In this document: piece after piece, positions 1-64,000 of the stretch
Position numbering within the stretch: the stretch's first letter is position 1
Layout of the letters: every line of letters begins with the position of its first letter
Assembly (NCBI GenBank): GCA_015063535.1
Contig: SVTY01000004.1
Location: 1 to 64,000, forward strand
Length of the DNA: 64,000 bases
From: Oscillospiraceae bacterium
GTDB lineage: Bacteria > Bacillota > Clostridia > Oscillospirales > CAG-272
Direction: 5' to 3'
Notes under the pieces: model-generated
What the model saw: the letters and a program-made list of their open reading frames with translations, nothing else
Database searches by the model: none
Told to the model about the DNA's origin: nothing
Position numbers and translations under genes: made by a program

Positions 1-183
1 ATTAAGAATAACAGTATTTCCCAAAATTTAATGTTACAGAACAGCAAGAGCATTTGATAAAAAATGCTTGATTTCTGCGATAGTATTTGGGGATATACGT
101 TGTATTCGGTAATAATTTGGAATTTTTTGGCGGCGAAAAATTGATACAAATATAAGAAGGAAGCGGAGAGAAAGGAGGATTTT

Positions 184-1920
184 ATGAAAATACGAATTTT
201 TTGTTTGCTGCTCGGGTGCTTGTTGTTGATGACGGGATGCGCAAGGACTCCTTCGGAGGAATTCTTCGCAACAGAGTCGGTTAGCGGTGAAAGCAAGGCG
301 TCCGAAAGTGATGTGTCTACGACTGAGGCTGTGGAGAAAAGCCAGGACATCATGCTGGTGAAAGGGGGGGACGCGCAATTCATTGTTATTTGTGAGGAGA
401 AGGATGCAACAGATGCTGCCGAATCCTTGGTGAAAGGATTGAATTTTAAGACCGGGGCAACATTTCTTCTTCGACGGTATATTATTCCGGAAGAGACATT
501 GAAAAAGATTTATGTAGGCGTATCCTACAATGAGGTCATGAATCCCGAAACACCAAAGCTCTACGGTACTTACGGTGTATTCGAAAAAGACGGAGATCTT
601 TATATTTGCGCAGACAACATGAACGACTTGACGGTTTGTGTGACGAATTTTTTAGCATCGATTTCCACAGATATGGTGGTTAAGGATGCGAATGGAAAAA
701 ACGAACTGATGCTTTCCGATGAGATGCTTTTTCTCAAAGAACCGCAGGTGAGCAAGGATATGGGAACATTGCTTGGCGCTTCCTTTGGCGATTACCGTAT
801 TGTCATTCCCGAGGGGGCAACACCGACAGAACGATATTATGCCCAGACCATCATGGAGTATATTCGAGGGTGGGTTTATATGGAGATTGCCGTAGTATCC
901 GATGCCGCAGCTCCTGCTGAGCGAGAGATTGTGATTGGAAATACGGCGAGAACGGGCAGCTCTGATTTTTACGAAAGCGATCCCGATCCGTACAGCTATG
1001 CGATAAAAAGTAGTGGTGATGATCTGTATATTGGATATACCGATACCTACTGTCTTGTGGAGGCTGTTTCGAAATTCAGAGAACTCAGGATGAGCGATAA
1101 TGACAGCGTGAGCATAGAGGGAAGCCTGATTGACGACGTGCGACTGCAAAGAGAGCAAGCGAATGACGTTCGTATCGTTACCGCCAATGTCCTAACGATG
1201 ACGTATTGTGAAGTGGACGATCCCTTCTACATATTCTACGAAGCACGGATGGAATTAACGGCAAAGTATTTCAACATGCTTGATGCCGATTTCATCGGTG
1301 CGCAGGAATGTCAGCCTGTCATGCAGGAGGCGATCGATCCCTATTTGGATGAGAAATATGCTTGGGTGGACATTGATATTTCCCAATCCTCGAATAGTGC
1401 TTATTTGCCCGTGCTGTATAATGCAGAGAAATGGCAAGTAGAGGCAAGCGGAGCTGATCAACGTTCTTCGAGTAACGTTGGCAATTGTTGGAGCTATGTG
1501 TGGGTGACGTTCTCTCGCATTGATAATCCGAGCGAGACATATACCCTGATGAATTTGCACTATGTTCCGTTGGAATACACCGGGCGAAGTGCCAATCATG
1601 CCGCATCTCGAGTCCCGCTTGCCGAAGAGGTCAATGCCGCTATTAAAGCAAAGCTTCAAGAAAATCAGACCGCTCCCGTTTTTGTGACGGGTGACTACAA
1701 TTGTCAACCGGGTGGCGATGTTTATGAGGCTCAGATCAGTGGCATTACGATGGATTCGACCTATCATTTGACAACAGATAACAATTCCGGTAATAGCATT
1801 GATAATATTTGCGTGACGACAAATCTTGTTGATGTGATTGCTCATCGAGTGAATAAGGATGCCAATCGCCCATTCATGTCCGACCATGCGTACCATTATG
1901 CCGATGTTCGGCTAAAATAA
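184..1920 (+). CDS. Secreted lipoprotein with C-terminal endonuclease/exonuclease/phosphatase-like domain
   Basis: Lipobox LLLMTGC; C-terminal GAQECQP, VTGDYNCQP and SDHAYH motifs typical of the EEP fold. Confidence 0.75.
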   Translation: MKIRIFCLLLGCLLLMTGCARTPSEEFFATESVSGESKASESDVSTTEAVEKSQDIMLVKGGDAQFIVICEEKDATDAAESLVKGLNFKTGATFLLRRYIIPEETLKKIYVGVSYNEVMNPETPKLYGTYGVFEKDGDLYICADNMNDLTVCVTNFLASISTDMVVKDANGKNELMLSDEMLFLKEPQVSKDMGTLLGASFGDYRIVIPEGATPTERYYAQTIMEYIRGWVYMEIAVVSDAAAPAEREIVIGNTARTGSSDFYESDPDPYSYAIKSSGDDLYIGYTDTYCLVEAVSKFRELRMSDNDSVSIEGSLIDDVRLQREQANDVRIVTANVLTMTYCEVDDPFYIFYEARMELTAKYFNMLDADFIGAQECQPVMQEAIDPYLDEKYAWVDIDISQSSNSAYLPVLYNAEKWQVEASGADQRSSSNVGNCWSYVWVTFSRIDNPSETYTLMNLHYVPLEYTGRSANHAASRVPLAEEVNAAIKAKLQENQTAPVFVTGDYNCQPGGDVYEAQISGITMDSTYHLTTDNNSGNSIDNICVTTNLVDVIAHRVNKDANRPFMSDHAYHYADVRLK

Positions 1921-2080
1921 TTTTTGATTTCTTACCCGCAAGGGGAGAAAAACAAGTGACAGATTTATCCAGGATCGACGTGGAAACACGAAAGGAAGGC
2001 TCGAGAAAAGGATAAAGAAGCTCTTGAGTTTATAAAAACGGAAAAATAATTGAAAAATTATCGAATGTAAGGAGTTTTTT

Positions 2081-3658
2081 ATGAAAAATTTCAAAAGACT
2101 ATTGTGTCTTTGCCTTGCTTTGCTGATGCTCTTGCCTGTGTTGGTTGCATGTAAGAAGGATCAACCCCAAAGCGATGGCGGAGAAACTGCCGCTCCCGGT
2201 GTCGCTTCTACAGATGTAGCTCCGATTGCAACCGATTCGGTGGGAACGGAAGAGGTTTGGGAGACCGACGAGAAAGGATATGTGAAGGACAGTCTCGATG
2301 GTGTCGACCTGGAGGGAAAGGAAATTCGTATTCTTTGTGGAAATCACGATGGTGATCTTGAATTTCATCTGGATGCCACAGAGGTGAAGACTGCGGTTGA
2401 TACGGCACTTTTTACTCGGAATATGACGGTAGAATCCCGATTGAAATGTAAGCTTGTATGGATCGACCAGTATACTTTTTTTGAGGATACCGAGTATCCT
2501 GCCAAAGCGCAAGAATTGAGCACCACCGGAGCGGTGGATATATTCGGTGCATATTCCTTGAATTTGAGCACAATGATGTTGCAGGGACTTCTTGCTGATA
2601 TGAAAAAATCGACAACCCTAGAGTTGGAGAAGCCCTACTGGAATCAAAAAGCAAACAAGAGTTGTACGATCTACGATAAGATGTATTTTACGGCAGGAGA
2701 TATTTCTCTTTCTACGTTGCAGGACTCTTTCGTGCTTTCTTTCAACAAGGAACTGGCAGAGGCTGAGAACATTGATGAGTACGTAGAGAATACATTTGGT
2801 TATGAGAGTATGTACGACATGGTTTACGAGGGCGTTTGGACGATCGATGCCATGATCAACATTGCGAAGTTGATCACAGTCGATTCGGACGGACTCAAGA
2901 ACGATGGAGATTCCTTCGGATATGCGGCTTACGTAATCGGAACTGACGGATTTTATACCGGTGCCGGGTTGAAGCAGCTTGAGACCGCTGCTGACGGCTC
3001 GATCGTAATTTCGGATGACATGTTTTCCGAACAAACGGGAGATTTTTGCCGTAAGATCACTGATTTCCTGAGAACCCCCTCTGCATGCGTCTCTGATTCC
3101 ATCGGAGCAGGCTCCAACCACACGCTGCCAGAAATTTCTTGGAGAAACGGAAAGGTGCTGTTCTTCAACCTTGACGTGAATTACGCAATTAGCTACACAA
3201 AGGACACTCAATTTGGCTTTGAAACGGGTATCCTTCCCATGCCGAAATATGATGAAAATCAGTCCGAGTATTTCACGACTTTCGGCTTTACCGCTTGTCT
3301 GTGGGGGCTGGCTCGCAACAGCTCGAGCGAATATGAAGATATCTGTGCTGCCTTTGAGTGCCTGGCATCCGAAGGCTACCGTACTCTTACCCCTGTCTAC
3401 TTCGATACCGTTGCGGTGGGCAGACAGGATTCTTACGATGATCACAAAATGCTGTATATCATCCGCGAGGCAATTGACGTAGAACCCGGACGAGTCATGG
3501 CGCTGGCATTCAACCAAAACACATGGATGTGTTGGAGAATTTCCATGAGAGCTCGTCAAGAGTATATCGACGAAGCGAATGCATGCAAGCAATCTTTGAA
3601 TGAGCAGGCGATGGCTCTGAATGCATTGGTGCAACAGATGGAAAAAATTTATTCCTGA
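2081..3658 (+). CDS. Extracellular solute-binding lipoprotein (ABC family 1-like)
   Basis: Lipobox LLPVLVAC; length and composition of family 1 SBPs; no permease genes adjacent. Confidence 0.65.
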   Translation: MKNFKRLLCLCLALLMLLPVLVACKKDQPQSDGGETAAPGVASTDVAPIATDSVGTEEVWETDEKGYVKDSLDGVDLEGKEIRILCGNHDGDLEFHLDATEVKTAVDTALFTRNMTVESRLKCKLVWIDQYTFFEDTEYPAKAQELSTTGAVDIFGAYSLNLSTMMLQGLLADMKKSTTLELEKPYWNQKANKSCTIYDKMYFTAGDISLSTLQDSFVLSFNKELAEAENIDEYVENTFGYESMYDMVYEGVWTIDAMINIAKLITVDSDGLKNDGDSFGYAAYVIGTDGFYTGAGLKQLETAADGSIVISDDMFSEQTGDFCRKITDFLRTPSACVSDSIGAGSNHTLPEISWRNGKVLFFNLDVNYAISYTKDTQFGFETGILPMPKYDENQSEYFTTFGFTACLWGLARNSSSEYEDICAAFECLASEGYRTLTPVYFDTVAVGRQDSYDDHKMLYIIREAIDVEPGRVMALAFNQNTWMCWRISMRARQEYIDEANACKQSLNEQAMALNALVQQMEKIYS

Positions 3659-3837
3659 TCTGTTCGTCGGAACGCTCGTATTTGACCAAATTTTTTGTGT
3701 ATTTGATCCCGTAATGTGGGGAATGATTAAGATTCATTTAAGAGAGTCGAGAGCGAATGGCAAGGTTGAAGCCTTCCTCAACCAAATCTTCTTTCTCGTC
3801 TCTCTATTTGAAAAATAAATAAGGAGAATATTTTTTT

Positions 3838-6138
3838 ATGAAAAAGAAATTGCTATCTCTTGTTTTGACCCTTTGTATGCTCTGCTCCTCTTGTGTGGTG
3901 TTGGGAACGACGGCATTTGCCGCTGCGAGCACTCCTACGGCGGATGACGGAGCTTTGACAGCAGAGGCGCTTACTTTTGCCGATACGCAAGGAGAGGGAA
4001 CGATCAACATCAACGGCGCAACGGACTGGGCAAAGTTTGTCGAGGCTGCCCAAACGCTTGATTTTGCAGGCGTTGTTATCAAGCTGAATGCTGATATTAC
4101 CTATAACGAGGGTATGACGGCAACGGAAATTACTGCTGCAACCGATACTTCGGGCTACACGAAATGGACCTCGATTCCTAAGTTTTCCGGTACCTTTGAC
4201 GGTGGAGAGCATACGATCAGCGGATTGTATGTTCTTGGTGATGGCTTTATCTCTGATTTGATGGGCGGAGCAACCGTTCAAAACGTGACGTTCAGTAACT
4301 GTTATGTAAAAGATGTACCAAGTACTGTGCTTTGGAACTGCGGTCTTGTTGCCGCTCGGGCTACCGGTTCTGCCGGACAAACCGTTACTTTGTCGCATGT
4401 TACCGTAGAATCCTCTTCGGTATCCTCTGACCAGTGGTCAGCTTCGGGAATGATTGGCGAGGTTTGCTACGTTTCCGTAAATGCTGAATATTGTACAAAC
4501 GGAGCCAACGTCTCCAATACGCAAACCGTAAACAAAACGGCACATTCGGCAGGTATTGTCTGCGGTGGCGCTAATGCCGGACCGATCACCTTGGATCACT
4601 GTATTAATACGGGAACCATTTCCTCGGTTTCAACCAGAAACTGGGCGAATCAAAGCAGCGGCGGCTTGGTTGCTTATGCGAAAACAACTGTGCTGATTAC
4701 GAACTCTGAAAACAGAGGAGAGATTGCGAACGGAAGCATGGTAGGCGGTATCATCGGATCCATTCATGCCGGTTCCCTGACACTGCGCAACACGGGCAAT
4801 AGCGGAAAGGTCAATTGCTCCTCGTACTATGCCGGAGGTATGATAGCGTATGCTTATGCTCCCGTGACCTTTGAGAATGCTTGGAATGCCGGTCAGGTTA
4901 ACGGAGCATATTTCACCGGAGGATTTGGGGGACAGATGGATATGGCTGTAACCGTAACGAATTCGGTGAATTCGGGTACCGTTAACTCCAACGACTCTGC
5001 CGGCGGTTTCGGCGGACTCGTGAATTCAACGACGGAAAAGGTGACGCTTGAAAATGTTGTAAACTCGGGAGCCATTCAGTCGCGTTTAGGCAACGTTGGC
5101 GGATTGGTCGGTAACGTCAAAGCAAACGACAATGTTTCGGTGAAGAAAGCATTGAATACAGGAACGCTTACCGGCTTGGCCAGTTCTGCTGCCGTAGGAG
5201 GGCTTCTCGGAGGCTTCGTCGGCTCCAAAGCGCACTTGGAGGAGTGTATCTCGGTTGGAACCTTACAAGAAAATCTGGGAGCAGGAGGCGGTGCGTTCAT
5301 CGGTTCGTCGCTTCCGTCTGCCGCATCGACAGAGAAATATATCCTTCTGAAGAACTGCTACTATTTGAAGGATATGTTCGAAAACGGATCCGGTGTTCCC
5401 CAGGAGAACAGCTCCTTTGCCATCGGTGTTACGGATAACGCCACCAATGTGAACTATATCCGTGCCGAATACACGGCAAAGAACTGCGAGCAGATGATTG
5501 TCGGAACCGGTGAGGCGGCTACTCTTTCTGTCATTCAGACTTTAAATACCGTATTTACGGACGGTACAACGGGTGCAATGCTCAGCTCGATCGAGGAGCT
5601 GAGTGGCTTGACCGGCGTAGCATTCCTGCAAAAGGCAGGTTATGACTTTACAAACGATTGGTACGTGACCAACAACATGCCCGTTCCTACCAAGCTTGCC
5701 TTGGAGAAGAGTGCAGTTGATACTACGGATGTTGCCTACAAGGGCTATCAGACCAAGATCGAGGCAGGCAATACCGAGACGTTCGGTATTCGCTTGGTTG
5801 CCGGTCTGAATGGTGTTGATTACGCCGATATGGGCTATGAGCTTGCTTTCATTGAAGCCAATGTAGTCCGAGTTCTGGAAGCTAAGAAGACCACGACGGT
5901 ATATGGACAGCTCAACACCTACACCAATGAGGGTACTTTGAGTGATCCTGTTAAGGCAAGCGATTGCGGATGTACCTATCTGTCTGCTATCACGGTTTCG
6001 GATATTCCCAATACCGCATCGGCAGTGAGCCTCGTGATCAAGCCTTTCGTGACCAACGTGGACGGTTCCGTTACTTACGGTACGGCAATCGTGTTGGAGA
6101 TCGTAAACGGTGCTGTTGTGGCACAGCGTACGCTGTAA
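3838..6138 (+). CDS. Secreted repeat protein, GLUG-like / beta-helix repeats with C-terminal surface domain
   Basis: Signal peptide; repeated GG(L/F)(V/G)...N..NSG.V units. Confidence 0.7.
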   Translation: MKKKLLSLVLTLCMLCSSCVVLGTTAFAAASTPTADDGALTAEALTFADTQGEGTININGATDWAKFVEAAQTLDFAGVVIKLNADITYNEGMTATEITAATDTSGYTKWTSIPKFSGTFDGGEHTISGLYVLGDGFISDLMGGATVQNVTFSNCYVKDVPSTVLWNCGLVAARATGSAGQTVTLSHVTVESSSVSSDQWSASGMIGEVCYVSVNAEYCTNGANVSNTQTVNKTAHSAGIVCGGANAGPITLDHCINTGTISSVSTRNWANQSSGGLVAYAKTTVLITNSENRGEIANGSMVGGIIGSIHAGSLTLRNTGNSGKVNCSSYYAGGMIAYAYAPVTFENAWNAGQVNGAYFTGGFGGQMDMAVTVTNSVNSGTVNSNDSAGGFGGLVNSTTEKVTLENVVNSGAIQSRLGNVGGLVGNVKANDNVSVKKALNTGTLTGLASSAAVGGLLGGFVGSKAHLEECISVGTLQENLGAGGGAFIGSSLPSAASTEKYILLKNCYYLKDMFENGSGVPQENSSFAIGVTDNATNVNYIRAEYTAKNCEQMIVGTGEAATLSVIQTLNTVFTDGTTGAMLSSIEELSGLTGVAFLQKAGYDFTNDWYVTNNMPVPTKLALEKSAVDTTDVAYKGYQTKIEAGNTETFGIRLVAGLNGVDYADMGYELAFIEANVVRVLEAKKTTTVYGQLNTYTNEGTLSDPVKASDCGCTYLSAITVSDIPNTASAVSLVIKPFVTNVDGSVTYGTAIVLEIVNGAVVAQRTL

Positions 6139-6151
6139 GGAGGGATGAATG

Positions 6152-6304
6152 ATGAAAGCTTATCAATCTCCCCTTGCTACGCTGTTGACCTTGGCAAAAG
6201 AGGATATTTTGAATGTCAGCGGTGAAATGCCGAAGCTGAACTCTATTTTGGCTGAGGGTGACTCTTCGGAAATCTTTGGAGGCTTCAACGCATATCCGTG
6301 GTGA
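6152..6304 (+). CDS. Small protein (50 aa) MKAYQSPLATLLTLAKEDILNVSGEMPKLNSILAEGDSSEIFGGFNAYPW
   Basis: ATG 12 nt after the stop of the surface protein, preceded by aaggaggg; absent from the supplied ORF list. Confidence 0.6.
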   Translation: MKAYQSPLATLLTLAKEDILNVSGEMPKLNSILAEGDSSEIFGGFNAYPW

Positions 6305-6353
6305 TCAAGACGAGCTTCTTTGTCAAGACCAATCAACGAAAGGAACTAAGTCT

Positions 6354-7547
6354 ATGTTGAAAAAAATTCTTTGTATGACGCTGGTTTCTCTGTTGCTTCT
6401 CGCAAGCTTTACGGCTTGCGGGAAGGATGCAGAGGAGCCTGTCGCCACCGATGATACGGCGGTGACTACCGATGAGCCGCAACAGACTCCCCTTGACGAA
6501 ACTCCCGAACAACCCGAGGATGGGAAAACGGAAGAAGAAGGAGAGCAGAAAGAAGAGGAGACCGAGCTAGAGAACGGCACTGTTCTGCTTAATGCTTCGA
6601 CCAAGGGGATCAAGCTGATTGGCGGACGGCGTATTGCTTCCGATTCCTACATTGCCTGCGACTATTACCGTTCGGGTATTGAGTTCGTTCTCCATAATGC
6701 GGGTCTTGCCGTGACGATTCATGCGAAGACCTCTGCCCCCATTCGTTTTGAGGTCTATGTGGACGGTACTTTGAAGCAGTCCATAAACGGAGCCAACTTC
6801 TTTGAGGTGAACGGCGAGGGCATGATCAGCCTGGCGGGAGTGAGCGGCGGAATGCACACCATCCGTGTCGTCCGTATCACCGGACAAGAGGCGGGAACTG
6901 CAGAGCTGACTGCTGTGACCTATTCCGGTGTTTTGAGCACCACGGCTCCTGCCAACGAGGATCTGTACGTCGAATTTGTAGGTAACTCCGCAATTTCTTC
7001 TTATGCTACATCTGTGGTGGCAGAGCTTGATGCTGATTATTCGATCCTGTCGGCTTCCGATTATGCAATCGGTGGTCAGACGGATATGAGCACCGTTTAC
7101 GGTCTGGCTTCTCCCGAAAGAAGCGAGACGACAGCGCATGATTTTGCCCGCAAGGCAGATATCGTCGTGCTGGATCTTCGCTCTGTTGCGAATACCGTAA
7201 ATGCCGATGCGTTTACCGAGGCATATGAGACCTTGCTGGAAACCGTTCGCACAAAGAACGGCTCTGATGTCAAGATCATCTGTATCTACAATAATACGGA
7301 TGGCGAGTATGCAACAGCGATTGCCGCTGCTTGCAAGGCTCTTGGCGGACAAGAGAATGCAGGAATCTATACCTGTCGGATGGAAAGTGGTTCTGACGGT
7401 CAAATGAGCGCTGACGAGTATAGTGCATTTGCCCAGACTCTTACTACCGTGATCGGTCATGCGCTGGATGGTTTGATTACCGAGCTGGATACCGAGACAA
7501 ACGGTGACGGCTTGAACGTTTCTTATAACGATTTTACGGTTTTGTAA
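6354..7547 (+). CDS. Lipoprotein with CE2/SGNH-esterase-like architecture, possibly catalytically degenerate
   Basis: Lipobox LLLASFTAC; jelly-roll-like N-part, then VEFVGNSAISSY and DGQMSADEY resembling SGNH blocks I and V. Confidence 0.5.
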   Translation: MLKKILCMTLVSLLLLASFTACGKDAEEPVATDDTAVTTDEPQQTPLDETPEQPEDGKTEEEGEQKEEETELENGTVLLNASTKGIKLIGGRRIASDSYIACDYYRSGIEFVLHNAGLAVTIHAKTSAPIRFEVYVDGTLKQSINGANFFEVNGEGMISLAGVSGGMHTIRVVRITGQEAGTAELTAVTYSGVLSTTAPANEDLYVEFVGNSAISSYATSVVAELDADYSILSASDYAIGGQTDMSTVYGLASPERSETTAHDFARKADIVVLDLRSVANTVNADAFTEAYETLLETVRTKNGSDVKIICIYNNTDGEYATAIAAACKALGGQENAGIYTCRMESGSDGQMSADEYSAFAQTLTTVIGHALDGLITELDTETNGDGLNVSYNDFTVL

Positions 7548-7629
7548 TTACTTTTTTGGGAAAATCCCCCCTCTTGGCTTATGATGGAAGGCAGTTGGGA
7601 GGGGGGAATATTATAAAGGAGAATAAATT

Positions 7630-8592
7630 ATGAAAATTTTACATGACCTCCATGTTCATAATATTCTATCTTCGTGTTGCGGACAATCGGGCGCAACGAC
7701 GGAGAACTATATCAAACGGGAAATGGAACTGGGTATGAAAGTCTTTGGCCTTGCCAATCACGTTTGGGATGAGAGAGTTCCCACCAGTGATAGGTTTTAT
7801 GAACCACAGACGATCCGTCATGCAGAGGAAGCAAAAACAGCGTTCAAATATGTGCCTCACGACGGCTTGCGTTGCCTGTTTGGTGCTGAGACCGAATACG
7901 ACGGTAACTATGAGTGTCTCGGCATGACGTTAGAGGGAGCAAAGCATTTTGATTATTTGCTCGTTCCTACCAGCCATCAGCACAGACGGGGACGGACGTT
8001 GCCCGATTATCCCGAAGTGATTGAGATGAGAGCCGTTTTTCGTGCCCGTGTACGGGAGGCATGTCCCGAGCTGGCAGAGGAAGAGATCGATATGATGACA
8101 AACACGCTCAAAGAAAGACATTTGATGCGTTATGTTCCTGAATTCAAAACCGATCTTCATCGATTTTTTATCCATCATAATATTCAAAATTTGATTCAAT
8201 TAACGGAAAACGAAACATTCCGACAGATCTGTAAAGCGGTTCCTACCTCAATTGCGCATACTCTTTCCTTTAATTTCAGAGGGAATGATTGCGCTGCTAT
8301 GATTGATGATGATACGCTCAGAGATTGTTTCACGCGTGTAAAAAATGCGGGAGCTTATTTGGAGATCGCAACACAGTCCTTGCGAGCTGCTCAGCCCAAT
8401 CTGAGCCAAAATAACATGATCCGCTATTTTGTGATCGCAAAAGAAGTGGGTTGTCAGTTTACCTTCGGTTCCGATGCGCATAGCTTGGAAAGCCTGTCAG
8501 AAGTTCTCACATACGGTGAGGAAATTGCCAACTTAATCGGTTTGACTAAGAGTGATATTGCGGAGCATGTGCGGGATTCGATTATAGAATAA
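7630..8592 (+). CDS. PHP-domain phosphoesterase (histidinol-phosphatase-like)
   Basis: N-terminal HDLHVHN, GLANHVWDE and C-terminal FGSDAHS motifs. Confidence 0.8.
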   Translation: MKILHDLHVHNILSSCCGQSGATTENYIKREMELGMKVFGLANHVWDERVPTSDRFYEPQTIRHAEEAKTAFKYVPHDGLRCLFGAETEYDGNYECLGMTLEGAKHFDYLLVPTSHQHRRGRTLPDYPEVIEMRAVFRARVREACPELAEEEIDMMTNTLKERHLMRYVPEFKTDLHRFFIHHNIQNLIQLTENETFRQICKAVPTSIAHTLSFNFRGNDCAAMIDDDTLRDCFTRVKNAGAYLEIATQSLRAAQPNLSQNNMIRYFVIAKEVGCQFTFGSDAHSLESLSEVLTYGEEIANLIGLTKSDIAEHVRDSIIE

Positions 8593-8725
8593 CGATCTGT
8601 ATGCTGATCGCGTGCGTACAGCTATTTGTGGCTTTTTTGTGTGAGTTTTTTACTAACACACAGAGAGATACCTCTTACCGTTTTTAATTCAATGATTTTA
8701 ATAGCCGTTCAATTGGAGGATAATT

Positions 8726-9052
8726 ATGGCATGTGATATTTACTGCGGACGCGCGGATAAGCTTTCTTTTTCTTGTCTGATGAATTTTATAAATCTTTGT
8801 TTCAACACCCTGACTCCTGAGTCTGCGCTTGACAGGCTTCTGCCAAAGTGCTACCGAGATCATTACCGCCCGCAAGATCAGAATTACGTAATTACCGAGG
8901 ACGGTGAGCCGGTTGCCGTTGTGGGTGCGTACGATCATGAGATATGCGTCTGCGGTCGCAAACTCGCCTGCCGGGGAATAGGTAACGTCGGTGAATACTT
9001 AAGTCAAATTTTATCGGCTGAAGATAGTGACTGTTCAAAAAAATGTAGTTAA
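8726..9052 (+). pseudogene. Truncated GNAT-family acetyltransferase
   Basis: LLPKCYRDHYRPQDQNYVITEDGEPVAVVGAYDHEICVCGRKLACRGIGNV matches a GNAT N-half, then breaks off before the acetyl-CoA motif. Confidence 0.5.
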
Positions 9053-9193
9053 TTCGGCTTGACCACATCTTTGACCATCTACGGCTTCGGACTACGTGGA
9101 AACAGTGTTTGCAAGAGCACCCGAAAGCACCGTTTTCGGACTAAAAAGCACCAAAAAGTCAACAAAAGTAGTCGAAAAACGATGGCGTATTTG

Positions 9194-9238
9194 TTCGGGA
9201 CGTAGAGGCCGCAGGTTCGAATCCTGTCACCTCGACCA
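9194..9238 (+). other. 3' half of a tRNA-Pro(CGG) gene (anticodon loop to CCA), 5' half missing
   Basis: TTCGGGA loop, T-arm GCAGGTTCGAATCCTGT, CACCTCG-A-CCA; no complementary CGAGGTG 5' acceptor upstream. Confidence 0.7.
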
Positions 9239-9340
9239 GCGGCAAGTTGCCGCCCCCAATCATCGGGGACGTGCGGCAGTAATCCTTGCCATATACCACG
9301 ACGGCGAAGTTCGGATTTTAACGGTTTCGTCCGACCAAAA

Positions 9341-9377
9341 ACACACCGCAAAGCAATCACTTTGCGGTGTGTTTTTT
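9341..9377 (+). terminator. Intrinsic terminator
   Basis: ACACACCGCAAAG-CAATCA-CTTTGCGGTGTGT followed by a T-run. Confidence 0.85.
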
Positions 9378-9501
9378 ATAAAGAGATTAAGAGCATGGAT
9401 GATGCTTTGAGCGTCAAACGTAAAGTTAAAAATTGAAAATCTGTATATTTTACAATAATATAATAAATATAAATCCAAGCATAAGAAGCAAGGAGAAAAG
9501 G

Positions 9502-9966
9502 ATGATACGACGGGCGGAAAGCAGGGATATTCCTGAAATCGGAAAATTATTGGAGCAGGTAAATCGGGTACACTATGAGGGACGTCCCGATATTTTTAAG
9601 CTCGGACGAAAGTATACCGATGAGGAGCTGGAGGAAATTTTAAAGGATGAGAGCCGTCCGATTCTGGTGTTCGCCGACGAGACGGATCGGGTCTGCGGCT
9701 ATGCGTTTTGTGTGTTTCAACGGCATATGAACAGTCATTTGATGACCGATATCCGTACACTGTACATTTACGATCTGTGTGTGGATGAGACGGTGCGGGG
9801 CAATCGGATCGGACGGACGCTGTATGAGGCGGTGGTCGCCTTCGCACGGGAGAGCGGCTGCTATAATCTGACCTTGAATGTTTGGTCCTGCAACGAGGGA
9901 GCACTTCGTTTTTATGAGGCGTGTGGGCTGGTGCCGCAAAAGATCGGGATGGAGCTGATCTTATAA
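9502..9966 (+). CDS. GNAT family N-acetyltransferase
   Basis: RBS aggag; RGNRIGRTLYEAVVAFARESGC acetyl-CoA motif. Confidence 0.85.
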   Translation: MIRRAESRDIPEIGKLLEQVNRVHYEGRPDIFKLGRKYTDEELEEILKDESRPILVFADETDRVCGYAFCVFQRHMNSHLMTDIRTLYIYDLCVDETVRGNRIGRTLYEAVVAFARESGCYNLTLNVWSCNEGALRFYEACGLVPQKIGMELIL

Positions 9967-10074
9967 GGGGCTTTTACCGTTCTCTCCCTGTTTCTCTCTT
10001 TTCTTCCGGGTATAAGTCGGATTCGGTTGTAATACAATGGAATCAGATTCAGGAAGGAACGGAGGACGATAGAA

Positions 10075-10629
10075 ATGCGGGAGCGGGATACAAAAACAGG
10101 AAGATATTGTGTAGAGGGAACCGAGGTGCTGCGGTATCGGATTTCTTTTCCGAATTGGGAGGAGAAGGGGATGCCTGCCGATTTCTACCGAAGGATCGCA
10201 ACCGATACGCTGACCTTTTGTCAAGGTGCGTTGCGGGCGTATGCCGAAGGAGAGTATGAGAGATCGGAGGCAACCGACAAGCGTTTTCGGTTTCCCTCTT
10301 TTTTGTATACCTTGGTCGGGGAAGTGACGTATCGGGAGGAAGGGCTGCTTTCGATCCGTTTGGAGGCGATCCTGCGGCGGCGGGGAGAGGCGGCGCCGTG
10401 CGAGCGTCGTTGGGATGCGCATACATGGCAGCTTGGGAAGGAAGGGACGGTTTTGCTTCCGCCCGAACAGGCGGCACAGGCATTGGGCGGAATCTCGCTG
10501 ACGGCAAGACAGAGACGGCAGGCGGCAGGCGTGATCCGAGAGGCGGAGGCGATCGTTCTTTATACCGATCGGGAGCGGTTGGTTTTATCTGATGGGACAA
10601 AAATACCCGAGCCGAGAGGAAAAAAGTAG
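10075..10629 (+). CDS. Hypothetical protein upstream of V-ATPase operon
   Basis: ORF with consistent coding character. Confidence 0.5.
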   Translation: MRERDTKTGRYCVEGTEVLRYRISFPNWEEKGMPADFYRRIATDTLTFCQGALRAYAEGEYERSEATDKRFRFPSFLYTLVGEVTYREEGLLSIRLEAILRRRGEAAPCERRWDAHTWQLGKEGTVLLPPEQAAQALGGISLTARQRRQAAGVIREAEAIVLYTDRERLVLSDGTKIPEPRGKK

Positions 10630-10765
10630 AAAAGCTGTAAAAATATCCAACAAATCAGAAAAAAATCTCAAGTTAATCTTGTAAAATTAAAAAAAATATG
10701 ATATGATATAAGATATGGATACTATGCTTTTCAGAATCAATGGAGGGAAAGGGAGGCGATAACAG

Positions 10766-11086
10766 TTGTCCAAGGAAATTATTGAAAAAATTAAGGAAGC
10801 CGAAGCGGAGGCGAGACGGATCCGTGAGACTGCCGCAGAGCAGGCGAAGGAACGGGTACGCCATGCGGAGGAGGTTGGTGTTCTGCTCTGTAATCGGGTA
10901 GAGGAGGATGCGGTACGGGAAAATGCCGAAAAGCTCCGTTTGACCCGCAGCAAGGCGGAGGAGCTTCGCCTGCGGACTGAGCGGGAGGCTCGGGCGGAGG
11001 CGGAGAATATGATCGCCGCCACCGAGGTCTATATGGCGGATGCGGTCAGAATGATCATCGGAGGAATGATGGAACAATGTCAGTAA
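10766..11086 (+). CDS. ntpF: V-type ATP synthase stalk subunit (G/H)
   Basis: TTG start; Glu/Ala/Arg-rich coiled coil, first gene of V-ATPase operon. Confidence 0.75.
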   Translation: MSKEIIEKIKEAEAEARRIRETAAEQAKERVRHAEEVGVLLCNRVEEDAVRENAEKLRLTRSKAEELRLRTEREARAEAENMIAATEVYMADAVRMIIGGMMEQCQ

Positions 11087-13038
11087 GTACGATGAAAAAG
11101 CTGACGGTGTTTGCCCATCGGGAGGAAACGGACGAGCTGATCCGTCGATTGGTGCGCTTGCGGTGCGTGGATGTCAGAACCGCCGAGATCTCTGCGGAGC
11201 AGGGAATCGGACGGTATGACAGGGAAACGGCAGGTGTCGGGTCGGAGGATCGGGCGGCAGAGGTGGAGGCGGCAATGACCGTATTGAGTCGGTACGCCAC
11301 ACGTACTCGCAGTCTGGTTCGCCCCAAGGCAAAGGTCGATATGGACAACTTTTTATCCGACGGCTCTGCCGATCGGGCATGGCAGGTGGTCAAGCGCACC
11401 TTGGCGACCTCGGAACGGCAGAGTGCTCTTCGGAGCGAGATTGCCAAAATCGAGAGCCTGCGAGAAGCCGCTTTGCCGTACCGTGCCTTTGACGCACCGT
11501 TGGGAATGACCGAGACCGAACGCACCGATGTACTGTTGGGGGCGGTTCCCGCGGGAGTGGATATGGTAGCACTGGGCAAAGAGCTGTACGGTGCGGGTGC
11601 TGTGGCGGAGCTGTTATCCGAGAACGCTGCGGGTAGATATATTTCGGTCTTTTGCTGTAAATCGGATACCGAGGCGGTCAGCGGTGTGCTGTCCTCCTAC
11701 GGATTTGTTCGGGCAACCTTCCGTGGCGTGGAGCAAGGAGCAGGCACATATTTGCGCCGCTTGGAGACAAGCCTGTCCTCCATGCGGGAGGAGCAGGAAC
11801 GGCTGGAGCAGAGCTATGTGGCTTTGGCGGAGGAGCTGGAGTCGGTAGAGATCCTGTATGACGCAGTTCAGACCGAGCTTACGGAGAATGCCTGCAAGCA
11901 ACAGATGGCATCGACAGAGGCGACGGTCCTGCTGTCGGGCTGGGTGCCCGAGCGGGCGCAAAAGCGGGTGGAGGAGCTGTTGGCGAAGCATGTTTGCGCC
12001 TATGAGCTGACCGATCCCACCGAGGAGGATAACCCGCCCATTCTGCTTCAGAACAACGGCTTTGCCGCCAATTTTGAATGGGTGCTGGGTATGTATTCCT
12101 ATCCAAAGTACGGACGGTTTGACCCCACCTTTATCATGAGTATTTTTTACTTTATCATCTTCGGTATTATGTTTGCCGATGCGGGATACGGTCTTGTGCT
12201 GATCCTTGCTTGCTTCGGCGGTGTGAAGCTGTTGAAGCCGGGGCAGAGCATGGAACGGTTCTTGAAGATGTTTGGCTACTGCGGTATCTCGTGTGTGGTC
12301 TTCGGTGTGCTGTTCGGTGCATATTTCGGTGATCTGCCCTTGGCGATCATGCGGAATATGATGGGAATTCCCGAAGCGGAGCTTCCCAATCTTGCCCTTC
12401 TGGGCTCGTCGGCGGCAAATGTGGCGGTGCTGTTTGACCCGTTGCAGAATCCGATGGGCTTCCTTGTAGTTTCCTTGGGGATCGGAGCGATACACCTGAT
12501 CGCCGGTATGGCGGTGAAATTTTATATTCTCTGTCGGGACGGGCATCCCTTGGATGCGATCCTCGATATCGGCGCATACTGGCTGTTGTTTGCGGGAATC
12601 GTCATGATCTTCCTGCTTCCGACGGCTGGCGTTTGGGTTGCGGTTGCTGCTGTGGTATTGATCGTGCTGACTCACGGAAGATCGGAAAAAAATCCTGTGA
12701 TGAAGCTGTTAAAGGGCTTGTTGGGAATATATGATTTAATCAGTTATGTATCGGATTTGTTATCCTATTCCCGTATTTTAGCTTTGGGACTTGCTGCAGG
12801 AGTAATTGCTCAGGTGGTCAACATTCTCGGCACGATGGGAGGCGCATCAGTAGGCGGTTTTATTGGGCTGGTGATCGCATTTGTCGTTGGACATCTGTTG
12901 AATATCGCCATCAACGTACTGGGAACCTTTGTTCATACCTCTCGGCTGCAGTATATTGAGTTTTTTGGAAAATTTTATGAGGACGGCGGCATTCCCTTTG
13001 AGCCGGCGGTCCCGTCGGAAAAGTATACCGAGGAATAA
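11077..13038 (+). CDS. ntpI: V-type ATP synthase subunit I
   Basis: Soluble N-half plus multi-TM C-half with FGIMFADAGYG, YISDLLSYSRILALGLA-like motifs. Confidence 0.95.
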   Translation: MSVSTMKKLTVFAHREETDELIRRLVRLRCVDVRTAEISAEQGIGRYDRETAGVGSEDRAAEVEAAMTVLSRYATRTRSLVRPKAKVDMDNFLSDGSADRAWQVVKRTLATSERQSALRSEIAKIESLREAALPYRAFDAPLGMTETERTDVLLGAVPAGVDMVALGKELYGAGAVAELLSENAAGRYISVFCCKSDTEAVSGVLSSYGFVRATFRGVEQGAGTYLRRLETSLSSMREEQERLEQSYVALAEELESVEILYDAVQTELTENACKQQMASTEATVLLSGWVPERAQKRVEELLAKHVCAYELTDPTEEDNPPILLQNNGFAANFEWVLGMYSYPKYGRFDPTFIMSIFYFIIFGIMFADAGYGLVLILACFGGVKLLKPGQSMERFLKMFGYCGISCVVFGVLFGAYFGDLPLAIMRNMMGIPEAELPNLALLGSSAANVAVLFDPLQNPMGFLVVSLGIGAIHLIAGMAVKFYILCRDGHPLDAILDIGAYWLLFAGIVMIFLLPTAGVWVAVAAVVLIVLTHGRSEKNPVMKLLKGLLGIYDLISYVSDLLSYSRILALGLAAGVIAQVVNILGTMGGASVGGFIGLVIAFVVGHLLNIAINVLGTFVHTSRLQYIEFFGKFYEDGGIPFEPAVPSEKYTEE

Positions 13039-13077
13039 ACAACAAATCGAATCACTTTATGTATAATATAATTTTAA

Positions 13078-13608
<531 letters not shown>

Positions 13609-13669
13609 GCGGACGTGAGAATTTACTATAATGAACAAAATGCCGCAGCTGCGGCAAAGGAGGACCCCT

Positions 13670-14344
13670 ATGACCGGGTTGAGTAAGATTACGGATAAGA
13701 TCCTTGCCGATGCTCGGGCGGATGCCGCTGAGCTGTTGGCGCAGGCAGAGAAAAAAAGCTCGGAGCTGGCGGGAGAGTATGCCCGTCAGGCGCAGAGCCG
13801 ACGGGAGCAGATCGACGAGAGTACCAAGCGGGAGGCGGCAGAGATCGTTGCCCGTGCCAAATCGGGAGAAGCCGCTATCCGTCGGAATGTGATCCTGGAG
13901 GCAAAAAGCGCACAGATCGACCGAGCCTTTGATCTGGCAAAAAAGGAGCTGTTGGGACTTTCCGAGGAGCGGTATGCCGAGTTATTGCTTCGGTTGCTGG
14001 TCGCCGCTTGCCGCCGTCAGGCAGAGGATGAGCGTTTGAGCCGTGAGCTGTACGGCGAGGAGGATGCGCCGATTGCCGACTGCTATGAGGTGTTGCTGAA
14101 TGAGCGGGACGGGGAGCGTTTTGGAGAGACGTTGATCGCTTCTGTGCGGGAGCAATCGGAGCTGTCTGCCAAGACGGTAGTCTTGTCCTCTCAGCGGGCA
14201 CGTATTGACGGAGGCTTGATCCTTCGATGCGGCAATACGGAGATCAATTGCTCCGTGCAAGCTCTGATCGAGCAGATCCGTCCGACCTTGGAAGGAAAGG
14301 TCAGCCGTAAGCTGTTTCCCGAAAAGAAAGGGAGCGGCGTATGA
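13670..14344 (+). CDS. ntpE: V-type ATP synthase subunit E
   Basis: Position in operon and composition; RBS aaaggagg. Confidence 0.85.
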   Translation: MTGLSKITDKILADARADAAELLAQAEKKSSELAGEYARQAQSRREQIDESTKREAAEIVARAKSGEAAIRRNVILEAKSAQIDRAFDLAKKELLGLSEERYAELLLRLLVAACRRQAEDERLSRELYGEEDAPIADCYEVLLNERDGERFGETLIASVREQSELSAKTVVLSSQRARIDGGLILRCGNTEINCSVQALIEQIRPTLEGKVSRKLFPEKKGSGV

Positions 14345-15357
14345 GCGGGAAATATAAGGAGACGGACTATTTATATGCTTCCGCCAGAATCCGTGCCTTG
14401 GAGGCGGGCTTGCTGAGCGAAGAAGCTCTTGGGCGTATGGCAGAGGCGAGAAGCTCGGAGGAGATCCTTGCCACCTTGCCCGACTGGGGCTTTACGGTCT
14501 GCCGTGAAGGGGCAGACGGAACAGGGGCTGTGGATCGGGAGGCGACCTTGGTCAGTCTGTTGATCGACGGATATCGGGACATAGAGAGCATGACCGAAGA
14601 AAATGCCGTCCGCTTTTTGCGGTTTCCTTATGACGGCAACAATATCAAAACTCTCATCAAATGCTTTTCCAGAGGACTTTCTTCCGAGGGCATGCTGTTT
14701 GACGGCTTGGGGACATTGAGCGCCGAAGAGGCACGGCTTGCCTTTGAGCAGAAGGAGTATGACTCTTTTCCGTCTCATATGGCGAAGGCGATCCCGGAGG
14801 CGGAGCAGGTTTTTGCCGAGACGGGAAATCCTCAGAAGGTGGATCTGATCATAGACGGTGCCTGCTATGCTGACATGCGAGAGGCGGCGCAGGCGTTGGG
14901 CTCGTCCTTGGCGATCCGTTGGATCGAGACAAGGATCGACCTTACCAATCTGATGATCTGCGTGCGTCTGATGCGTATGGGAAAAAGCCCGTCCAATGCC
15001 GCCCTTTTGAGAGAGGCACTCCTGAAGGGAGGCTCTTTGGGAGTAGATTGGTTTGAGGAGGCGTTTTCTGAGGAAGAGGTGCGGCTGGGAGAGCGCTTGG
15101 CGCTTACCCGATATGCCTCGTTGGCTTCCTTGCTGGAGAGCCAAGCTTCTCTCGGTGCCTTGGAAAAGCAGACGGAGGATCTTTGCATGGAGGTGGCGCA
15201 GGCGGCAAAATGGGTGCCCTTCGGAATCGAGGTTCCCATCGGCTATGCGTTGGCGTTGGAAACGGCAGTGAAAAATCTTCGGATCCTGCTTGCCGGTAAG
15301 GATGCGGGCTTTTCGCCCGAGGTGATTCGGGAAAGGTTGAGGAAGAGCTATGTATAA
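14341..15357 (+). CDS. ntpC: V-type ATP synthase subunit C
   Basis: YLYASARIRALE start typical of subunit C/d. Confidence 0.9.
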   Translation: MSGKYKETDYLYASARIRALEAGLLSEEALGRMAEARSSEEILATLPDWGFTVCREGADGTGAVDREATLVSLLIDGYRDIESMTEENAVRFLRFPYDGNNIKTLIKCFSRGLSSEGMLFDGLGTLSAEEARLAFEQKEYDSFPSHMAKAIPEAEQVFAETGNPQKVDLIIDGACYADMREAAQALGSSLAIRWIETRIDLTNLMICVRLMRMGKSPSNAALLREALLKGGSLGVDWFEEAFSEEEVRLGERLALTRYASLASLLESQASLGALEKQTEDLCMEVAQAAKWVPFGIEVPIGYALALETAVKNLRILLAGKDAGFSPEVIRERLRKSYV

Positions 15358-15673
15358 GATCGGAATCATCGGAGAGCGAGACAGTGTGCTCGGCTTCATG
15401 GCACTGGGATTTTCGGTGCATGAGGCACAGAATGCGGAGGAGGCACTAATCGTTTTGCGCACCCTCGTCAAGAGCGGGGAATATGCGGTGATCTTTTTAG
15501 TGGAGCATTTTGCTTTGTCTCTTTCGGAGGAGCTTGCCGCTTACAAGGACATGCCGCTTCCTGCCATTACTGTGATCCCCGGTCATTCGGGTACCACGGG
15601 CTATGGAATGGCAAGCATCAAAAATGCAGTGGAACGCGCCGTTGGCGCAGATATCCTATTTAAGGAGGATTGA
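15350..15673 (+). CDS. ntpG: V-type ATP synthase subunit F
   Basis: [19 protein letters not shown] motif of subunit F. Confidence 0.9.
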
Positions 15674-15681
15674 AAACTACG

Positions 15682-17451
15682 ATGGTAGAAGGAAAAATTC
15701 TGAAGGTTTCCGGCCCCCTCGTCATTGCCGAGGGCATGCGGGAAGCCAATATGTTTGACGTGGTACGGGTGGGCGAGAAAAAGCTCATCGGCGAGATCAT
15801 CGAGATCCACGGAGACAAAGCATCTATTCAGGTCTATGAGGAAACGGCGGGAATCGGACGGGGAGATGCGGTGGTATCCACCGGCGCCCCCTTGTCTGTG
15901 GAGCTGGGTCCCGGGCTGATCACCAATATTTATGACGGTATTCAGCGCCCCTTGGAGGTCATGCGGGAAAAATACGGCTCCAATATCATCAAGGGGATCG
16001 ACGAGCCTGCGTTGGATCGCACCAAAAAGTGGCATTTTACCCCTATGCTGCGCTTTGGCGACCGTGTTCAGAGCGGGGATATTTACGGAACCGTGCAGGA
16101 GTCCGAGGTGTTGGTGCATAAGGTGATGGTCCCCCCCGGAAAGTCGGGTATGATCGTGGAGCTGAACGAGGGTGACTTCCGTGTGACCGAACGCATCGGT
16201 AAGCTCAAGCTGGAGGACGGAACCATTGAGGAGATCACGCTGATGCAGAAGTGGCCTGTCCGTGTGGCACGTCCCTATGCTGAAAAGCTTCCGCCTGTTG
16301 AACCGATGATCTCGGGTCAGCGTGTCATTGATGCGCTCTTTCCCATTGCCAAGGGCGGAACGGCATGCGTGCCCGGCCCGTTCGGTTCGGGTAAGACCGT
16401 GGTTCAGCATCAGCTGGCAAAATGGAGCGACGTGGATCTGGTGGTCTACATTGGATGCGGCGAGCGGGGAAATGAGATGACCGACGTGCTTCGGGAATTT
16501 CCTGAGTTGATCGACCCCCGCACGGGCAAGTCTTTGATGATGCGTACTGTTTTGATCGCCAACACCTCCGATATGCCCGTGGCGGCACGGGAGGCGTCGA
16601 TCTATACAGGCATCACGATTGCCGAATATTATCGGGATATGGGATACTCCGTGGCGGTCATTGCCGATTCTACCTCCCGTTGGGCAGAGGCCTTGCGGGA
16701 AATGTCGGGACGCTTGGAGGAAATGCCCGGTGAGGAGGGCTATCCCGCCTATTTGACCAGCCGCTTGGCGCAATTCTATGAGCGGGCGGGTAAGGTCGTA
16801 TGTCTCGGCGGAGAAGGACGGCAGGGCGCTCTGTCCGCTATCGGTGCCGTATCGCCTCAGGGCGGTGATATTTCCGAGCCGGTAACGCAGGCGACGCTGC
16901 GGATCGTCAAGGTCTTTTGGGGCTTGGATGCTTCCTTGGCATACCGCCGTCATTTCCCAGCTATCAACTGGCTGAACTCGTATTCCCTGTATCGGGACCG
17001 TCTGTCGGGATGGTTTTCCGAGCATGTTTCGAAGTCGTGGATGGACAATACCTCCCGCTTGCTGAAGATCTTGCAGGTCGAGAGCGATCTGCAGGAGATC
17101 GTGAAGCTGGTGGGTATGGATGCGTTGTCTGCCGATGACCGTCTGACACTGGAATTGGCGCAGTCCATCCGAGAGGATTTCCTTCAGCAGAATGCCTTTG
17201 AGGGCGATGACAGCTATACCGAGCTTGACAAGCAGGATGCGCTGATCTCGCTGATCTTCTCCTTTGGCGATAAGGCGGCTCGTGCCATTGAGGCGGGTGC
17301 CGATATCCAAAAGCTGTCCGAGCTTCCCGTCAGAGAAAAGATCGGACGGGCAAAGTCGGTGCCCTATGCCGAGTACAAGACGGCATATGCGGCGATCGAT
17401 CGGGAGATCACCGAGCAGATCGATGGCTTGCTTGCCGCTGTGGCTGACTGA
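15682..17451 (+). CDS. ntpA: V-type ATP synthase subunit A
   Basis: [18 protein letters not shown]-loop; [15 protein letters not shown]. Confidence 0.98.
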
Positions 17452-17477
17452 ATCGGGAAAAGGAAGGATAGATCGTT

Positions 17478-18851
17478 ATGATTAGAGAATACAGAACAAT
17501 CGAAGAGGTCGCAGGCCCCTTGATGCTGGTGAAGCAGGTCGAGGGGGTCAAGTACGATGAGCTGGGCGAGATCGAGCTGCCCAACGGCGATGTTCGCCGT
17601 TGCCGTGTGTTGGAGGTCAACGGACGGAATGTGTTGGTTCAGCTGTTCGAGTCCAGTGCGGGCTTGAATCTGGCGCAGAGCAAGGTTCGCTTTTCGGGAC
17701 ATGGCGTGGAGCTTCCCGTATCTCCCAATATGCTGGGACGGGTGTTCAGCGGTATGGGGGAGCCGATTGACGGCGGTGCACGGTTGATCCCCGAGAAAAG
17801 CCTGGATATCAACGGAACGCCCATCAATCCCGCCGCACGGTATTATCCGTCGGAATTTATTCAGACGGGAGTTTCGACCATTGACGGCTTGAATACCTTG
17901 GTCAGAGGACAGAAGCTGCCGATCTTTTCGGGATCGGGTCTGCCTCATGCCAATCTGGCGGCGCAGATCGCAAGACAGGCAAAGGTGCGGAATTCGGATT
18001 CCAAATTTGCCGTGGTCTTTGCGGCAGTGGGAATCACCTTTGAGGAGGCAGATTTCTTTATTTCCGACTTTAAAAAGACGGGTGCCATCGACCGTACGGT
18101 GTTGTTTATCAATCTGGCATCCGACCCTGCCATCGAGCGTATCTCTACGCCCCGTATGGCGTTGACCGCCGCCGAATATCTGGCGTTTGAGTGCGACATG
18201 CACGTGCTGGTCATTATGACCGATATCACCAACTACGCAGAGGCGCTCCGTGAGGTTTCCGCCGCACGGAAGGAGGTTCCGGGTCGCCGAGGCTACCCAG
18301 GATATCTGTATACCGACCTTGCTACCATGTATGAGCGGGCGGGACGGAAGATGGGCTCGGAGGGATCCATTACGATGATCCCGATCCTGACGATGCCTGA
18401 GGATGACAAGACCCACCCCATTCCCGACCTGACGGGATATATCACCGAGGGGCAGATCATTCTGTCTCGTGAAATGTACCGCAAGGGCTATATGCCCCCT
18501 GTTGACGTGCTGCCGTCTCTGTCCCGTCTGAAGGATAAGGGAATCGGAGAGGGAAAGACGAGAGAGGATCATGCGGGTACGATGAACCAGCTGTTTTCGT
18601 CCTACGCCAGAGGCAAGGAGGCAAAGGAGCTGATGGTGGTGCTGGGCGAGGCTGCCCTGACCCCTATGGATCGGCTGTATGCCAAATTTGCCGATGCCTT
18701 TGAGGAGCGGTATATCAACCAGGGCTTCTATGAGAATCGATCCATTGAGGAGACGTTGGATCTTGGGTGGGAGCTGCTTTCAATCCTGCCGAAGAGCGAA
18801 ATGAAGCGGATCAAGCCCGAGCTGGTGGAAAAATACTGGCGTACTCAATAA
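17478..18851 (+). CDS. ntpB: V-type ATP synthase subunit B
   Basis: [22 protein letters not shown]. Confidence 0.98.
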
Positions 18852-18883
18852 GAGCGTGAGGCTCGGAGAAAGGAACTACAAGC

Positions 18884-19549
18884 ATGGCTGAGATCAGAGT
18901 CAATCCCACAAGAATGGAGCTGAAAAAGCTTCAGGGACGCTATACCACCGCCCGACGGGGACATAAGCTGCTGAAGGACAAGCGAGACGAGCTGATGAAG
19001 CAGTTTTTGGAGGTCGTCCGAGAGGATAAGCTCCTGAGAGAAAAGGTGGAAGCGGCACTGGAAAAGTTTTATCGGGGATTTACCGTAGCAAGTGCCTCGG
19101 GGCACCCCAAGATGCTGGAGGAAGCGTTGCTCTGCCCAAAAAACGAGGCGAGTCTGAAGGTCTCCTATAAAAATGTGATGAGCGTGACCGTTCCCGCATT
19201 TGAAATGAATCTTTCGGGAGACCGTCTTGGCGACGGCTTCAATTACGGTCTTGCCTTTACGTCGGGAGAGCTGGATGTGTCGATCCGAGAGCTGAACAGC
19301 ATCTTGGGAGATATCCTGCGAATGGCGGAACTGGAAAAGACGGCGCAGCTTTTGGCGGAGGAGATCGAACGTACCCGCCGCCGTGTCAATGCCTTGGAAT
19401 ATATCATGATGCCGCAATATCTGACGGCGATCAAATCCATCAAAATGAAGCTGGATGAGAACGAGCGGGGCAATACCACCCGTCTGATGAAGGTCAAGGA
19501 TATGATGCTCAAGGAGCAGCTTCAGAGCAATACCGAGGAGGACGAATAA
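18884..19549 (+). CDS. ntpD: V-type ATP synthase subunit D
   Basis: VNPTRMELKKLQGRYTTARRGHKLLKDKRDEL. Confidence 0.97.
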   Translation: MAEIRVNPTRMELKKLQGRYTTARRGHKLLKDKRDELMKQFLEVVREDKLLREKVEAALEKFYRGFTVASASGHPKMLEEALLCPKNEASLKVSYKNVMSVTVPAFEMNLSGDRLGDGFNYGLAFTSGELDVSIRELNSILGDILRMAELEKTAQLLAEEIERTRRRVNALEYIMMPQYLTAIKSIKMKLDENERGNTTRLMKVKDMMLKEQLQSNTEEDE

Positions 19550-19556
19550 GCGATAA

Positions 19557-19590
19557 AAAAGGATCTTTCTTCCGAAAGATCCTTTTTTGG
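19557..19590 (+). terminator. Terminator of V-ATPase operon
   Basis: aaaaggatctttcttccgaaagatccttttttgg. Confidence 0.9.
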
Positions 19591-19669
19591 GGGAGCGATG
19601 TTGTCAAAATCAACAAAAAAAGGCAAGATATTTTTACATATGTACTCTCAAAAACACAAAACGACCCCC

Positions 19670-19698
19670 TTGCATTTTCTTGGATTTTATTGTATAAT
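19670..19698 (+). promoter_or_regulatory. Sigma-A-type promoter for EF-G-like gene
   Basis: TTGCAT-N17-TATAAT. Confidence 0.7.
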
Positions 19699-19784
19699 AA
19701 TTCTATGATGTGTCGTTTCCGACTGAACGGAACAGACCGTATAATTTAATAGCTTCCGCCGTGCGGAAGGAAGGAGGAAAGCCA

Positions 19785-21842
19785 ATGGCTGTAGAAACCA
19801 AAAAAATCAGAAACATTGCATTGCTGGGACACGGAGGGTGCGGAAAGACGTCGCTCGCCGAGTCTATGATATATTTGACGGGGGGAACCGACCGTCTGGG
19901 AAAGGTTGCCGACGGAAATACCGTATCCGACTTTGATCCCGAGGAGACCAAGCGGGGCTTTTCGCTTTCCGCATCGCTGTTGAATATGACATGGAAGGAC
20001 GTGAAGATCAATGTGATCGACACGCCCGGATATCTGGACTTTGTGGGCGAGGCGGCACAGGCTCTGCGTGTTGCCGACAGTGCCGTGATCGTGGTGGACG
20101 GAAAAGCCGGTATTGAGGTGGGAACCGAGCTGGCTTGGGGCTATGCCGAGGCGGCAGGTCTGCCCCGTGCCTTCTTTATCAATAAGTTTGACGACAATGA
20201 GGCTCGGTTTGCCCGTGTTCTCGATGCGTTGCATGTGACCTTCGGAAAGCATGTGTGTCCTTTGACCATTCCCATGGTAAAGGACGGCGTAGTGAAGGGC
20301 TGTATCGACCTGATCGACCAGACCGCACACGTTTTTGACGACAACGGACGGCACAGCGTGGAGATCATTCCCGAGGAGTCCATGGAAGCGGTAGAGAAGT
20401 ACCGTGACATGCTGATGGAAGCGGTCGCCAGCACCGATGAGGATCTGATGATGAAATATTTTGAGGGTGAGGAGATCACCCACATGGAAGCCATCAACGC
20501 TGTTCATGAGGGTATCATCCACGGCGATATCGTTCCCGTATTCTGCGGAGCGGCTACCAAGCTGTGGGGCGTTTGGACGATGCTCGATAAGATCACCGAG
20601 TCCTTCCCCCGTCACACCGCCAAGAAGAATGAGCTGTTGGCAGACGGTGCCGACATGGAGATCAATCCCGACGGCGAGCCCGCCTTGTTCGTCTTTAAGA
20701 CGGTCGCTGACCCGTTCGTGGGTAAAATGTCCTTCTTTAAGGTCATGAACGGTACCGTGAAGCGGGATCTGTTGGTACGGAACAATACCACGGGCGACAG
20801 CGAAAAGCTGGCGCACATCTATGTGATGAACGGCAAAAAGCAGACCGAGGTGGATGAGCTGTGCTGCGGCGACATCGGTATGGTGGCAAAGCTGGTAGGA
20901 ACCAACACCAACGATACACTGACATGGAACAGTGAATTCCGTTATGCGCCCATCACTTACCCCACCTCCTACTATACGAAGGCAATGGTTCCCGCATCCG
21001 CCAAGGATGAGGGCAAGATCTCCCAGAGCATCGTGAAGATGTTGGAGGAGGATCTGACCCTAAAGTACGAAAACAACGCCGAGACCAAGCAGATGCTGGT
21101 ATCGGGAATGGGTGACATGCACCTTGCCGTGCTTGCCGCCAAGATGAAGAACCGCTTTGGCGTCAGTGTGAATTTTGATACGCCGAAGGTAGCATACCGT
21201 GAAAAGATCACCAAGCGGGTGGATGTGGAAGGTAAGCATAAGAAGCAAAACGGCGGTTCGGGTCAGTACGGACATGTTAAGATCCGCTTTGCTCCCGGTG
21301 AGGAGGAGGGCTTGACCTTTACCGTGTCGGTTGTGGGCGGTACTGTGCCGAAGAACTTCTATCCCGCCGTGGAAAAGGGCTTGCAGGATGCTATGGTAAA
21401 GGGTATTGCGGGCTTCCCGATGGTGGGCTTGGCTGCCGATCTGTATGACGGCTCCTATCACGATGTGGACTCGGATGAAATTTCCTTCAAGACTGCCGCA
21501 AGCATTGCGTACAAGAAGTGCTTGGAGCAGGCGGCTCCCGTTCTGTTGGAGCCGGTGGGCAATTTGGATATTACCGTTCCCGATTCGCTGGTGGGCGACG
21601 TGATGGGCGACTTGAATAAGCGTCGGGGCGCTGTCATGGGAATGGATCCCGTAGAGGGCAAGAAGAGCTATACCGTTGTTCATGCTTTGGCACCTAAGGC
21701 AGAGCTGACCGAGTATCCCATTGCACTTCGGGCGATGACTCAGGGCAGAGGCAGCTTTGAGTACGAGGTGACGGGCTATGATACCGTTCCCGGCAATATT
21801 GCCGCCAAGATCGTGGAGGATTATAAGAAAGCCAACGCATAA
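19785..21842 (+). CDS. Elongation factor G-like GTPase (EF-G2/FusA-like paralogue)
   Basis: LLGHGGCGKTSLAE, DTPGYLDF, NKFD motifs; RBS ggaagg. Confidence 0.9.
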   Translation: MAVETKKIRNIALLGHGGCGKTSLAESMIYLTGGTDRLGKVADGNTVSDFDPEETKRGFSLSASLLNMTWKDVKINVIDTPGYLDFVGEAAQALRVADSAVIVVDGKAGIEVGTELAWGYAEAAGLPRAFFINKFDDNEARFARVLDALHVTFGKHVCPLTIPMVKDGVVKGCIDLIDQTAHVFDDNGRHSVEIIPEESMEAVEKYRDMLMEAVASTDEDLMMKYFEGEEITHMEAINAVHEGIIHGDIVPVFCGAATKLWGVWTMLDKITESFPRHTAKKNELLADGADMEINPDGEPALFVFKTVADPFVGKMSFFKVMNGTVKRDLLVRNNTTGDSEKLAHIYVMNGKKQTEVDELCCGDIGMVAKLVGTNTNDTLTWNSEFRYAPITYPTSYYTKAMVPASAKDEGKISQSIVKMLEEDLTLKYENNAETKQMLVSGMGDMHLAVLAAKMKNRFGVSVNFDTPKVAYREKITKRVDVEGKHKKQNGGSGQYGHVKIRFAPGEEEGLTFTVSVVGGTVPKNFYPAVEKGLQDAMVKGIAGFPMVGLAADLYDGSYHDVDSDEISFKTAASIAYKKCLEQAAPVLLEPVGNLDITVPDSLVGDVMGDLNKRRGAVMGMDPVEGKKSYTVVHALAPKAELTEYPIALRAMTQGRGSFEYEVTGYDTVPGNIAAKIVEDYKKANA

Positions 21843-21854
21843 GTATTACAAAAG

Positions 21855-21884
21855 AGGGGCTGAGTTCATTGTAACTCAGCCCCT
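21855..21884. terminator. Bidirectional terminator
   Basis: AGGGGCTGAGTT-CATTGT-AACTCAGCCCCT between convergent genes. Confidence 0.85.
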
Positions 21885-21905
21885 TTGATTGGCAAATAGG
21901 AAAGA

Positions 21906-22757
21906 TCAGTGGCAAGCTCCTTCTTCGGAAAGTGCGGCACCGATGACGGTGGCAAACTGAGAAAGCTCGGGGATCAGGAACCGAACGCCGAAGTTTTTCT
22001 CCAATCCTTCAAATACACGGATGATAGAAGAAATGGCGGTGAGATTTCCCGTAAGCACCACATTCTTCAGACCGAAGCTTCTGGCGGCAAACACCGACAG
22101 CATAGCGATAGTCTCGGCTACCATGTTGGAGATCCCCAAGGCAATGTCGTGCTTATTGGCGATGTCCGACAGCTTTCCGAAATTGGAGGCGGTCAGCTCC
22201 GCTCCGATCTGGAAGCTGTTGTCTCCCGAAATATCTCCGATGCGCAGATCGACCTTTCCAAGGTCTCCCGTGGCGGCAAGCTGTTCCAAATGCTCGATGG
22301 TATCCACGCCCAGCATCTGACGGGACAGCCCTAACAGGGTACCGCCTCCAACGCCTGTGCCGCCTAAATATTCGGTTTGCGTGCCGTCCTTGGTTTTGGT
22401 AGCGTGAATGAGCGCCGTTCCCGTTCCCATGCTGACGACGATTGCCTCCTCCAAACCGGACAGGTAAAGTCCGCCCAATCCGACGCACTGAAATTCCGAT
22501 ACCTTTCGGCAATCCAGCGCATAGAGCGGCTTGTCGATAAAGGAGGAGCCGACTCCTGTCATCATCACACGGTCGATATCGGAGAGACTCAGTCCGTTTT
22601 GTACGGTAAATTTTCCGAATGCGCCGTATACTGAGGTGATTGCATCGGTGGCACGCACAAAAATCGGATCAATGAGCCGTCGCTCACTGTCCGTCATTTG
22701 AAAGCCGACGATTTTTGTAGTACTCCCGCCTACGTCGATCCCGATTACATGTTCCAT
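21906..22757 (-). CDS. coaW: Type II pantothenate kinase
   Basis: MEHVIGIDVGGSTTKIVGF and GGTGVGGGTLLGLSR. Confidence 0.88.
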   Translation of the reverse strand: MEHVIGIDVGGSTTKIVGFQMTDSERRLIDPIFVRATDAITSVYGAFGKFTVQNGLSLSDIDRVMMTGVGSSFIDKPLYALDCRKVSEFQCVGLGGLYLSGLEEAIVVSMGTGTALIHATKTKDGTQTEYLGGTGVGGGTLLGLSRQMLGVDTIEHLEQLAATGDLGKVDLRIGDISGDNSFQIGAELTASNFGKLSDIANKHDIALGISNMVAETIAMLSVFAARSFGLKNVVLTGNLTAISSIIRVFEGLEKNFGVRFLIPELSQFATVIGAALSEEGACH

Positions 22758-22807
22758 AGCTGCTCAGTTCCTCCGTTTTTTCAAAGCAATGAAAAATTTA
22801 CAACTAT

Positions 22808-22850
22808 ATTATAACATATTCTTGAAAAAAATGCAAGAATATGCTATAAT
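22808..22850. promoter_or_regulatory. Palindromic divergent promoter pair (coaW / HAD)
   Basis: ATTATAACATATTCTTG...CAAGAATATGCTATAAT inverted repeat containing TTGAAA-N17-TATAAT (+) and TTGCAT-N17-TATAAT (-). Confidence 0.7.
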
Positions 22851-22895
22851 ATTTCAGAGCAGATAAAAAATTAAAATCGGAAAGGAAGCGATCTC

Positions 22896-23750
22896 ATGAA
22901 TTTTATAAATCCCGAAGTGCGGCTTCTCAAGGAAAAAAAGCTGTTTATTTTTGATATGGACGGTACCATCTATTTGGGAGGGAAGCCCTTTGATTTTGCT
23001 ATTCGATTTATTAAAAATCTTCGTGCAAACGGGAAAAAGGTTTTGTTCTTTACCAACAATGCTTCTCATACCACTGCGTTTTACAAGGAAAAGCTGACCC
23101 GTCTCGGGTTTGAACCTCGGGACGATGAGATCATGACGTCGGGAGATGTGACGTTTGAATTTTTAAAGCGCTTCCGCTCGGGAAAAACAGTCTATCTGGT
23201 TGCTACGGATGAGCTGGTGGAGGAATATAGGGCTAAGGGAATTCCCCTGTTGAGTGGGGAGGAGGAGCGTGCCGATATCGTGATTACCAGCTTTGATACA
23301 TCGCTGACCTATGAAAAGCTGAACCGAGCTTGTCGGTTGTTGCGGGGCGGAGCGGAGTATCTTTCCACTCATCCCGACTTTAACTGTCCAACTGAGGACG
23401 GATTTATTCCCGACAGCGGTGCCATTGCCGCCTTTTGTACCGCCGCTACGGGAAAGGTTCCGACCTATTTCGGTAAGCCCTATCGGGAGACTGTTGAAAT
23501 GATCGGTGAGGCAACCGGATTTTCCAATGAGGAAATGTGTATCTTCGGCGACCGTCTGTATACCGATATTGCCCTCGGAAAGAAATTCGGTGTGACTGCT
23601 GTGTTGGTGCTTTCGGGCGAAACAACGCCCGAGGATGTGGAGGCTGCCGCCGAAGTCGATAAGCCCGACTTTGTGTTTGATTCCTTGGATGATGTGGATC
23701 GTATGATGTTTGGGGAATGCCCTTACTTTTCTTTTAAAAAAGAAAAGTAA
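22896..23750 (+). CDS. HAD-IIA family hydrolase (NagD-like)
   Basis: FIFDMDGTIYLGG, FFTNNAS, GDRLYTDIALG. Confidence 0.92.
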   Translation: MNFINPEVRLLKEKKLFIFDMDGTIYLGGKPFDFAIRFIKNLRANGKKVLFFTNNASHTTAFYKEKLTRLGFEPRDDEIMTSGDVTFEFLKRFRSGKTVYLVATDELVEEYRAKGIPLLSGEEERADIVITSFDTSLTYEKLNRACRLLRGGAEYLSTHPDFNCPTEDGFIPDSGAIAAFCTAATGKVPTYFGKPYRETVEMIGEATGFSNEEMCIFGDRLYTDIALGKKFGVTAVLVLSGETTPEDVEAAAEVDKPDFVFDSLDDVDRMMFGECPYFSFKKEK

Positions 23751-23751
23751 G
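23721..23751 (+). repeat. A/T-rich palindromic element overlapping the HAD C-terminus
   Basis: CTTACTTTTCTTTTAAAAAAGAAAAGTAAG; related element at 44782-44814. Confidence 0.6.
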
Positions 23752-23836
23752 CAAAAGAAAACCTTGAAAAAAGGAATTCCGAGAAATTGGCAAACAACAA
23801 AAGTAAGCAAAATATTTATGAAAGTTTTTGAAGAAT

Positions 23837-23870
23837 CCAAAGAAACTTTTTTCAAAAAGTTTCTTTGGCA
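23837..23870. terminator. Perfect hairpin upstream of rqcH
   Basis: CCAAAGAAACTTTTT-TC-AAAAAGTTTCTTTGG. Confidence 0.6.
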
Positions 23871-23905
23871 GCGATCCTTTGAAATCTCTGAAACAGGAGA
23901 AGGTC

Positions 23906-25660
23906 ATGGCGTTTGATGCGGGAATGCTGGCGTGTACGCTGGCGGAAATACGAAAAACAGCCTTGGGAGCTCGAATCGAGAAGGTCTATCAGCCCGAGCG
24001 GGATGAGATCTTATTGCAGATGCGGAGCTTTGAGGGCGGGCGACGTTTGCTGATCAATGCGGGCTCGGGCAATCCTCGAATCGGATTTTCCGAGATTCCG
24101 AAGGAGAATCCGCAGAATCCGCCCATGTTCTGCATGCTTTTGCGAAAATATCTTCAGGGAGCCAAGCTCTCGGAAATTACGCAGGTATCCTTTGACCGCA
24201 TTGTCTATATGGGCTTTGACACACGGGACGAGATGGGCTTTGAATGCCGTCGGTATCTGATCGCCGAGCTGATGGGAAAATACAGCAATCTGATCTTTGC
24301 CGATGGAGAAAAGAAGATCATTACCGCTTTGCGCACCTCTGATTTTTCCTTGGACAGTGTGCGGCAGCTATTGCCCGGTATGACCTATATGCCGCCTGCC
24401 ACACAAGGCAAGGACGATCCACTGGTCTTGACTGAGGAGCATTTTCGGAAAATGCTTGCCGAAGCACCTATGGAGCGGAGCTGTGACAAGTTCCTTGTGG
24501 GGAGTCTGATGGGAATTTCTCCTGCGGTGGCAAGAGAGATCGTTTATCGGGCGACGGGGCACACGGATACGCCCTTACAGTACTGCTTTTTTGAGGATAT
24601 TTGGCGTGAGCTTGTTGCTGTGTGCGACCGAATCCGAAACGGACTTTTTGATCCCTGTCTGATCCTTGACGGAGAGACCCCTGTGGAATATTCCTTTTTG
24701 CCTCTGACTCAGTATGGCTCCATGGAGTGCCGTTCGTTTGAAGGTGCGGGCAAGCTGTTGGATGCTTGGTTTGGCACAAGAGATCGGCAGACACGGGTGC
24801 ATCAGCGAGCGGCGGATATTCTTCGCTTGGTGACCAATGCCGAGGCAAGGATCCGACGGAAGCTGGATGCGCAAAAAGCTGAGCTTGCCGAATGCGAAAA
24901 GGGAACTGACTATAAAAAAATGGGGGATCTGATCACCGCCAATATATACCGCCTGTCCCGAGGGGATCGGGTGGCGGAATTTGAGGACTATGAGAGCATG
25001 CGGGAGGATGGCAGCTTTGATATCCTTCGGGTCGAGCTGGACAGCCGTCTGACTCCAGCGGTAAACGCACAGCGGTATTATAAAAAATACAGCAAAGCAA
25101 AGACTGCCAAGGTGGAATTGACCAAGCAGCTGGCACTGGGTGAGGCAGAGCTTGCCTATCTGGACAGTGTTCTGGAGGCACTTCGGTGTGCCGAGACACC
25201 GGCTGACCTGCTGGAGATTCGGGATGAGCTGTATCGGTCGGGGTATGCCTCTCGGATGAAGACCTATACCGCCCATAAGGCACACAATCCCGTGGTGATG
25301 CAGTTTACTACGCCCGACGGTATGCGAGTGCTGTGTGGGAAGAATAATGTGCAAAATGAATATATTACCCATCGGCTGGCGGATAAGCAGGACTATTGGT
25401 TCCACGCCAAGCAGGTACCCGGCTCTCATGTGCTTTTGGTGACCGAGGGACGGGAGCCAACCGATCTGGACTTTACCACCGCCGCCGAGATCGCCGCTCA
25501 CTATTCCAAGGCGGAGGGAGCCAATATTGCCGTGGATTATACCTTGGCAAAGCATGTCAAAAAGCCTGCGGGCGGCAAGCCCGGTATGGTGATCTATCAC
25601 ACCAACTGGACCGCTTATGTGACCCCCAACGGAGAAAAAATTGCTGCTCTGCGGTGTTGA
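23906..25660 (+). CDS. rqcH: Rqc2/RqcH (NFACT) ribosome quality control protein
   Basis: MAFDAGMLACTLAEIRKTALGARIEKVYQPERDEILLQ; C-terminal DYWFHAKQVPGSHV NFACT-R motif. Confidence 0.93.
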   Translation: MAFDAGMLACTLAEIRKTALGARIEKVYQPERDEILLQMRSFEGGRRLLINAGSGNPRIGFSEIPKENPQNPPMFCMLLRKYLQGAKLSEITQVSFDRIVYMGFDTRDEMGFECRRYLIAELMGKYSNLIFADGEKKIITALRTSDFSLDSVRQLLPGMTYMPPATQGKDDPLVLTEEHFRKMLAEAPMERSCDKFLVGSLMGISPAVAREIVYRATGHTDTPLQYCFFEDIWRELVAVCDRIRNGLFDPCLILDGETPVEYSFLPLTQYGSMECRSFEGAGKLLDAWFGTRDRQTRVHQRAADILRLVTNAEARIRRKLDAQKAELAECEKGTDYKKMGDLITANIYRLSRGDRVAEFEDYESMREDGSFDILRVELDSRLTPAVNAQRYYKKYSKAKTAKVELTKQLALGEAELAYLDSVLEALRCAETPADLLEIRDELYRSGYASRMKTYTAHKAHNPVVMQFTTPDGMRVLCGKNNVQNEYITHRLADKQDYWFHAKQVPGSHVLLVTEGREPTDLDFTTAAEIAAHYSKAEGANIAVDYTLAKHVKKPAGGKPGMVIYHTNWTAYVTPNGEKIAALRC

Positions 25661-25672
25661 ATCGCAAAATTC

Positions 25673-25712
25673 AGAGGCACGAAGCTGTTTGTTACAGACT
25701 CGTGCCTCTTTT
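25673..25712 (+). terminator. Intrinsic terminator of rqcH
   Basis: AGAGGCACGA...TCGTGCCTCTTTTTTT. Confidence 0.85.
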
Positions 25713-25722
25713 TTTATTTTTC

Positions 25723-25751
25723 TTGACAAATGAGAAGGAATATGGTATAAT
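25723..25751 (+). promoter_or_regulatory. Consensus promoter antisense to 3' end of araC-type gene
   Basis: TTGACA-N17-TATAAT, no plus-strand gene downstream. Confidence 0.65.
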
Positions 25752-25761
25752 AAGGGGGTCA

Positions 25762-26607
25762 TTATGTGGGAGGTTGCGTTCCCTCCCGATACTGTTGAGG
25801 AGACACACCCATATGCCGCTTGAACAGGCGGCTGAAAAAATGAGGATCGGAATAGCCGCACAGCACGGCGATCTGTTTGATACTCATATCGGTGATCTGT
25901 AAAAGCTCACAGGCACTTTTTATGCGCAGGTCGATCAGATAGGCGGTGGGAGACATCCCGAAGTGCCGCCGAAACAGCTCAATGTATCGGGAATGGCTCA
26001 GATTTTCCATGGCGGCAAGCTCGGGAATGCGAATACTTTGATGGTAGGCGGCATGAAGATGCCGGATGGATTTGGTAAAGGGCATGGCTGTGTGATCGGA
26101 TACGGCTTCTCGTGCCAGTCGGATCAGCAAGCGCTCCAATCCGCAGGCAAGCTCTTGCTTTTGAAAGGGATGTCCCGAAGGAGCATGCTCCAGAAGCTGA
26201 TGAAAATGCTCTGCCATGCTTGCGGTCCCGTTGACCGTGCGCAGAAGAGGAAGGGGGACAAGCTGTAGCTCCTCCAACAGCCGCTGCGCATAGGAGCCGG
26301 TAAAATGGATCCATAAATAGGACAGGGGCTCTCCCCCGTGATACACATATCGGTAAGGATAATGGGGCGGAAACAGGAGCATCGAGTCTGCTTGCACCGA
26401 TCGGTCGCCCTCCGGCAGGGTGATGCTCAGCGTTCCCTTCAGTGGGATGAGCAAATAATAATCCTTCCGTCCTGTCGTGTTGTGGGTGGTGAAGGGAAAG
26501 GATGTGCGCAGCTCACCTGCGCAATTCACGACCAAAGGAGCTTCGTCCGAGGCAAGACTGCAAGCGTTGTGTCCCGGCTTATCTTCAAAGGAGTAATAGC
26601 TGTTCAT
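25762..26607 (-). CDS. AraC family transcriptional regulator
   Basis: C-terminal IKQIAVLCGYSDPHFFSRLFKRHMGVSPQQYR; start MNSYYSF after AGGAGGTCC RBS. Confidence 0.92.
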   Translation of the reverse strand: MNSYYSFEDKPGHNACSLASDEAPLVVNCAGELRTSFPFTTHNTTGRKDYYLLIPLKGTLSITLPEGDRSVQADSMLLFPPHYPYRYVYHGGEPLSYLWIHFTGSYAQRLLEELQLVPLPLLRTVNGTASMAEHFHQLLEHAPSGHPFQKQELACGLERLLIRLAREAVSDHTAMPFTKSIRHLHAAYHQSIRIPELAAMENLSHSRYIELFRRHFGMSPTAYLIDLRIKSACELLQITDMSIKQIAVLCGYSDPHFFSRLFKRHMGVSPQQYREGTQPPT

Positions 26608-26663
26608 CAAGGACCTCCTATGGAAAACAGTAAAAAAGTGCACCAATTCCGTAAATAAATCAA

Positions 26664-26711
26664 TGGACAATTTCTCGGTTCTATTATATAATATTCTTCA
26701 GAAAATGTCAA
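26664..26711. promoter_or_regulatory. Divergent promoters with overlapping -10 elements (AraC / Gfo-Idh)
   Basis: (+) TGGACA-N17-TATAAT and (-) TTGACA-N17-TATAAT sharing palindromic ATTATATAAT. Confidence 0.75.
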
Positions 26712-26765
26712 GGCTCAAGCCGAATTTTTCGGATGAGCTCGGACAAAATGATGAGGAGGTATCAT

Positions 26766-28055
26766 ATGAAAAAAGTACTGGTGATCGGAGCAGGCGGCAG
26801 AGGACTGACCTACTCCCGATACATGGGGGAATTAAAGGACGATTTTCAGATCGTTGCCGTGGCAGAGCCGAACGACATCCGCAGAACCTACATGAAACAG
26901 ACCTACGGAATCCCCGAGGAAATGTGTCACACCTCTTGGGAGGAGTTTCTCAGCCGACCGAAATTTGCCGATCTTGCGGTGATCGCAACCATGGACAGAG
27001 ATCATTTTGCCCCTGCCATGGCTGCTATTGAAAAGGGCTATGATCTGCTTTTGGAAAAGCCTATGGGAGCGACCCCCGAGGAATGCGTTGCCATCGCCCG
27101 TGCCGCCAAGAAAAAGGGAGTTTTGGTGTTGGTTTGTCACGTGCTTCGCTTTTCTCCCTATTTCCGTGCGCTGAAAAATCTTATTGATACCGGCAGGGTG
27201 GGACGGGTCATCCACATCCATGCCGACGAGTGCGTGGGACATCTGCACCAAAGTCACAGCTTTGTGCGGGGCAATTGGGGCAACAGCGATCGAAGTACCC
27301 CGATGATCGTACAAAAGACCTGTCACGATATGGACATGCTCCAATGGCTCATCGGCACGGATTGTACCCGTGTACACAGCTTTGGCGAGCTGACCTACTT
27401 TAAGGAAGAAAATGCACCAAAGGGTGCTCCCGAGCGTTGCATCGACGGCTGTCCCCATGCCGACACCTGCTATTATAATGCGGTTAAGCTGTATCACGGA
27501 GAGAAGAACGGCTTTTCCAAGAGCTTTATCCGTTCGGCAACAGGCTCTCCCGTGGAGCCGGACAGCGAGACAGTGGATCGGATCCTTCGGGAAAGTAACT
27601 TCGGCAGATGCGTGTTCCGTTGCGACAATAACGTGGTGGATCACCAGACCGTCAATCTGGAATTTGAGGACGGAACGACCGTCAGCTTCTGCATGTCGGC
27701 ATTTAATAAGGGCGGACGTCATATCCATATTATGGGAACCGACGGAACCATTACGGGAACGTCCTCCGAGGACTGTGTGACCTTCTTTGATTTCAAGACC
27801 GGTGTCTATGAGCAACTCAACATTCGGGATGCCATTACCGATGATAGTATCGACAGCGGTCACGGTGGCGGAGACGGCGGTATTGTCCGTGCTTTGCGGG
27901 ATCGACTGAACGGTTTTATGAGCAATGTTGCGATCTGTACGATCGAAGAGACCTGTCGGAATCATTTGATCGCTTACGCCGCAGAGGAATCCCGTCTGAC
28001 GGGCAAGGTCGTGGATATGAAAGAATTTGAACAGCGGGTGGGTGGCTTAGAGTAA
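26766..28055 (+). CDS. Gfo/Idh/MocA family oxidoreductase
   Basis: VLVIGAGGRGLTYSRY, VAEPNDIRR, LLEKPMG. Confidence 0.92.
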   Translation: MKKVLVIGAGGRGLTYSRYMGELKDDFQIVAVAEPNDIRRTYMKQTYGIPEEMCHTSWEEFLSRPKFADLAVIATMDRDHFAPAMAAIEKGYDLLLEKPMGATPEECVAIARAAKKKGVLVLVCHVLRFSPYFRALKNLIDTGRVGRVIHIHADECVGHLHQSHSFVRGNWGNSDRSTPMIVQKTCHDMDMLQWLIGTDCTRVHSFGELTYFKEENAPKGAPERCIDGCPHADTCYYNAVKLYHGEKNGFSKSFIRSATGSPVEPDSETVDRILRESNFGRCVFRCDNNVVDHQTVNLEFEDGTTVSFCMSAFNKGGRHIHIMGTDGTITGTSSEDCVTFFDFKTGVYEQLNIRDAITDDSIDSGHGGGDGGIVRALRDRLNGFMSNVAICTIEETCRNHLIAYAAEESRLTGKVVDMKEFEQRVGGLE

Positions 28056-28121
28056 TTGACAGCCTGTGACCACCTTGAAGCATACAGTAAAAAATCTATT
28101 ACAGAAAAGAGGAATTTTTCT

Positions 28122-29216
28122 ATGACAAGAGAACAGGCGTGTGCCAAGATCAATGAAGCTCTGCAGGCGTATTTCGGCTACATCCCCGAGCAATGCGCTC
28201 CGTACGGGAGCGGTCACATCAACGATACCTTTTTGGTGGTGACAGACAAACGGTATATTTTGCAACGAATGAATACGACCGTCTTCCCCCATCCCGAGGA
28301 AATGATGGAGAATATCCACGGTGTGACGGGGCATATCCGTCAAAAAGCAGTGAAGCGGGGCGAGGATACCTCACGGGTCACGTTGACCGTTGTTCCCACG
28401 AAGGATGGAGCATGCTGCTTTGAGGACAGCATCGGTTCCTGGTGGCGTGTGTATGAATTTGTGGAGGGAACGGTCGCAAGAGATGTGGTGGAAAGTGCCG
28501 AGGATTTTACGATCTGCGCCGAGGCATTCGGAAAATTCCAGCAGGACTTGGCAGATTATCCCGCCGAAAAGCTACATGAGACCATTGTGAATTTCCATAA
28601 TACGCCTTGGCGATTTGAAAATCTGAAAAAGGCGGTAGAGAAGGATGTCTGCGGCAGACGTGCCGAGGTGGAACAGGAGATCTCCTTTGCTATGGAGCGG
28701 GAAGGATTTGCCCGTATGCTGGAGGAGGCGCATGCTGCGGGTAGCTTGCCTCTGCGTGTGACCCATAACGATACCAAGCTGAATAACATTCTGTTTGACG
28801 CAACGACAGGTGCGGCGGTCTGCGTGATCGACCTGGATACGGTCATGCCCGGATATTCGGTGAACGATTTCGGAGACTCCATTCGTTTCGGTGCCAATAC
28901 GGCAGTGGAGGACGAGACCGATCTGTCAAAGGTCTCCTTGGATCTTGCTTTGTTTGAAGCATATGCTAAGGGCTTTTTAAAGGGCTGCGGCGGTCGTTTG
29001 ACCGACACGGAGCTGGAGCTGTTGCCCGTGGGTGCCATGATGATGACCTTTGAATGCGGGATGCGCTTTTTGACCGACTATTTGGAGGGGGATACCTATT
29101 TCAAGATCCACCGTCCCAAGCACAATCTCGACCGTTGCCGCAATCAGTTTGCTTTGGTTGCCGATATGGAGCGAAAGCTACCCGAAATGCAGGCAATTAT
29201 CCAAAAGCTGAAATAA
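28122..29216 (+). CDS. APH-fold sugar kinase, N-acetylhexosamine 1-kinase (NahK)-like
   Basis: YGSGHINDTFLV, ILQRMNTTVFPHPE, VTHNDTKLNNILFD, VIDLDTVMPGY. Confidence 0.75.
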   Translation: MTREQACAKINEALQAYFGYIPEQCAPYGSGHINDTFLVVTDKRYILQRMNTTVFPHPEEMMENIHGVTGHIRQKAVKRGEDTSRVTLTVVPTKDGACCFEDSIGSWWRVYEFVEGTVARDVVESAEDFTICAEAFGKFQQDLADYPAEKLHETIVNFHNTPWRFENLKKAVEKDVCGRRAEVEQEISFAMEREGFARMLEEAHAAGSLPLRVTHNDTKLNNILFDATTGAAVCVIDLDTVMPGYSVNDFGDSIRFGANTAVEDETDLSKVSLDLALFEAYAKGFLKGCGGRLTDTELELLPVGAMMMTFECGMRFLTDYLEGDTYFKIHRPKHNLDRCRNQFALVADMERKLPEMQAIIQKLK

Positions 29217-29223
29217 CATAAGC

Positions 29224-29256
29224 AAAAAAGCTGTTCCGTGCGAACAGCTTTTTTGT
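29224..29256. terminator. Bidirectional terminator
   Basis: aaaaaagctgttcgtgcgaacagctttttt-type hairpin. Confidence 0.85.
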
Positions 29257-29298
29257 TTTCTCTTACTTATCCAATTGTACAAAATGTGTATAATTACT

Positions 29299-29421
29299 TT
29301 AATTTTTTTTGTTTTTGTTAAATTTTGAGACTTGATAGAGAATACAACCGAGCAAAGAAAAATGAGCAACTAAAAGACCAAAAAGGAACATATAAGCAAA
29401 AAAACCTAAAGCCATATTCAT
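29299..29421 (-). CDS. Small hydrophobic peptide B (40 aa) MNMALGFFAYMFLFGLLVAHFSLLGCILYQVSKFNKNKKN
   Basis: Read directly on minus strand; SD overlaps stop of peptide A; 3' half near-identical to peptide A. Confidence 0.7.
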   Translation of the reverse strand: MNMALGFFAYMFLFGLLVAHFSLLGCILYQVSKFNKNKKN

Positions 29422-29430
29422 AATAATCAC

Positions 29431-29538
29431 CTACTTATTTTTGTTAAATTTTGAAACTTGATAGAGAATACAACCGAGCAAAGAAAAATGAGCGGCTAAA
29501 AGACCAACAATCAATATAACAGGAGCTACTACTGCCAT
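29431..29538 (-). CDS. Small hydrophobic peptide A (35 aa) MAVVAPVILIVGLLAAHFSLLGCILYQVSKFNKNK
   Basis: AAGGAGGTGATTTTG-ATG; consensus promoter upstream. Confidence 0.75.
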   Translation of the reverse strand: MAVVAPVILIVGLLAAHFSLLGCILYQVSKFNKNK

Positions 29539-29578
29539 CAAAATCACCTCCTTAAAGATATTCTAAACTTCTAAACAT

Positions 29579-29607
29579 AATATATCATTAACTAAATTAA
29601 ATGTCAA
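29579..29607 (-). promoter_or_regulatory. Strong promoter for tandem small peptides
   Basis: TTGACA-N17-TATATT on minus strand. Confidence 0.8.
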
Positions 29608-29649
29608 GACTTCTCATTAAAGAAAAAGAATTTTTAAAAGATTTTTCTT

Positions 29650-30519
29650 TCATAGCAAGATATTCCTCTTATGTACGGTACCGACTTCAATGGTGCAATC
29701 GGTCTGTATGACCGCTCCCTCCGAAATGATCGCTCCGATGCTGTCGGCACAAATTTTTCCCGAACGGGGATTTTTGACCGAAACAATGTGTCCCTTGATC
29801 CGAGCATCTACCTCCGAATATTCGAAGGACAAGTCGGTGTCCTCCATGGTACAGTCGATCAGACGAAGCCCCTTGCAGTAGCATAACGGTTGTGTTCCCA
29901 CGATATGACAGCCGACAAGGGTGAGATCTTCCGAAAACCATCCCAAATATTCTCCCCGCAGCGTGGTGTTTGTCACCGTTACGTTTTTGGAATGCCAAAA
30001 GGCATCCTTGGTATCCAGTATGCTGTTCTCGATGGAGAGGTTTTCCATATATTGAAAGGAGTATTTTCCCTTCATTTGCAGGTTGCTGATCTCCACGTCT
30101 CGACTGTCAAAAAACAGATATTCCGATTCGATGCGGCAATTTCGTATATGCACGCCTTGGCATTTCCATCCGAACTCGGGGGAGAGGATCACCGAATCCT
30201 CGACGAGTGTGTCTGCGCATTCCCGCAGGCATTTGATGCCGTTGATGTGGCAATTACGGACGGTTCCTTGCTCGGTATACCAAATGGGTGCCCGTGTCGC
30301 TTCATCCATGGTCGAATCCGACAGGAGAAAGTCCTTGGCATGCCAAAGGGGGTATCGCAGAGAGAAGGTACACTGATGGACTCGCACCGAGCGGCATTCC
30401 TTCAGCACCGATTCTCCGTCGGCAGGTCCCGCAAAGGTGCAGCCCAGTACCTCGGCATTCCGCAAGCCGTACAAAGCTCTCTCTTCATCGTATTGTTGGT
30501 TTGAAATCGTTTGTTGCAT
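29650..30519 (-). CDS. DUF3737-like right-handed beta-helix protein
   Basis: Repeated short strands (HIRNCRIESEYLFFDSRDVEISNLQMKGKYSFQYMENLSIENS), characteristic of the family. Confidence 0.8.
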   Translation of the reverse strand: MQQTISNQQYDEERALYGLRNAEVLGCTFAGPADGESVLKECRSVRVHQCTFSLRYPLWHAKDFLLSDSTMDEATRAPIWYTEQGTVRNCHINGIKCLRECADTLVEDSVILSPEFGWKCQGVHIRNCRIESEYLFFDSRDVEISNLQMKGKYSFQYMENLSIENSILDTKDAFWHSKNVTVTNTTLRGEYLGWFSEDLTLVGCHIVGTQPLCYCKGLRLIDCTMEDTDLSFEYSEVDARIKGHIVSVKNPRSGKICADSIGAIISEGAVIQTDCTIEVGTVHKRNILL

Positions 30520-30757
30520 AGGATCCCTTTCCGAAAAGCTACCGCAGGACGGCAACCGAATTTGTCTGTAAGCCTATATAATTATATACGATTTTTCTTC
30601 TTTGTTTGTGAACACACTATGAAATTTATGAGCTTTTTAAGAAAAAATTTGAAAAAAGATAATTTTTTAACAAATAACTCTTGATATCTTTTGCAATTTG
30701 TGGTATAGTATTAGATGGTGTATTTTGAAAAAAATATTGAAAGGTGGATATACAAAC

Positions 30758-32056
30758 ATGACCTACAACAAGAAAACCATTGAAGACATTGATGTAGCCG
30801 GCAAGAAGGTTCTTGTCCGTTGCGATTTCAATGTACCCCTGAAGGATGGCGTGATCACGTCCGATAAGCGGATCATCGGCGCACTTCCTACCATTAAGTA
30901 CCTGCTGGACAAGGGTGCTAAGGTAATTCTTTGCTCCCATATGGGCAAGCCACATGCCATCTTTACTGAAGGCTTTGATCTGACCAAAAAGGAGAAAAAG
31001 AAGGTAGAGGATCTTCCCGCAGAGGAGCAGGCAGCCGCAACCGCTGAGCTGTTGGCAAAGGCACTGAAGAATGACAAGAAGGCATTCACGCTGAAGCCCG
31101 TGGCAGACAGACTCAATGAGCTGTTGGACGGCAAGGTGACCTTCGCCGAGGATATCATCGGTCCCGATGCCAAGGCAAAGGCGGAAAATTTGAAGGCAGG
31201 CGAGGCACTTCTGATCGAGAACGTTCGTTTCGATGCCAGAGAGACCAAGAACAGTGCGGATTTTGCGAAGGAGCTTGCTTCCTTTGCCGAGGTATATGTC
31301 AATGATGCGTTTGGCTCGGCACACCGTGCCCATGCTTCCACCGCAGGTGTGGCAGATTACCTGCCCGCAGTGTGCGGCTATCTGATCCAGAAGGAAATTT
31401 CCATTATGGGTAAGGCACTTGCCGATCCCGCTCGCCCCTTCGTTGCAATTTTGGGCGGTGCCAAGGTATCCGATAAGATCGGTGTGATCAACAATCTGCT
31501 CGAAAAGGTGGATACTTTGATTATCGGCGGCGGTATGGCATATACCTTCTTCAAGGCAGCCGGACATGATGTGGGAACCTCTCTGTGCGAGGAGGACAAG
31601 ATCGACCTTGCCAACGAAATGGTAGCCAAGGCGGAGGCGAAGGGCGTGAAGTTTTTGCTTCCCGTGGACAACCGTGTCGGTAAGGAGTATGACGAAAATA
31701 CCGAAAATATGATCGTGGATTCCGATGACATTCCCGCAGGCTGGATGGGTCTGGATATCGGTCCCAAGACCGAGGAGCTGTTTGCCAATGCCATTAAGGG
31801 CGCAGGAACCGTTGTATGGAATGGACCGATGGGTGTTTCCGAGTGGAAGAATTTTGCATCAGGAACCAATACGGTAGCGAAGGCGGTTGCTGAGAGCGGA
31901 GCGATCTCCATCATCGGCGGCGGAGACTCTGCGGCAGCCGTAGAAAAGCTTGGCTATGCCGACAAGATGACTCACATTTCTACCGGTGGCGGTGCTTCTC
32001 TCGAGTTCCTTGAGGGCAAGACCCTTCCCGGTATCGCTTGCCTGTTGGATAAGTAA
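30758..32056 (+). CDS. pgk: Phosphoglycerate kinase
   Basis: [45 protein letters not shown]. Confidence 0.98.
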
Positions 32057-32078
32057 GCTGGATAAGAAAAAAGATCAA

Positions 32079-32282
32079 AGAGGGGAAACCCCACTTGTGG
32101 TTTCCCCTCTTGCAATCTGCTTAGCAGATTGCAATTCACCCTTTCGGGCGCTTTGAACGAAAGGATTTTCGCCATCTGCGGAGGGCGACATAGTTCGCTA
32201 ATGCGAACTTGCACGAACCGTAGGCTCGTGCCGTTTGCGAAGCAAACAGGCAAGCCTTTGAAAAGGCTTGACCGAAACTTTA
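32079..32282. repeat. Array of consecutive short hairpins between pgk and tpiA
   Basis: Seven successive palindromes including TGCAATCTGC-TTA-GCAGATTGCA, TTCGC-TAAT-GCGAA, GTTTGC-GAA-GCAAAC, AAGCCTTT-GA-AAAGGCTT. Confidence 0.7.
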
Positions 32283-32306
32283 AAAAAGAAAGAAAGGATA
32301 AAACTT

Positions 32307-33074
32307 ATGAATCCCGCAAAGAGAAGAACCGTTATCGCAGGCAACTGGAAAATGAACTTTACGCCCGACGAAGCAACCGCATTTATCAATGAGATCAAGC
32401 CCATGGTAGCAGGTAAGGATGCCTGTGACATCATTTTTTGCGCTCCCTACGTAACCATTGCCGCCGCTATGAAGGCAGCAGAAGGCTCCAATATTAAGAT
32501 CGGTGCCGAGAATGTACACTATGAGGAGAAGGGTGCCTACACCGGTGAGGTCTCCGCTAAGATGCTGAAGGCGATCGGCGTGGAATACGTGATCGTCGGT
32601 CACAGCGAAAGACGGCAGTATTTCGGTGAGACTGATACCACCGTGAATCTTCGCACAAAGGCTGCTCTTGCCGCAGGCATGAAGGTCATTCTGTGTTTGG
32701 GCGAGGTCAAGGAGCAGAGACTTGCCGGTATCACCAACGAGGTGGTTGGCATGCAGACGAAGCTTGATCTGGCAGATATCGACGCCGAGGCACTGAAGAA
32801 TGTTATCATCGCCTATGAGCCGGTGTGGGCGATCGGAACGGGACTTACCGCAACACCTGAGCAGGCGGAGGAGACCTGCGGAGAGATCCGCAAGGTGCTT
32901 GCCGCTATGTATGGCGCAGAGATTGCCGAGACCGTGACGATTCAGTATGGCGGCTCTATGAATGATGCCAATGCCGCCGAGCTGTTGGCAAAGCCCAATG
33001 TAGACGGAGGACTGATCGGCGGAGCCTCTTTGGTTCCTGCCAAGTTCACCGCCATTGTGGATGCGGCTCAGTAA
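32307..33074 (+). CDS. tpiA: Triosephosphate isomerase
   Basis: AGNWKMNFTPDEA; VIVGHSERRQYFGETD; AYEPVWAIGTG; QYGGSMN. Confidence 0.98.
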   Translation: MNPAKRRTVIAGNWKMNFTPDEATAFINEIKPMVAGKDACDIIFCAPYVTIAAAMKAAEGSNIKIGAENVHYEEKGAYTGEVSAKMLKAIGVEYVIVGHSERRQYFGETDTTVNLRTKAALAAGMKVILCLGEVKEQRLAGITNEVVGMQTKLDLADIDAEALKNVIIAYEPVWAIGTGLTATPEQAEETCGEIRKVLAAMYGAEIAETVTIQYGGSMNDANAAELLAKPNVDGGLIGGASLVPAKFTAIVDAAQ

Positions 33075-33087
33075 TTGTAAAGAATCT

Positions 33088-33127
33088 GTTTGGGAAAGCT
33101 TCCTGTCGAGCTTTCCCAAGCTTTTTT
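33088..33127 (+). terminator. Terminator of tpiA
   Basis: TTGGGAAAGCT...AGCTTTCCCAAGCTTTTTTT. Confidence 0.9.
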
Positions 33128-33202
33128 TCATTTACCCTTGATTTTCCCCGCAAAAGATGGTATAATATCCTTTGAACAGTTTTTTTTATTTGAGAGGATG
33201 CT

Positions 33203-33583
33203 ATGGCAAATTACAGAAGAGGACGGATCAACGATGAAATGCAGAAGGAACTGGCACTGGTTCTGCGAGAGGTGAAGGATCCCCGTGTGCGAGATGCTTT
33301 TATCAGTGTAACGGCGGTAGATGTTACTCCCGATCTGAAATACGCAAAGGTCTATTATTCCGCTATGATGGGCGATAAAAAAGAGGTGGCGAAGGGCTTG
33401 AAGTCCTCCGCCGGATATTTGCGCCGTCAACTGGCACAACGCATGAATCTGCGTATGACCCCCGAGCTTTCCTTCTATGAGGATCATTCCATTGCCCACG
33501 GTGCCCATATCTCTAAGCTGTTGGAGAGCATTGAATTTGCGCCTGAGACCGAGGATACCTCGGCGGAGGACAGCAATGAGTAA
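33203..33583 (+). CDS. rbfA: 30S ribosome-binding factor A
   Basis: RINDEMQKELALVLREVKDPRV; LRMTPELSFYEDHSIAHGAHI. Confidence 0.95.
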   Translation: MANYRRGRINDEMQKELALVLREVKDPRVRDAFISVTAVDVTPDLKYAKVYYSAMMGDKKEVAKGLKSSAGYLRRQLAQRMNLRMTPELSFYEDHSIAHGAHISKLLESIEFAPETEDTSAEDSNE

Positions 33584-34574
33584 GTTTCGCACCTTGACGA
33601 TGGTAGAGCTGTGCGAGCGGCTCTGTGAGGATCGGAAAACACTGATCGTTTATCATGTTCGCTCAGATGCCGATGCGGTTGGCTCTGCCTTCGCTTTGCG
33701 GGAGCTGTTGCGCATGATGAATATTCCCGCTATTTGCGCCTGTGCCGATGAGGTCCCCGAGCGGCTGCGCTTTTTGACCGACGGTGTGCAGGGAAGTGTG
33801 CTTTTGGAGGAGGAGCTTCGGTTGGATCACGATCGGGTGATCAGTGTGGATTCCGCTTCTCCCGCTCAGCTTGGGGAGCTGTATGAGAGGCTGCATCGCT
33901 ATATTGACCTGATGATCGACCATCACGGATCGGGAACGGTCTATGCCGACCACTATATTGACTCTGAGGCATCGGCGACGGGTGAGATCATATATGAGCT
34001 GGCAAAGGAGCTGCTCCGACAGGGGAAAATCTCCGAATTGCCTCCCCGTGTCATTAACAGTGTCTATGCTGCGATCTGCTCGGATACCGGCTGCTTTCGT
34101 TTTGCCAATGCTACGCCCCGCACCTTTCGGTGTGCGGCGGAGCTGCTGGAGGCAGGGGCGGAGCAAGCTGCTATCAACCGACAGCTGTTTGAATCCAAGA
34201 CTTTCAAGCAGGTCAAGGCGGAGGGAGAGGCGGCAAGCCGCATGCTTCTGCACGACGGCGGACGGATCGCCTCGGTGACCTTTCCGTATTCCTCCAAATT
34301 TGCGCTCAGCCTGTCTGATGAAAATTTGGAGACCATCATTGACATTCCTCGCTCAGTGGCAGGTGTGGAGATTGCCTTCTCAGTGCGTCAGCCCGAGGAC
34401 AAGCCCTTTTTTCGGGTGTCCATGCGTTCGATGAGCGACTTGGATGTGTCGGCAGTCTGTGCCCGATTCGGAGGAGGAGGACATATGCGTGCGGCGGGGT
34501 GCAGTCTGGAAGCACCCAATATTCGGGAGGCGGAGGAGATCATTCTTTCCGCTATCCGACAGAGAATGGAATAA
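33576..34574 (+). CDS. DHH/DHHA1 phosphoesterase (NrnA-like oligoribonuclease)
   Basis: VRSDADAVGSAFAL; MIDHHGSG; FGGGGHMRAAGCSL. Confidence 0.92.
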   Translation: MSKFRTLTMVELCERLCEDRKTLIVYHVRSDADAVGSAFALRELLRMMNIPAICACADEVPERLRFLTDGVQGSVLLEEELRLDHDRVISVDSASPAQLGELYERLHRYIDLMIDHHGSGTVYADHYIDSEASATGEIIYELAKELLRQGKISELPPRVINSVYAAICSDTGCFRFANATPRTFRCAAELLEAGAEQAAINRQLFESKTFKQVKAEGEAASRMLLHDGGRIASVTFPYSSKFALSLSDENLETIIDIPRSVAGVEIAFSVRQPEDKPFFRVSMRSMSDLDVSAVCARFGGGGHMRAAGCSLEAPNIREAEEIILSAIRQRME

Positions 34575-34601
34575 GAGCATTGGGCTGTTTGAGTTACTAT
34601 C

Positions 34602-35729
34602 TCAACCAGCCCGATTTTTTTCGTTTGTCTCCAAGGATTCCTTTCCGAATCGGAGGTATTCCTTCAGAAGCATGGCTACGGCGGGACCCAATAGCATACC
34701 GGGAATGCCGAATAGCTGAAAGCCTGTAAACATGGCAAGAAGGGACAGCAGGGGGTGTAATCCTAAGTGTCCGCCCACGGCATGCGGCTCGACGATCTGC
34801 CGAACGACGGTCACGATCCCATACAGGATCAACAACCCGAAGCCTACGGAGTACTGCTTGAGGAGAAGAAGTACGATTGCCCACGGGATCAGTACCGTTC
34901 CCGCACCCAAAACGGGAAGGATATCCACCAGCGCAATAAGAAATGCGATCAGAAGAGCATACTTTTGTCGGAGAAGCAGCATGCCGATTAAAATCTCCAA
35001 AAAGGTCAACAGAAACAAAAGCAGATAGGCACGCAGATAACTGCGGATCGCCCGCCGCAGGTGAGGGCGGAGGGCATGCACTCTGTCGGCAGCAGTGTGG
35101 GGCAACAGACCGATCAGACGGTCTCGGATCTGTTGATAATCCATACTCAGATAGAGACACGCCATGACGGTTACCACCAAGGTGATGAGCATGCGGGGCA
35201 GGGCTTGCAGAAGCCGTCCTACTCCGGTTGTCAACAGTGATCCGATGTTGCCGATCGCAGCTTTGATCCAATCCGATGCCCACGCATCTACTGCTGTTTG
35301 TACCTGTTGCCCGTTCTCGGCAGAGGTCGGCGCGGAAAGAAAGGGAAGTCGTTGGGAGAGGGAGCCGAGTTGATTGAGGAAGGTATCGAGCTTTGACAAT
35401 AGAAGCTCTTGATTTTCCTCGAAAAAATGCAACAGTTCTCGCAGCTCCTTCGTTAGCTGTCGAACGGCAAGAAAGCCGAGCAGCAGAACCAATGAAAGCC
35501 CCAGAAAAACATACAGAGCGGCGCAGAGACGGCGGGGAACATGAAGCACTCGGTGGGTTTTTTGTGCCAAGGGGGCGATCACTGCCGCCACACTCCAAGC
35601 GATGAGAAGCACCCAAAGCACCGCGCCTGCCAGACGGACGGTCAGCCAAAGGATCCCCAGCACCGCCAACAGGCAGAATAGCTTGGCGGCACGCCCTTGC
35701 CACCGCTCGTTTCGATCCCGCTCTTCCAT
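34602..35729 (-). CDS. AI-2E family transporter / permease
   Basis: Multi-TM; PHAVGGHLGLHPLLSLLAMFTGFQLFGIPGMLLGP. Confidence 0.9.
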   Translation of the reverse strand: MEERDRNERWQGRAAKLFCLLAVLGILWLTVRLAGAVLWVLLIAWSVAAVIAPLAQKTHRVLHVPRRLCAALYVFLGLSLVLLLGFLAVRQLTKELRELLHFFEENQELLLSKLDTFLNQLGSLSQRLPFLSAPTSAENGQQVQTAVDAWASDWIKAAIGNIGSLLTTGVGRLLQALPRMLITLVVTVMACLYLSMDYQQIRDRLIGLLPHTAADRVHALRPHLRRAIRSYLRAYLLLFLLTFLEILIGMLLLRQKYALLIAFLIALVDILPVLGAGTVLIPWAIVLLLLKQYSVGFGLLILYGIVTVVRQIVEPHAVGGHLGLHPLLSLLAMFTGFQLFGIPGMLLGPAVAMLLKEYLRFGKESLETNEKNRAG

Positions 35730-35875
35730 GCCGTTCTCCTTTTCAGTATTCTTCTTATATAGTATGAGTTGAGAGCGCATTTTTATTGCAAAATTCAAGA
35801 AAAAACTTGACAAATTCGGCAGAATCTGTTACAATGATACCGTGTGAAAAATTTGATACCGTAAAGGAGAGCTTT

Positions 35876-36580
35876 ATGAAAAAGTTGATTTGTTTGGTGA
35901 TCGCTTTGGTGCTGATCGCCGTCAGTGCCGTGGCCTGTAAAAAGGAGGAACCCGATGAAGGTACGACTGCTCCGGTAACCGAAGCGGAAAGAAAGGCGCC
36001 TGCTCTTTCGGAGATCGATATGACGCCACTGTCCTCGCTTGACGGTGTGACCGAAAGCGAGGCCGAAACCGATTATGTTATTTTAACCGTTCGCAAATAC
36101 GGTACCATTGTCATTCGTTTGTATCCCGATGTGGCACCCGAAACGGTGGCAAATTTCAAGAGCCTTGTCTCTCAAAAATTTTATGACGGATTGATCTTCC
36201 ACCGTGTGATCAAAGGCTTTATGATTCAAGGCGGCGACCCGTTGGGAACGGGCAGGGGAGGCTCCGGAACGAATATCAAGGGTGAATTTGCACTCAACGG
36301 CTTTGAGAATAATCTGTCCCATGTTCGGGGTGTCATTTCCATGGCTCGTTCGGACGACCAAAACCCCAATACCACCGCCGATCTGAACTCCGCTTCCTCG
36401 CAGTTCTTTATTTGCCAACAGGATTATGCGTATGGCGACGGAAGCTATGCCGCCTTCGGCTATGTGGTGTACGGTATGGATGCGGTGGATTCCATTGCCT
36501 CCGTGCGAACCAACAGCAGCGATAAGCCTGCGACCGATGTGGTGATCGAATCCATCCGCTTTGCAACCGTGGCAGGCTGA
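35876..36580 (+). CDS. Lipoprotein cyclophilin-type peptidyl-prolyl isomerase
   Basis: Lipobox AVSAVAC; FHRVIKGFMIQGGDP...GSGG-type cyclophilin core. Confidence 0.93.
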   Translation: MKKLICLVIALVLIAVSAVACKKEEPDEGTTAPVTEAERKAPALSEIDMTPLSSLDGVTESEAETDYVILTVRKYGTIVIRLYPDVAPETVANFKSLVSQKFYDGLIFHRVIKGFMIQGGDPLGTGRGGSGTNIKGEFALNGFENNLSHVRGVISMARSDDQNPNTTADLNSASSQFFICQQDYAYGDGSYAAFGYVVYGMDAVDSIASVRTNSSDKPATDVVIESIRFATVAG

Positions 36581-36589
36581 ACGTAACCT

Positions 36590-38350
36590 ATGAAGCAAGA
36601 AAAAAAGAAGAGCAGCCTCGGGCTGATCAAGCGGTTTTTGCCCTACTATAAAAAATACAAATGGATCATGCTTCTGGATCTGTTCTGCGCGGCACTGACA
36701 ACCGTTTGCGAGCTGGTTTTGCCGCTGATCGTCCGAGAGATTACCGACGCCGCTACCTCCGAGCCGATGGCGTTGACGGTGGAGCTGATCCTGCGGTGCG
36801 GTGTTCTGTATTTGATCCTACGTCTGATCGATACCGCTGCCAATTACTATATGGCATCGGTGGGGCATATCATGGGTGCCCGAATCGAGACCGATATGCG
36901 CAGAGACTTTTTCTGTCATCTGCAAAAACTGTCCTTTTCCTATTATGACAACGCTAAGGTCGGTACACTCATGTCCCGTATCACCAGCGATCTGTTCGAT
37001 GTGACCGAGTTTTCCCATCATTGTCCCGAGGAGTTTTTCATTGCGGGCATCAAGATCGTCTGCTCCTTTGTCATTCTTTGTACCATGAGCATTCCGCTGA
37101 CGCTGATCGTGTTCTCGGTCATTCCGCCGATGCTCATTGTGTTGACCATCTTCAACCGCAAAATGCGGGCGGGCTTTCGGGATTCCCGAAAGCAGGTGGG
37201 TGAGCTGAACTCGCAGGTCGAGGACAGCTTACTTGGCATTCGTGTGGTTAAATCCTTTGCGAATGAATCGGTAGAGGAAGAAAAATTCGACGAGGGAAAT
37301 CGCAAATTTCTTTCGATCAAGAAACGGGTCTATCATGTCATGGGAGGCTTCCAATCCTCTACACGGCTGTTTGACGGCTTGATGTATATTGTGGTTGTGG
37401 TGGCAGGCGCACTGTTTATGATGAAGGGCGCCATCGGCGCCGCTGATTATATGGCGTATCTGATGTTTGTCACGACCCTTTTGACCTCCATTCGGCGGAT
37501 CGTGGAGTTTGCTGAGCAGTTCCAACGGGGATTGACGGGTATTGAGCGCTTTTGTGAGGTCATGGATACCGAGCCCGAGATCATGGATGACAAAGCGGCG
37601 ACCGATGTGGGACGTGTGGACGGTGCGATCGAATTTCGGAATGTGTCCTTCCGCTATGAGACCGAGAAAAAAGAGGTACTCAGCCGTCTGAATCTTACCG
37701 TGCGGGCGGGGGAGAGTATTGCGTTGGTGGGACCGTCGGGAGGCGGTAAAACGACCCTTTGCTCACTGATCCCCCGATTCTATGAAACCACCGATGGCTC
37801 AATTCTGTTGGACGGAAAGGATATCCGCACGCTGACCTTGCATTCTTTGCGGGAAAATATCGGCGTGGTGGCACAGGATGTGTACCTGTTCTCGGGCAGT
37901 ATTCGGGAAAATATTGCTTACGGAAAAAAGAATGCCACCGATGCCGAGATCGAGGAGGCGGCAAGGCTGGCGGGTGCACACGACTTTATCTCCTCTTTGC
38001 CGGACGGATACCACACCTATGTGGGAGAGCGGGGCGTGAAGCTGTCGGGCGGACAGAAGCAACGCATTTCCATCGCCCGTGTGTTTTTGAAAAATCCGCC
38101 GGTGCTGATTTTGGATGAAGCCACCAGTGCGCTGGATAACGAAAGCGAAAAGCTGGTGCAGGAATCCTTGGAGAAGTTGGCGAAGGGGCGGACGACCTTT
38201 ACCATTGCCCACCGTCTGACGACCATTCGCAATGCCGACCGCATTCTGGTATTGACTGAGCACGGTATTGAGGAGATGGGAACGCATGACGAGCTGTTGG
38301 CGAAGGGAGGCTTGTACGCCGACCTGTATCGGATGTACTCTACTTTATAA
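36590..38350 (+). CDS. ABC transporter ATP-binding protein/permease (exporter)
   Basis: GPSGGGKTTL Walker A; LSGGQKQRISIARVFLKNPPVLILDEATSALD. Confidence 0.97.
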   Translation: MKQEKKKSSLGLIKRFLPYYKKYKWIMLLDLFCAALTTVCELVLPLIVREITDAATSEPMALTVELILRCGVLYLILRLIDTAANYYMASVGHIMGARIETDMRRDFFCHLQKLSFSYYDNAKVGTLMSRITSDLFDVTEFSHHCPEEFFIAGIKIVCSFVILCTMSIPLTLIVFSVIPPMLIVLTIFNRKMRAGFRDSRKQVGELNSQVEDSLLGIRVVKSFANESVEEEKFDEGNRKFLSIKKRVYHVMGGFQSSTRLFDGLMYIVVVVAGALFMMKGAIGAADYMAYLMFVTTLLTSIRRIVEFAEQFQRGLTGIERFCEVMDTEPEIMDDKAATDVGRVDGAIEFRNVSFRYETEKKEVLSRLNLTVRAGESIALVGPSGGGKTTLCSLIPRFYETTDGSILLDGKDIRTLTLHSLRENIGVVAQDVYLFSGSIRENIAYGKKNATDAEIEEAARLAGAHDFISSLPDGYHTYVGERGVKLSGGQKQRISIARVFLKNPPVLILDEATSALDNESEKLVQESLEKLAKGRTTFTIAHRLTTIRNADRILVLTEHGIEEMGTHDELLAKGGLYADLYRMYSTL

Positions 38351-38500
38351 ACAGCAAAAATCAAGAGCAAGCATACCAGAAAACGATCTTGTATGCTTGC
38401 TCTTTTTCTTTTTAAAAAATTTGTATCTCTCGACGCAAAGCGACCGATTTTTCAAGGATTGTGTGATACAATGAGAAAACAAACGATAACGGAGGTTGAA

Positions 38501-38845
38501 ATGCTGCAACATAACTGTACCTTTGAGACGGAGCTGAAGGATGGGGTTTTGGAGCTGACGCTGCACGGAGAGATCGATCATCACAGTGCCGTGGCGATCC
38601 GAACCGAAATGGATTCCCAAATTTACGAGCTTCGTCCTGTCAAAACGATTCTGGATCTGTCGGGCATCGAATTTATGGACAGCTCGGGGCTGGGACTTAT
38701 CATGGGGCGTTACGCTCTGATGCAAAAGCTGGGAGGAGAGCTGACGCTTCGAAATCCCAATGAACGTCTGGTCAAAATTTTTGAATTGGCGGGATTGGGA
38801 CGGATGGTCAAAATCGAAGAATCCCAAAAGGAGGACAAGCAATGA
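38501..38845 (+). CDS. spoIIAA: Anti-sigma F factor antagonist
   Basis: STAS fold; FMDSSGLGLIMGRY; operon context. Confidence 0.92.
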   Translation: MLQHNCTFETELKDGVLELTLHGEIDHHSAVAIRTEMDSQIYELRPVKTILDLSGIEFMDSSGLGLIMGRYALMQKLGGELTLRNPNERLVKIFELAGLGRMVKIEESQKEDKQ

Positions 38846-39306
38846 AAAGAGAACCCAAAGAAGCAAGAAACAGGGCTGAGGTCGTCAATCAAATGAAGCT
38901 GCAATTGCCGTCCTGCTCTATCAATGAGGGGATGGCAAGAGCGGCGGTTGCGGCGTTTTGCGCCCAACTGGATCCCAATTCCACCGAGCTTGCCGATATC
39001 AAATGCGCTGTGTCTGAGGCGGTGACCAATTGTATCGTTCATGCCTATCGGGATACGGCGGGGATCATTTACATAACCGTACGCATCTATGAGGATCGAG
39101 AGATCCGCATCGACATTCGGGATAAGGGCTGTGGCATTCCCGATGTTAAGATTGCCCGTCAACCTCTGTATACCACCGATGCACAGGGAGAACGGAGCGG
39201 CATGGGCTTTACGGTGATGGAAAGCTTTTGTGATAAGGTCAGGGTCAGTTCGGTATGGGGAAAGGGTACGACCGTCACGCTGTACAAGCGGATCGGGAAA
39301 CGATAA
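38842..39306 (+). CDS. spoIIAB: Anti-sigma F factor (serine kinase)
   Basis: IKCAVSEAVTNCIVHAY; RDKGCGIPD; GERSGMGFTVM. Confidence 0.95.
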   Translation: MKREPKEARNRAEVVNQMKLQLPSCSINEGMARAAVAAFCAQLDPNSTELADIKCAVSEAVTNCIVHAYRDTAGIIYITVRIYEDREIRIDIRDKGCGIPDVKIARQPLYTTDAQGERSGMGFTVMESFCDKVRVSSVWGKGTTVTLYKRIGKR

Positions 39307-40091
39307 TGGACGTAGCTACGTCAACAAAAGAAGTCAAGGAAGGCGCCGATTGGGATCATGCGGAAAATCACCGTTTGCTGGTATTGGCGCAAAGCGAAAA
39401 TCAACAGGAGGCGGAGGCGGCTACCGAGGAGCTGCTTCTGCGCAATGCGGGATTGGTACGAAGCATTGCCTTGCGCTTCCGTGACCGTGGCGTGGAGGCG
39501 GAGGATCTGATCCAGATCGGCACTGTCGGTATGATCAAAGCTATCCGAGGCTTTGATATCGAGATGGGTACCTGCTTTTCGACCTACGCCGTTCCGCTGA
39601 TCTTCGGAGAATTGCGCCGTCATATGCGGGATGAGGGACCTATCAAGGTAGGGAGATACTACAAAAAATTGGGCGTGTCGTTGATGAGTGCCAAAAGTGC
39701 CTTTTTGGTGGAGGAGGGGAGAGATCCGACGATCTCGGAGCTGGCGGCTCGGTGCCATGTCAGTGCCGAGGAGGCCGCCATGGCATTGGAATCTATGTCG
39801 CCCATTCTCTCACTGTCGGACAGTGCGTTTGGCGAGGAGGAGGGGGTAGAGCTTGGTTCCGTTATACCCGACGAGGAAAGCTCGCACGAGATCGACCGAC
39901 TGTGCGATCGGATCGCACTGGGACAAGCGGTCTCCAAAATGCCACCTCTTTGGCAAAAGCTGGTCATGCTTCGCTTTTATCGCAACCGAACGCAACAGCA
40001 GACCGCCGATGCCTTGGGCGTGACACAGGTAAAGATATCGAGAGAGGAAAAAAAGATTTTGGATTTTCTGCGAAAAGAGCTGCTCCAATAA
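39306..40091 (+). CDS. sigF: Sporulation sigma factor SigF
   Basis: GVEAEDLIQIGTVGMIKAIRGFD; C-terminal sigma-4 HTH; spoIIA operon. Confidence 0.95.
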   Translation: MDVATSTKEVKEGADWDHAENHRLLVLAQSENQQEAEAATEELLLRNAGLVRSIALRFRDRGVEAEDLIQIGTVGMIKAIRGFDIEMGTCFSTYAVPLIFGELRRHMRDEGPIKVGRYYKKLGVSLMSAKSAFLVEEGRDPTISELAARCHVSAEEAAMALESMSPILSLSDSAFGEEEGVELGSVIPDEESSHEIDRLCDRIALGQAVSKMPPLWQKLVMLRFYRNRTQQQTADALGVTQVKISREEKKILDFLRKELLQ

Positions 40092-40123
40092 AGAAAACGG
40101 CTGTTGTCAACAGCCGTTTTCTT
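40091..40123. terminator. Bidirectional terminator sigF/rsmA
   Basis: aagaaaacggctgttgtcaacagccgttttctt palindrome. Confidence 0.85.
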
Positions 40124-40995
40124 TATTGCTTCTGTTGTATTCTTTCCCACAGAGCATCGGAAAGAGCCGTAAATTCTTCAATGCTCAGCTTCTCTCCCCG
40201 AATGTCGGCAGAATGACCGCACCCGACAACGATCTCGGTCAATTCCTCCTTGGACAGTTCCCCAAAGACCGCCGAAAGGGCATTGGGCAGGGTCTTTCTC
40301 CGCTGCTCAAAGGCGGCGCGGATGGTACGGAACAGCGTTGCCTCATGTTGGGGCTTGCAGGGCTTGTCCCTATACAAAGAAATGCGTACCACCGAGGAAT
40401 CGACCTTGGGAGGGGGAAGAAAGTTTCCGGCACTGACCTTGAACAGCTTTTCGGGCTGTCCGTAATAATTTAGTACGGCGGTGATGGCACCGCAATCCTT
40501 TCCGCCGGGCTTGGCGCAAAGACGGTCGGCAACCTCGGATTGGATCATAACGGTGATGGAATCAAAGGGAAGCCCCGATTCCAACAGCAGCATCAGGATG
40601 GGCGTGGTGATGTAATAGGGCAGATTGGCGCAGACAGAGACCTTTCCCTTTGCAAAATAAGGTGCCAACAGAGTAGGCAGATCCGCCTTCATGACGTCCT
40701 CATTGATGACCGTCACGTTGTGATAGCCGTCCAGCGTGTATTTCAGCACGGGGATCAGTCCACGGTCAATCTCCAGTGCTATCACATGGCGGTAACGATC
40801 GGCAAGCTCTCTTGTCAGAGAGCCGATTCCCGGGCCGATCTCCAAAATCGTACTGTCGGCATCATCGCAACACGCATCGGCAATATCCTCCACGACCATA
40901 TTGTTGGTCAAAAAGTTTTGTCCGAATTCCTTGCGGAAATGAATGCCGAACATTGCCATGGTCTCTTTGATGGTCTTGATATCACAAAGATTCAT
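40123..40995 (-). CDS. rsmA: 16S rRNA dimethyladenosine transferase
   Basis: FRKEFGQNFLTN; ILEIGPGIGSLT; NLPYYITTPI. Confidence 0.97.
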   Translation of the reverse strand: MNLCDIKTIKETMAMFGIHFRKEFGQNFLTNNMVVEDIADACCDDADSTILEIGPGIGSLTRELADRYRHVIALEIDRGLIPVLKYTLDGYHNVTVINEDVMKADLPTLLAPYFAKGKVSVCANLPYYITTPILMLLLESGLPFDSITVMIQSEVADRLCAKPGGKDCGAITAVLNYYGQPEKLFKVSAGNFLPPPKVDSSVVRISLYRDKPCKPQHEATLFRTIRAAFEQRRKTLPNALSAVFGELSKEELTEIVVGCGHSADIRGEKLSIEEFTALSDALWERIQQKQ

Positions 40996-41054
40996 GCTCT
41001 ACCTCGTTTAACGTAAAAGTGAAAAGGTAAGCCCCAAGGACTTACGCCTTGGGG

Positions 41055-41136
41055 CTTGGAGCTGGTGATGTGACTCGAACACACGACCCGTCTGTTTACG
41101 AATCAGCTTGGCGAAGCCAATCACTACACGACTGTG
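41055..41136 (-). other. tRNA-Thr-like relic (intact T-arm/3' acceptor, broken anticodon stem and 5' acceptor)
   Basis: 33-35 bp identical to 3' end of the adjacent tRNA-Thr; hairpin insert TTGGC-TTC-GCCAA in D/anticodon region. Confidence 0.65.
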
Positions 41137-41171
41137 GACAGCGACGGTGGGTCGATCCCGCCGTTGCTGTC
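41137..41171. repeat. 15-bp stem hairpin between tRNA-Thr and its relic
   Basis: GACAGCGACGGTGGG-TCGAT-CCCGCCGTTGCTGTC, all paired counting two G-U. Confidence 0.75.
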
Positions 41172-41179
41172 AAAAAGCT

Positions 41180-41255
41180 TGGAGCTGGTGATGTGACTCG
41201 AACACACGACCTGCTGATTACGAATCAGCTGCACTACCGACTGTGCTACACCAGC
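41180..41255 (-). tRNA. tRNA-Thr(CGT), CCA encoded
   Basis: GCTGGTGTAGCACAGTCGGTAGTGCAGCTGATTCGTAATCAGCAGGTCGTGTGTTCGAGTCACATCACCAGCTCCA folds as a cloverleaf. Confidence 0.93.
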
Positions 41256-41328
41256 ATGATGACCCTACTATTATAAAGCATTTTTTTTCATTTGTCAAGG
41301 TCTTTTTTTGAAAAACAGAAAAATTTCA

Positions 41329-41808
41329 TCAACATTTTTCGTTTTCGGTCGGTAGGCGGTCAGTTCTTGTTGCTGTATCTCCGATTTTTGGACGGGGTTC
41401 CCTCTGAACAAAGGAGCATACGGCACAAACGGGGATACAAAGTCCCATCCAAAGGAGAGAAAAGGGAAGGCAGATCTGTCCCAAAAAATTGTAGGGGAGG
41501 TGGGAATAATCCCATACCTTCAGGCGAAGAGACAGATTGACGATACAGCCGCATGCCAGCTCCACGGCGGTGATGATCCCGGAGCCTGCGGCGGCACGAA
41601 GACAGATGTTTTTATTCTTCAGCCGTCGATTCATGCGGTAAATGGCATCCAGACAGAGCCCGCCGCAAAGAGCCATGGACCAGTGGGAATAGCCCCGACA
41701 GGCAAGCTCCAAGGCATAATAGGCGGCACCGCCCACCGTCAGGCGGGTCAAAGTGCCGCCGAGCCGAAGGGAAGGACGGGGGAGAGAAGTGGGTACTTGA
41801 GTATTCAT
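41329..41808 (-). CDS. Putative ABC-transporter type IV-like membrane protein (CmpB family)
   Basis: KVWDYSHLPYNFLGQICLPFSLLW motif. Confidence 0.65.
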   Translation of the reverse strand: MNTQVPTSLPRPSLRLGGTLTRLTVGGAAYYALELACRGYSHWSMALCGGLCLDAIYRMNRRLKNKNICLRAAAGSGIITAVELACGCIVNLSLRLKVWDYSHLPYNFLGQICLPFSLLWMGLCIPVCAVCSFVQREPRPKIGDTATRTDRLPTENEKC

Positions 41809-42034
41809 AGCGATTCCTTTCGAGTATCTGAAGTGTCGATATCTTCAGTATGTGCCAAAGAAGAAAAAAGTAACCCGAAAAAAGGGGGAATCTTTGCAAT
41901 ACCTCTTGTAAATCTAAGGAATATTTGGTATAATAAACATAATACCGTGCGAAGGAGATCGGATGCCAAAAAAAGCAATCCATCGTATCCAAAAGCATGG
42001 AATCTGAAAAAAGACGGAAAGCCGAGGATAGAGT

Positions 42035-42790
42035 ATGAATTCTATCAAGCAAATCAAACCTGTTGCGGCGAAGCGTTTGGCAAAAAAGGGAAACCGTTTG
42101 CGCTTGGTCGGCGTGGGGATCCTGTTGACTTTTTCCGTAATGCTTCCCCTGCTTTTGAGCGCAAATCTGTCGGTTATTTTATTGGGTGAGGCAGAGATGG
42201 AGCCGATACAAACATTCTTGTTTTTCGGTGCGATCCTTGCATTGATCCTGTTGGGAACCGCCCCCGCCGTTTCCGCTCTGTATGGGATCGCATACAGAGG
42301 ATATGAGCGGGCAAGAGACGGCATGAGTGCTTCCGCTCGAATGTCGGAGCTGCGGTACGGACAGTGCCTTGCTTCCGGCTTGCTTCTGATCCTCAGACCG
42401 CTCGGTGTGGTCGCCTTGTTTGTGGGAGCCTATGCGTTGGCGTCTCTTGGGGCGTTCTTACTCTATTTCCCCTTAGCCTGCGTGGCGATTGCTCTGTCCG
42501 TTCTTTGGATGTGGGCGACCTCGGGTGCCTTTCTGCTCCCGTACTATGTGAGCAGAGGAGAGACGGTACGGTCTGCTCTGCGTGCAAGCAGGCGGGCAAT
42601 GAAGGGAAACCGCCGCCTGTACGGTGCGTATATGCTGTCTTTTTTGGGATGGGTTCTGCTGTCCCTGCTTACCGTCGGGGTGCTACTGTTGCTCTATGTT
42701 CTGCCCCTGATGCTCTTTACTTATTTTACGCTTGCCGACCGCATGGATCGGTCGGGTGGCAAGCAACGATCGGAGGATGAATCACGATGA
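42035..42790 (+). CDS. DUF975-like integral membrane protein
   Basis: Multi-TM; SALRASRRAMKGNRRLYGAYMLSFLGW. Confidence 0.65.
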   Translation: MNSIKQIKPVAAKRLAKKGNRLRLVGVGILLTFSVMLPLLLSANLSVILLGEAEMEPIQTFLFFGAILALILLGTAPAVSALYGIAYRGYERARDGMSASARMSELRYGQCLASGLLLILRPLGVVALFVGAYALASLGAFLLYFPLACVAIALSVLWMWATSGAFLLPYYVSRGETVRSALRASRRAMKGNRRLYGAYMLSFLGWVLLSLLTVGVLLLLYVLPLMLFTYFTLADRMDRSGGKQRSEDESR

Positions 42791-44757
42791 ACGAGACCAA
42801 GAAAAAATTTTATATTACCACTGCCATTGCCTATGCATCGGGCAAGCCCCATTTCGGCAACACCTATGAGGTCATTATGACCGATGCGGTGGCTCGCTAT
42901 AAAAAGGCAAGAGGCTATGACGTGTTCTTCTGTACGGGTACGGACGAGCACGGTCAGAAGATCGAAAATCTCGCCGCCAAGGCGGGGATTACCCCCAAGG
43001 CATATGTGGACAACGTGGCAGGGGTGATCCGCGGTATTTGGGATAAGATGGGAACCGAATACGACTATTTTATCCGTACCACCGATGACGCACACGAGCA
43101 GACGGTTCGGAAGATGTTCACTCGGTTTTATAACCAAGGAGATATTTATAAGGGACACTATGAGGGATGGTATTGCACTCCCTGCGAGTCCTTCTTTACC
43201 GAAACACAGGTCACAGACGGCAAATGTCCCGACTGCGGCAGACCTGTTCAGCAGGCAAAGGAGGAGGCGTATTTCTTCAAAATGAGCAAGTACGCCGACC
43301 GTCTGATGAAGCATATCGAGGAAAACCCCGACTTCATTCAGCCCGAATCCCGCAAAAAGGAGATGGTCAATAACTTCCTCAAGGCGGGCTTGCAGGATCT
43401 GTGTGTCTCCCGAAGCTCCTTTACTTGGGGGATCCCTGTGGATATCGACCCCAAGCATGTGACCTATGTGTGGCTGGATGCACTGTCCAATTATATCACG
43501 GCGTTGGGCTATGATCCCGACAAGACCTATGAGGAGCAGTCCGAGCATTTCAAAAAATACTGGCCCTGCGACGTGCATATGATCGGAAAGGATATTTTGC
43601 GCTTCCATACCATTTATTGGCCTATCTTCTTGATGGCGCTTGATCTGCCTTTGCCGAAGAAGGTGTTCGGTCATCCGTGGTTCAATTTCGGTATGGACAA
43701 GATGTCCAAATCCAAGGGGAATGTGATCTATGCCGATCAGCTTGCCGAGCATTTCGGTGTGGACGGGGTGCGCTATTTCGCTTTGTCCGAGATGCCTTAT
43801 AATGCCGATGGCTCTATTACCTATGAGGCGGTCATCAATCGCTATAATATGGACTTGGTCAACAATCTGGGCAATCTGGTCAAGAGAACCTTGGATATGA
43901 ACAAAAAGTATTTTGACAAGATCGTGCAGGCACCGACCTGTCCCGATCCGTTGGACGAGGAGCTGAAGCAGGCTTGTGCCGCCGCTTATGCGGGAGTGCT
44001 GGAGAATATGGACGGCTATCGTATTGCCGATGCCTTGGAGTGCATTTTCACCATGCTCAAGCGAGCCAACAAATATATTGATGAAACCACGCCGTGGAGC
44101 CTTGCCAAGGACGAGGCGCAGACCGAACGGTTGGGAACGGTGCTGTACAATCTTTTGGAAACCATCCGCTGGGGTGCTGTTTTGCTGACTCCCTTTATTC
44201 CCGAGTCGGCAAAGGAGATTCTGGACGAGCTGGCAACCGAGGAGCGGAGCTATGATACCTTGGGCGATGTGAATGCGTTCGGAAAAATGAAGGCGGGCAG
44301 TGCCGTCGCCGATTCCAAGGTGCTGTTTGCCCGTATTGATGAGGCAAAGAAGCTGGCAGAGTTTGAGGAGATCCGCAAAAAGCAGATCGAGGAAGCCGAA
44401 CGGGAAGCCAAAAAGGAAGAAAAGCCCGAAGGGTGTGCACTGATCGGCATCGAGGACTTCATGAACGTGGAGCTGAGAACGGCGCAGGTCGTTTCCTGCG
44501 AGCGTGTTCCCAAGGCAAAGAAGCTGCTTCTGTTGCAGGTCGATCTGGGCTATGAGCGGCGGCAGGTGGTTTCGGGAATTGCCAAATTCTACGAACCGGA
44601 GCAATTGATCGGTAAAAAGCTGATTTTGGTGGCAAATCTGAAGCCGGCTAAGCTCTGCGGTATCGAATCTCAGGGCATGATCCTTGCCAGCGGCGAAGAG
44701 GAAGTGCGTGTGGTGTTCCTTGCCGACGATACTCCCTTGGGTGAGCGTGTTCGATAA
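42787..44757 (+). CDS. metG: Methionyl-tRNA synthetase with C-terminal tRNA-binding domain
   Basis: TTAIAYASGKPHFGNTYE (HIGH-like), FGMDKMSKSKGNV (KMSKS), Zn Cys motifs. Confidence 0.98.
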   Translation: MNETKKKFYITTAIAYASGKPHFGNTYEVIMTDAVARYKKARGYDVFFCTGTDEHGQKIENLAAKAGITPKAYVDNVAGVIRGIWDKMGTEYDYFIRTTDDAHEQTVRKMFTRFYNQGDIYKGHYEGWYCTPCESFFTETQVTDGKCPDCGRPVQQAKEEAYFFKMSKYADRLMKHIEENPDFIQPESRKKEMVNNFLKAGLQDLCVSRSSFTWGIPVDIDPKHVTYVWLDALSNYITALGYDPDKTYEEQSEHFKKYWPCDVHMIGKDILRFHTIYWPIFLMALDLPLPKKVFGHPWFNFGMDKMSKSKGNVIYADQLAEHFGVDGVRYFALSEMPYNADGSITYEAVINRYNMDLVNNLGNLVKRTLDMNKKYFDKIVQAPTCPDPLDEELKQACAAAYAGVLENMDGYRIADALECIFTMLKRANKYIDETTPWSLAKDEAQTERLGTVLYNLLETIRWGAVLLTPFIPESAKEILDELATEERSYDTLGDVNAFGKMKAGSAVADSKVLFARIDEAKKLAEFEEIRKKQIEEAEREAKKEEKPEGCALIGIEDFMNVELRTAQVVSCERVPKAKKLLLLQVDLGYERRQVVSGIAKFYEPEQLIGKKLILVANLKPAKLCGIESQGMILASGEEEVRVVFLADDTPLGERVR

Positions 44758-44781
44758 GGAAAGAGAGTAGAGATAAGAGAA

Positions 44782-44814
44782 TGGTACTTTTTTTCTTTTG
44801 AAAAAGAAAAAAGT
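44782..44814. repeat. Palindromic A/T-rich element related to 23721-23751
   Basis: GGTACTTTTTTTCTTTTGAAAAAGAAAAAAGTACC. Confidence 0.6.
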
Positions 44815-44954
44815 ACCAAAAAAGAAAACAAAGCAAACAAAGATTTACGGTAGCGGTGGGCTTGAAGGGTTCTTCGCAGTAGCAGACGGAGCCAACGGTG
44901 ATCTGTAAAAAGAGAGTTGCTTTGAACAGACGAAATCACTCAAAGGAGAGACAC

Positions 44955-45911
44955 ATGAAAATTACCGTCATCGGTTGCGGTCGTTGGGGATCACTGATTA
45001 CTTGGTATTTGAACCGTTTGGGTCATGAGATGACTCTGTACGGCAGAGAAAGCTCTCCCCATATGCAACGCTTTTTGACGGAACGGAAAAATGATCTGCT
45101 TACCTTGGATGAACGGGTTCATATGAGTACGGACATTGCCTGTGTCAAAGAGGCAGACACGGTAGTGATCTCTATCGGCTCTCAGGGGTTGCGAAGTCTT
45201 TTGGAGGAGCTTCGTCCCTTAGAACTGAAGAATAAGCTCTTTGTTTTGTGTATGAAGGGGATCGAGGTGGGAAGCGGAAAGCGTCTCTCTGAGATCGCTG
45301 CTGAGCAGGTCGATTCCTCCAATGCCGTGGCGGTTTGGTTGGGACCGGGACACGTGCAGGAGTTTTATGCGGGAATCCCCAACTGTATGGTTATCGACAG
45401 CGACAACGAGCTTGTCAAGCGTCGCTTGGTGGAGGAATTTTCCTCCGATCTGATCCGCTTTTATTACGGCACCGATTTGATCGGCAATGAGATCGGTGCG
45501 GCATCCAAAAATGTGGTTGGAATTGCCGCAGGGATGTTGGACGGCATGAAGCTCTCCACGTTGAAGGGGGCTTTGATGTCGAGGGGAACCAGAGAGATCG
45601 CTCGGTTGATCGTCGCCATGGGTGGCAGTGAGTTGTCTGCCTACGGACTTTGCCACTTGGGAGATTATGAGGCAACCGTATTTTCTCCGTATAGCCATAA
45701 TCGCTTATTCGGAGAGCGGTTGGTACAGGGAGAGACCTGCGATTTCCTTGCAGAGGGTTACTACACGGCAAAAGCCATGGTGGAGTTGGGACAGCGGTAT
45801 GGGGTAGAGCTTCCCATTTGTCAGGCGGTATATGAGGTATTGTATGAGTCGGCGGATATTCACAAGACGTTGGGGGCATTGTTCAGCCGAAGTCTGAAGC
45901 AGGAATTTTAA
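44955..45911 (+). CDS. gpsA: NAD(P)-dependent glycerol-3-phosphate dehydrogenase
   Basis: ITVIGCGRWGSLITWYLN; GNEIGAASKNVVGIAAGMLDG; ETCDFLAEGYYTAKAM. Confidence 0.92.
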   Translation: MKITVIGCGRWGSLITWYLNRLGHEMTLYGRESSPHMQRFLTERKNDLLTLDERVHMSTDIACVKEADTVVISIGSQGLRSLLEELRPLELKNKLFVLCMKGIEVGSGKRLSEIAAEQVDSSNAVAVWLGPGHVQEFYAGIPNCMVIDSDNELVKRRLVEEFSSDLIRFYYGTDLIGNEIGAASKNVVGIAAGMLDGMKLSTLKGALMSRGTREIARLIVAMGGSELSAYGLCHLGDYEATVFSPYSHNRLFGERLVQGETCDFLAEGYYTAKAMVELGQRYGVELPICQAVYEVLYESADIHKTLGALFSRSLKQEF

Positions 45912-45929
45912 GCAAAGGATAAACTTACG

Positions 45930-46763
45930 ATGAACGAGCGAGCGGAGCGATCCCTCACGGGACTGTTCGATTCTCATGCCCATTATTTTGACCGTCGGTT
46001 TGAAGCCGAGGCGGAGGAGGGTGCCGACGGCATTTTGTGCCGAGAGGTGTTCGGGAAAGGAATGGCGGGGGTCATCAATGTGGCGACCAATCCCGAAAAT
46101 GCCCGTGCGTGTATCGGGCAGGCGGCACGGTATGAGAGAATGTATGCGGCGATCGGGATCCATCCCGAGGATTGCCTGCATTTGGACAGTTCCGCCGAGG
46201 AGGAATTAGAAAAGCTCCTCCCATGGCTGGAGGAGTCGCAGATCAGAAAAGAAAAAAAGATCGTTGCCATCGGAGAGATCGGTTTGGATTACTATTGGCA
46301 GCCCTGTGACAAAGAACGGCAAGCTGCTTTCTTTGAGGCACAGCTATCCTTGGCGCAACAGTTGGACATGCCTGTGATCATCCATGACCGAGATGCCCAT
46401 GGCGATTGCTTTGAGACGGTTTTGCGATATCCCCGGGTGATGGGTGTTTTTCACAGCTTCAGCGGAAGTGCCGAAATGGCAAAGGAGCTGTGCCGACGGG
46501 GGTGGTATCTTTCCTTTTCGGGTGTGCTGACCTTTCGCAATGCCAGAAGGGTGAGAGAAGTGGCAGAGATTGTTCCTGCCGAGCAGATGCTTTTGGAGAC
46601 CGATTGTCCGTACCTTACTCCCGAGCCTTACCGAGGGCGGTTGAATCATTCGGGGTATCTGTGTCATACGGCGGAGCTGCTTGCCTCGGTTCGGGGGATG
46701 ACCTACGAGGAGATCGTGGCTCAGACATCGGCAAACACAAAGCGGTTATTTAAAATCATGTAA
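45930..46763 (+). CDS. TatD family deoxyribonuclease
   Basis: LFDSHAHYFD; AIGEIGLDYYW; MLLETDCPYLTPEPYRG. Confidence 0.95.
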   Translation: MNERAERSLTGLFDSHAHYFDRRFEAEAEEGADGILCREVFGKGMAGVINVATNPENARACIGQAARYERMYAAIGIHPEDCLHLDSSAEEELEKLLPWLEESQIRKEKKIVAIGEIGLDYYWQPCDKERQAAFFEAQLSLAQQLDMPVIIHDRDAHGDCFETVLRYPRVMGVFHSFSGSAEMAKELCRRGWYLSFSGVLTFRNARRVREVAEIVPAEQMLLETDCPYLTPEPYRGRLNHSGYLCHTAELLASVRGMTYEEIVAQTSANTKRLFKIM

Positions 46764-46791
46764 AAAGAAGGGGTAACATGCCCCTTCTTTT

Positions 46792-48219
46792 TTATGGTTC
46801 CTGCGTATCGGAAAGATATTCCTCCAAGCACATGCCCGAAAAATAGATTTCGGTTGCCGCAGTTCTGCCGACAAAGCGGTAATGCCAAGATTCATAGTTG
46901 TACTGGGTAACATCCACTTTATTCTGCGGGTATCGGAGAATAAAACCGAATTTGTATGCGTTTTGGGAAAGCCATGCAAAGGCATCGGTCTTTTCAAAGG
47001 TGTTTGCTACATTGCCTCCAATGGATTGCGTTGTAAAGTCTACACAAAGACCTGTTTGATGTTCACTTTCACCGGGAAGGGAGGAATAGGTGGAAATTTG
47101 GGTATAAATTTGTTCATCTGACCAATCGGGGTGGTTGGCTTTTTCCACACCGTAATAGTAGGTATAATATAACCAGTTCTGATGGGCGTAATCCCGATAG
47201 GAGCTTGTCACAAATACATCGGTCACACCCTCTGCCTTCATTTCCTCCATCATGGCGAACAGAGCGCGCTCGGCATTTTTTTGCAACCGTTGGACTTCTC
47301 CGTCGGTAGCACAGGTCAGATCGACGACCTCCGGCTTGAAGTCCTCGCCGAGAGGAGTCTGCTTGTTGGCAAGCAGTAGATCCTCTGCCAAGATACTATC
47401 CAAATAAGGAGAGATATCAATGGTATAAAAATACTCGTATTTGGGCGGCTCAGTCTCGTCGGGGATTACGGAATATCCGTTGGCAACGGCAAACAGAATG
47501 CCTGCGGCTTTCTTGTTCTCCATGTCTCCGTCGTACACATGATAGACACGACGGATCTGAAGGGTATTGGTCTCGTTGTCCAAATGGAACAGCAAACCCT
47601 CGGACACCGAAGCCCTGAAAAATTCATAGGGGATGAGGCATTCCTCGGCGGTGATGATGGCTTTGGCGGAGACACGCTTTTCGCTGTGTATGGGAAGCAC
47701 CAGCATTTCCACCTGCTCGCCGTTGATCCGAGCAAGCTCGCTGTTATTCTCGAAGATCAGAGAGCAGTCATTGGAGGCGGTAAATTTCAATTTGGTTTCA
47801 GAGCCGCTAACGATCAGGTCGGCAAAGGCGGCAAGCTTTCGAAGGTCGATGTAAAAAATACCGTCCCGCACCGCATAGTCGTATTTAACGGAGTACGGCT
47901 TCTCATCGCCCAGCTTGACGGTGAAATCATCGGTGTTGGGGCGGTTGCTCCACTGCCGATATAGAAAAACGCTACCAAAGATCACTCCTGCCACCAGTGC
48001 CGTTACAAGGATGATGACGGCGACGGCTAACAGCTTATTCTTTTTTGCGAAGCGCCATACATGCGCTCGATCTGAGTTGTCATGCGGCGGGAGCTGACTG
48101 CGATCCTCGCCTGCTTGGCTGACACTTGTGCGCAAAAGCTCCAGCTCCTCAAAGGACAGTGCATCTACCGATGCTTCCTCTGCGAAGGGCTCCTGCTTTT
48201 GTTTCTTTTTCTTTCCCAT
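46792..48219 (-). CDS. D-alanyl-D-alanine carboxypeptidase (VanY family), membrane-anchored
   Basis: SSYRDYAHQ; PGESEHQTGLCVDF; ESWHYRFVG. Confidence 0.93.
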   Translation of the reverse strand: MGKKKKQKQEPFAEEASVDALSFEELELLRTSVSQAGEDRSQLPPHDNSDRAHVWRFAKKNKLLAVAVIILVTALVAGVIFGSVFLYRQWSNRPNTDDFTVKLGDEKPYSVKYDYAVRDGIFYIDLRKLAAFADLIVSGSETKLKFTASNDCSLIFENNSELARINGEQVEMLVLPIHSEKRVSAKAIITAEECLIPYEFFRASVSEGLLFHLDNETNTLQIRRVYHVYDGDMENKKAAGILFAVANGYSVIPDETEPPKYEYFYTIDISPYLDSILAEDLLLANKQTPLGEDFKPEVVDLTCATDGEVQRLQKNAERALFAMMEEMKAEGVTDVFVTSSYRDYAHQNWLYYTYYYGVEKANHPDWSDEQIYTQISTYSSLPGESEHQTGLCVDFTTQSIGGNVANTFEKTDAFAWLSQNAYKFGFILRYPQNKVDVTQYNYESWHYRFVGRTAATEIYFSGMCLEEYLSDTQEP

Positions 48220-48251
48220 TCTATGAGAGAACCTTTCATTTTTTTGGGGGA

Positions 48252-48806
48252 TTAGGGCTTGTTTTCAATGATGATGAAAAACGGGGAGGAGGGGGAATTG
48301 AGAATATTAATACGGGTACAGCAGACCCGATAGCGGGACAGGGAGGAAAGATATTCGCAAACCAGCTTTCCCTCTGCCTCTCCCTCGGCATGTCCCGGAT
48401 AGACCGCTACCAGAATGATGGCATCCCGATCCATCAGCTCGATCGCCGCCTCAATGGCGGGAAGGGTGGTAGTGCGCATGGTGGTGACGGTCTTATCGCT
48501 TCCCGGAAGGTAGCCGAGATTGAACATCCCCGCCTTGATGGGAACGTCCACATATTTCTTAACATTATGATGGGAGTCAAGGATGAGGGTGCAATTATCG
48601 GGACATCCGCTTGCCCGCAGATGATCGGAGGTGGAGGCAAGCGCCTGCTCCTGTATATCGAAGGCGTACACATGTCCCATGGGTCCCACGGTCTTTGAGA
48701 GAAATTCGGTGTCGTGGCCGTTTCCCATGGTAAAGTCCACGGCGATATCTCCTTCCTTGAGGTGGGTGAGGATAAAATGCTTTTGAAGATCCAACAAATC
48801 AATCAT
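48252..48806 (-). CDS. Class I SAM-dependent methyltransferase (YtqB-like rRNA methylase)
   Basis: VDFTMGNGHDTEFLS; FNLGYLPGSDK. Confidence 0.85.
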   Translation of the reverse strand: MIDLLDLQKHFILTHLKEGDIAVDFTMGNGHDTEFLSKTVGPMGHVYAFDIQEQALASTSDHLRASGCPDNCTLILDSHHNVKKYVDVPIKAGMFNLGYLPGSDKTVTTMRTTTLPAIEAAIELMDRDAIILVAVYPGHAEGEAEGKLVCEYLSSLSRYRVCCTRINILNSPSSPFFIIIENKP

Positions 48807-48861
48807 ACAGAATCCTTTTCCTGATAGCGACTCGGCATAGGACAGAGCGCAGGTATCATGG

Positions 48862-49578
48862 TCATTTCTTTTTTTCGGGTGGGCGGTGCAGGTCGCTTCG
48901 CAAAAAACGGATGGCTCGCTCTACAGCATCCTTGGAATCATACCACGGCTCGGCATCGTAGCGGTAATCAAATTTTTTGCAAAACCAACTGACGTCTCCG
49001 CTCAGCTTATCCAAATAGTTCTCTACAATGGGAGATACGGCACTTGCCAAATCCTTTAGCTCCTTTTTGGGCAGGCGCTCGGAGGCACAGGATAAGAAGC
49101 GGCGGTAGTGGGGCAGGCAGAAATAGGGTTGAGCGGAGAGCTTTTGGCGGAAATCCGGGTCGGATTCCCAAAGAAGCACTGCCGTTTCAATCATATGCGC
49201 AAAGTTGAAGTCGATGCGGCGGCAGACATAGCAGGAGCGCTCCAAGGCTTCGATCCGTTTGACGGGCTTTTGCGTGGGAGCCGACAAAAAGCCGCCTTCC
49301 TTGATCTCATTCTTCAGCTCATTCAGATGGCTTTCCAGCGTCAGAGCCATACCGAGACGGTTTTTGCGGACGAACATCATATCATAGTGGGTACGGCAAA
49401 AGCCTTCCTTATTGGTTTGGATCCGAACATCGGGCTCCATCATGGAGGCACCGAGGATCAGCTCCAGCTCATCCTGCTCCAATTTATTATAAAGTGTGCA
49501 GAAGGGACAGCCACAGGATGCATCATCCCGTGAAGCCTCAAATGCTTCGTTGACAGGGATGGTATAAATTTGTTCCAT
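48862..49578 (-). CDS. DUF6062-like protein
   Basis: CGCPFCTLYNKLEQDELELILGASMMEPDVR. Confidence 0.75.
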   Translation of the reverse strand: MEQIYTIPVNEAFEASRDDASCGCPFCTLYNKLEQDELELILGASMMEPDVRIQTNKEGFCRTHYDMMFVRKNRLGMALTLESHLNELKNEIKEGGFLSAPTQKPVKRIEALERSCYVCRRIDFNFAHMIETAVLLWESDPDFRQKLSAQPYFCLPHYRRFLSCASERLPKKELKDLASAVSPIVENYLDKLSGDVSWFCKKFDYRYDAEPWYDSKDAVERAIRFLRSDLHRPPEKKK

Positions 49579-49691
49579 GGAAACCTCCGAAAAAGACTTG
49601 CAAAGTGCAAGGGGAATATGATATAATTATAGCATATCTTTGTATTTTTTTCAAGTGCTTTTTGAAGATGAAGGGAGAAAAGAGAAAGAAG

Positions 49692-49856
49692 ATGGAGCCG
49701 AAGGACTATTTGGTAAAGAAGATCGAGGGAGAATATGCGATCCTTGCCGACATGGAATCGGGTGAGGAGCTGTTTATTGCCATGGCGCTGTTGCCCATAG
49801 GGGTAGATGTGGGAACACGACTTCACTATGAAATGTTGGAATACCGTATCGTTTAA
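49692..49856 (+). CDS. Small hypothetical protein (DUF3006-like)
   Basis: VKKIEGEYAILADMESGEEL. Confidence 0.45.
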   Translation: MEPKDYLVKKIEGEYAILADMESGEELFIAMALLPIGVDVGTRLHYEMLEYRIV

Positions 49857-49980
49857 GAAAAACGGGGAGAGGGATCTCCCTGTTTTTGCGTTGGGGACGG
49901 GAAATGCTTATCATGGACGGGAAAACTTTTTCATATAGTTTATCAAAGGAAACATTCGGGAACGAAAGGGAAGAAGTGAT

Positions 49981-50907
49981 ATGAAAATGGGGGAATCTAT
50001 GCGTATGGGGGTCAAACCGACTCGGGAGAAAAAGGGGCTTTCTCGAGAGGCGGTAGCGGAGTCTCGGCAAGCTCACGGAGCCAATGTGCTGAGCCGAGGT
50101 GCCACACGGAGCTTTTTGCGGCATTTTTTGGGGAATTTGGGCGACCCGGTCATTCGGATTTTGCTCTGTGCTTTAGCGGTGAATCTGTTGTTTGTGTTTC
50201 GGGGCGGGGATTGGATGGAAACCGTGGGAATTGCTGTTTCGGTATTTCTTGCTACGTTGATCTCGACCCTTTCGGAGCGGGGGAGCGAAAAAGCCTTTCA
50301 GCGACTGTCGGAGGAATATGATCGGTCGGTGTTTCGCGTGTGGAGAGACGGGGTTTTGCAGGAGATTCCCATTGAGGAGCTGGTGGTGGGGGATGTTGTT
50401 CTGGTAAGTGCCGGAGAGCAGATCCCGGCTGACGGGTTTGTGATACGGGGACGAGTCGGCGTGGATCAGACTGCCATGACTGGGGAAAATCGGGAGATCG
50501 AAAAATGGGCAGGCGCCGATCAAAATAAAAACCCCAACAGTCGGTGTGCCGTTTTTCGGGGCTGTACCGTTCTGTCGGGGGAGGCGGAGATCGAATTGTT
50601 TGCGGTGGGCGATCAAAGCTTTTTGGGGCAGATCTCTCGGGAGGTGCAGATCGAAACAAGAGATAGCCCACTGAAGCTTCGCTTGTCAAAGCTGGCGAAG
50701 CAGATCAGTCGGCTTGGATATTGCGCTGCAATCTTGGTGGCATTGGCGTATTTGGTGAATACTTTGGTGATCGACAGTGGATTTCACTGGGATTTAATTC
50801 AAATGAAGCTGCGCGATCTCCCGTATTTATTGGAGCACGGATTACATGCATTCATGCTTGGATTAACAGTTATCGTGGTGGCTGTTCCTGAAGGGTATGC
50901 CTATTAA
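49981..50907 (+). pseudogene. 5' part of PMCA-type calcium P-type ATPase, interrupted at AVPEG by the element
   Basis: DQTAMTGE, VTVIVVAVPEG then breaks (YAY-stop); lacks phosphorylation DKTGT and everything downstream. Confidence 0.9.
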
Positions 50908-50927
50908 AACGAATTATCTTTTAATAG
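50901..50927. repeat. Inverted repeat at element left end
   Basis: CTATTAAAA-CGAATTATC-TTTTAATAG directly after the ATPase breakpoint. Confidence 0.7.
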
Positions 50928-50962
50928 CTAACCGCCGAAGCGGTCTCTCATTTACTGTATAT

Positions 50963-50991
50963 ATTATACCACAAATTTCTTGATTTGTCAA
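50963..50991 (-). promoter_or_regulatory. Consensus promoter facing out of the element
   Basis: TTGACA-N17-TATAAT on minus strand. Confidence 0.8.
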
Positions 50992-51071
50992 TACTTTTTT
51001 TAAAAAAAGTTCGGATTTTGTCGAAAAAAATTAAAACAGCAAAAGGGCATACGAATTTTTGCAGAAAGGTA

Positions 51072-51100
51072 TTGACAAATTCACACAGTGATGATATAAT
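51072..51100 (+). promoter_or_regulatory. Consensus promoter for short RNA next to integrase
   Basis: TTGACA-N17-TATAAT on plus strand. Confidence 0.8.
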
Positions 51101-51106
51101 AAGAAC

Positions 51107-51191
51107 AGAGGAACACCGATGACGGTTGCTCCGGCAAAACGATTAAAGATAACCGCTCTCTCGGTCAAAAGTAGGGCGGTTATTTCTTTTT
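51107..51191 (+). ncRNA. Candidate small RNA (promoter to intrinsic terminator), with optional 40-aa ORF at 51119-51241
   Basis: Terminator ATAACCGCTC...GTAGGGCGGTTATTTCTTTTT about 85 nt after the promoter. Confidence 0.55.
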
Positions 51192-51247
51192 ATGATCGTA
51201 TCGGAGAGGAAGAAGCTCTCTGCTTTTCATGTGCGACATAGATATAG

Positions 51248-52630
51248 TTAAAATGAATTGAACCGAATGGAAAAATCGCCGTCGGGGGAGACGATGATCT
51301 GCTGTAAAATCCTTGACCAAAAGGCTTTTCGAGAGCTATCGGTTAGCTTATCGTAGGTATCGGAAAGATCGTCAAATATGCTTGTATCAATGGGCTTCAG
51401 TTCCATCACATCCTGCTGACGGTTTGCCTCCTCCAAGGCGGCGGAGAGGGCGAGATATTCGCGCTCATACATCATTTTTGGAAGAAGATCGGAAAGGTAA
51501 AGGTCCTTGAGCTTTTCGATCTTTGCCATGATCTTGGCGGTATCCACGGTTTTCCGTGGAGCCGCTTTTTTCTTTTTTTCAATATCGGCGTTATACCGAT
51601 CCGCTTCGATGCGCACGTTCTTCAGAAGCCAGTCCTCCAGCTTGTCCTGATTGAGTTGCTTGGACATGTCGCAGAGGTGCATAGTTCGGGCGGGGCAACG
51701 ATAATAAACGAAATTTTGACGGATGCTGCCGTCGGCGTTTTTATTGTTACAGGTGTAGGTGGTCATACGTCTGCCGCAGCAGCCGCAGGTGACAAGTCCC
51801 GTGAAAAGGTAAACACGGTCGGAGCGAGTGCCGCTGTGCCGTTCGGAACGGGTCAGCAGAATAGAATTTGCCAAACGGAAGGTCGGCTCATCCATAATGG
51901 CGGGGCACCAGTCCTTGATCCCATAGGCTTCCCCGATATACCACGTATTCATCAGCATTCGCTTCATGGTCTTGACATCAATGCTTTTTCCGTACTTCTC
52001 CAGCAGGTAGCGGGAGGTGGCTTTCATGGAGCGGCAATCAATATAATGGTGGAACATATCCCGCACCAGCTCGGCACCGGCTTCGTCGATCACGATCCGT
52101 TTGTTTTCGATGGCAAAGCCGATGGAGGTCTGCCCCGAGATCACCCGTCCCTCCTTGACCATATTCTGAAAGACGAACTTGATCCGCTCTGATGTGCGGT
52201 CAGATTCGTCCTGGGCGATGGCGAGCTTGATGTTCAGTGCCAGTCTGCCGTTGGCGGTGGTGGTGTCATATTCCTCCTCGGTGGTCAGCCACTGTACCTT
52301 GTGCCGATCCAAAATCGCCTGTACCTCATAATAGTCGGCGATGTTGCGGAACCAACGATCCAGCTTGATGAAGATGATGATGTCGATGCGTCCGCTTCTG
52401 ACATCCTCCAGCATCCGCATGAATGCCGGACGGGCGGTGTACCGCTTGCGGGCGGAAATCCCCTCGTCCACATACAGATCAACGACGGTCAGACCGTTCT
52501 CTTTGGCGTATTGAGTTAATCGTTCCTTCTGTGCATCCAAAGAAACGCCGTGCATTGCCTGCTCCTCTGTGGAGACACGGGCATACAGGGCGGCTCTCTT
52601 GATGCCGTCGTCGATGCGTTTGATTTTCAT
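51248..52630 (-). CDS. Large serine recombinase (site-specific integrase)
   Basis: AALYARVSTEEQAMHGVSLDAQ resolvase N-domain; recombinase domain; Zn ribbon CGCCGRRM...YRCPAR. Confidence 0.97.
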   Translation of the reverse strand: MKIKRIDDGIKRAALYARVSTEEQAMHGVSLDAQKERLTQYAKENGLTVVDLYVDEGISARKRYTARPAFMRMLEDVRSGRIDIIIFIKLDRWFRNIADYYEVQAILDRHKVQWLTTEEEYDTTTANGRLALNIKLAIAQDESDRTSERIKFVFQNMVKEGRVISGQTSIGFAIENKRIVIDEAGAELVRDMFHHYIDCRSMKATSRYLLEKYGKSIDVKTMKRMLMNTWYIGEAYGIKDWCPAIMDEPTFRLANSILLTRSERHSGTRSDRVYLFTGLVTCGCCGRRMTTYTCNNKNADGSIRQNFVYYRCPARTMHLCDMSKQLNQDKLEDWLLKNVRIEADRYNADIEKKKKAAPRKTVDTAKIMAKIEKLKDLYLSDLLPKMMYEREYLALSAALEEANRQQDVMELKPIDTSIFDDLSDTYDKLTDSSRKAFWSRILQQIIVSPDGDFSIRFNSF

Positions 52631-52674
52631 ATAACATCCTTTATGGTATATTTTAACCACCCGAGAGGGTGGTT

Positions 52675-53268
52675 TTATTTTTGATTTGTTCGGTTTTTTG
52701 CTTTCAGTATTTCTTCAATATACGGTTGGAATTGCTCGAAGATCTTCTGCTCTTGCGTGCTGGTTAGAAATTTGTTTCGCTTATATAAGGTTTGCATTCG
52801 CTTTGCCCGTTTCTCTGCGATGGATGGCTCCACGTCACAGATCTGTGCGATTTCTTCCGCCGTGTGCAATTGCAGTCCCCACAGGACACAGGCGGGACAG
52901 AGTAGGCGGTGGGCAAAGGAATCGGCTTGCTCCTCTGCAGGAGGTCTGCCTGCCCGAACGGGCGAATCAATATAGCGGACATAGTTGAGAGGGTGCCCCA
53001 AGAAGATATGCCCCAGTTCGTGAGCAATGGTGAAGCGGGACATGCAAATGGGATTGCGGTCATTATATACGATCATCCAGCGGGAGCCGTTGCAATAGGT
53101 CTTGCCGTTTTCTCCCTGCCGCAACAGACAAATATCGCTGTCCTTGACCACATGGATGCCCGCCCCACGGGCAATAGCCAAGACGTCTACGGGAAGTCTT
53201 TCAATCTGAAAATCGGCAAGGCAGTTCCATGCGCTGTCACGAACGTTTTGATAGATTCCGTACCACAT
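52675..53268 (-). CDS. ImmA/IrrE family metallo-endopeptidase
   Basis: FTIAHELGHIFLGH HEXXH motif. Confidence 0.93.
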   Translation of the reverse strand: MWYGIYQNVRDSAWNCLADFQIERLPVDVLAIARGAGIHVVKDSDICLLRQGENGKTYCNGSRWMIVYNDRNPICMSRFTIAHELGHIFLGHPLNYVRYIDSPVRAGRPPAEEQADSFAHRLLCPACVLWGLQLHTAEEIAQICDVEPSIAEKRAKRMQTLYKRNKFLTSTQEQKIFEQFQPYIEEILKAKNRTNQK

Positions 53269-53397
53269 AGTACCTCGGTTGATAATTGAATTTTTGCAAT
53301 GAGAGGGCAAAACACCATGCCGCCGTCAAGCGGCACTGCGGAACGCCGATTGTTCTTTTTTGCTTGTACATAGCCTTGATATACTTTGAATAAACCA

Positions 53398-55764
53398 TTA
53401 TACAAGCTCAGTTGCGGAATTTATGAGGTTTCCAATCAGTTGCGTGCTGGAATTTCTATTCCATTCATTTCGATTACAAACAATTACAATTTTTTTCTTT
53501 GCTCTTGAAATGGCTGTATTGATGGTATATAGCCCTTGCGGCTTAGAGCTGTCGGTAAACCATTTGTTCCTGTAAGTATCAACGACACTGATGAAAACCG
53601 TATCCCATTCTCGTCCTTGCGAAGAATGGATCGTCAATATATTATCTACATCGGCGATAGCATGGAGCGTATCTATTATATATTTCCTTTGATCACGGTA
53701 TGGCGTTGTGATTACATAATCACCAGCTTGCAAATTGTTTCGCTCAATATAGCTTCGGATCGCTTTTGCTTCTCCCGAACTTTGCCTTTTTTCATCCTTG
53801 CTGTCCTTCTCTGCATGAATCACCGCTATTTCGGTGTTAAAATCGGATTGTCCTGTAAATCCGTTTTGATATACAAAAGCATCGAGTATCTGAGCTAAAT
53901 TGTTTCCAAAGCGGAATGTATGCGGTAAAAAGGCAACCGAAAGATTCGCAGGAAGCTCCAAAGCATTATTTTCGAATATAGAGAAAAGCATGTCTGTCGA
54001 AAAGCCTTTTTCAAAGATCATGGAAGAATAAATAGCAGATAAAGACCACAAAAAAATCTTTTGCTCTTGGTCATGAATGGTTTTCTCACCGGCTTCACAA
54101 ATTGGCGGTAACTGCATATGATCTCCCAATAAAGTCACAGGCGCACCTAATGAAAACAAAATGCCTGCTTTAATGAAAGGGCAATAGGCAGCCTCGTCTA
54201 AAAAAACATGGGCTATCAAATTTGATTGGATACCGATTTCGCCAAAGCTTTTAAAATGCGAAAAAAAGTAATCGACAGTAAACGCAAAGACTAATTTCCC
54301 ACTTACCTTTCTTGAAGCGTTTTCTTTTAAGGTCTGCAAACGTGATTCCTTTTCTTCGATGATCTGCGGCAGCAAGGGGTCAATTGTCACCTCGCTGAAG
54401 GTTGCGGCGATTTGCGTAAAATCCGTCATAGCCTCTTCTATTGTTCTGAAATGTTCGAGCACGGGAACGGCGATGCTCTTTGCCGATTCAAAGGTGGCAA
54501 GCATATCGGCTTCAAGCTCACAAGCAATTTGTTTTTTGTCATGTAAGGTATGATTTACAGCAGCTTGTTCATTTTCTTTCTCCGCAATGGTAGTGTTGCA
54601 AGAAGTGATTTTTGCAGCTACCAAATCTTTTTCCGAATGAAGGAAAGTGGCTTCTTTTTCGGTGAATAGTTTTTTTATCTTAAAAGAGAGGGATTCTTCA
54701 CGCCGTTTGATTTGAATTTCTTTTTTGCAAAGGTCTGACAGGGTCTGACGGAATGCAGGTATCTCATCGGAAAGAAGCGCAGCTCTTTTTTGCAGTTCTT
54801 CGATGCTTTCTTGGCAATCCTGTTGCTCTTCCGTTTTTTCTCTGTATGTAAGAGCCAGATCATGAAAAGCTTCGTAAGCTTTCAAAATCTCTTGCGCATC
54901 GGAAAAGTTTTTTTGTTGGCGTTTCAATTCTTTGATTTCATTTGTCAATGATTCTATTTGCTCTTGGCGGTCGATCGTATCGCAAATTTTTCCATATTCA
55001 TTGGAAAAAGATTGGGAAGAAATACCGGGACGATACAGGACGTCGATATCCTGTCCGGCTTCTTCCAAGGCGTGAATAACAGCACGAAGTGTCTGCTCAA
55101 TGGCATTGTTCGTCGGAGCCAGAATGAAGACTTGCTTTTTCTGTTTTATGTAGGACATAATACAGTTTGCCAATACGATTTGTGTTTTTCCCGTGCCGGG
55201 TGCTCCCCAAATATAGGATATCGGATTGAATAAAGCCGTTTGCACGGCTTTTATTTGATCCTCTGATTCATATCCTCTTGTATAGATATCCTCTTGCGTG
55301 AGGCATGGTATGGAGGGATAGCGGATATGATGACCGTATGTGAGATACCAAGAGCGGACTTTTTCAATTAGAAATTTTAAATCGGAAACAAAAACAATAT
55401 CATGAGGTGGTAATTGTGCAAATAAAGAAACCATATCAGATGTTACTTCTATGACAAGCTCTGCACGCTCATGATTGTTTTTTACGATTTTGAAATATTT
55501 GTTTGAAATGTATCGGTTTGGAAAATCTTCATACAGATCAGGGGGGATGAGAGACGAGTTGATACATAAACGAATATCATCGGTATGTTTTAATTTTTGC
55601 GAGAGGGAAATGCGCCACAGATTGGGAGCGATTGGCTGTATCCTTGTTGCATTGGCGGTGATTCTTGTATGCTTCGAGGTAATAGCACTTTGGTAATAAT
55701 TGTCAGCACTTTTTGCGGCATCACAAATATATTGCTTTACCTCATCCGAATATATAGCCGCCAT
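53398..55764 (-). CDS. UPF1/DNA2-like SF1 helicase with N-terminal uncharacterised domain and coiled-coil insert
   Basis: WGAPGTGKTQIVLANC, FLDEAAYCPF, LLGDHMQLPP, TIHSSQGREWDTVFISVV, NTAISRAKKK. Confidence 0.88.
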   Translation of the reverse strand: MAAIYSDEVKQYICDAAKSADNYYQSAITSKHTRITANATRIQPIAPNLWRISLSQKLKHTDDIRLCINSSLIPPDLYEDFPNRYISNKYFKIVKNNHERAELVIEVTSDMVSLFAQLPPHDIVFVSDLKFLIEKVRSWYLTYGHHIRYPSIPCLTQEDIYTRGYESEDQIKAVQTALFNPISYIWGAPGTGKTQIVLANCIMSYIKQKKQVFILAPTNNAIEQTLRAVIHALEEAGQDIDVLYRPGISSQSFSNEYGKICDTIDRQEQIESLTNEIKELKRQQKNFSDAQEILKAYEAFHDLALTYREKTEEQQDCQESIEELQKRAALLSDEIPAFRQTLSDLCKKEIQIKRREESLSFKIKKLFTEKEATFLHSEKDLVAAKITSCNTTIAEKENEQAAVNHTLHDKKQIACELEADMLATFESAKSIAVPVLEHFRTIEEAMTDFTQIAATFSEVTIDPLLPQIIEEKESRLQTLKENASRKVSGKLVFAFTVDYFFSHFKSFGEIGIQSNLIAHVFLDEAAYCPFIKAGILFSLGAPVTLLGDHMQLPPICEAGEKTIHDQEQKIFLWSLSAIYSSMIFEKGFSTDMLFSIFENNALELPANLSVAFLPHTFRFGNNLAQILDAFVYQNGFTGQSDFNTEIAVIHAEKDSKDEKRQSSGEAKAIRSYIERNNLQAGDYVITTPYRDQRKYIIDTLHAIADVDNILTIHSSQGREWDTVFISVVDTYRNKWFTDSSKPQGLYTINTAISRAKKKIVIVCNRNEWNRNSSTQLIGNLINSATELV

Positions 55765-55806
55765 GATTGAACTCTCCTTGTTGCAACGATGTTTTTTTAT
55801 AATTCT

Positions 55807-56232
55807 TTATCCCCCAAAGTTTTCGTCCGTTTCGGGAGCTTGTTGCATCTGCTCCCAGCGATCCTTTCGCATGTAGATAATTTCTTCGGGATGGTTGTCT
55901 GTCGATTGTGCTGCTGTGTAAAGGCGCACATAGCCCTCCATTTCAATGTCAAGCATACGGTCTACCGCCATTTGTATTTCCGATTGCGTACGATGTGCGG
56001 TAATTTTATGCGAATCAGGATTGTCCGTTCGTCCGAGAAGATAATCTACGGAACAGTCTAAATAGTCAGCAATGCGGGCGAGATTTTCACTTTTTGGTGT
56101 AGACCCACCAGACAGCATAGAAGAAAGTGCGTTTTTACTTAATCCACAACATACGAGCATATCTTTGATAATAATATTTTTGTTTTTGCAGAGTTCCTTT
56201 ATTCGACTTGCGATATCAGAGGAAATATACAT
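55807..56232 (-). CDS. XRE-family repressor (CI-like)
   Basis: IKDMLVCCGLSKNALSSMLSGGSTPKSENLARIADYLDCSVDYLLGRTD HTH. Confidence 0.92.
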   Translation of the reverse strand: MYISSDIASRIKELCKNKNIIIKDMLVCCGLSKNALSSMLSGGSTPKSENLARIADYLDCSVDYLLGRTDNPDSHKITAHRTQSEIQMAVDRMLDIEMEGYVRLYTAAQSTDNHPEEIIYMRKDRWEQMQQAPETDENFGG

Positions 56233-56301
56233 TTTTCAAATTCCTTTTGTTTGTGAAAAAATAAAAATCCAAAAAAAATTGGAAAATTTTTAAAAAAGCA
56301 C

Positions 56302-56330
56302 TTGACAATCCCAAAATTTTGGGATATAAT
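56302..56330 (+). promoter_or_regulatory. Early promoter with 18-bp palindromic operator in spacer
   Basis: TTGACA-(ATCCCAAAATTTTGGGA)-TATAAT; operator ATCCCAAAATTTTGGGAT 56308-56325. Confidence 0.85.
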
Positions 56331-56401
56331 ATAACCGTGGCAAGTTGCTAAGTTAATTTTACCACAAAATAAGAAAGATGTCAAGAAAAAGGAGAGGGAA
56401 A

Positions 56402-57007
56402 ATGACTTTTTATGAAATGTTTACGATTGATATTGACATGTGTGTCAGCGGGGCGGTTGTTGGAAGCTATACGGTTGAGCATTATATCAGCTTGATGCAA
56501 GAAGCGATATGTGGTTTTAGCGCGAGTTTTTGCGGAGCCTCGCATGATATGACGGAAAAAGGCAGGAGAATAATCTTTGTGGAATTAAAAAACAGATATA
56601 ACGTTTTTTATAAAATGGTTGAAAAAGAAAGAAAAGAAGCTGTTCGAGCATGGCTTGCTGAAAAAGTTGGGAAACAAACAAATTTTGAAAGAATCTCCGC
56701 AAGCAAGGAAGCTTATGCACGTTTTGCGAGCATGTTGGAGCAATATTACGCTGTCGAAGACTTTGAACGTTTGGAATCTAACTTTATGGAACTTTGCTCG
56801 GAGGTGTACACCGGTGATGAGTTGGAGTATTGCAAACGAATTTTTGACGCTTGTAAAGTAAGAATAAAATCGCCAGAGGTGTTGGAACAAATAGTACAAA
56901 CAAATATAAGTCGTCACGCTGATATCGTTGACTTTCCGGAAGACTATATACTTCCGACAAGCTATGACCATATAAAGCCTAATTTAAGAAAAGATTTATA
57001 TTTTTAA
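56402..57007 (+). CDS. Hypothetical early protein
   Basis: ORF after operator promoter, RBS ggagagg. Confidence 0.7.
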   Translation: MTFYEMFTIDIDMCVSGAVVGSYTVEHYISLMQEAICGFSASFCGASHDMTEKGRRIIFVELKNRYNVFYKMVEKERKEAVRAWLAEKVGKQTNFERISASKEAYARFASMLEQYYAVEDFERLESNFMELCSEVYTGDELEYCKRIFDACKVRIKSPEVLEQIVQTNISRHADIVDFPEDYILPTSYDHIKPNLRKDLYF

Positions 57008-57027
57008 GTAAAAAAGGCGGTGAAAGT

Positions 57028-57258
57028 ATGGAAGATAAAAACATTCGATTTATGATTCTTAGGGAGACGCTATTACAGCTACAAATTTGCTGCAATCTTT
57101 CGCCGGAAGAAATGAAGGATAGAAAAAAGGAAGTAGAAAAACTACTTCCTTTTGCGGGAACTCGGTTGGGATGGCAGATAGAATTGGAGCGTGAAGGTTT
57201 TGCACCTGTACCCTGCGCAGATGATAAAGAATATTGGCATTATGTTTGCTTTTGTTAG
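57028..57258 (+). CDS. Hypothetical early protein (76 aa)
   Basis: ORF with RBS ggcggtg; follows 56402 gene. Confidence 0.55.
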   Translation: MEDKNIRFMILRETLLQLQICCNLSPEEMKDRKKEVEKLLPFAGTRLGWQIELEREGFAPVPCADDKEYWHYVCFC

Positions 57259-57872
57259 GATTTTATACGGGCATTGGCTTCTTTGATTATCAGTTCAGCC
57301 TCAATTAAATCGCATAAACTACGATACGTAATTATTGCATCTTTTACTGAAATGTTTTCATGGTGCGTAATGTGTATTTCACGATTGCCGTAAATTCGAA
57401 GCAATTGACTACATACTTTTGTGTAAGGTTGGACATTCATACGCTCAATTTGTTGGTCAAGTTTGAGCTTTAAGACATCTTTTTCATCTATCCCTTGTAT
57501 TTTTGTTAAATAATCCAATACTAATCTTTCCAATGTCATACGCAGACCTGCACCAACGAGTGTATTCAGTCCGTTTGCGTGTGCTTGCAGTGTTTGTTCG
57601 AATATTTGAAAAGCATCGGGGGATAGCGTTTTTACATGAACAGGATATTTGATCAAATTATTGCAAGGATAGTATTGAACAATTATCTCGCCGGATGGAA
57701 TGGTATTTTTCCAATGCTGCTCTTTGATTATAAAAATTGGCATACCACAATGTACGCAATCGTGGTGTTCGGCACAATACCCTATCTCACTGTTGATTCG
57801 TTTGAATATGCTTTGGATGCGTTTGGGGCTGTTATCTTTACCGCAATAAGGACACATTTCTGGGAATTTCAT
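57255..57872 (-). CDS. DUF4145-like protein with N-terminal Cys zinc-binding motifs
   Basis: CPYCGK...CVHCGMP; GAGLRMTLERLVLDYLTK helical core. Confidence 0.65.
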   Translation of the reverse strand: MKFPEMCPYCGKDNSPKRIQSIFKRINSEIGYCAEHHDCVHCGMPIFIIKEQHWKNTIPSGEIIVQYYPCNNLIKYPVHVKTLSPDAFQIFEQTLQAHANGLNTLVGAGLRMTLERLVLDYLTKIQGIDEKDVLKLKLDQQIERMNVQPYTKVCSQLLRIYGNREIHITHHENISVKDAIITYRSLCDLIEAELIIKEANARIKS

Positions 57873-58021
57873 AAATTACCTCTATATACTTTGATTTTTG
57901 TATTTTTAGGGGATAAGTTTACAGTAAAGGGTGTGACGATACTCAGAGCTTCTTTCGTAGTAGAGGTTTTGGTCATTCGGCTTTCCAGTACTTTGAGATT
58001 GAGTTTATTAAGCTGTTTCAT
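57869..58021 (-). CDS. Small protein translationally coupled upstream of DUF4145-like gene
   Basis: Stop overlaps next start (ATGA-type); own promoter upstream. Confidence 0.55.
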   Translation of the reverse strand: MKQLNKLNLKVLESRMTKTSTTKEALSIVTPFTVNLSPKNTKIKVYRGNL

Positions 58022-58050
58022 ATGATTCTCGCTTTCTTTATCATGGAAAC

Positions 58051-58079
58051 AGTATATCATAAAAAAAGTCAATTGTCAA
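58051..58079 (-). promoter_or_regulatory. Promoter of the reverse-strand DUF4145-like unit
   Basis: TTGACA-N17-TATACT on minus strand. Confidence 0.75.
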
Positions 58080-58098
58080 CTGAAAGGAGGAGGAAGCA

Positions 58099-58314
58099 AT
58101 GAAATTCCGATTAAAAAACGATGAAGGCATAGAGCTGCACTTAGATTTACAAGAGAGGGAGTTGCTCTATGATGCACTGCGGCATTATTCCGCTTACGGA
58201 GAGAATCAAGATCGGATTCTCGATCAGATACCGAAATTATGCGAGATATTAAACGTATTGGATACCCCTGCGTTTTCTTCGCATAAAAAATATATCAAAA
58301 AAGAAAAGGAGTAA
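58099..58314 (+). CDS. Small phage protein
   Basis: RBS aaaggagg; coding-like. Confidence 0.6.
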   Translation: MKFRLKNDEGIELHLDLQERELLYDALRHYSAYGENQDRILDQIPKLCEILNVLDTPAFSSHKKYIKKEKE

Positions 58315-58319
58315 AAGAA

Positions 58320-58520
58320 ATGGTAAACGGACAAAGAATCAAGGAGCTGATGCTGGCGAAAGGCATGGACAGCAGAGATCTGGCAGAGCGGATCGGAATC
58401 AGTGCGCCGATGATGAGCTACATCATCCGCAATCTGAGGGATACGAATGTGACGACGCTGGTGCGGATCGCACGGATCTTAGAGGTACCCGTAGACGAGC
58501 TGATCGTAAAGGAAGGATGA
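58320..58520 (+). CDS. XRE-family HTH protein (Cro-like)
   Basis: IKELMLAKGMDSRDLAERIGISAPMMSYIIRNLRDTNVTTLVRIARILEVPVDELI. Confidence 0.88.
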   Translation: MVNGQRIKELMLAKGMDSRDLAERIGISAPMMSYIIRNLRDTNVTTLVRIARILEVPVDELIVKEG

Positions 58521-58533
58521 AAGGAGAAAAGTC

Positions 58534-58680
58534 ATGACAAAAATGACAGTAGAAATAGAAGCAGCGGAGGGCTGCGTGTTGGACGTAGAGAAAATCAAGG
58601 ACTATCTTGCGGATATTTTCAGAATGGAAGGCGTAGACGGTGTAAAAATTATAGGAAAACAAGAAGGAGAGGACGAATGA
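58534..58680 (+). CDS. Small phage protein (48 aa)
   Basis: RBS aaggag; stop overlaps next start ATGA. Confidence 0.6.
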   Translation: MTKMTVEIEAAEGCVLDVEKIKDYLADIFRMEGVDGVKIIGKQEGEDE

Positions 58681-59033
58681 AAAGCAAATGGATGGTGCTC
58701 ACCAATTATTTCGGAAACGAGGAGCGATATATCGTATATCGACTTCTGAATGAGAAGGATGTGATGCACGCAGGCAATGTGGAGACCCACGGTCGATATA
58801 TGTTCGACCGAAACGAAGCCAAGAGCTTGGCAGATAAGCTGAATCGAATCGAACAATTGAGGAGCTTTCGGCAAGCCAAGGGGCTGACAAAGCCGGAGAT
58901 GGCAGATCGACTCGGTGTAACGCTTTCTCTGTATGAAAAGGTGGAAGGAGGGCATGCGGGCGTGTCGGCGAAATTTATGCGCAAAATGAAAAGCGTTTTT
59001 CCCGAGGTGAATATTGATAAAATGTTCTTTTAG
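58677..59033 (+). CDS. HTH (XRE-like) phage protein
   Basis: LRSFRQAKGLTKPEMADRLGVTLSLYEKVEGG. Confidence 0.8.
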   Translation: MKSKWMVLTNYFGNEERYIVYRLLNEKDVMHAGNVETHGRYMFDRNEAKSLADKLNRIEQLRSFRQAKGLTKPEMADRLGVTLSLYEKVEGGHAGVSAKFMRKMKSVFPEVNIDKMFF

Positions 59034-59107
59034 GGGAAAGCTGTTGGTTGTAGGACAAGTTCGGACAAACATATACTTCAATATCAAAAGAAAGAGAGGG
59101 AGACCGT

Positions 59108-59269
59108 ATGGGAAGAAACACAAGAGAACCGAAGATCACGTTTGTCAATCAGCCGGATCCGAAGTACATATGGGAGGTGCTTTGCGATCTGCTGAATCGG
59201 CAGGATCCGGAGTATGAATATCGCTTGGTACCGAGGGACAGCAAAAAGAAAGAAAAGCAAGACGGATAA
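59108..59269 (+). CDS. Small phage protein (53 aa)
   Basis: ATG after gagagggag RBS; MGRNTREPKITFVNQPDPKYIWEVLCDLLNRQDPEYEYRL. Confidence 0.6.
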   Translation: MGRNTREPKITFVNQPDPKYIWEVLCDLLNRQDPEYEYRLVPRDSKKKEKQDG

Positions 59270-59303
59270 GAATAGCTTATCAATCAATAAGGAGGAACAT
59301 CAA

Positions 59304-59630
59304 ATGATGACGGAAAAAAGAAGGGAAGAACGCAGACTGGAGCTCATTGATGAGCTGAGAGAAGAGTTGGAGGTATCAGACGGCGAGCTGGAGCGCATCG
59401 TTGACCGTTTGGTTGACTCGGAGTACCGCAAAGAGAGGCACGGGGCGTGGATCTTTGACGATCACTATACGTCGCACAAATATGTGCGTTGGGTCTGCTC
59501 CGCATGTACGCATTGGCAGTCGGCGCAGAGGCATATCATGTCCGAGCAGATCTTCTATATGAATTACTGCCCGTTCTGCGGCTCACAGATGGACAAGCCG
59601 GAGAGAAAGACATCGGAGGACTCGCTATGA
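59304..59630 (+). CDS. Zinc-ribbon phage protein
   Basis: WVCSACTHW...NYCPFCGSQM. Confidence 0.7.
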   Translation: MMTEKRREERRLELIDELREELEVSDGELERIVDRLVDSEYRKERHGAWIFDDHYTSHKYVRWVCSACTHWQSAQRHIMSEQIFYMNYCPFCGSQMDKPERKTSEDSL

Positions 59631-59782
59631 CAGAGATGCTTGGCGGATTGATCCTTGGCGCCATTTTGGTCGTATTGATTGCGACCTTGGTACATAGCTG
59701 GATCGAGGACGGAGAAGAGAACGGCATTGTGGATCTGCGGGAGCCCGAGGATGCGGAGTGGGATGATGAAGAAGAGGAATAA
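59627..59782 (+). CDS. Small single-TM acidic-tail phage protein
   Basis: ATGA overlap; LGGLILGAILVVLIATLVHSWI then acidic tail. Confidence 0.6.
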   Translation: MTEMLGGLILGAILVVLIATLVHSWIEDGEENGIVDLREPEDAEWDDEEEE

Positions 59783-59850
59783 AGGAAAAGGCATCAGGAA
59801 GCCTGCCAGCTTTCTGATGCCGATGGGTACGGTTGCACACCACGTAACCT
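59782..59850 (-). ncRNA. Candidate reverse-strand small RNA with own promoter and terminator
   Basis: Minus promoter TTGACA-N17-TAGAAT (59857-59885), terminator GGCATCAGAAAGC-TGGCAG-GCTTCCTGATGCCTTTTCC (59785-59821). Confidence 0.6.
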
Positions 59851-59902
59851 GTCCTTATTCTATCACAAAAACAAAGTTTTGTCAAGAAGGAAGGAGAAAT
59901 TT

Positions 59903-60118
59903 ATGCAATACAAAATGGACGGCTACTACAAAAATGATGTAGCGTGTGTATACGGCTACGACAGCAAGGGGCATAAGGTGATGATCTACAAGGGATATTT
60001 CAACTACAAAAACAATACGGTAACGCTGTATCCCTTTTCCCGTCTGGCGCCGACCTCCGATCCCATTGCGAAGGTGACCATCCCCATGGCGAAGCTGCAA
60101 CGGGAGGGCGTTCGGTAG
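59903..60118 (+). CDS. Small phage protein (71 aa)
   Basis: RBS aaggagaaa. Confidence 0.55.
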   Translation: MQYKMDGYYKNDVACVYGYDSKGHKVMIYKGYFNYKNNTVTLYPFSRLAPTSDPIAKVTIPMAKLQREGVR

Positions 60119-60247
60119 AACGCTCTCCCTCTGACAAGTGCATGTACCGAAGGGTATATTTTCGGTCTTGTATTGTATCGTATCAAATCAACGAGATTGT
60201 TTGACAAAGACGTGAAAAGAAAAGGATTTTTGAGAAAGGAATTTTTT

Positions 60248-60673
60248 ATGAAGGAGACACAATCACACGGAGGGCAACCGCAGGGGGGAGGTCCGTCCTG
60301 TCCTGTCCGTCCCGCATTTGGGGAGAAGCAGGCAGAAATACGGGAGAGGATGCAGCTGGGCACTTTTTCCCTTCGGGACAGAGCCTTAGCGGCGGAGCTT
60401 TGCTCGGTGATCGCCGAGGTATATACGTTGGCAGAGAGCGGAGAAGGAATGGTACGCATAGAGGGGATACCGATCCCCTTCGGATTGGTCAGGGATATCT
60501 ATGAGTTTCTCACACCCGCCCATCTGGAGCATGTGATCGGACGGTATCGGCAGGTGGTGATCCCCATTCGCAATCCCAAGGCGTATCTGCGAACGGCACT
60601 GTACAATGCGGTGTTCGAGCTGGAGCACAGTGAGGAGAACGAATTTCAAAGCGACGGAGGGAGCGGGCGATGA
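60248..60673 (+). CDS. Replication-associated protein (C-terminal fragment resembling Firmicutes replication initiators)
   Basis: PIRNPKAYLRTALYNAVFELE motif. Confidence 0.5.
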   Translation: MKETQSHGGQPQGGGPSCPVRPAFGEKQAEIRERMQLGTFSLRDRALAAELCSVIAEVYTLAESGEGMVRIEGIPIPFGLVRDIYEFLTPAHLEHVIGRYRQVVIPIRNPKAYLRTALYNAVFELEHSEENEFQSDGGSGR

Positions 60674-61560
60674 TCCGAGAACAGCACATCAAGTCGGGCA
60701 AGCTGCTGGAGGTGAAATTTTACCCGGTCTTTTCCGACGGTACTCCCATCCCGAGGGGACCGAAGAAAAAGCTTTCGACCAAGGCGCAGAAGGACTACAA
60801 CGACCGACAGGCGATCAAATCCTTCGTTCGCCTGGTCAATGCCAATTTCGGAGAGAGCGATCTGCTGGCGCATCTGACCTACACGGTGGGACAAGCTCCC
60901 GAGACAGAGGCAGAGGCACGGCGGGATATGGCAAATTACATACGCAGGATCAAGACCTTGCGGGCATCGCATCTGAAGCGGGTGGAGGAAAAGCTGAAGA
61001 GGACGCCGAAGGATGAGGGGCTGAGGGCGCAAAGGAAATACCTGAGCGCCCCTTTTAAATACGCATACGGCGTGGAGACGGTGGAGTATAAGAGCGGAGC
61101 CAAGAAGGGACAGCGGAACTTTCACTTTCACCTGTTCATGACAGGTTGGGGCGGACGGGATCGAGACGAAGCAGAGAAGCTGTGGACGAAGGGAGAGCGG
61201 TGCAACTGCGACCGCTTCCGTCCCCGCACGTTTGGCCCAGAGGCGGCGGCAAAGTATGTGGCGAAATCCCCGGCAGGGGTACGTCGCTTTTCCTGCTCCA
61301 AGAATTTGGACAAGCCTGTGGCCGAGCCTCCCAAGGACGGCAAGGTCTCGGTAAGAGAGGTGGAGCGGATGGTGAAGCAGAGAAGCGAGGATCGGAGCTA
61401 TTGGGAGCGGCGTCACGGTGGCTATGAATTTCTCGGCTTCGAAAAGCCACCCGAGGAGTGCTATAACGAGTACAACGGCTATTACTATCTAACCGTCAAG
61501 CTCTACAAAAAGGACAAGCCGCCGAACCGAAACAAGACAGAAATCAAGCGGCACAGATAG
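60670..61560 (+). CDS. HUH-type rolling-circle Rep-like protein
   Basis: RNFHFHLFMTGWGG (H-U-H) and AAKYVAKSP (YxxK-like) motifs. Confidence 0.7.
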   Translation: MIREQHIKSGKLLEVKFYPVFSDGTPIPRGPKKKLSTKAQKDYNDRQAIKSFVRLVNANFGESDLLAHLTYTVGQAPETEAEARRDMANYIRRIKTLRASHLKRVEEKLKRTPKDEGLRAQRKYLSAPFKYAYGVETVEYKSGAKKGQRNFHFHLFMTGWGGRDRDEAEKLWTKGERCNCDRFRPRTFGPEAAAKYVAKSPAGVRRFSCSKNLDKPVAEPPKDGKVSVREVERMVKQRSEDRSYWERRHGGYEFLGFEKPPEECYNEYNGYYYLTVKLYKKDKPPNRNKTEIKRHR

Positions 61561-61738
61561 GAAACGCACGGAAGAAAAGTTTTATACCACAAGCCTTTTG
61601 AAATATAGGGAAAACCCCTTGTATTTTCCCGACAAACGTGCTAAAGTGTAGGTAACAAAAGCAATCGTCGAAGCTCGACGGAAAAACGCACAGGCGGAGG
61701 CGCACGTGCGTGCGGAAGGGAAAACAGAGAGGGAAAGC

Positions 61739-62230
61739 ATGGCAAGAGGGCAGAAATACAGCGAGGAGATCCGAGAGAGGGCGTTTGCGCTGATAGCGGC
61801 GGGAGAAAGCTGTTCTGCCGTTGCCCGAACGCTGGGGATCCCGAGAACAACGCTGAAGGGCTGGCAGGACAGTCAGAGCACCGAGGAAAAGGAAAGTCGG
61901 GAGGAGCTGCACCGCCGCCACAAGGAGCGGTTTGCGGAGGATGCATGGCAGACCATTCATTTCGGCAACGAGATCCTGACACGGAGATTTGAGCGTGCCG
62001 CCCGCAATGAGCGGGAGATGGATCGTCTGCTGGAGGCATTCCTGGCAAGCGCAGAGACGCTCAGCGCCGAACAGCTCAAGGCTCTGCTGAAAAAATTCGG
62101 CGAGCTTCAGCTGATGGACGTGGGTAAGGTCGCCGTGGTGATGGGAACGCTCTACGATAAGCAAGCGCTGATCGCCAAGGAAGCCACTGCCAGAGTGGAG
62201 CTTGCCGAGCTGAAATTCGAGGAGCTGTGA
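61739..62230 (+). CDS. Phage terminase small subunit (HTH)
   Basis: EIRERAFALIAAGESCSAVARTLGIPRTTLKGW; directly upstream of large terminase. Confidence 0.75.
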   Translation: MARGQKYSEEIRERAFALIAAGESCSAVARTLGIPRTTLKGWQDSQSTEEKESREELHRRHKERFAEDAWQTIHFGNEILTRRFERAARNEREMDRLLEAFLASAETLSAEQLKALLKKFGELQLMDVGKVAVVMGTLYDKQALIAKEATARVELAELKFEEL

Positions 62231-64000
62231 TGGCACTGACGTTGGAAGAGATCGTTGCCAAGCGGAAGGATCGATGGGAGAGCCTGCGGGATATCGAATA
62301 CGACCGACGGCTGACCCGTGCGGCAGTAAAGGAAATTCTGCAAAATAAGGAGCTTCGGGATATCGTTACCCGCAAGCCCTATCTGCTCATTGAGGTTGCC
62401 TTCAGCGTGGTGGATAAGGAAAAGCATACGGTACCGTTTTTTCTCAACGAGGTACAACGGGATTTTCTTGCCGAGCTGGAGCAAAGAGGGACGGACAAGC
62501 CGTACTTTATCCTGAAGGGACGGCAACAGGGCTTTACCACTCTGATCACCGCCATACAGCTTGCCTGTTCGGTGGTACAAAAGAATTTTTCGGGCTTTAC
62601 GATTGCCCATCGGAGGGACAGCACCAAGGCGATCTTCAATGACAGGGCGCGGGTGGTGTATCAACGCCTGCCCGATCAGCTGAAGCCACATGAGAAATAC
62701 AATTCGGCGGACGAGCTGTTCTTCGACCGTCTCAATTCCTCATGGCGGGTCGAGACGGCATCGGAGGATGTGGCAAGAGGGATGACCCTGAATTTCGTCC
62801 ACCTGTCCGAGGCGGCATTTTACAGCTGTGATTTTTCCCTCTTGCAGGCATCGGTGGGTGAGGCGGCGGCAGCGGGAGCGGCGGTGATCTACGAAACGAC
62901 GGCGAACGGCTTCAACCATGCCAAGGAGCTGTGGGATAGCGGCGCCTGTCATACGCTGTTTTACGGCTGGTGGCGGACGGCGGAATACCGCAGACAAGAT
63001 GCGCCTCCTGCCGAGGCGGTCGATGGGTGGCTTGCCGAGAGACTGCGGCTTCTTGCCGAGCGGGGGCTGGATGAGGCGCAACGGAATTGGTATGCGCACA
63101 AGTACGCCTCGTATCTCGATAAAAGTCTGATACGGCAGGAATATCCCTGTACGCCGGAGGAAGCCTTCCTTTCGGGCGGAGAGTGTATTTTCGACAAGGA
63201 GGCGATCCAGTCTTGGCTTCTGCGGCTGGAGCAAAAGCCGAAGGGGCGGACGGGATATTTTACTTACAAGAAAACGGGCAGGGAGATCCGCAATTCGGCG
63301 GGCGAGACGGTGGATGTGGAATGGAGCCTGACCGATATCGCCTTTGTTGAGGACAAAAACGGATATATCACCCTGCATGAGGAGCCCCGTATCAAGAAAA
63401 ACGGAGAGGGGCAGACGGTCGCACTGGCACCGTATACCCTTGGCGGCGATACGGCGGGGAGCGGTACCGACTATTTTACGGGCAAGGTGGTGTGCAGTCT
63501 CGACCGCAAAACGGCGGCAACGCTCCGTAAGCAACGGATGGATGAGGATCTGTATGCCGAGCAGATGTACTGTCTCGGCAAGTACTACCACGATGCCCTC
63601 ATCGGAATCGAGACCAATTACAGCCGTCAGCCCACCCGCCTGCTGGCATCGGTCTACCGCTATCCCCATCTGTATCTGAGGGAGCGGTTAGATCGGCTGT
63701 GCGAAACAGTAGAGCAGGTACCTGGCTTTGAGACGACCGCCAAAACAAAGCCCGTCATTATCGGGGAATTGGTCGCCGAAATGCGGGAGGATGTAACCCT
63801 TGAGTGTGACAGGGAGACCCTGAAGGAAATGACGGTCTTTGTCAAGAAGGACAACGGCCGCATGGAGGCGGTTCAGGGCATGCACGACGATCTTGTGATG
63901 GCGCTTGCCATTGCGCATTTTATCGGAACGCAGCAGAGACGGACATGGATCCCCGCCGATACGGGAGAGAAGGATTTTATTACCCGCAATTTCTCGGAAG
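62230..64000 (+). CDS. Phage terminase large subunit (partial, runs off window)
   Basis: MALTLEEIVAKRKDRW...FILKGRQQGFTTL Walker A-like, NFVHLSEAAFY Walker B; absent from ORF list because no stop before the end. Confidence 0.85.
   Translation, partial: MALTLEEIVAKRKDRWESLRDIEYDRRLTRAAVKEILQNKELRDIVTRKPYLLIEVAFSVVDKEKHTVPFFLNEVQRDFLAELEQRGTDKPYFILKGRQQGFTTLITAIQLACSVVQKNFSGFTIAHRRDSTKAIFNDRARVVYQRLPDQLKPHEKYNSADELFFDRLNSSWRVETASEDVARGMTLNFVHLSEAAFYSCDFSLLQASVGEAAAAGAAVIYETTANGFNHAKELWDSGACHTLFYGWWRTAEYRRQDAPPAEAVDGWLAERLRLLAERGLDEAQRNWYAHKYASYLDKSLIRQEYPCTPEEAFLSGGECIFDKEAIQSWLLRLEQKPKGRTGYFTYKKTGREIRNSAGETVDVEWSLTDIAFVEDKNGYITLHEEPRIKKNGEGQTVALAPYTLGGDTAGSGTDYFTGKVVCSLDRKTAATLRKQRMDEDLYAEQMYCLGKYYHDALIGIETNYSRQPTRLLASVYRYPHLYLRERLDRLCETVEQVPGFETTAKTKPVIIGELVAEMREDVTLECDRETLKEMTVFVKKDNGRMEAVQGMHDDLVMALAIAHFIGTQQRRTWIPADTGEKDFITRNFSE

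Follow-up and report, generated by a model that had tools for sequence, protein, structure and literature searches.

A compact tandem pair of predicted small membrane protein genes, probably expressed, in an intergenic gap of an Oscillospiraceae genome

The window (i.e., the whole stretch of DNA analyzed here, 64,000 nucleotides in length) contains a 434-nt intergenic gap, bounded by a DUF3737 gene (29650-30555) and by the end of a convergent APH-like kinase gene (28056-29216), with a GC content of 28% as compared to 50% for the window. A tandem pair of tiny ORFs, designated p1 and p2, is located on the minus strand of this gap, with the following features:

29579..29607, minus strand: promoter, TTGACA (29607-29602), 17-nt spacer and TATATT (29584-29579), with an extended -10 (TGA before TATATT)
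near 29572, minus strand: predicted transcript start of the p1-p2 unit
29543..29553, minus strand: Shine-Dalgarno of p1, AAGGAGGTGAT, an 11-nt exact match
29431..29538, minus strand: p1, 35-aa single-TM peptide MAVVAPVILIVGLLAAHFSLLGCILYQVSKFNKNK, stop TAG at 29433-29431
29435..29518: direct repeat of 84 nt, p1 copy
29426..29436, minus strand: Shine-Dalgarno of p2, AAGTAGGTGAT, overlapping the p1 stop
29299..29421, minus strand: p2, 40-aa single-TM peptide MNMALGFFAYMFLFGLLVAHFSLLGCILYQVSKFNKNKKN, stop TAA at 29301-29299
29309..29392: direct repeat of 84 nt, p2 copy, 90% identical, start-to-start spacing 126
29220..29258, both strands: two-way intrinsic terminator common to p1-p2 (minus) and the convergent kinase gene (plus)
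p1/p2 motif: AHFSLLGCILYQVSKFNK

Both ORFs were recovered with the sequences and coordinates given in the original prediction, the span of which (29299-29607) begins at the p2 stop and extends up to the -35 box. The strong promoter it had proposed (TTGACA-N17-TATATT) scored 11/12, which was significant as compared to shuffles of the AT-rich region (P = 0.002), and is one of 15 sites with scores of at least 11/12 in the 64 kb. The predicted transcription unit (~350 nt) has a leader (5' UTR) of about 34 nt and is closed by the terminator, which is a strong one. The two best Shine-Dalgarno sequences of any hydrophobic ORF (18-60 aa) in the window belong to p1 and p2, with exact matches of 11 and 7 nt, respectively, and a next best match of 6 nt; p2 also contains an alternative in-frame ATG at 29415. 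The overlap of the second Shine-Dalgarno with the p1 stop, which had likewise been predicted, makes translational coupling of p1 to p2 possible. The original prediction had staked itself on the presence of a translation signal, and those of p1 and p2 are excellent. Overall, these data indicate that p1-p2 very probably represents a predicted bicistronic transcription unit for small membrane proteins, and that p1 and p2 are probably a real, compact pair of small membrane protein genes, predicted to be expressed.

The near-identity of the 3' halves and the divergence of the N-termini, both noted previously, are confirmed by the 84-nt repeat, which covers the C-terminal half of both p1 and p2, while the N-terminal halves showed no measurable likeness at the DNA level (alignment P = 0.15). 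Across 24 aligned codons, four of the five nucleotide differences fall at third positions (P = 0.045) and the fifth falls at a second position; the sole amino acid change, A to V, is conservative. This pattern, from five differences, hints at purifying selection acting on the shared protein half. The hydrophobicity of the p1 N-terminal half far exceeds what its base composition would give (P = 0.001), and that of the p2 N-terminal half is no higher than expected from its T-rich composition (P = 0.34). As a shared fit to 16S rRNA could account for the likeness of the two ribosome-binding regions, the duplication may involve the 3' part only.

AlphaFold2, run with a two-row alignment, predicted one continuous helix (residues 3-39; mean pLDDT 87), a prediction that rests on two sequences and that would be helical anyway for an isolated hydrophobic 40-mer. 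The maximal 17-residue Kyte-Doolittle (KD) means were 2.47 and 2.32 for the 35-aa and 40-aa peptides, respectively. Both peptides end in a basic, Lys/Asn-rich tail, KFNKNK(KN). Under the positive-inside rule, the end of a membrane protein that carries a basic tail is placed inside, and the C-termini of p1 and p2 are thus predicted to face the cytoplasm. The sequence of the conserved half shows an i+3/i+4 periodicity of small or polar residues (G, A, S, G/C, Y, S), which suggests a face suited to helix packing, with a putative function in such contacts. That it is the C-terminal and not the N-terminal half that is conserved points towards a specific contact; the pattern would be accounted for equally well by gene conversion or a recent partial duplication.

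Relatives of p1 and p2 were sought in roughly 1,000 genomes, which cover the genus, family, order and class to which this genome belongs. Protein and profile searches (59 near relatives as well as 396 order, 392 class and 297 family genomes) found no homologues beyond the two self matches. Matches below self (E 0.0017-10 per genome) were inspected or were at chance level; those that were translated lay in the wrong frame of a larger gene, lacked a start or were interrupted by stops, and one apparent tandem small-peptide locus (L006) was the end of an ABC transporter permease. A pattern scan of 85,462 GTDB species genomes yielded 30 stretches with 8-residue words, none of which was confirmed. 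Phage and plasmid records contained no relative at the protein or DNA level, the lone plasmid match (E = 6) being located inside another gene. The p1-p2 DNA is not repeated elsewhere in its own genome (about 84% complete), solved structures gave no match to p1 or p2, and no riboswitch or known RNA family was found at p1-p2. The unit was also absent from orthologous neighbourhoods in relatives, both downstream of the kinase and downstream of DUF3737, and 80 DUF3737 loci from named MAGs held no similar peptide. The homologue with a conserved frame on which the original prediction had also relied was not found in the collections searched, for which p1-p2 appears, on sequence comparison, to be a species-level orphan.

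The neighbours of p1-p2 are DUF3737, the APH-like kinase, a GFO/IDH/MocA oxidoreductase and pgk/tpi. The DUF3737 gene, on the minus strand, encodes a beta-helix-like protein and adjoins pgk; its neighbourhood varies among relatives (L108-L187), which are mostly gut Clostridia MAGs, where the protein is common. These relatives suggest that the genome analyzed here is likewise of a gut-type Clostridia. Elsewhere in the window, the region 53398-59123 resembles a mobile or defence-type island, with genes named by eye only: a 788-aa P-loop helicase-like ORF (53398-55764, minus strand), an XRE-like regulator in a second low-GC stretch (55807-56232, minus strand) and a small HTH-like ORF (58677-59033, plus strand), together with two near-perfect promoters close to each other on opposite strands (56302, plus; 56384, minus). 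A 51-aa ORF with a Shine-Dalgarno (59627-59782, plus strand) encodes one strong TM helix, after which comes a highly acidic tail (MTEMLGGLILGAILVVLIATLVHSWIEDGEENGIVDLREPEDAEWDDEEEE), and has no Pfam match.

We hypothesize that one probably constitutive bicistronic unit would yield two paralogous small membrane proteins, each consisting of a single transmembrane helix with a predicted N-out/C-in topology and a cytoplasmic Lys/Asn-rich tail. Through its small/polar stripe, the C-terminal half common to both (GLL.AHFSLLGCILYQVSKFNKNK) may pack against itself, against its sister or against a larger membrane protein, the activity of which would be tuned by the p1 or p2 helix. The second gene would have arisen when at least the 3' half was duplicated, after which the N-terminal halves diverged, unless they came from elsewhere. 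The directly observed parts of this best explanation are the duplication, promoter, ribosome-binding sites, hydrophobic ORFs, terminator and predicted helix. We consider the chances about even that p1 and p2 are translated, adopt this topology and function as membrane-embedded helices that act by binding partner proteins within the bilayer. Two points count against this explanation: no gene for a membrane partner is adjacent, and the collections searched hold no homologue that would show a conserved frame across species.

The main rival to action by membrane contacts is a toxic, type I toxin-like peptide pair, in which overproduced peptide would insert into and depolarize the membrane and a plus-strand antisense or trans RNA would silence it. 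We consider this unlikely, while acknowledging that peptides of 35-40 aa with one TM helix, a positive C-terminal tail, one Cys and a duplicated arrangement fit published descriptions of such toxins. Most type I toxins have a TM helix, a cytosolic positive C-terminus and an occasional Cys, with no sequence conservation (PMC8309996), and those of C. difficile are membrane-associated proteins of 34-47 aa with a positive tail, some of them duplicated and some unannotated (PMC7699646). Apart from this peptide shape (a small, hydrophobic, single-TM peptide with a charged tail), the signature of a type I locus is missing at p1-p2. The weak plus-strand pair that had been proposed as a possible antisense promoter (TTGTTA-N17-GAGAAT) is indeed present in both copies, because the DNA was duplicated; it scores 8/12, and the number of plus-strand 8/12 sites in the gap (5, as compared to 3.4 +/- 1.8 expected; P = 0.26) is at chance level, leaving an antisense RNA unsupported. 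No plus-strand promoter of at least 9/12 occurs within 29000-29900, and the only candidate for a plus-strand terminator past p1/p2 is a 5-pair stem at 29757. Scoring of 12 promoter positions on the plus strand thus revealed no antisense RNA gene overlapping or adjoining p1/p2. Nor was there a leader or mRNA structure that would limit translation: folding of the mRNA was no stronger than that of shuffles (z = 0.09), the two start regions were less folded than average (z = 1.07 and 1.38), and no structure beyond chance masks the p1 and p2 starts, a feature that not all type I systems need. A strong promoter with a perfect Shine-Dalgarno and little mRNA structure would be dangerous for a toxin gene that lacks a strong antisense RNA. 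Furthermore, no toxin or defence family in Pfam, NCBIfam, PHROGs or PADLOC exceeded its cut-off for p1 or p2, and the neighbours are housekeeping genes rather than a prophage. The original prediction, which had left the choice between a type I toxin and a small membrane protein, thus holds for tandem single-TM peptides with a promoter and ribosome-binding sites, and its toxin part is not supported, as the antisense promoter is at chance level, a masking structure and a toxin family are lacking and the neighbourhood is one of housekeeping genes.

It is improbable that p1 and p2 are small accessory subunits of a transporter encoded elsewhere (of the NF045580, MetS or MgtS/KdpF type). One weak match, L086, is a genuine NF045580 member (E 1.8e-16) in which LSMLGCIIYGIFNWNKGN resembles FSLLGCILYQVSKFNKNK, and p1 showed a sub-threshold match to MgtS (NF033842; 14.8 bits, cut-off 35 bits; no match for p2). 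Against this, the L086 match (E 0.066 per genome, 396 genomes) is of the strength expected by chance, the NF045580 model (cut-off 35 bits) matched neither p1 nor p2, and no transporter is adjacent, an AI-2E family gene being 5 kb away. NF045580 was also absent from the own genome, and no member over the cut-off was found in 119 order genomes. L086 was therefore rejected as a relative of p1/p2, its similarity being within chance and its family not found in the own genome. In its own right, L086 (G401:C20) is a symporter small accessory protein (60 bits) from a genome of the same order, in which 0 of 119 sampled genomes had a member over the cut-off.

We also assign a low probability to there being no functional gene pair, i.e., to AT-rich intergenic DNA that was duplicated recently, or to a non-coding RNA, the ORFs having arisen by chance. 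The lack of homologues in the collections searched fits this possibility, as does the ease with which a T-rich strand yields hydrophobic codons (see the p2 N-terminal half above). The combination of a promoter, two Shine-Dalgarno sequences, the stop overlap, third-position differences and a terminator argues against chance ORFs, and a non-coding RNA is disfavoured by the ordinary fold and the lack of an RNA family.

The two peptides may alternatively form a hetero-oligomer, or an effector and its inhibitor, with an identical partner-binding half and different membrane-entry halves, as a lineage-specific, self-neutralizing pair born of a partial duplication inside one operon; we regard this as very improbable. 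An exported pair (e.g., leaderless bacteriocin-like) would match the tandem, paralogous, short cationic peptides with strong expression signals, but is highly implausible, as the shared half contains an extended hydrophobic segment instead of an amphipathic cationic helix, and neither an immunity nor an export gene adjoins the pair.

If translated, p1-p2 would represent a clean case of a gene pair that is young, restricted to its lineage, equipped with a full set of expression signals and invisible to homology-based annotation, as well as a small test case for the origin of membrane micropeptides via partial tandem duplication. No broader biological rule rests on it.

Among known systems, p1-p2 resembles the C. 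difficile prophage type I toxins (CD0977.1, CD0956.2/3, CD0904.1; PMC7699646) in size, hydrophobic helix, positive tail and duplication, and differs from them in being located outside a prophage, with neither an antisense signal nor a sequence match; moreover, p1-p2 comprises two ORFs in one operon, while the C. difficile toxins form separate toxin-RNA pairs. The duplicated type I locus ZorO/ZorP of E. coli O157:H7 also encodes duplicated small hydrophobic proteins; each zor gene pairs with its own Orz RNA (PMC3919570), whereas p1-p2 has one promoter and no RNA gene was seen there. MgtS (NF033842 / PF22865; about 31-35 aa, single TM) is similar in that "GLLAAHFS" falls on the sub-threshold match of p1; p1/p2, on the other hand, have a basic tail and are found outside any mgtA or Mg2+ context. 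With NF045580, the model of which misses p1/p2, which is absent from the own genome and whose symporter is not next door, p1/p2 share a short TM helix with LGCI-Y and an N-K-rich end located just past the membrane.
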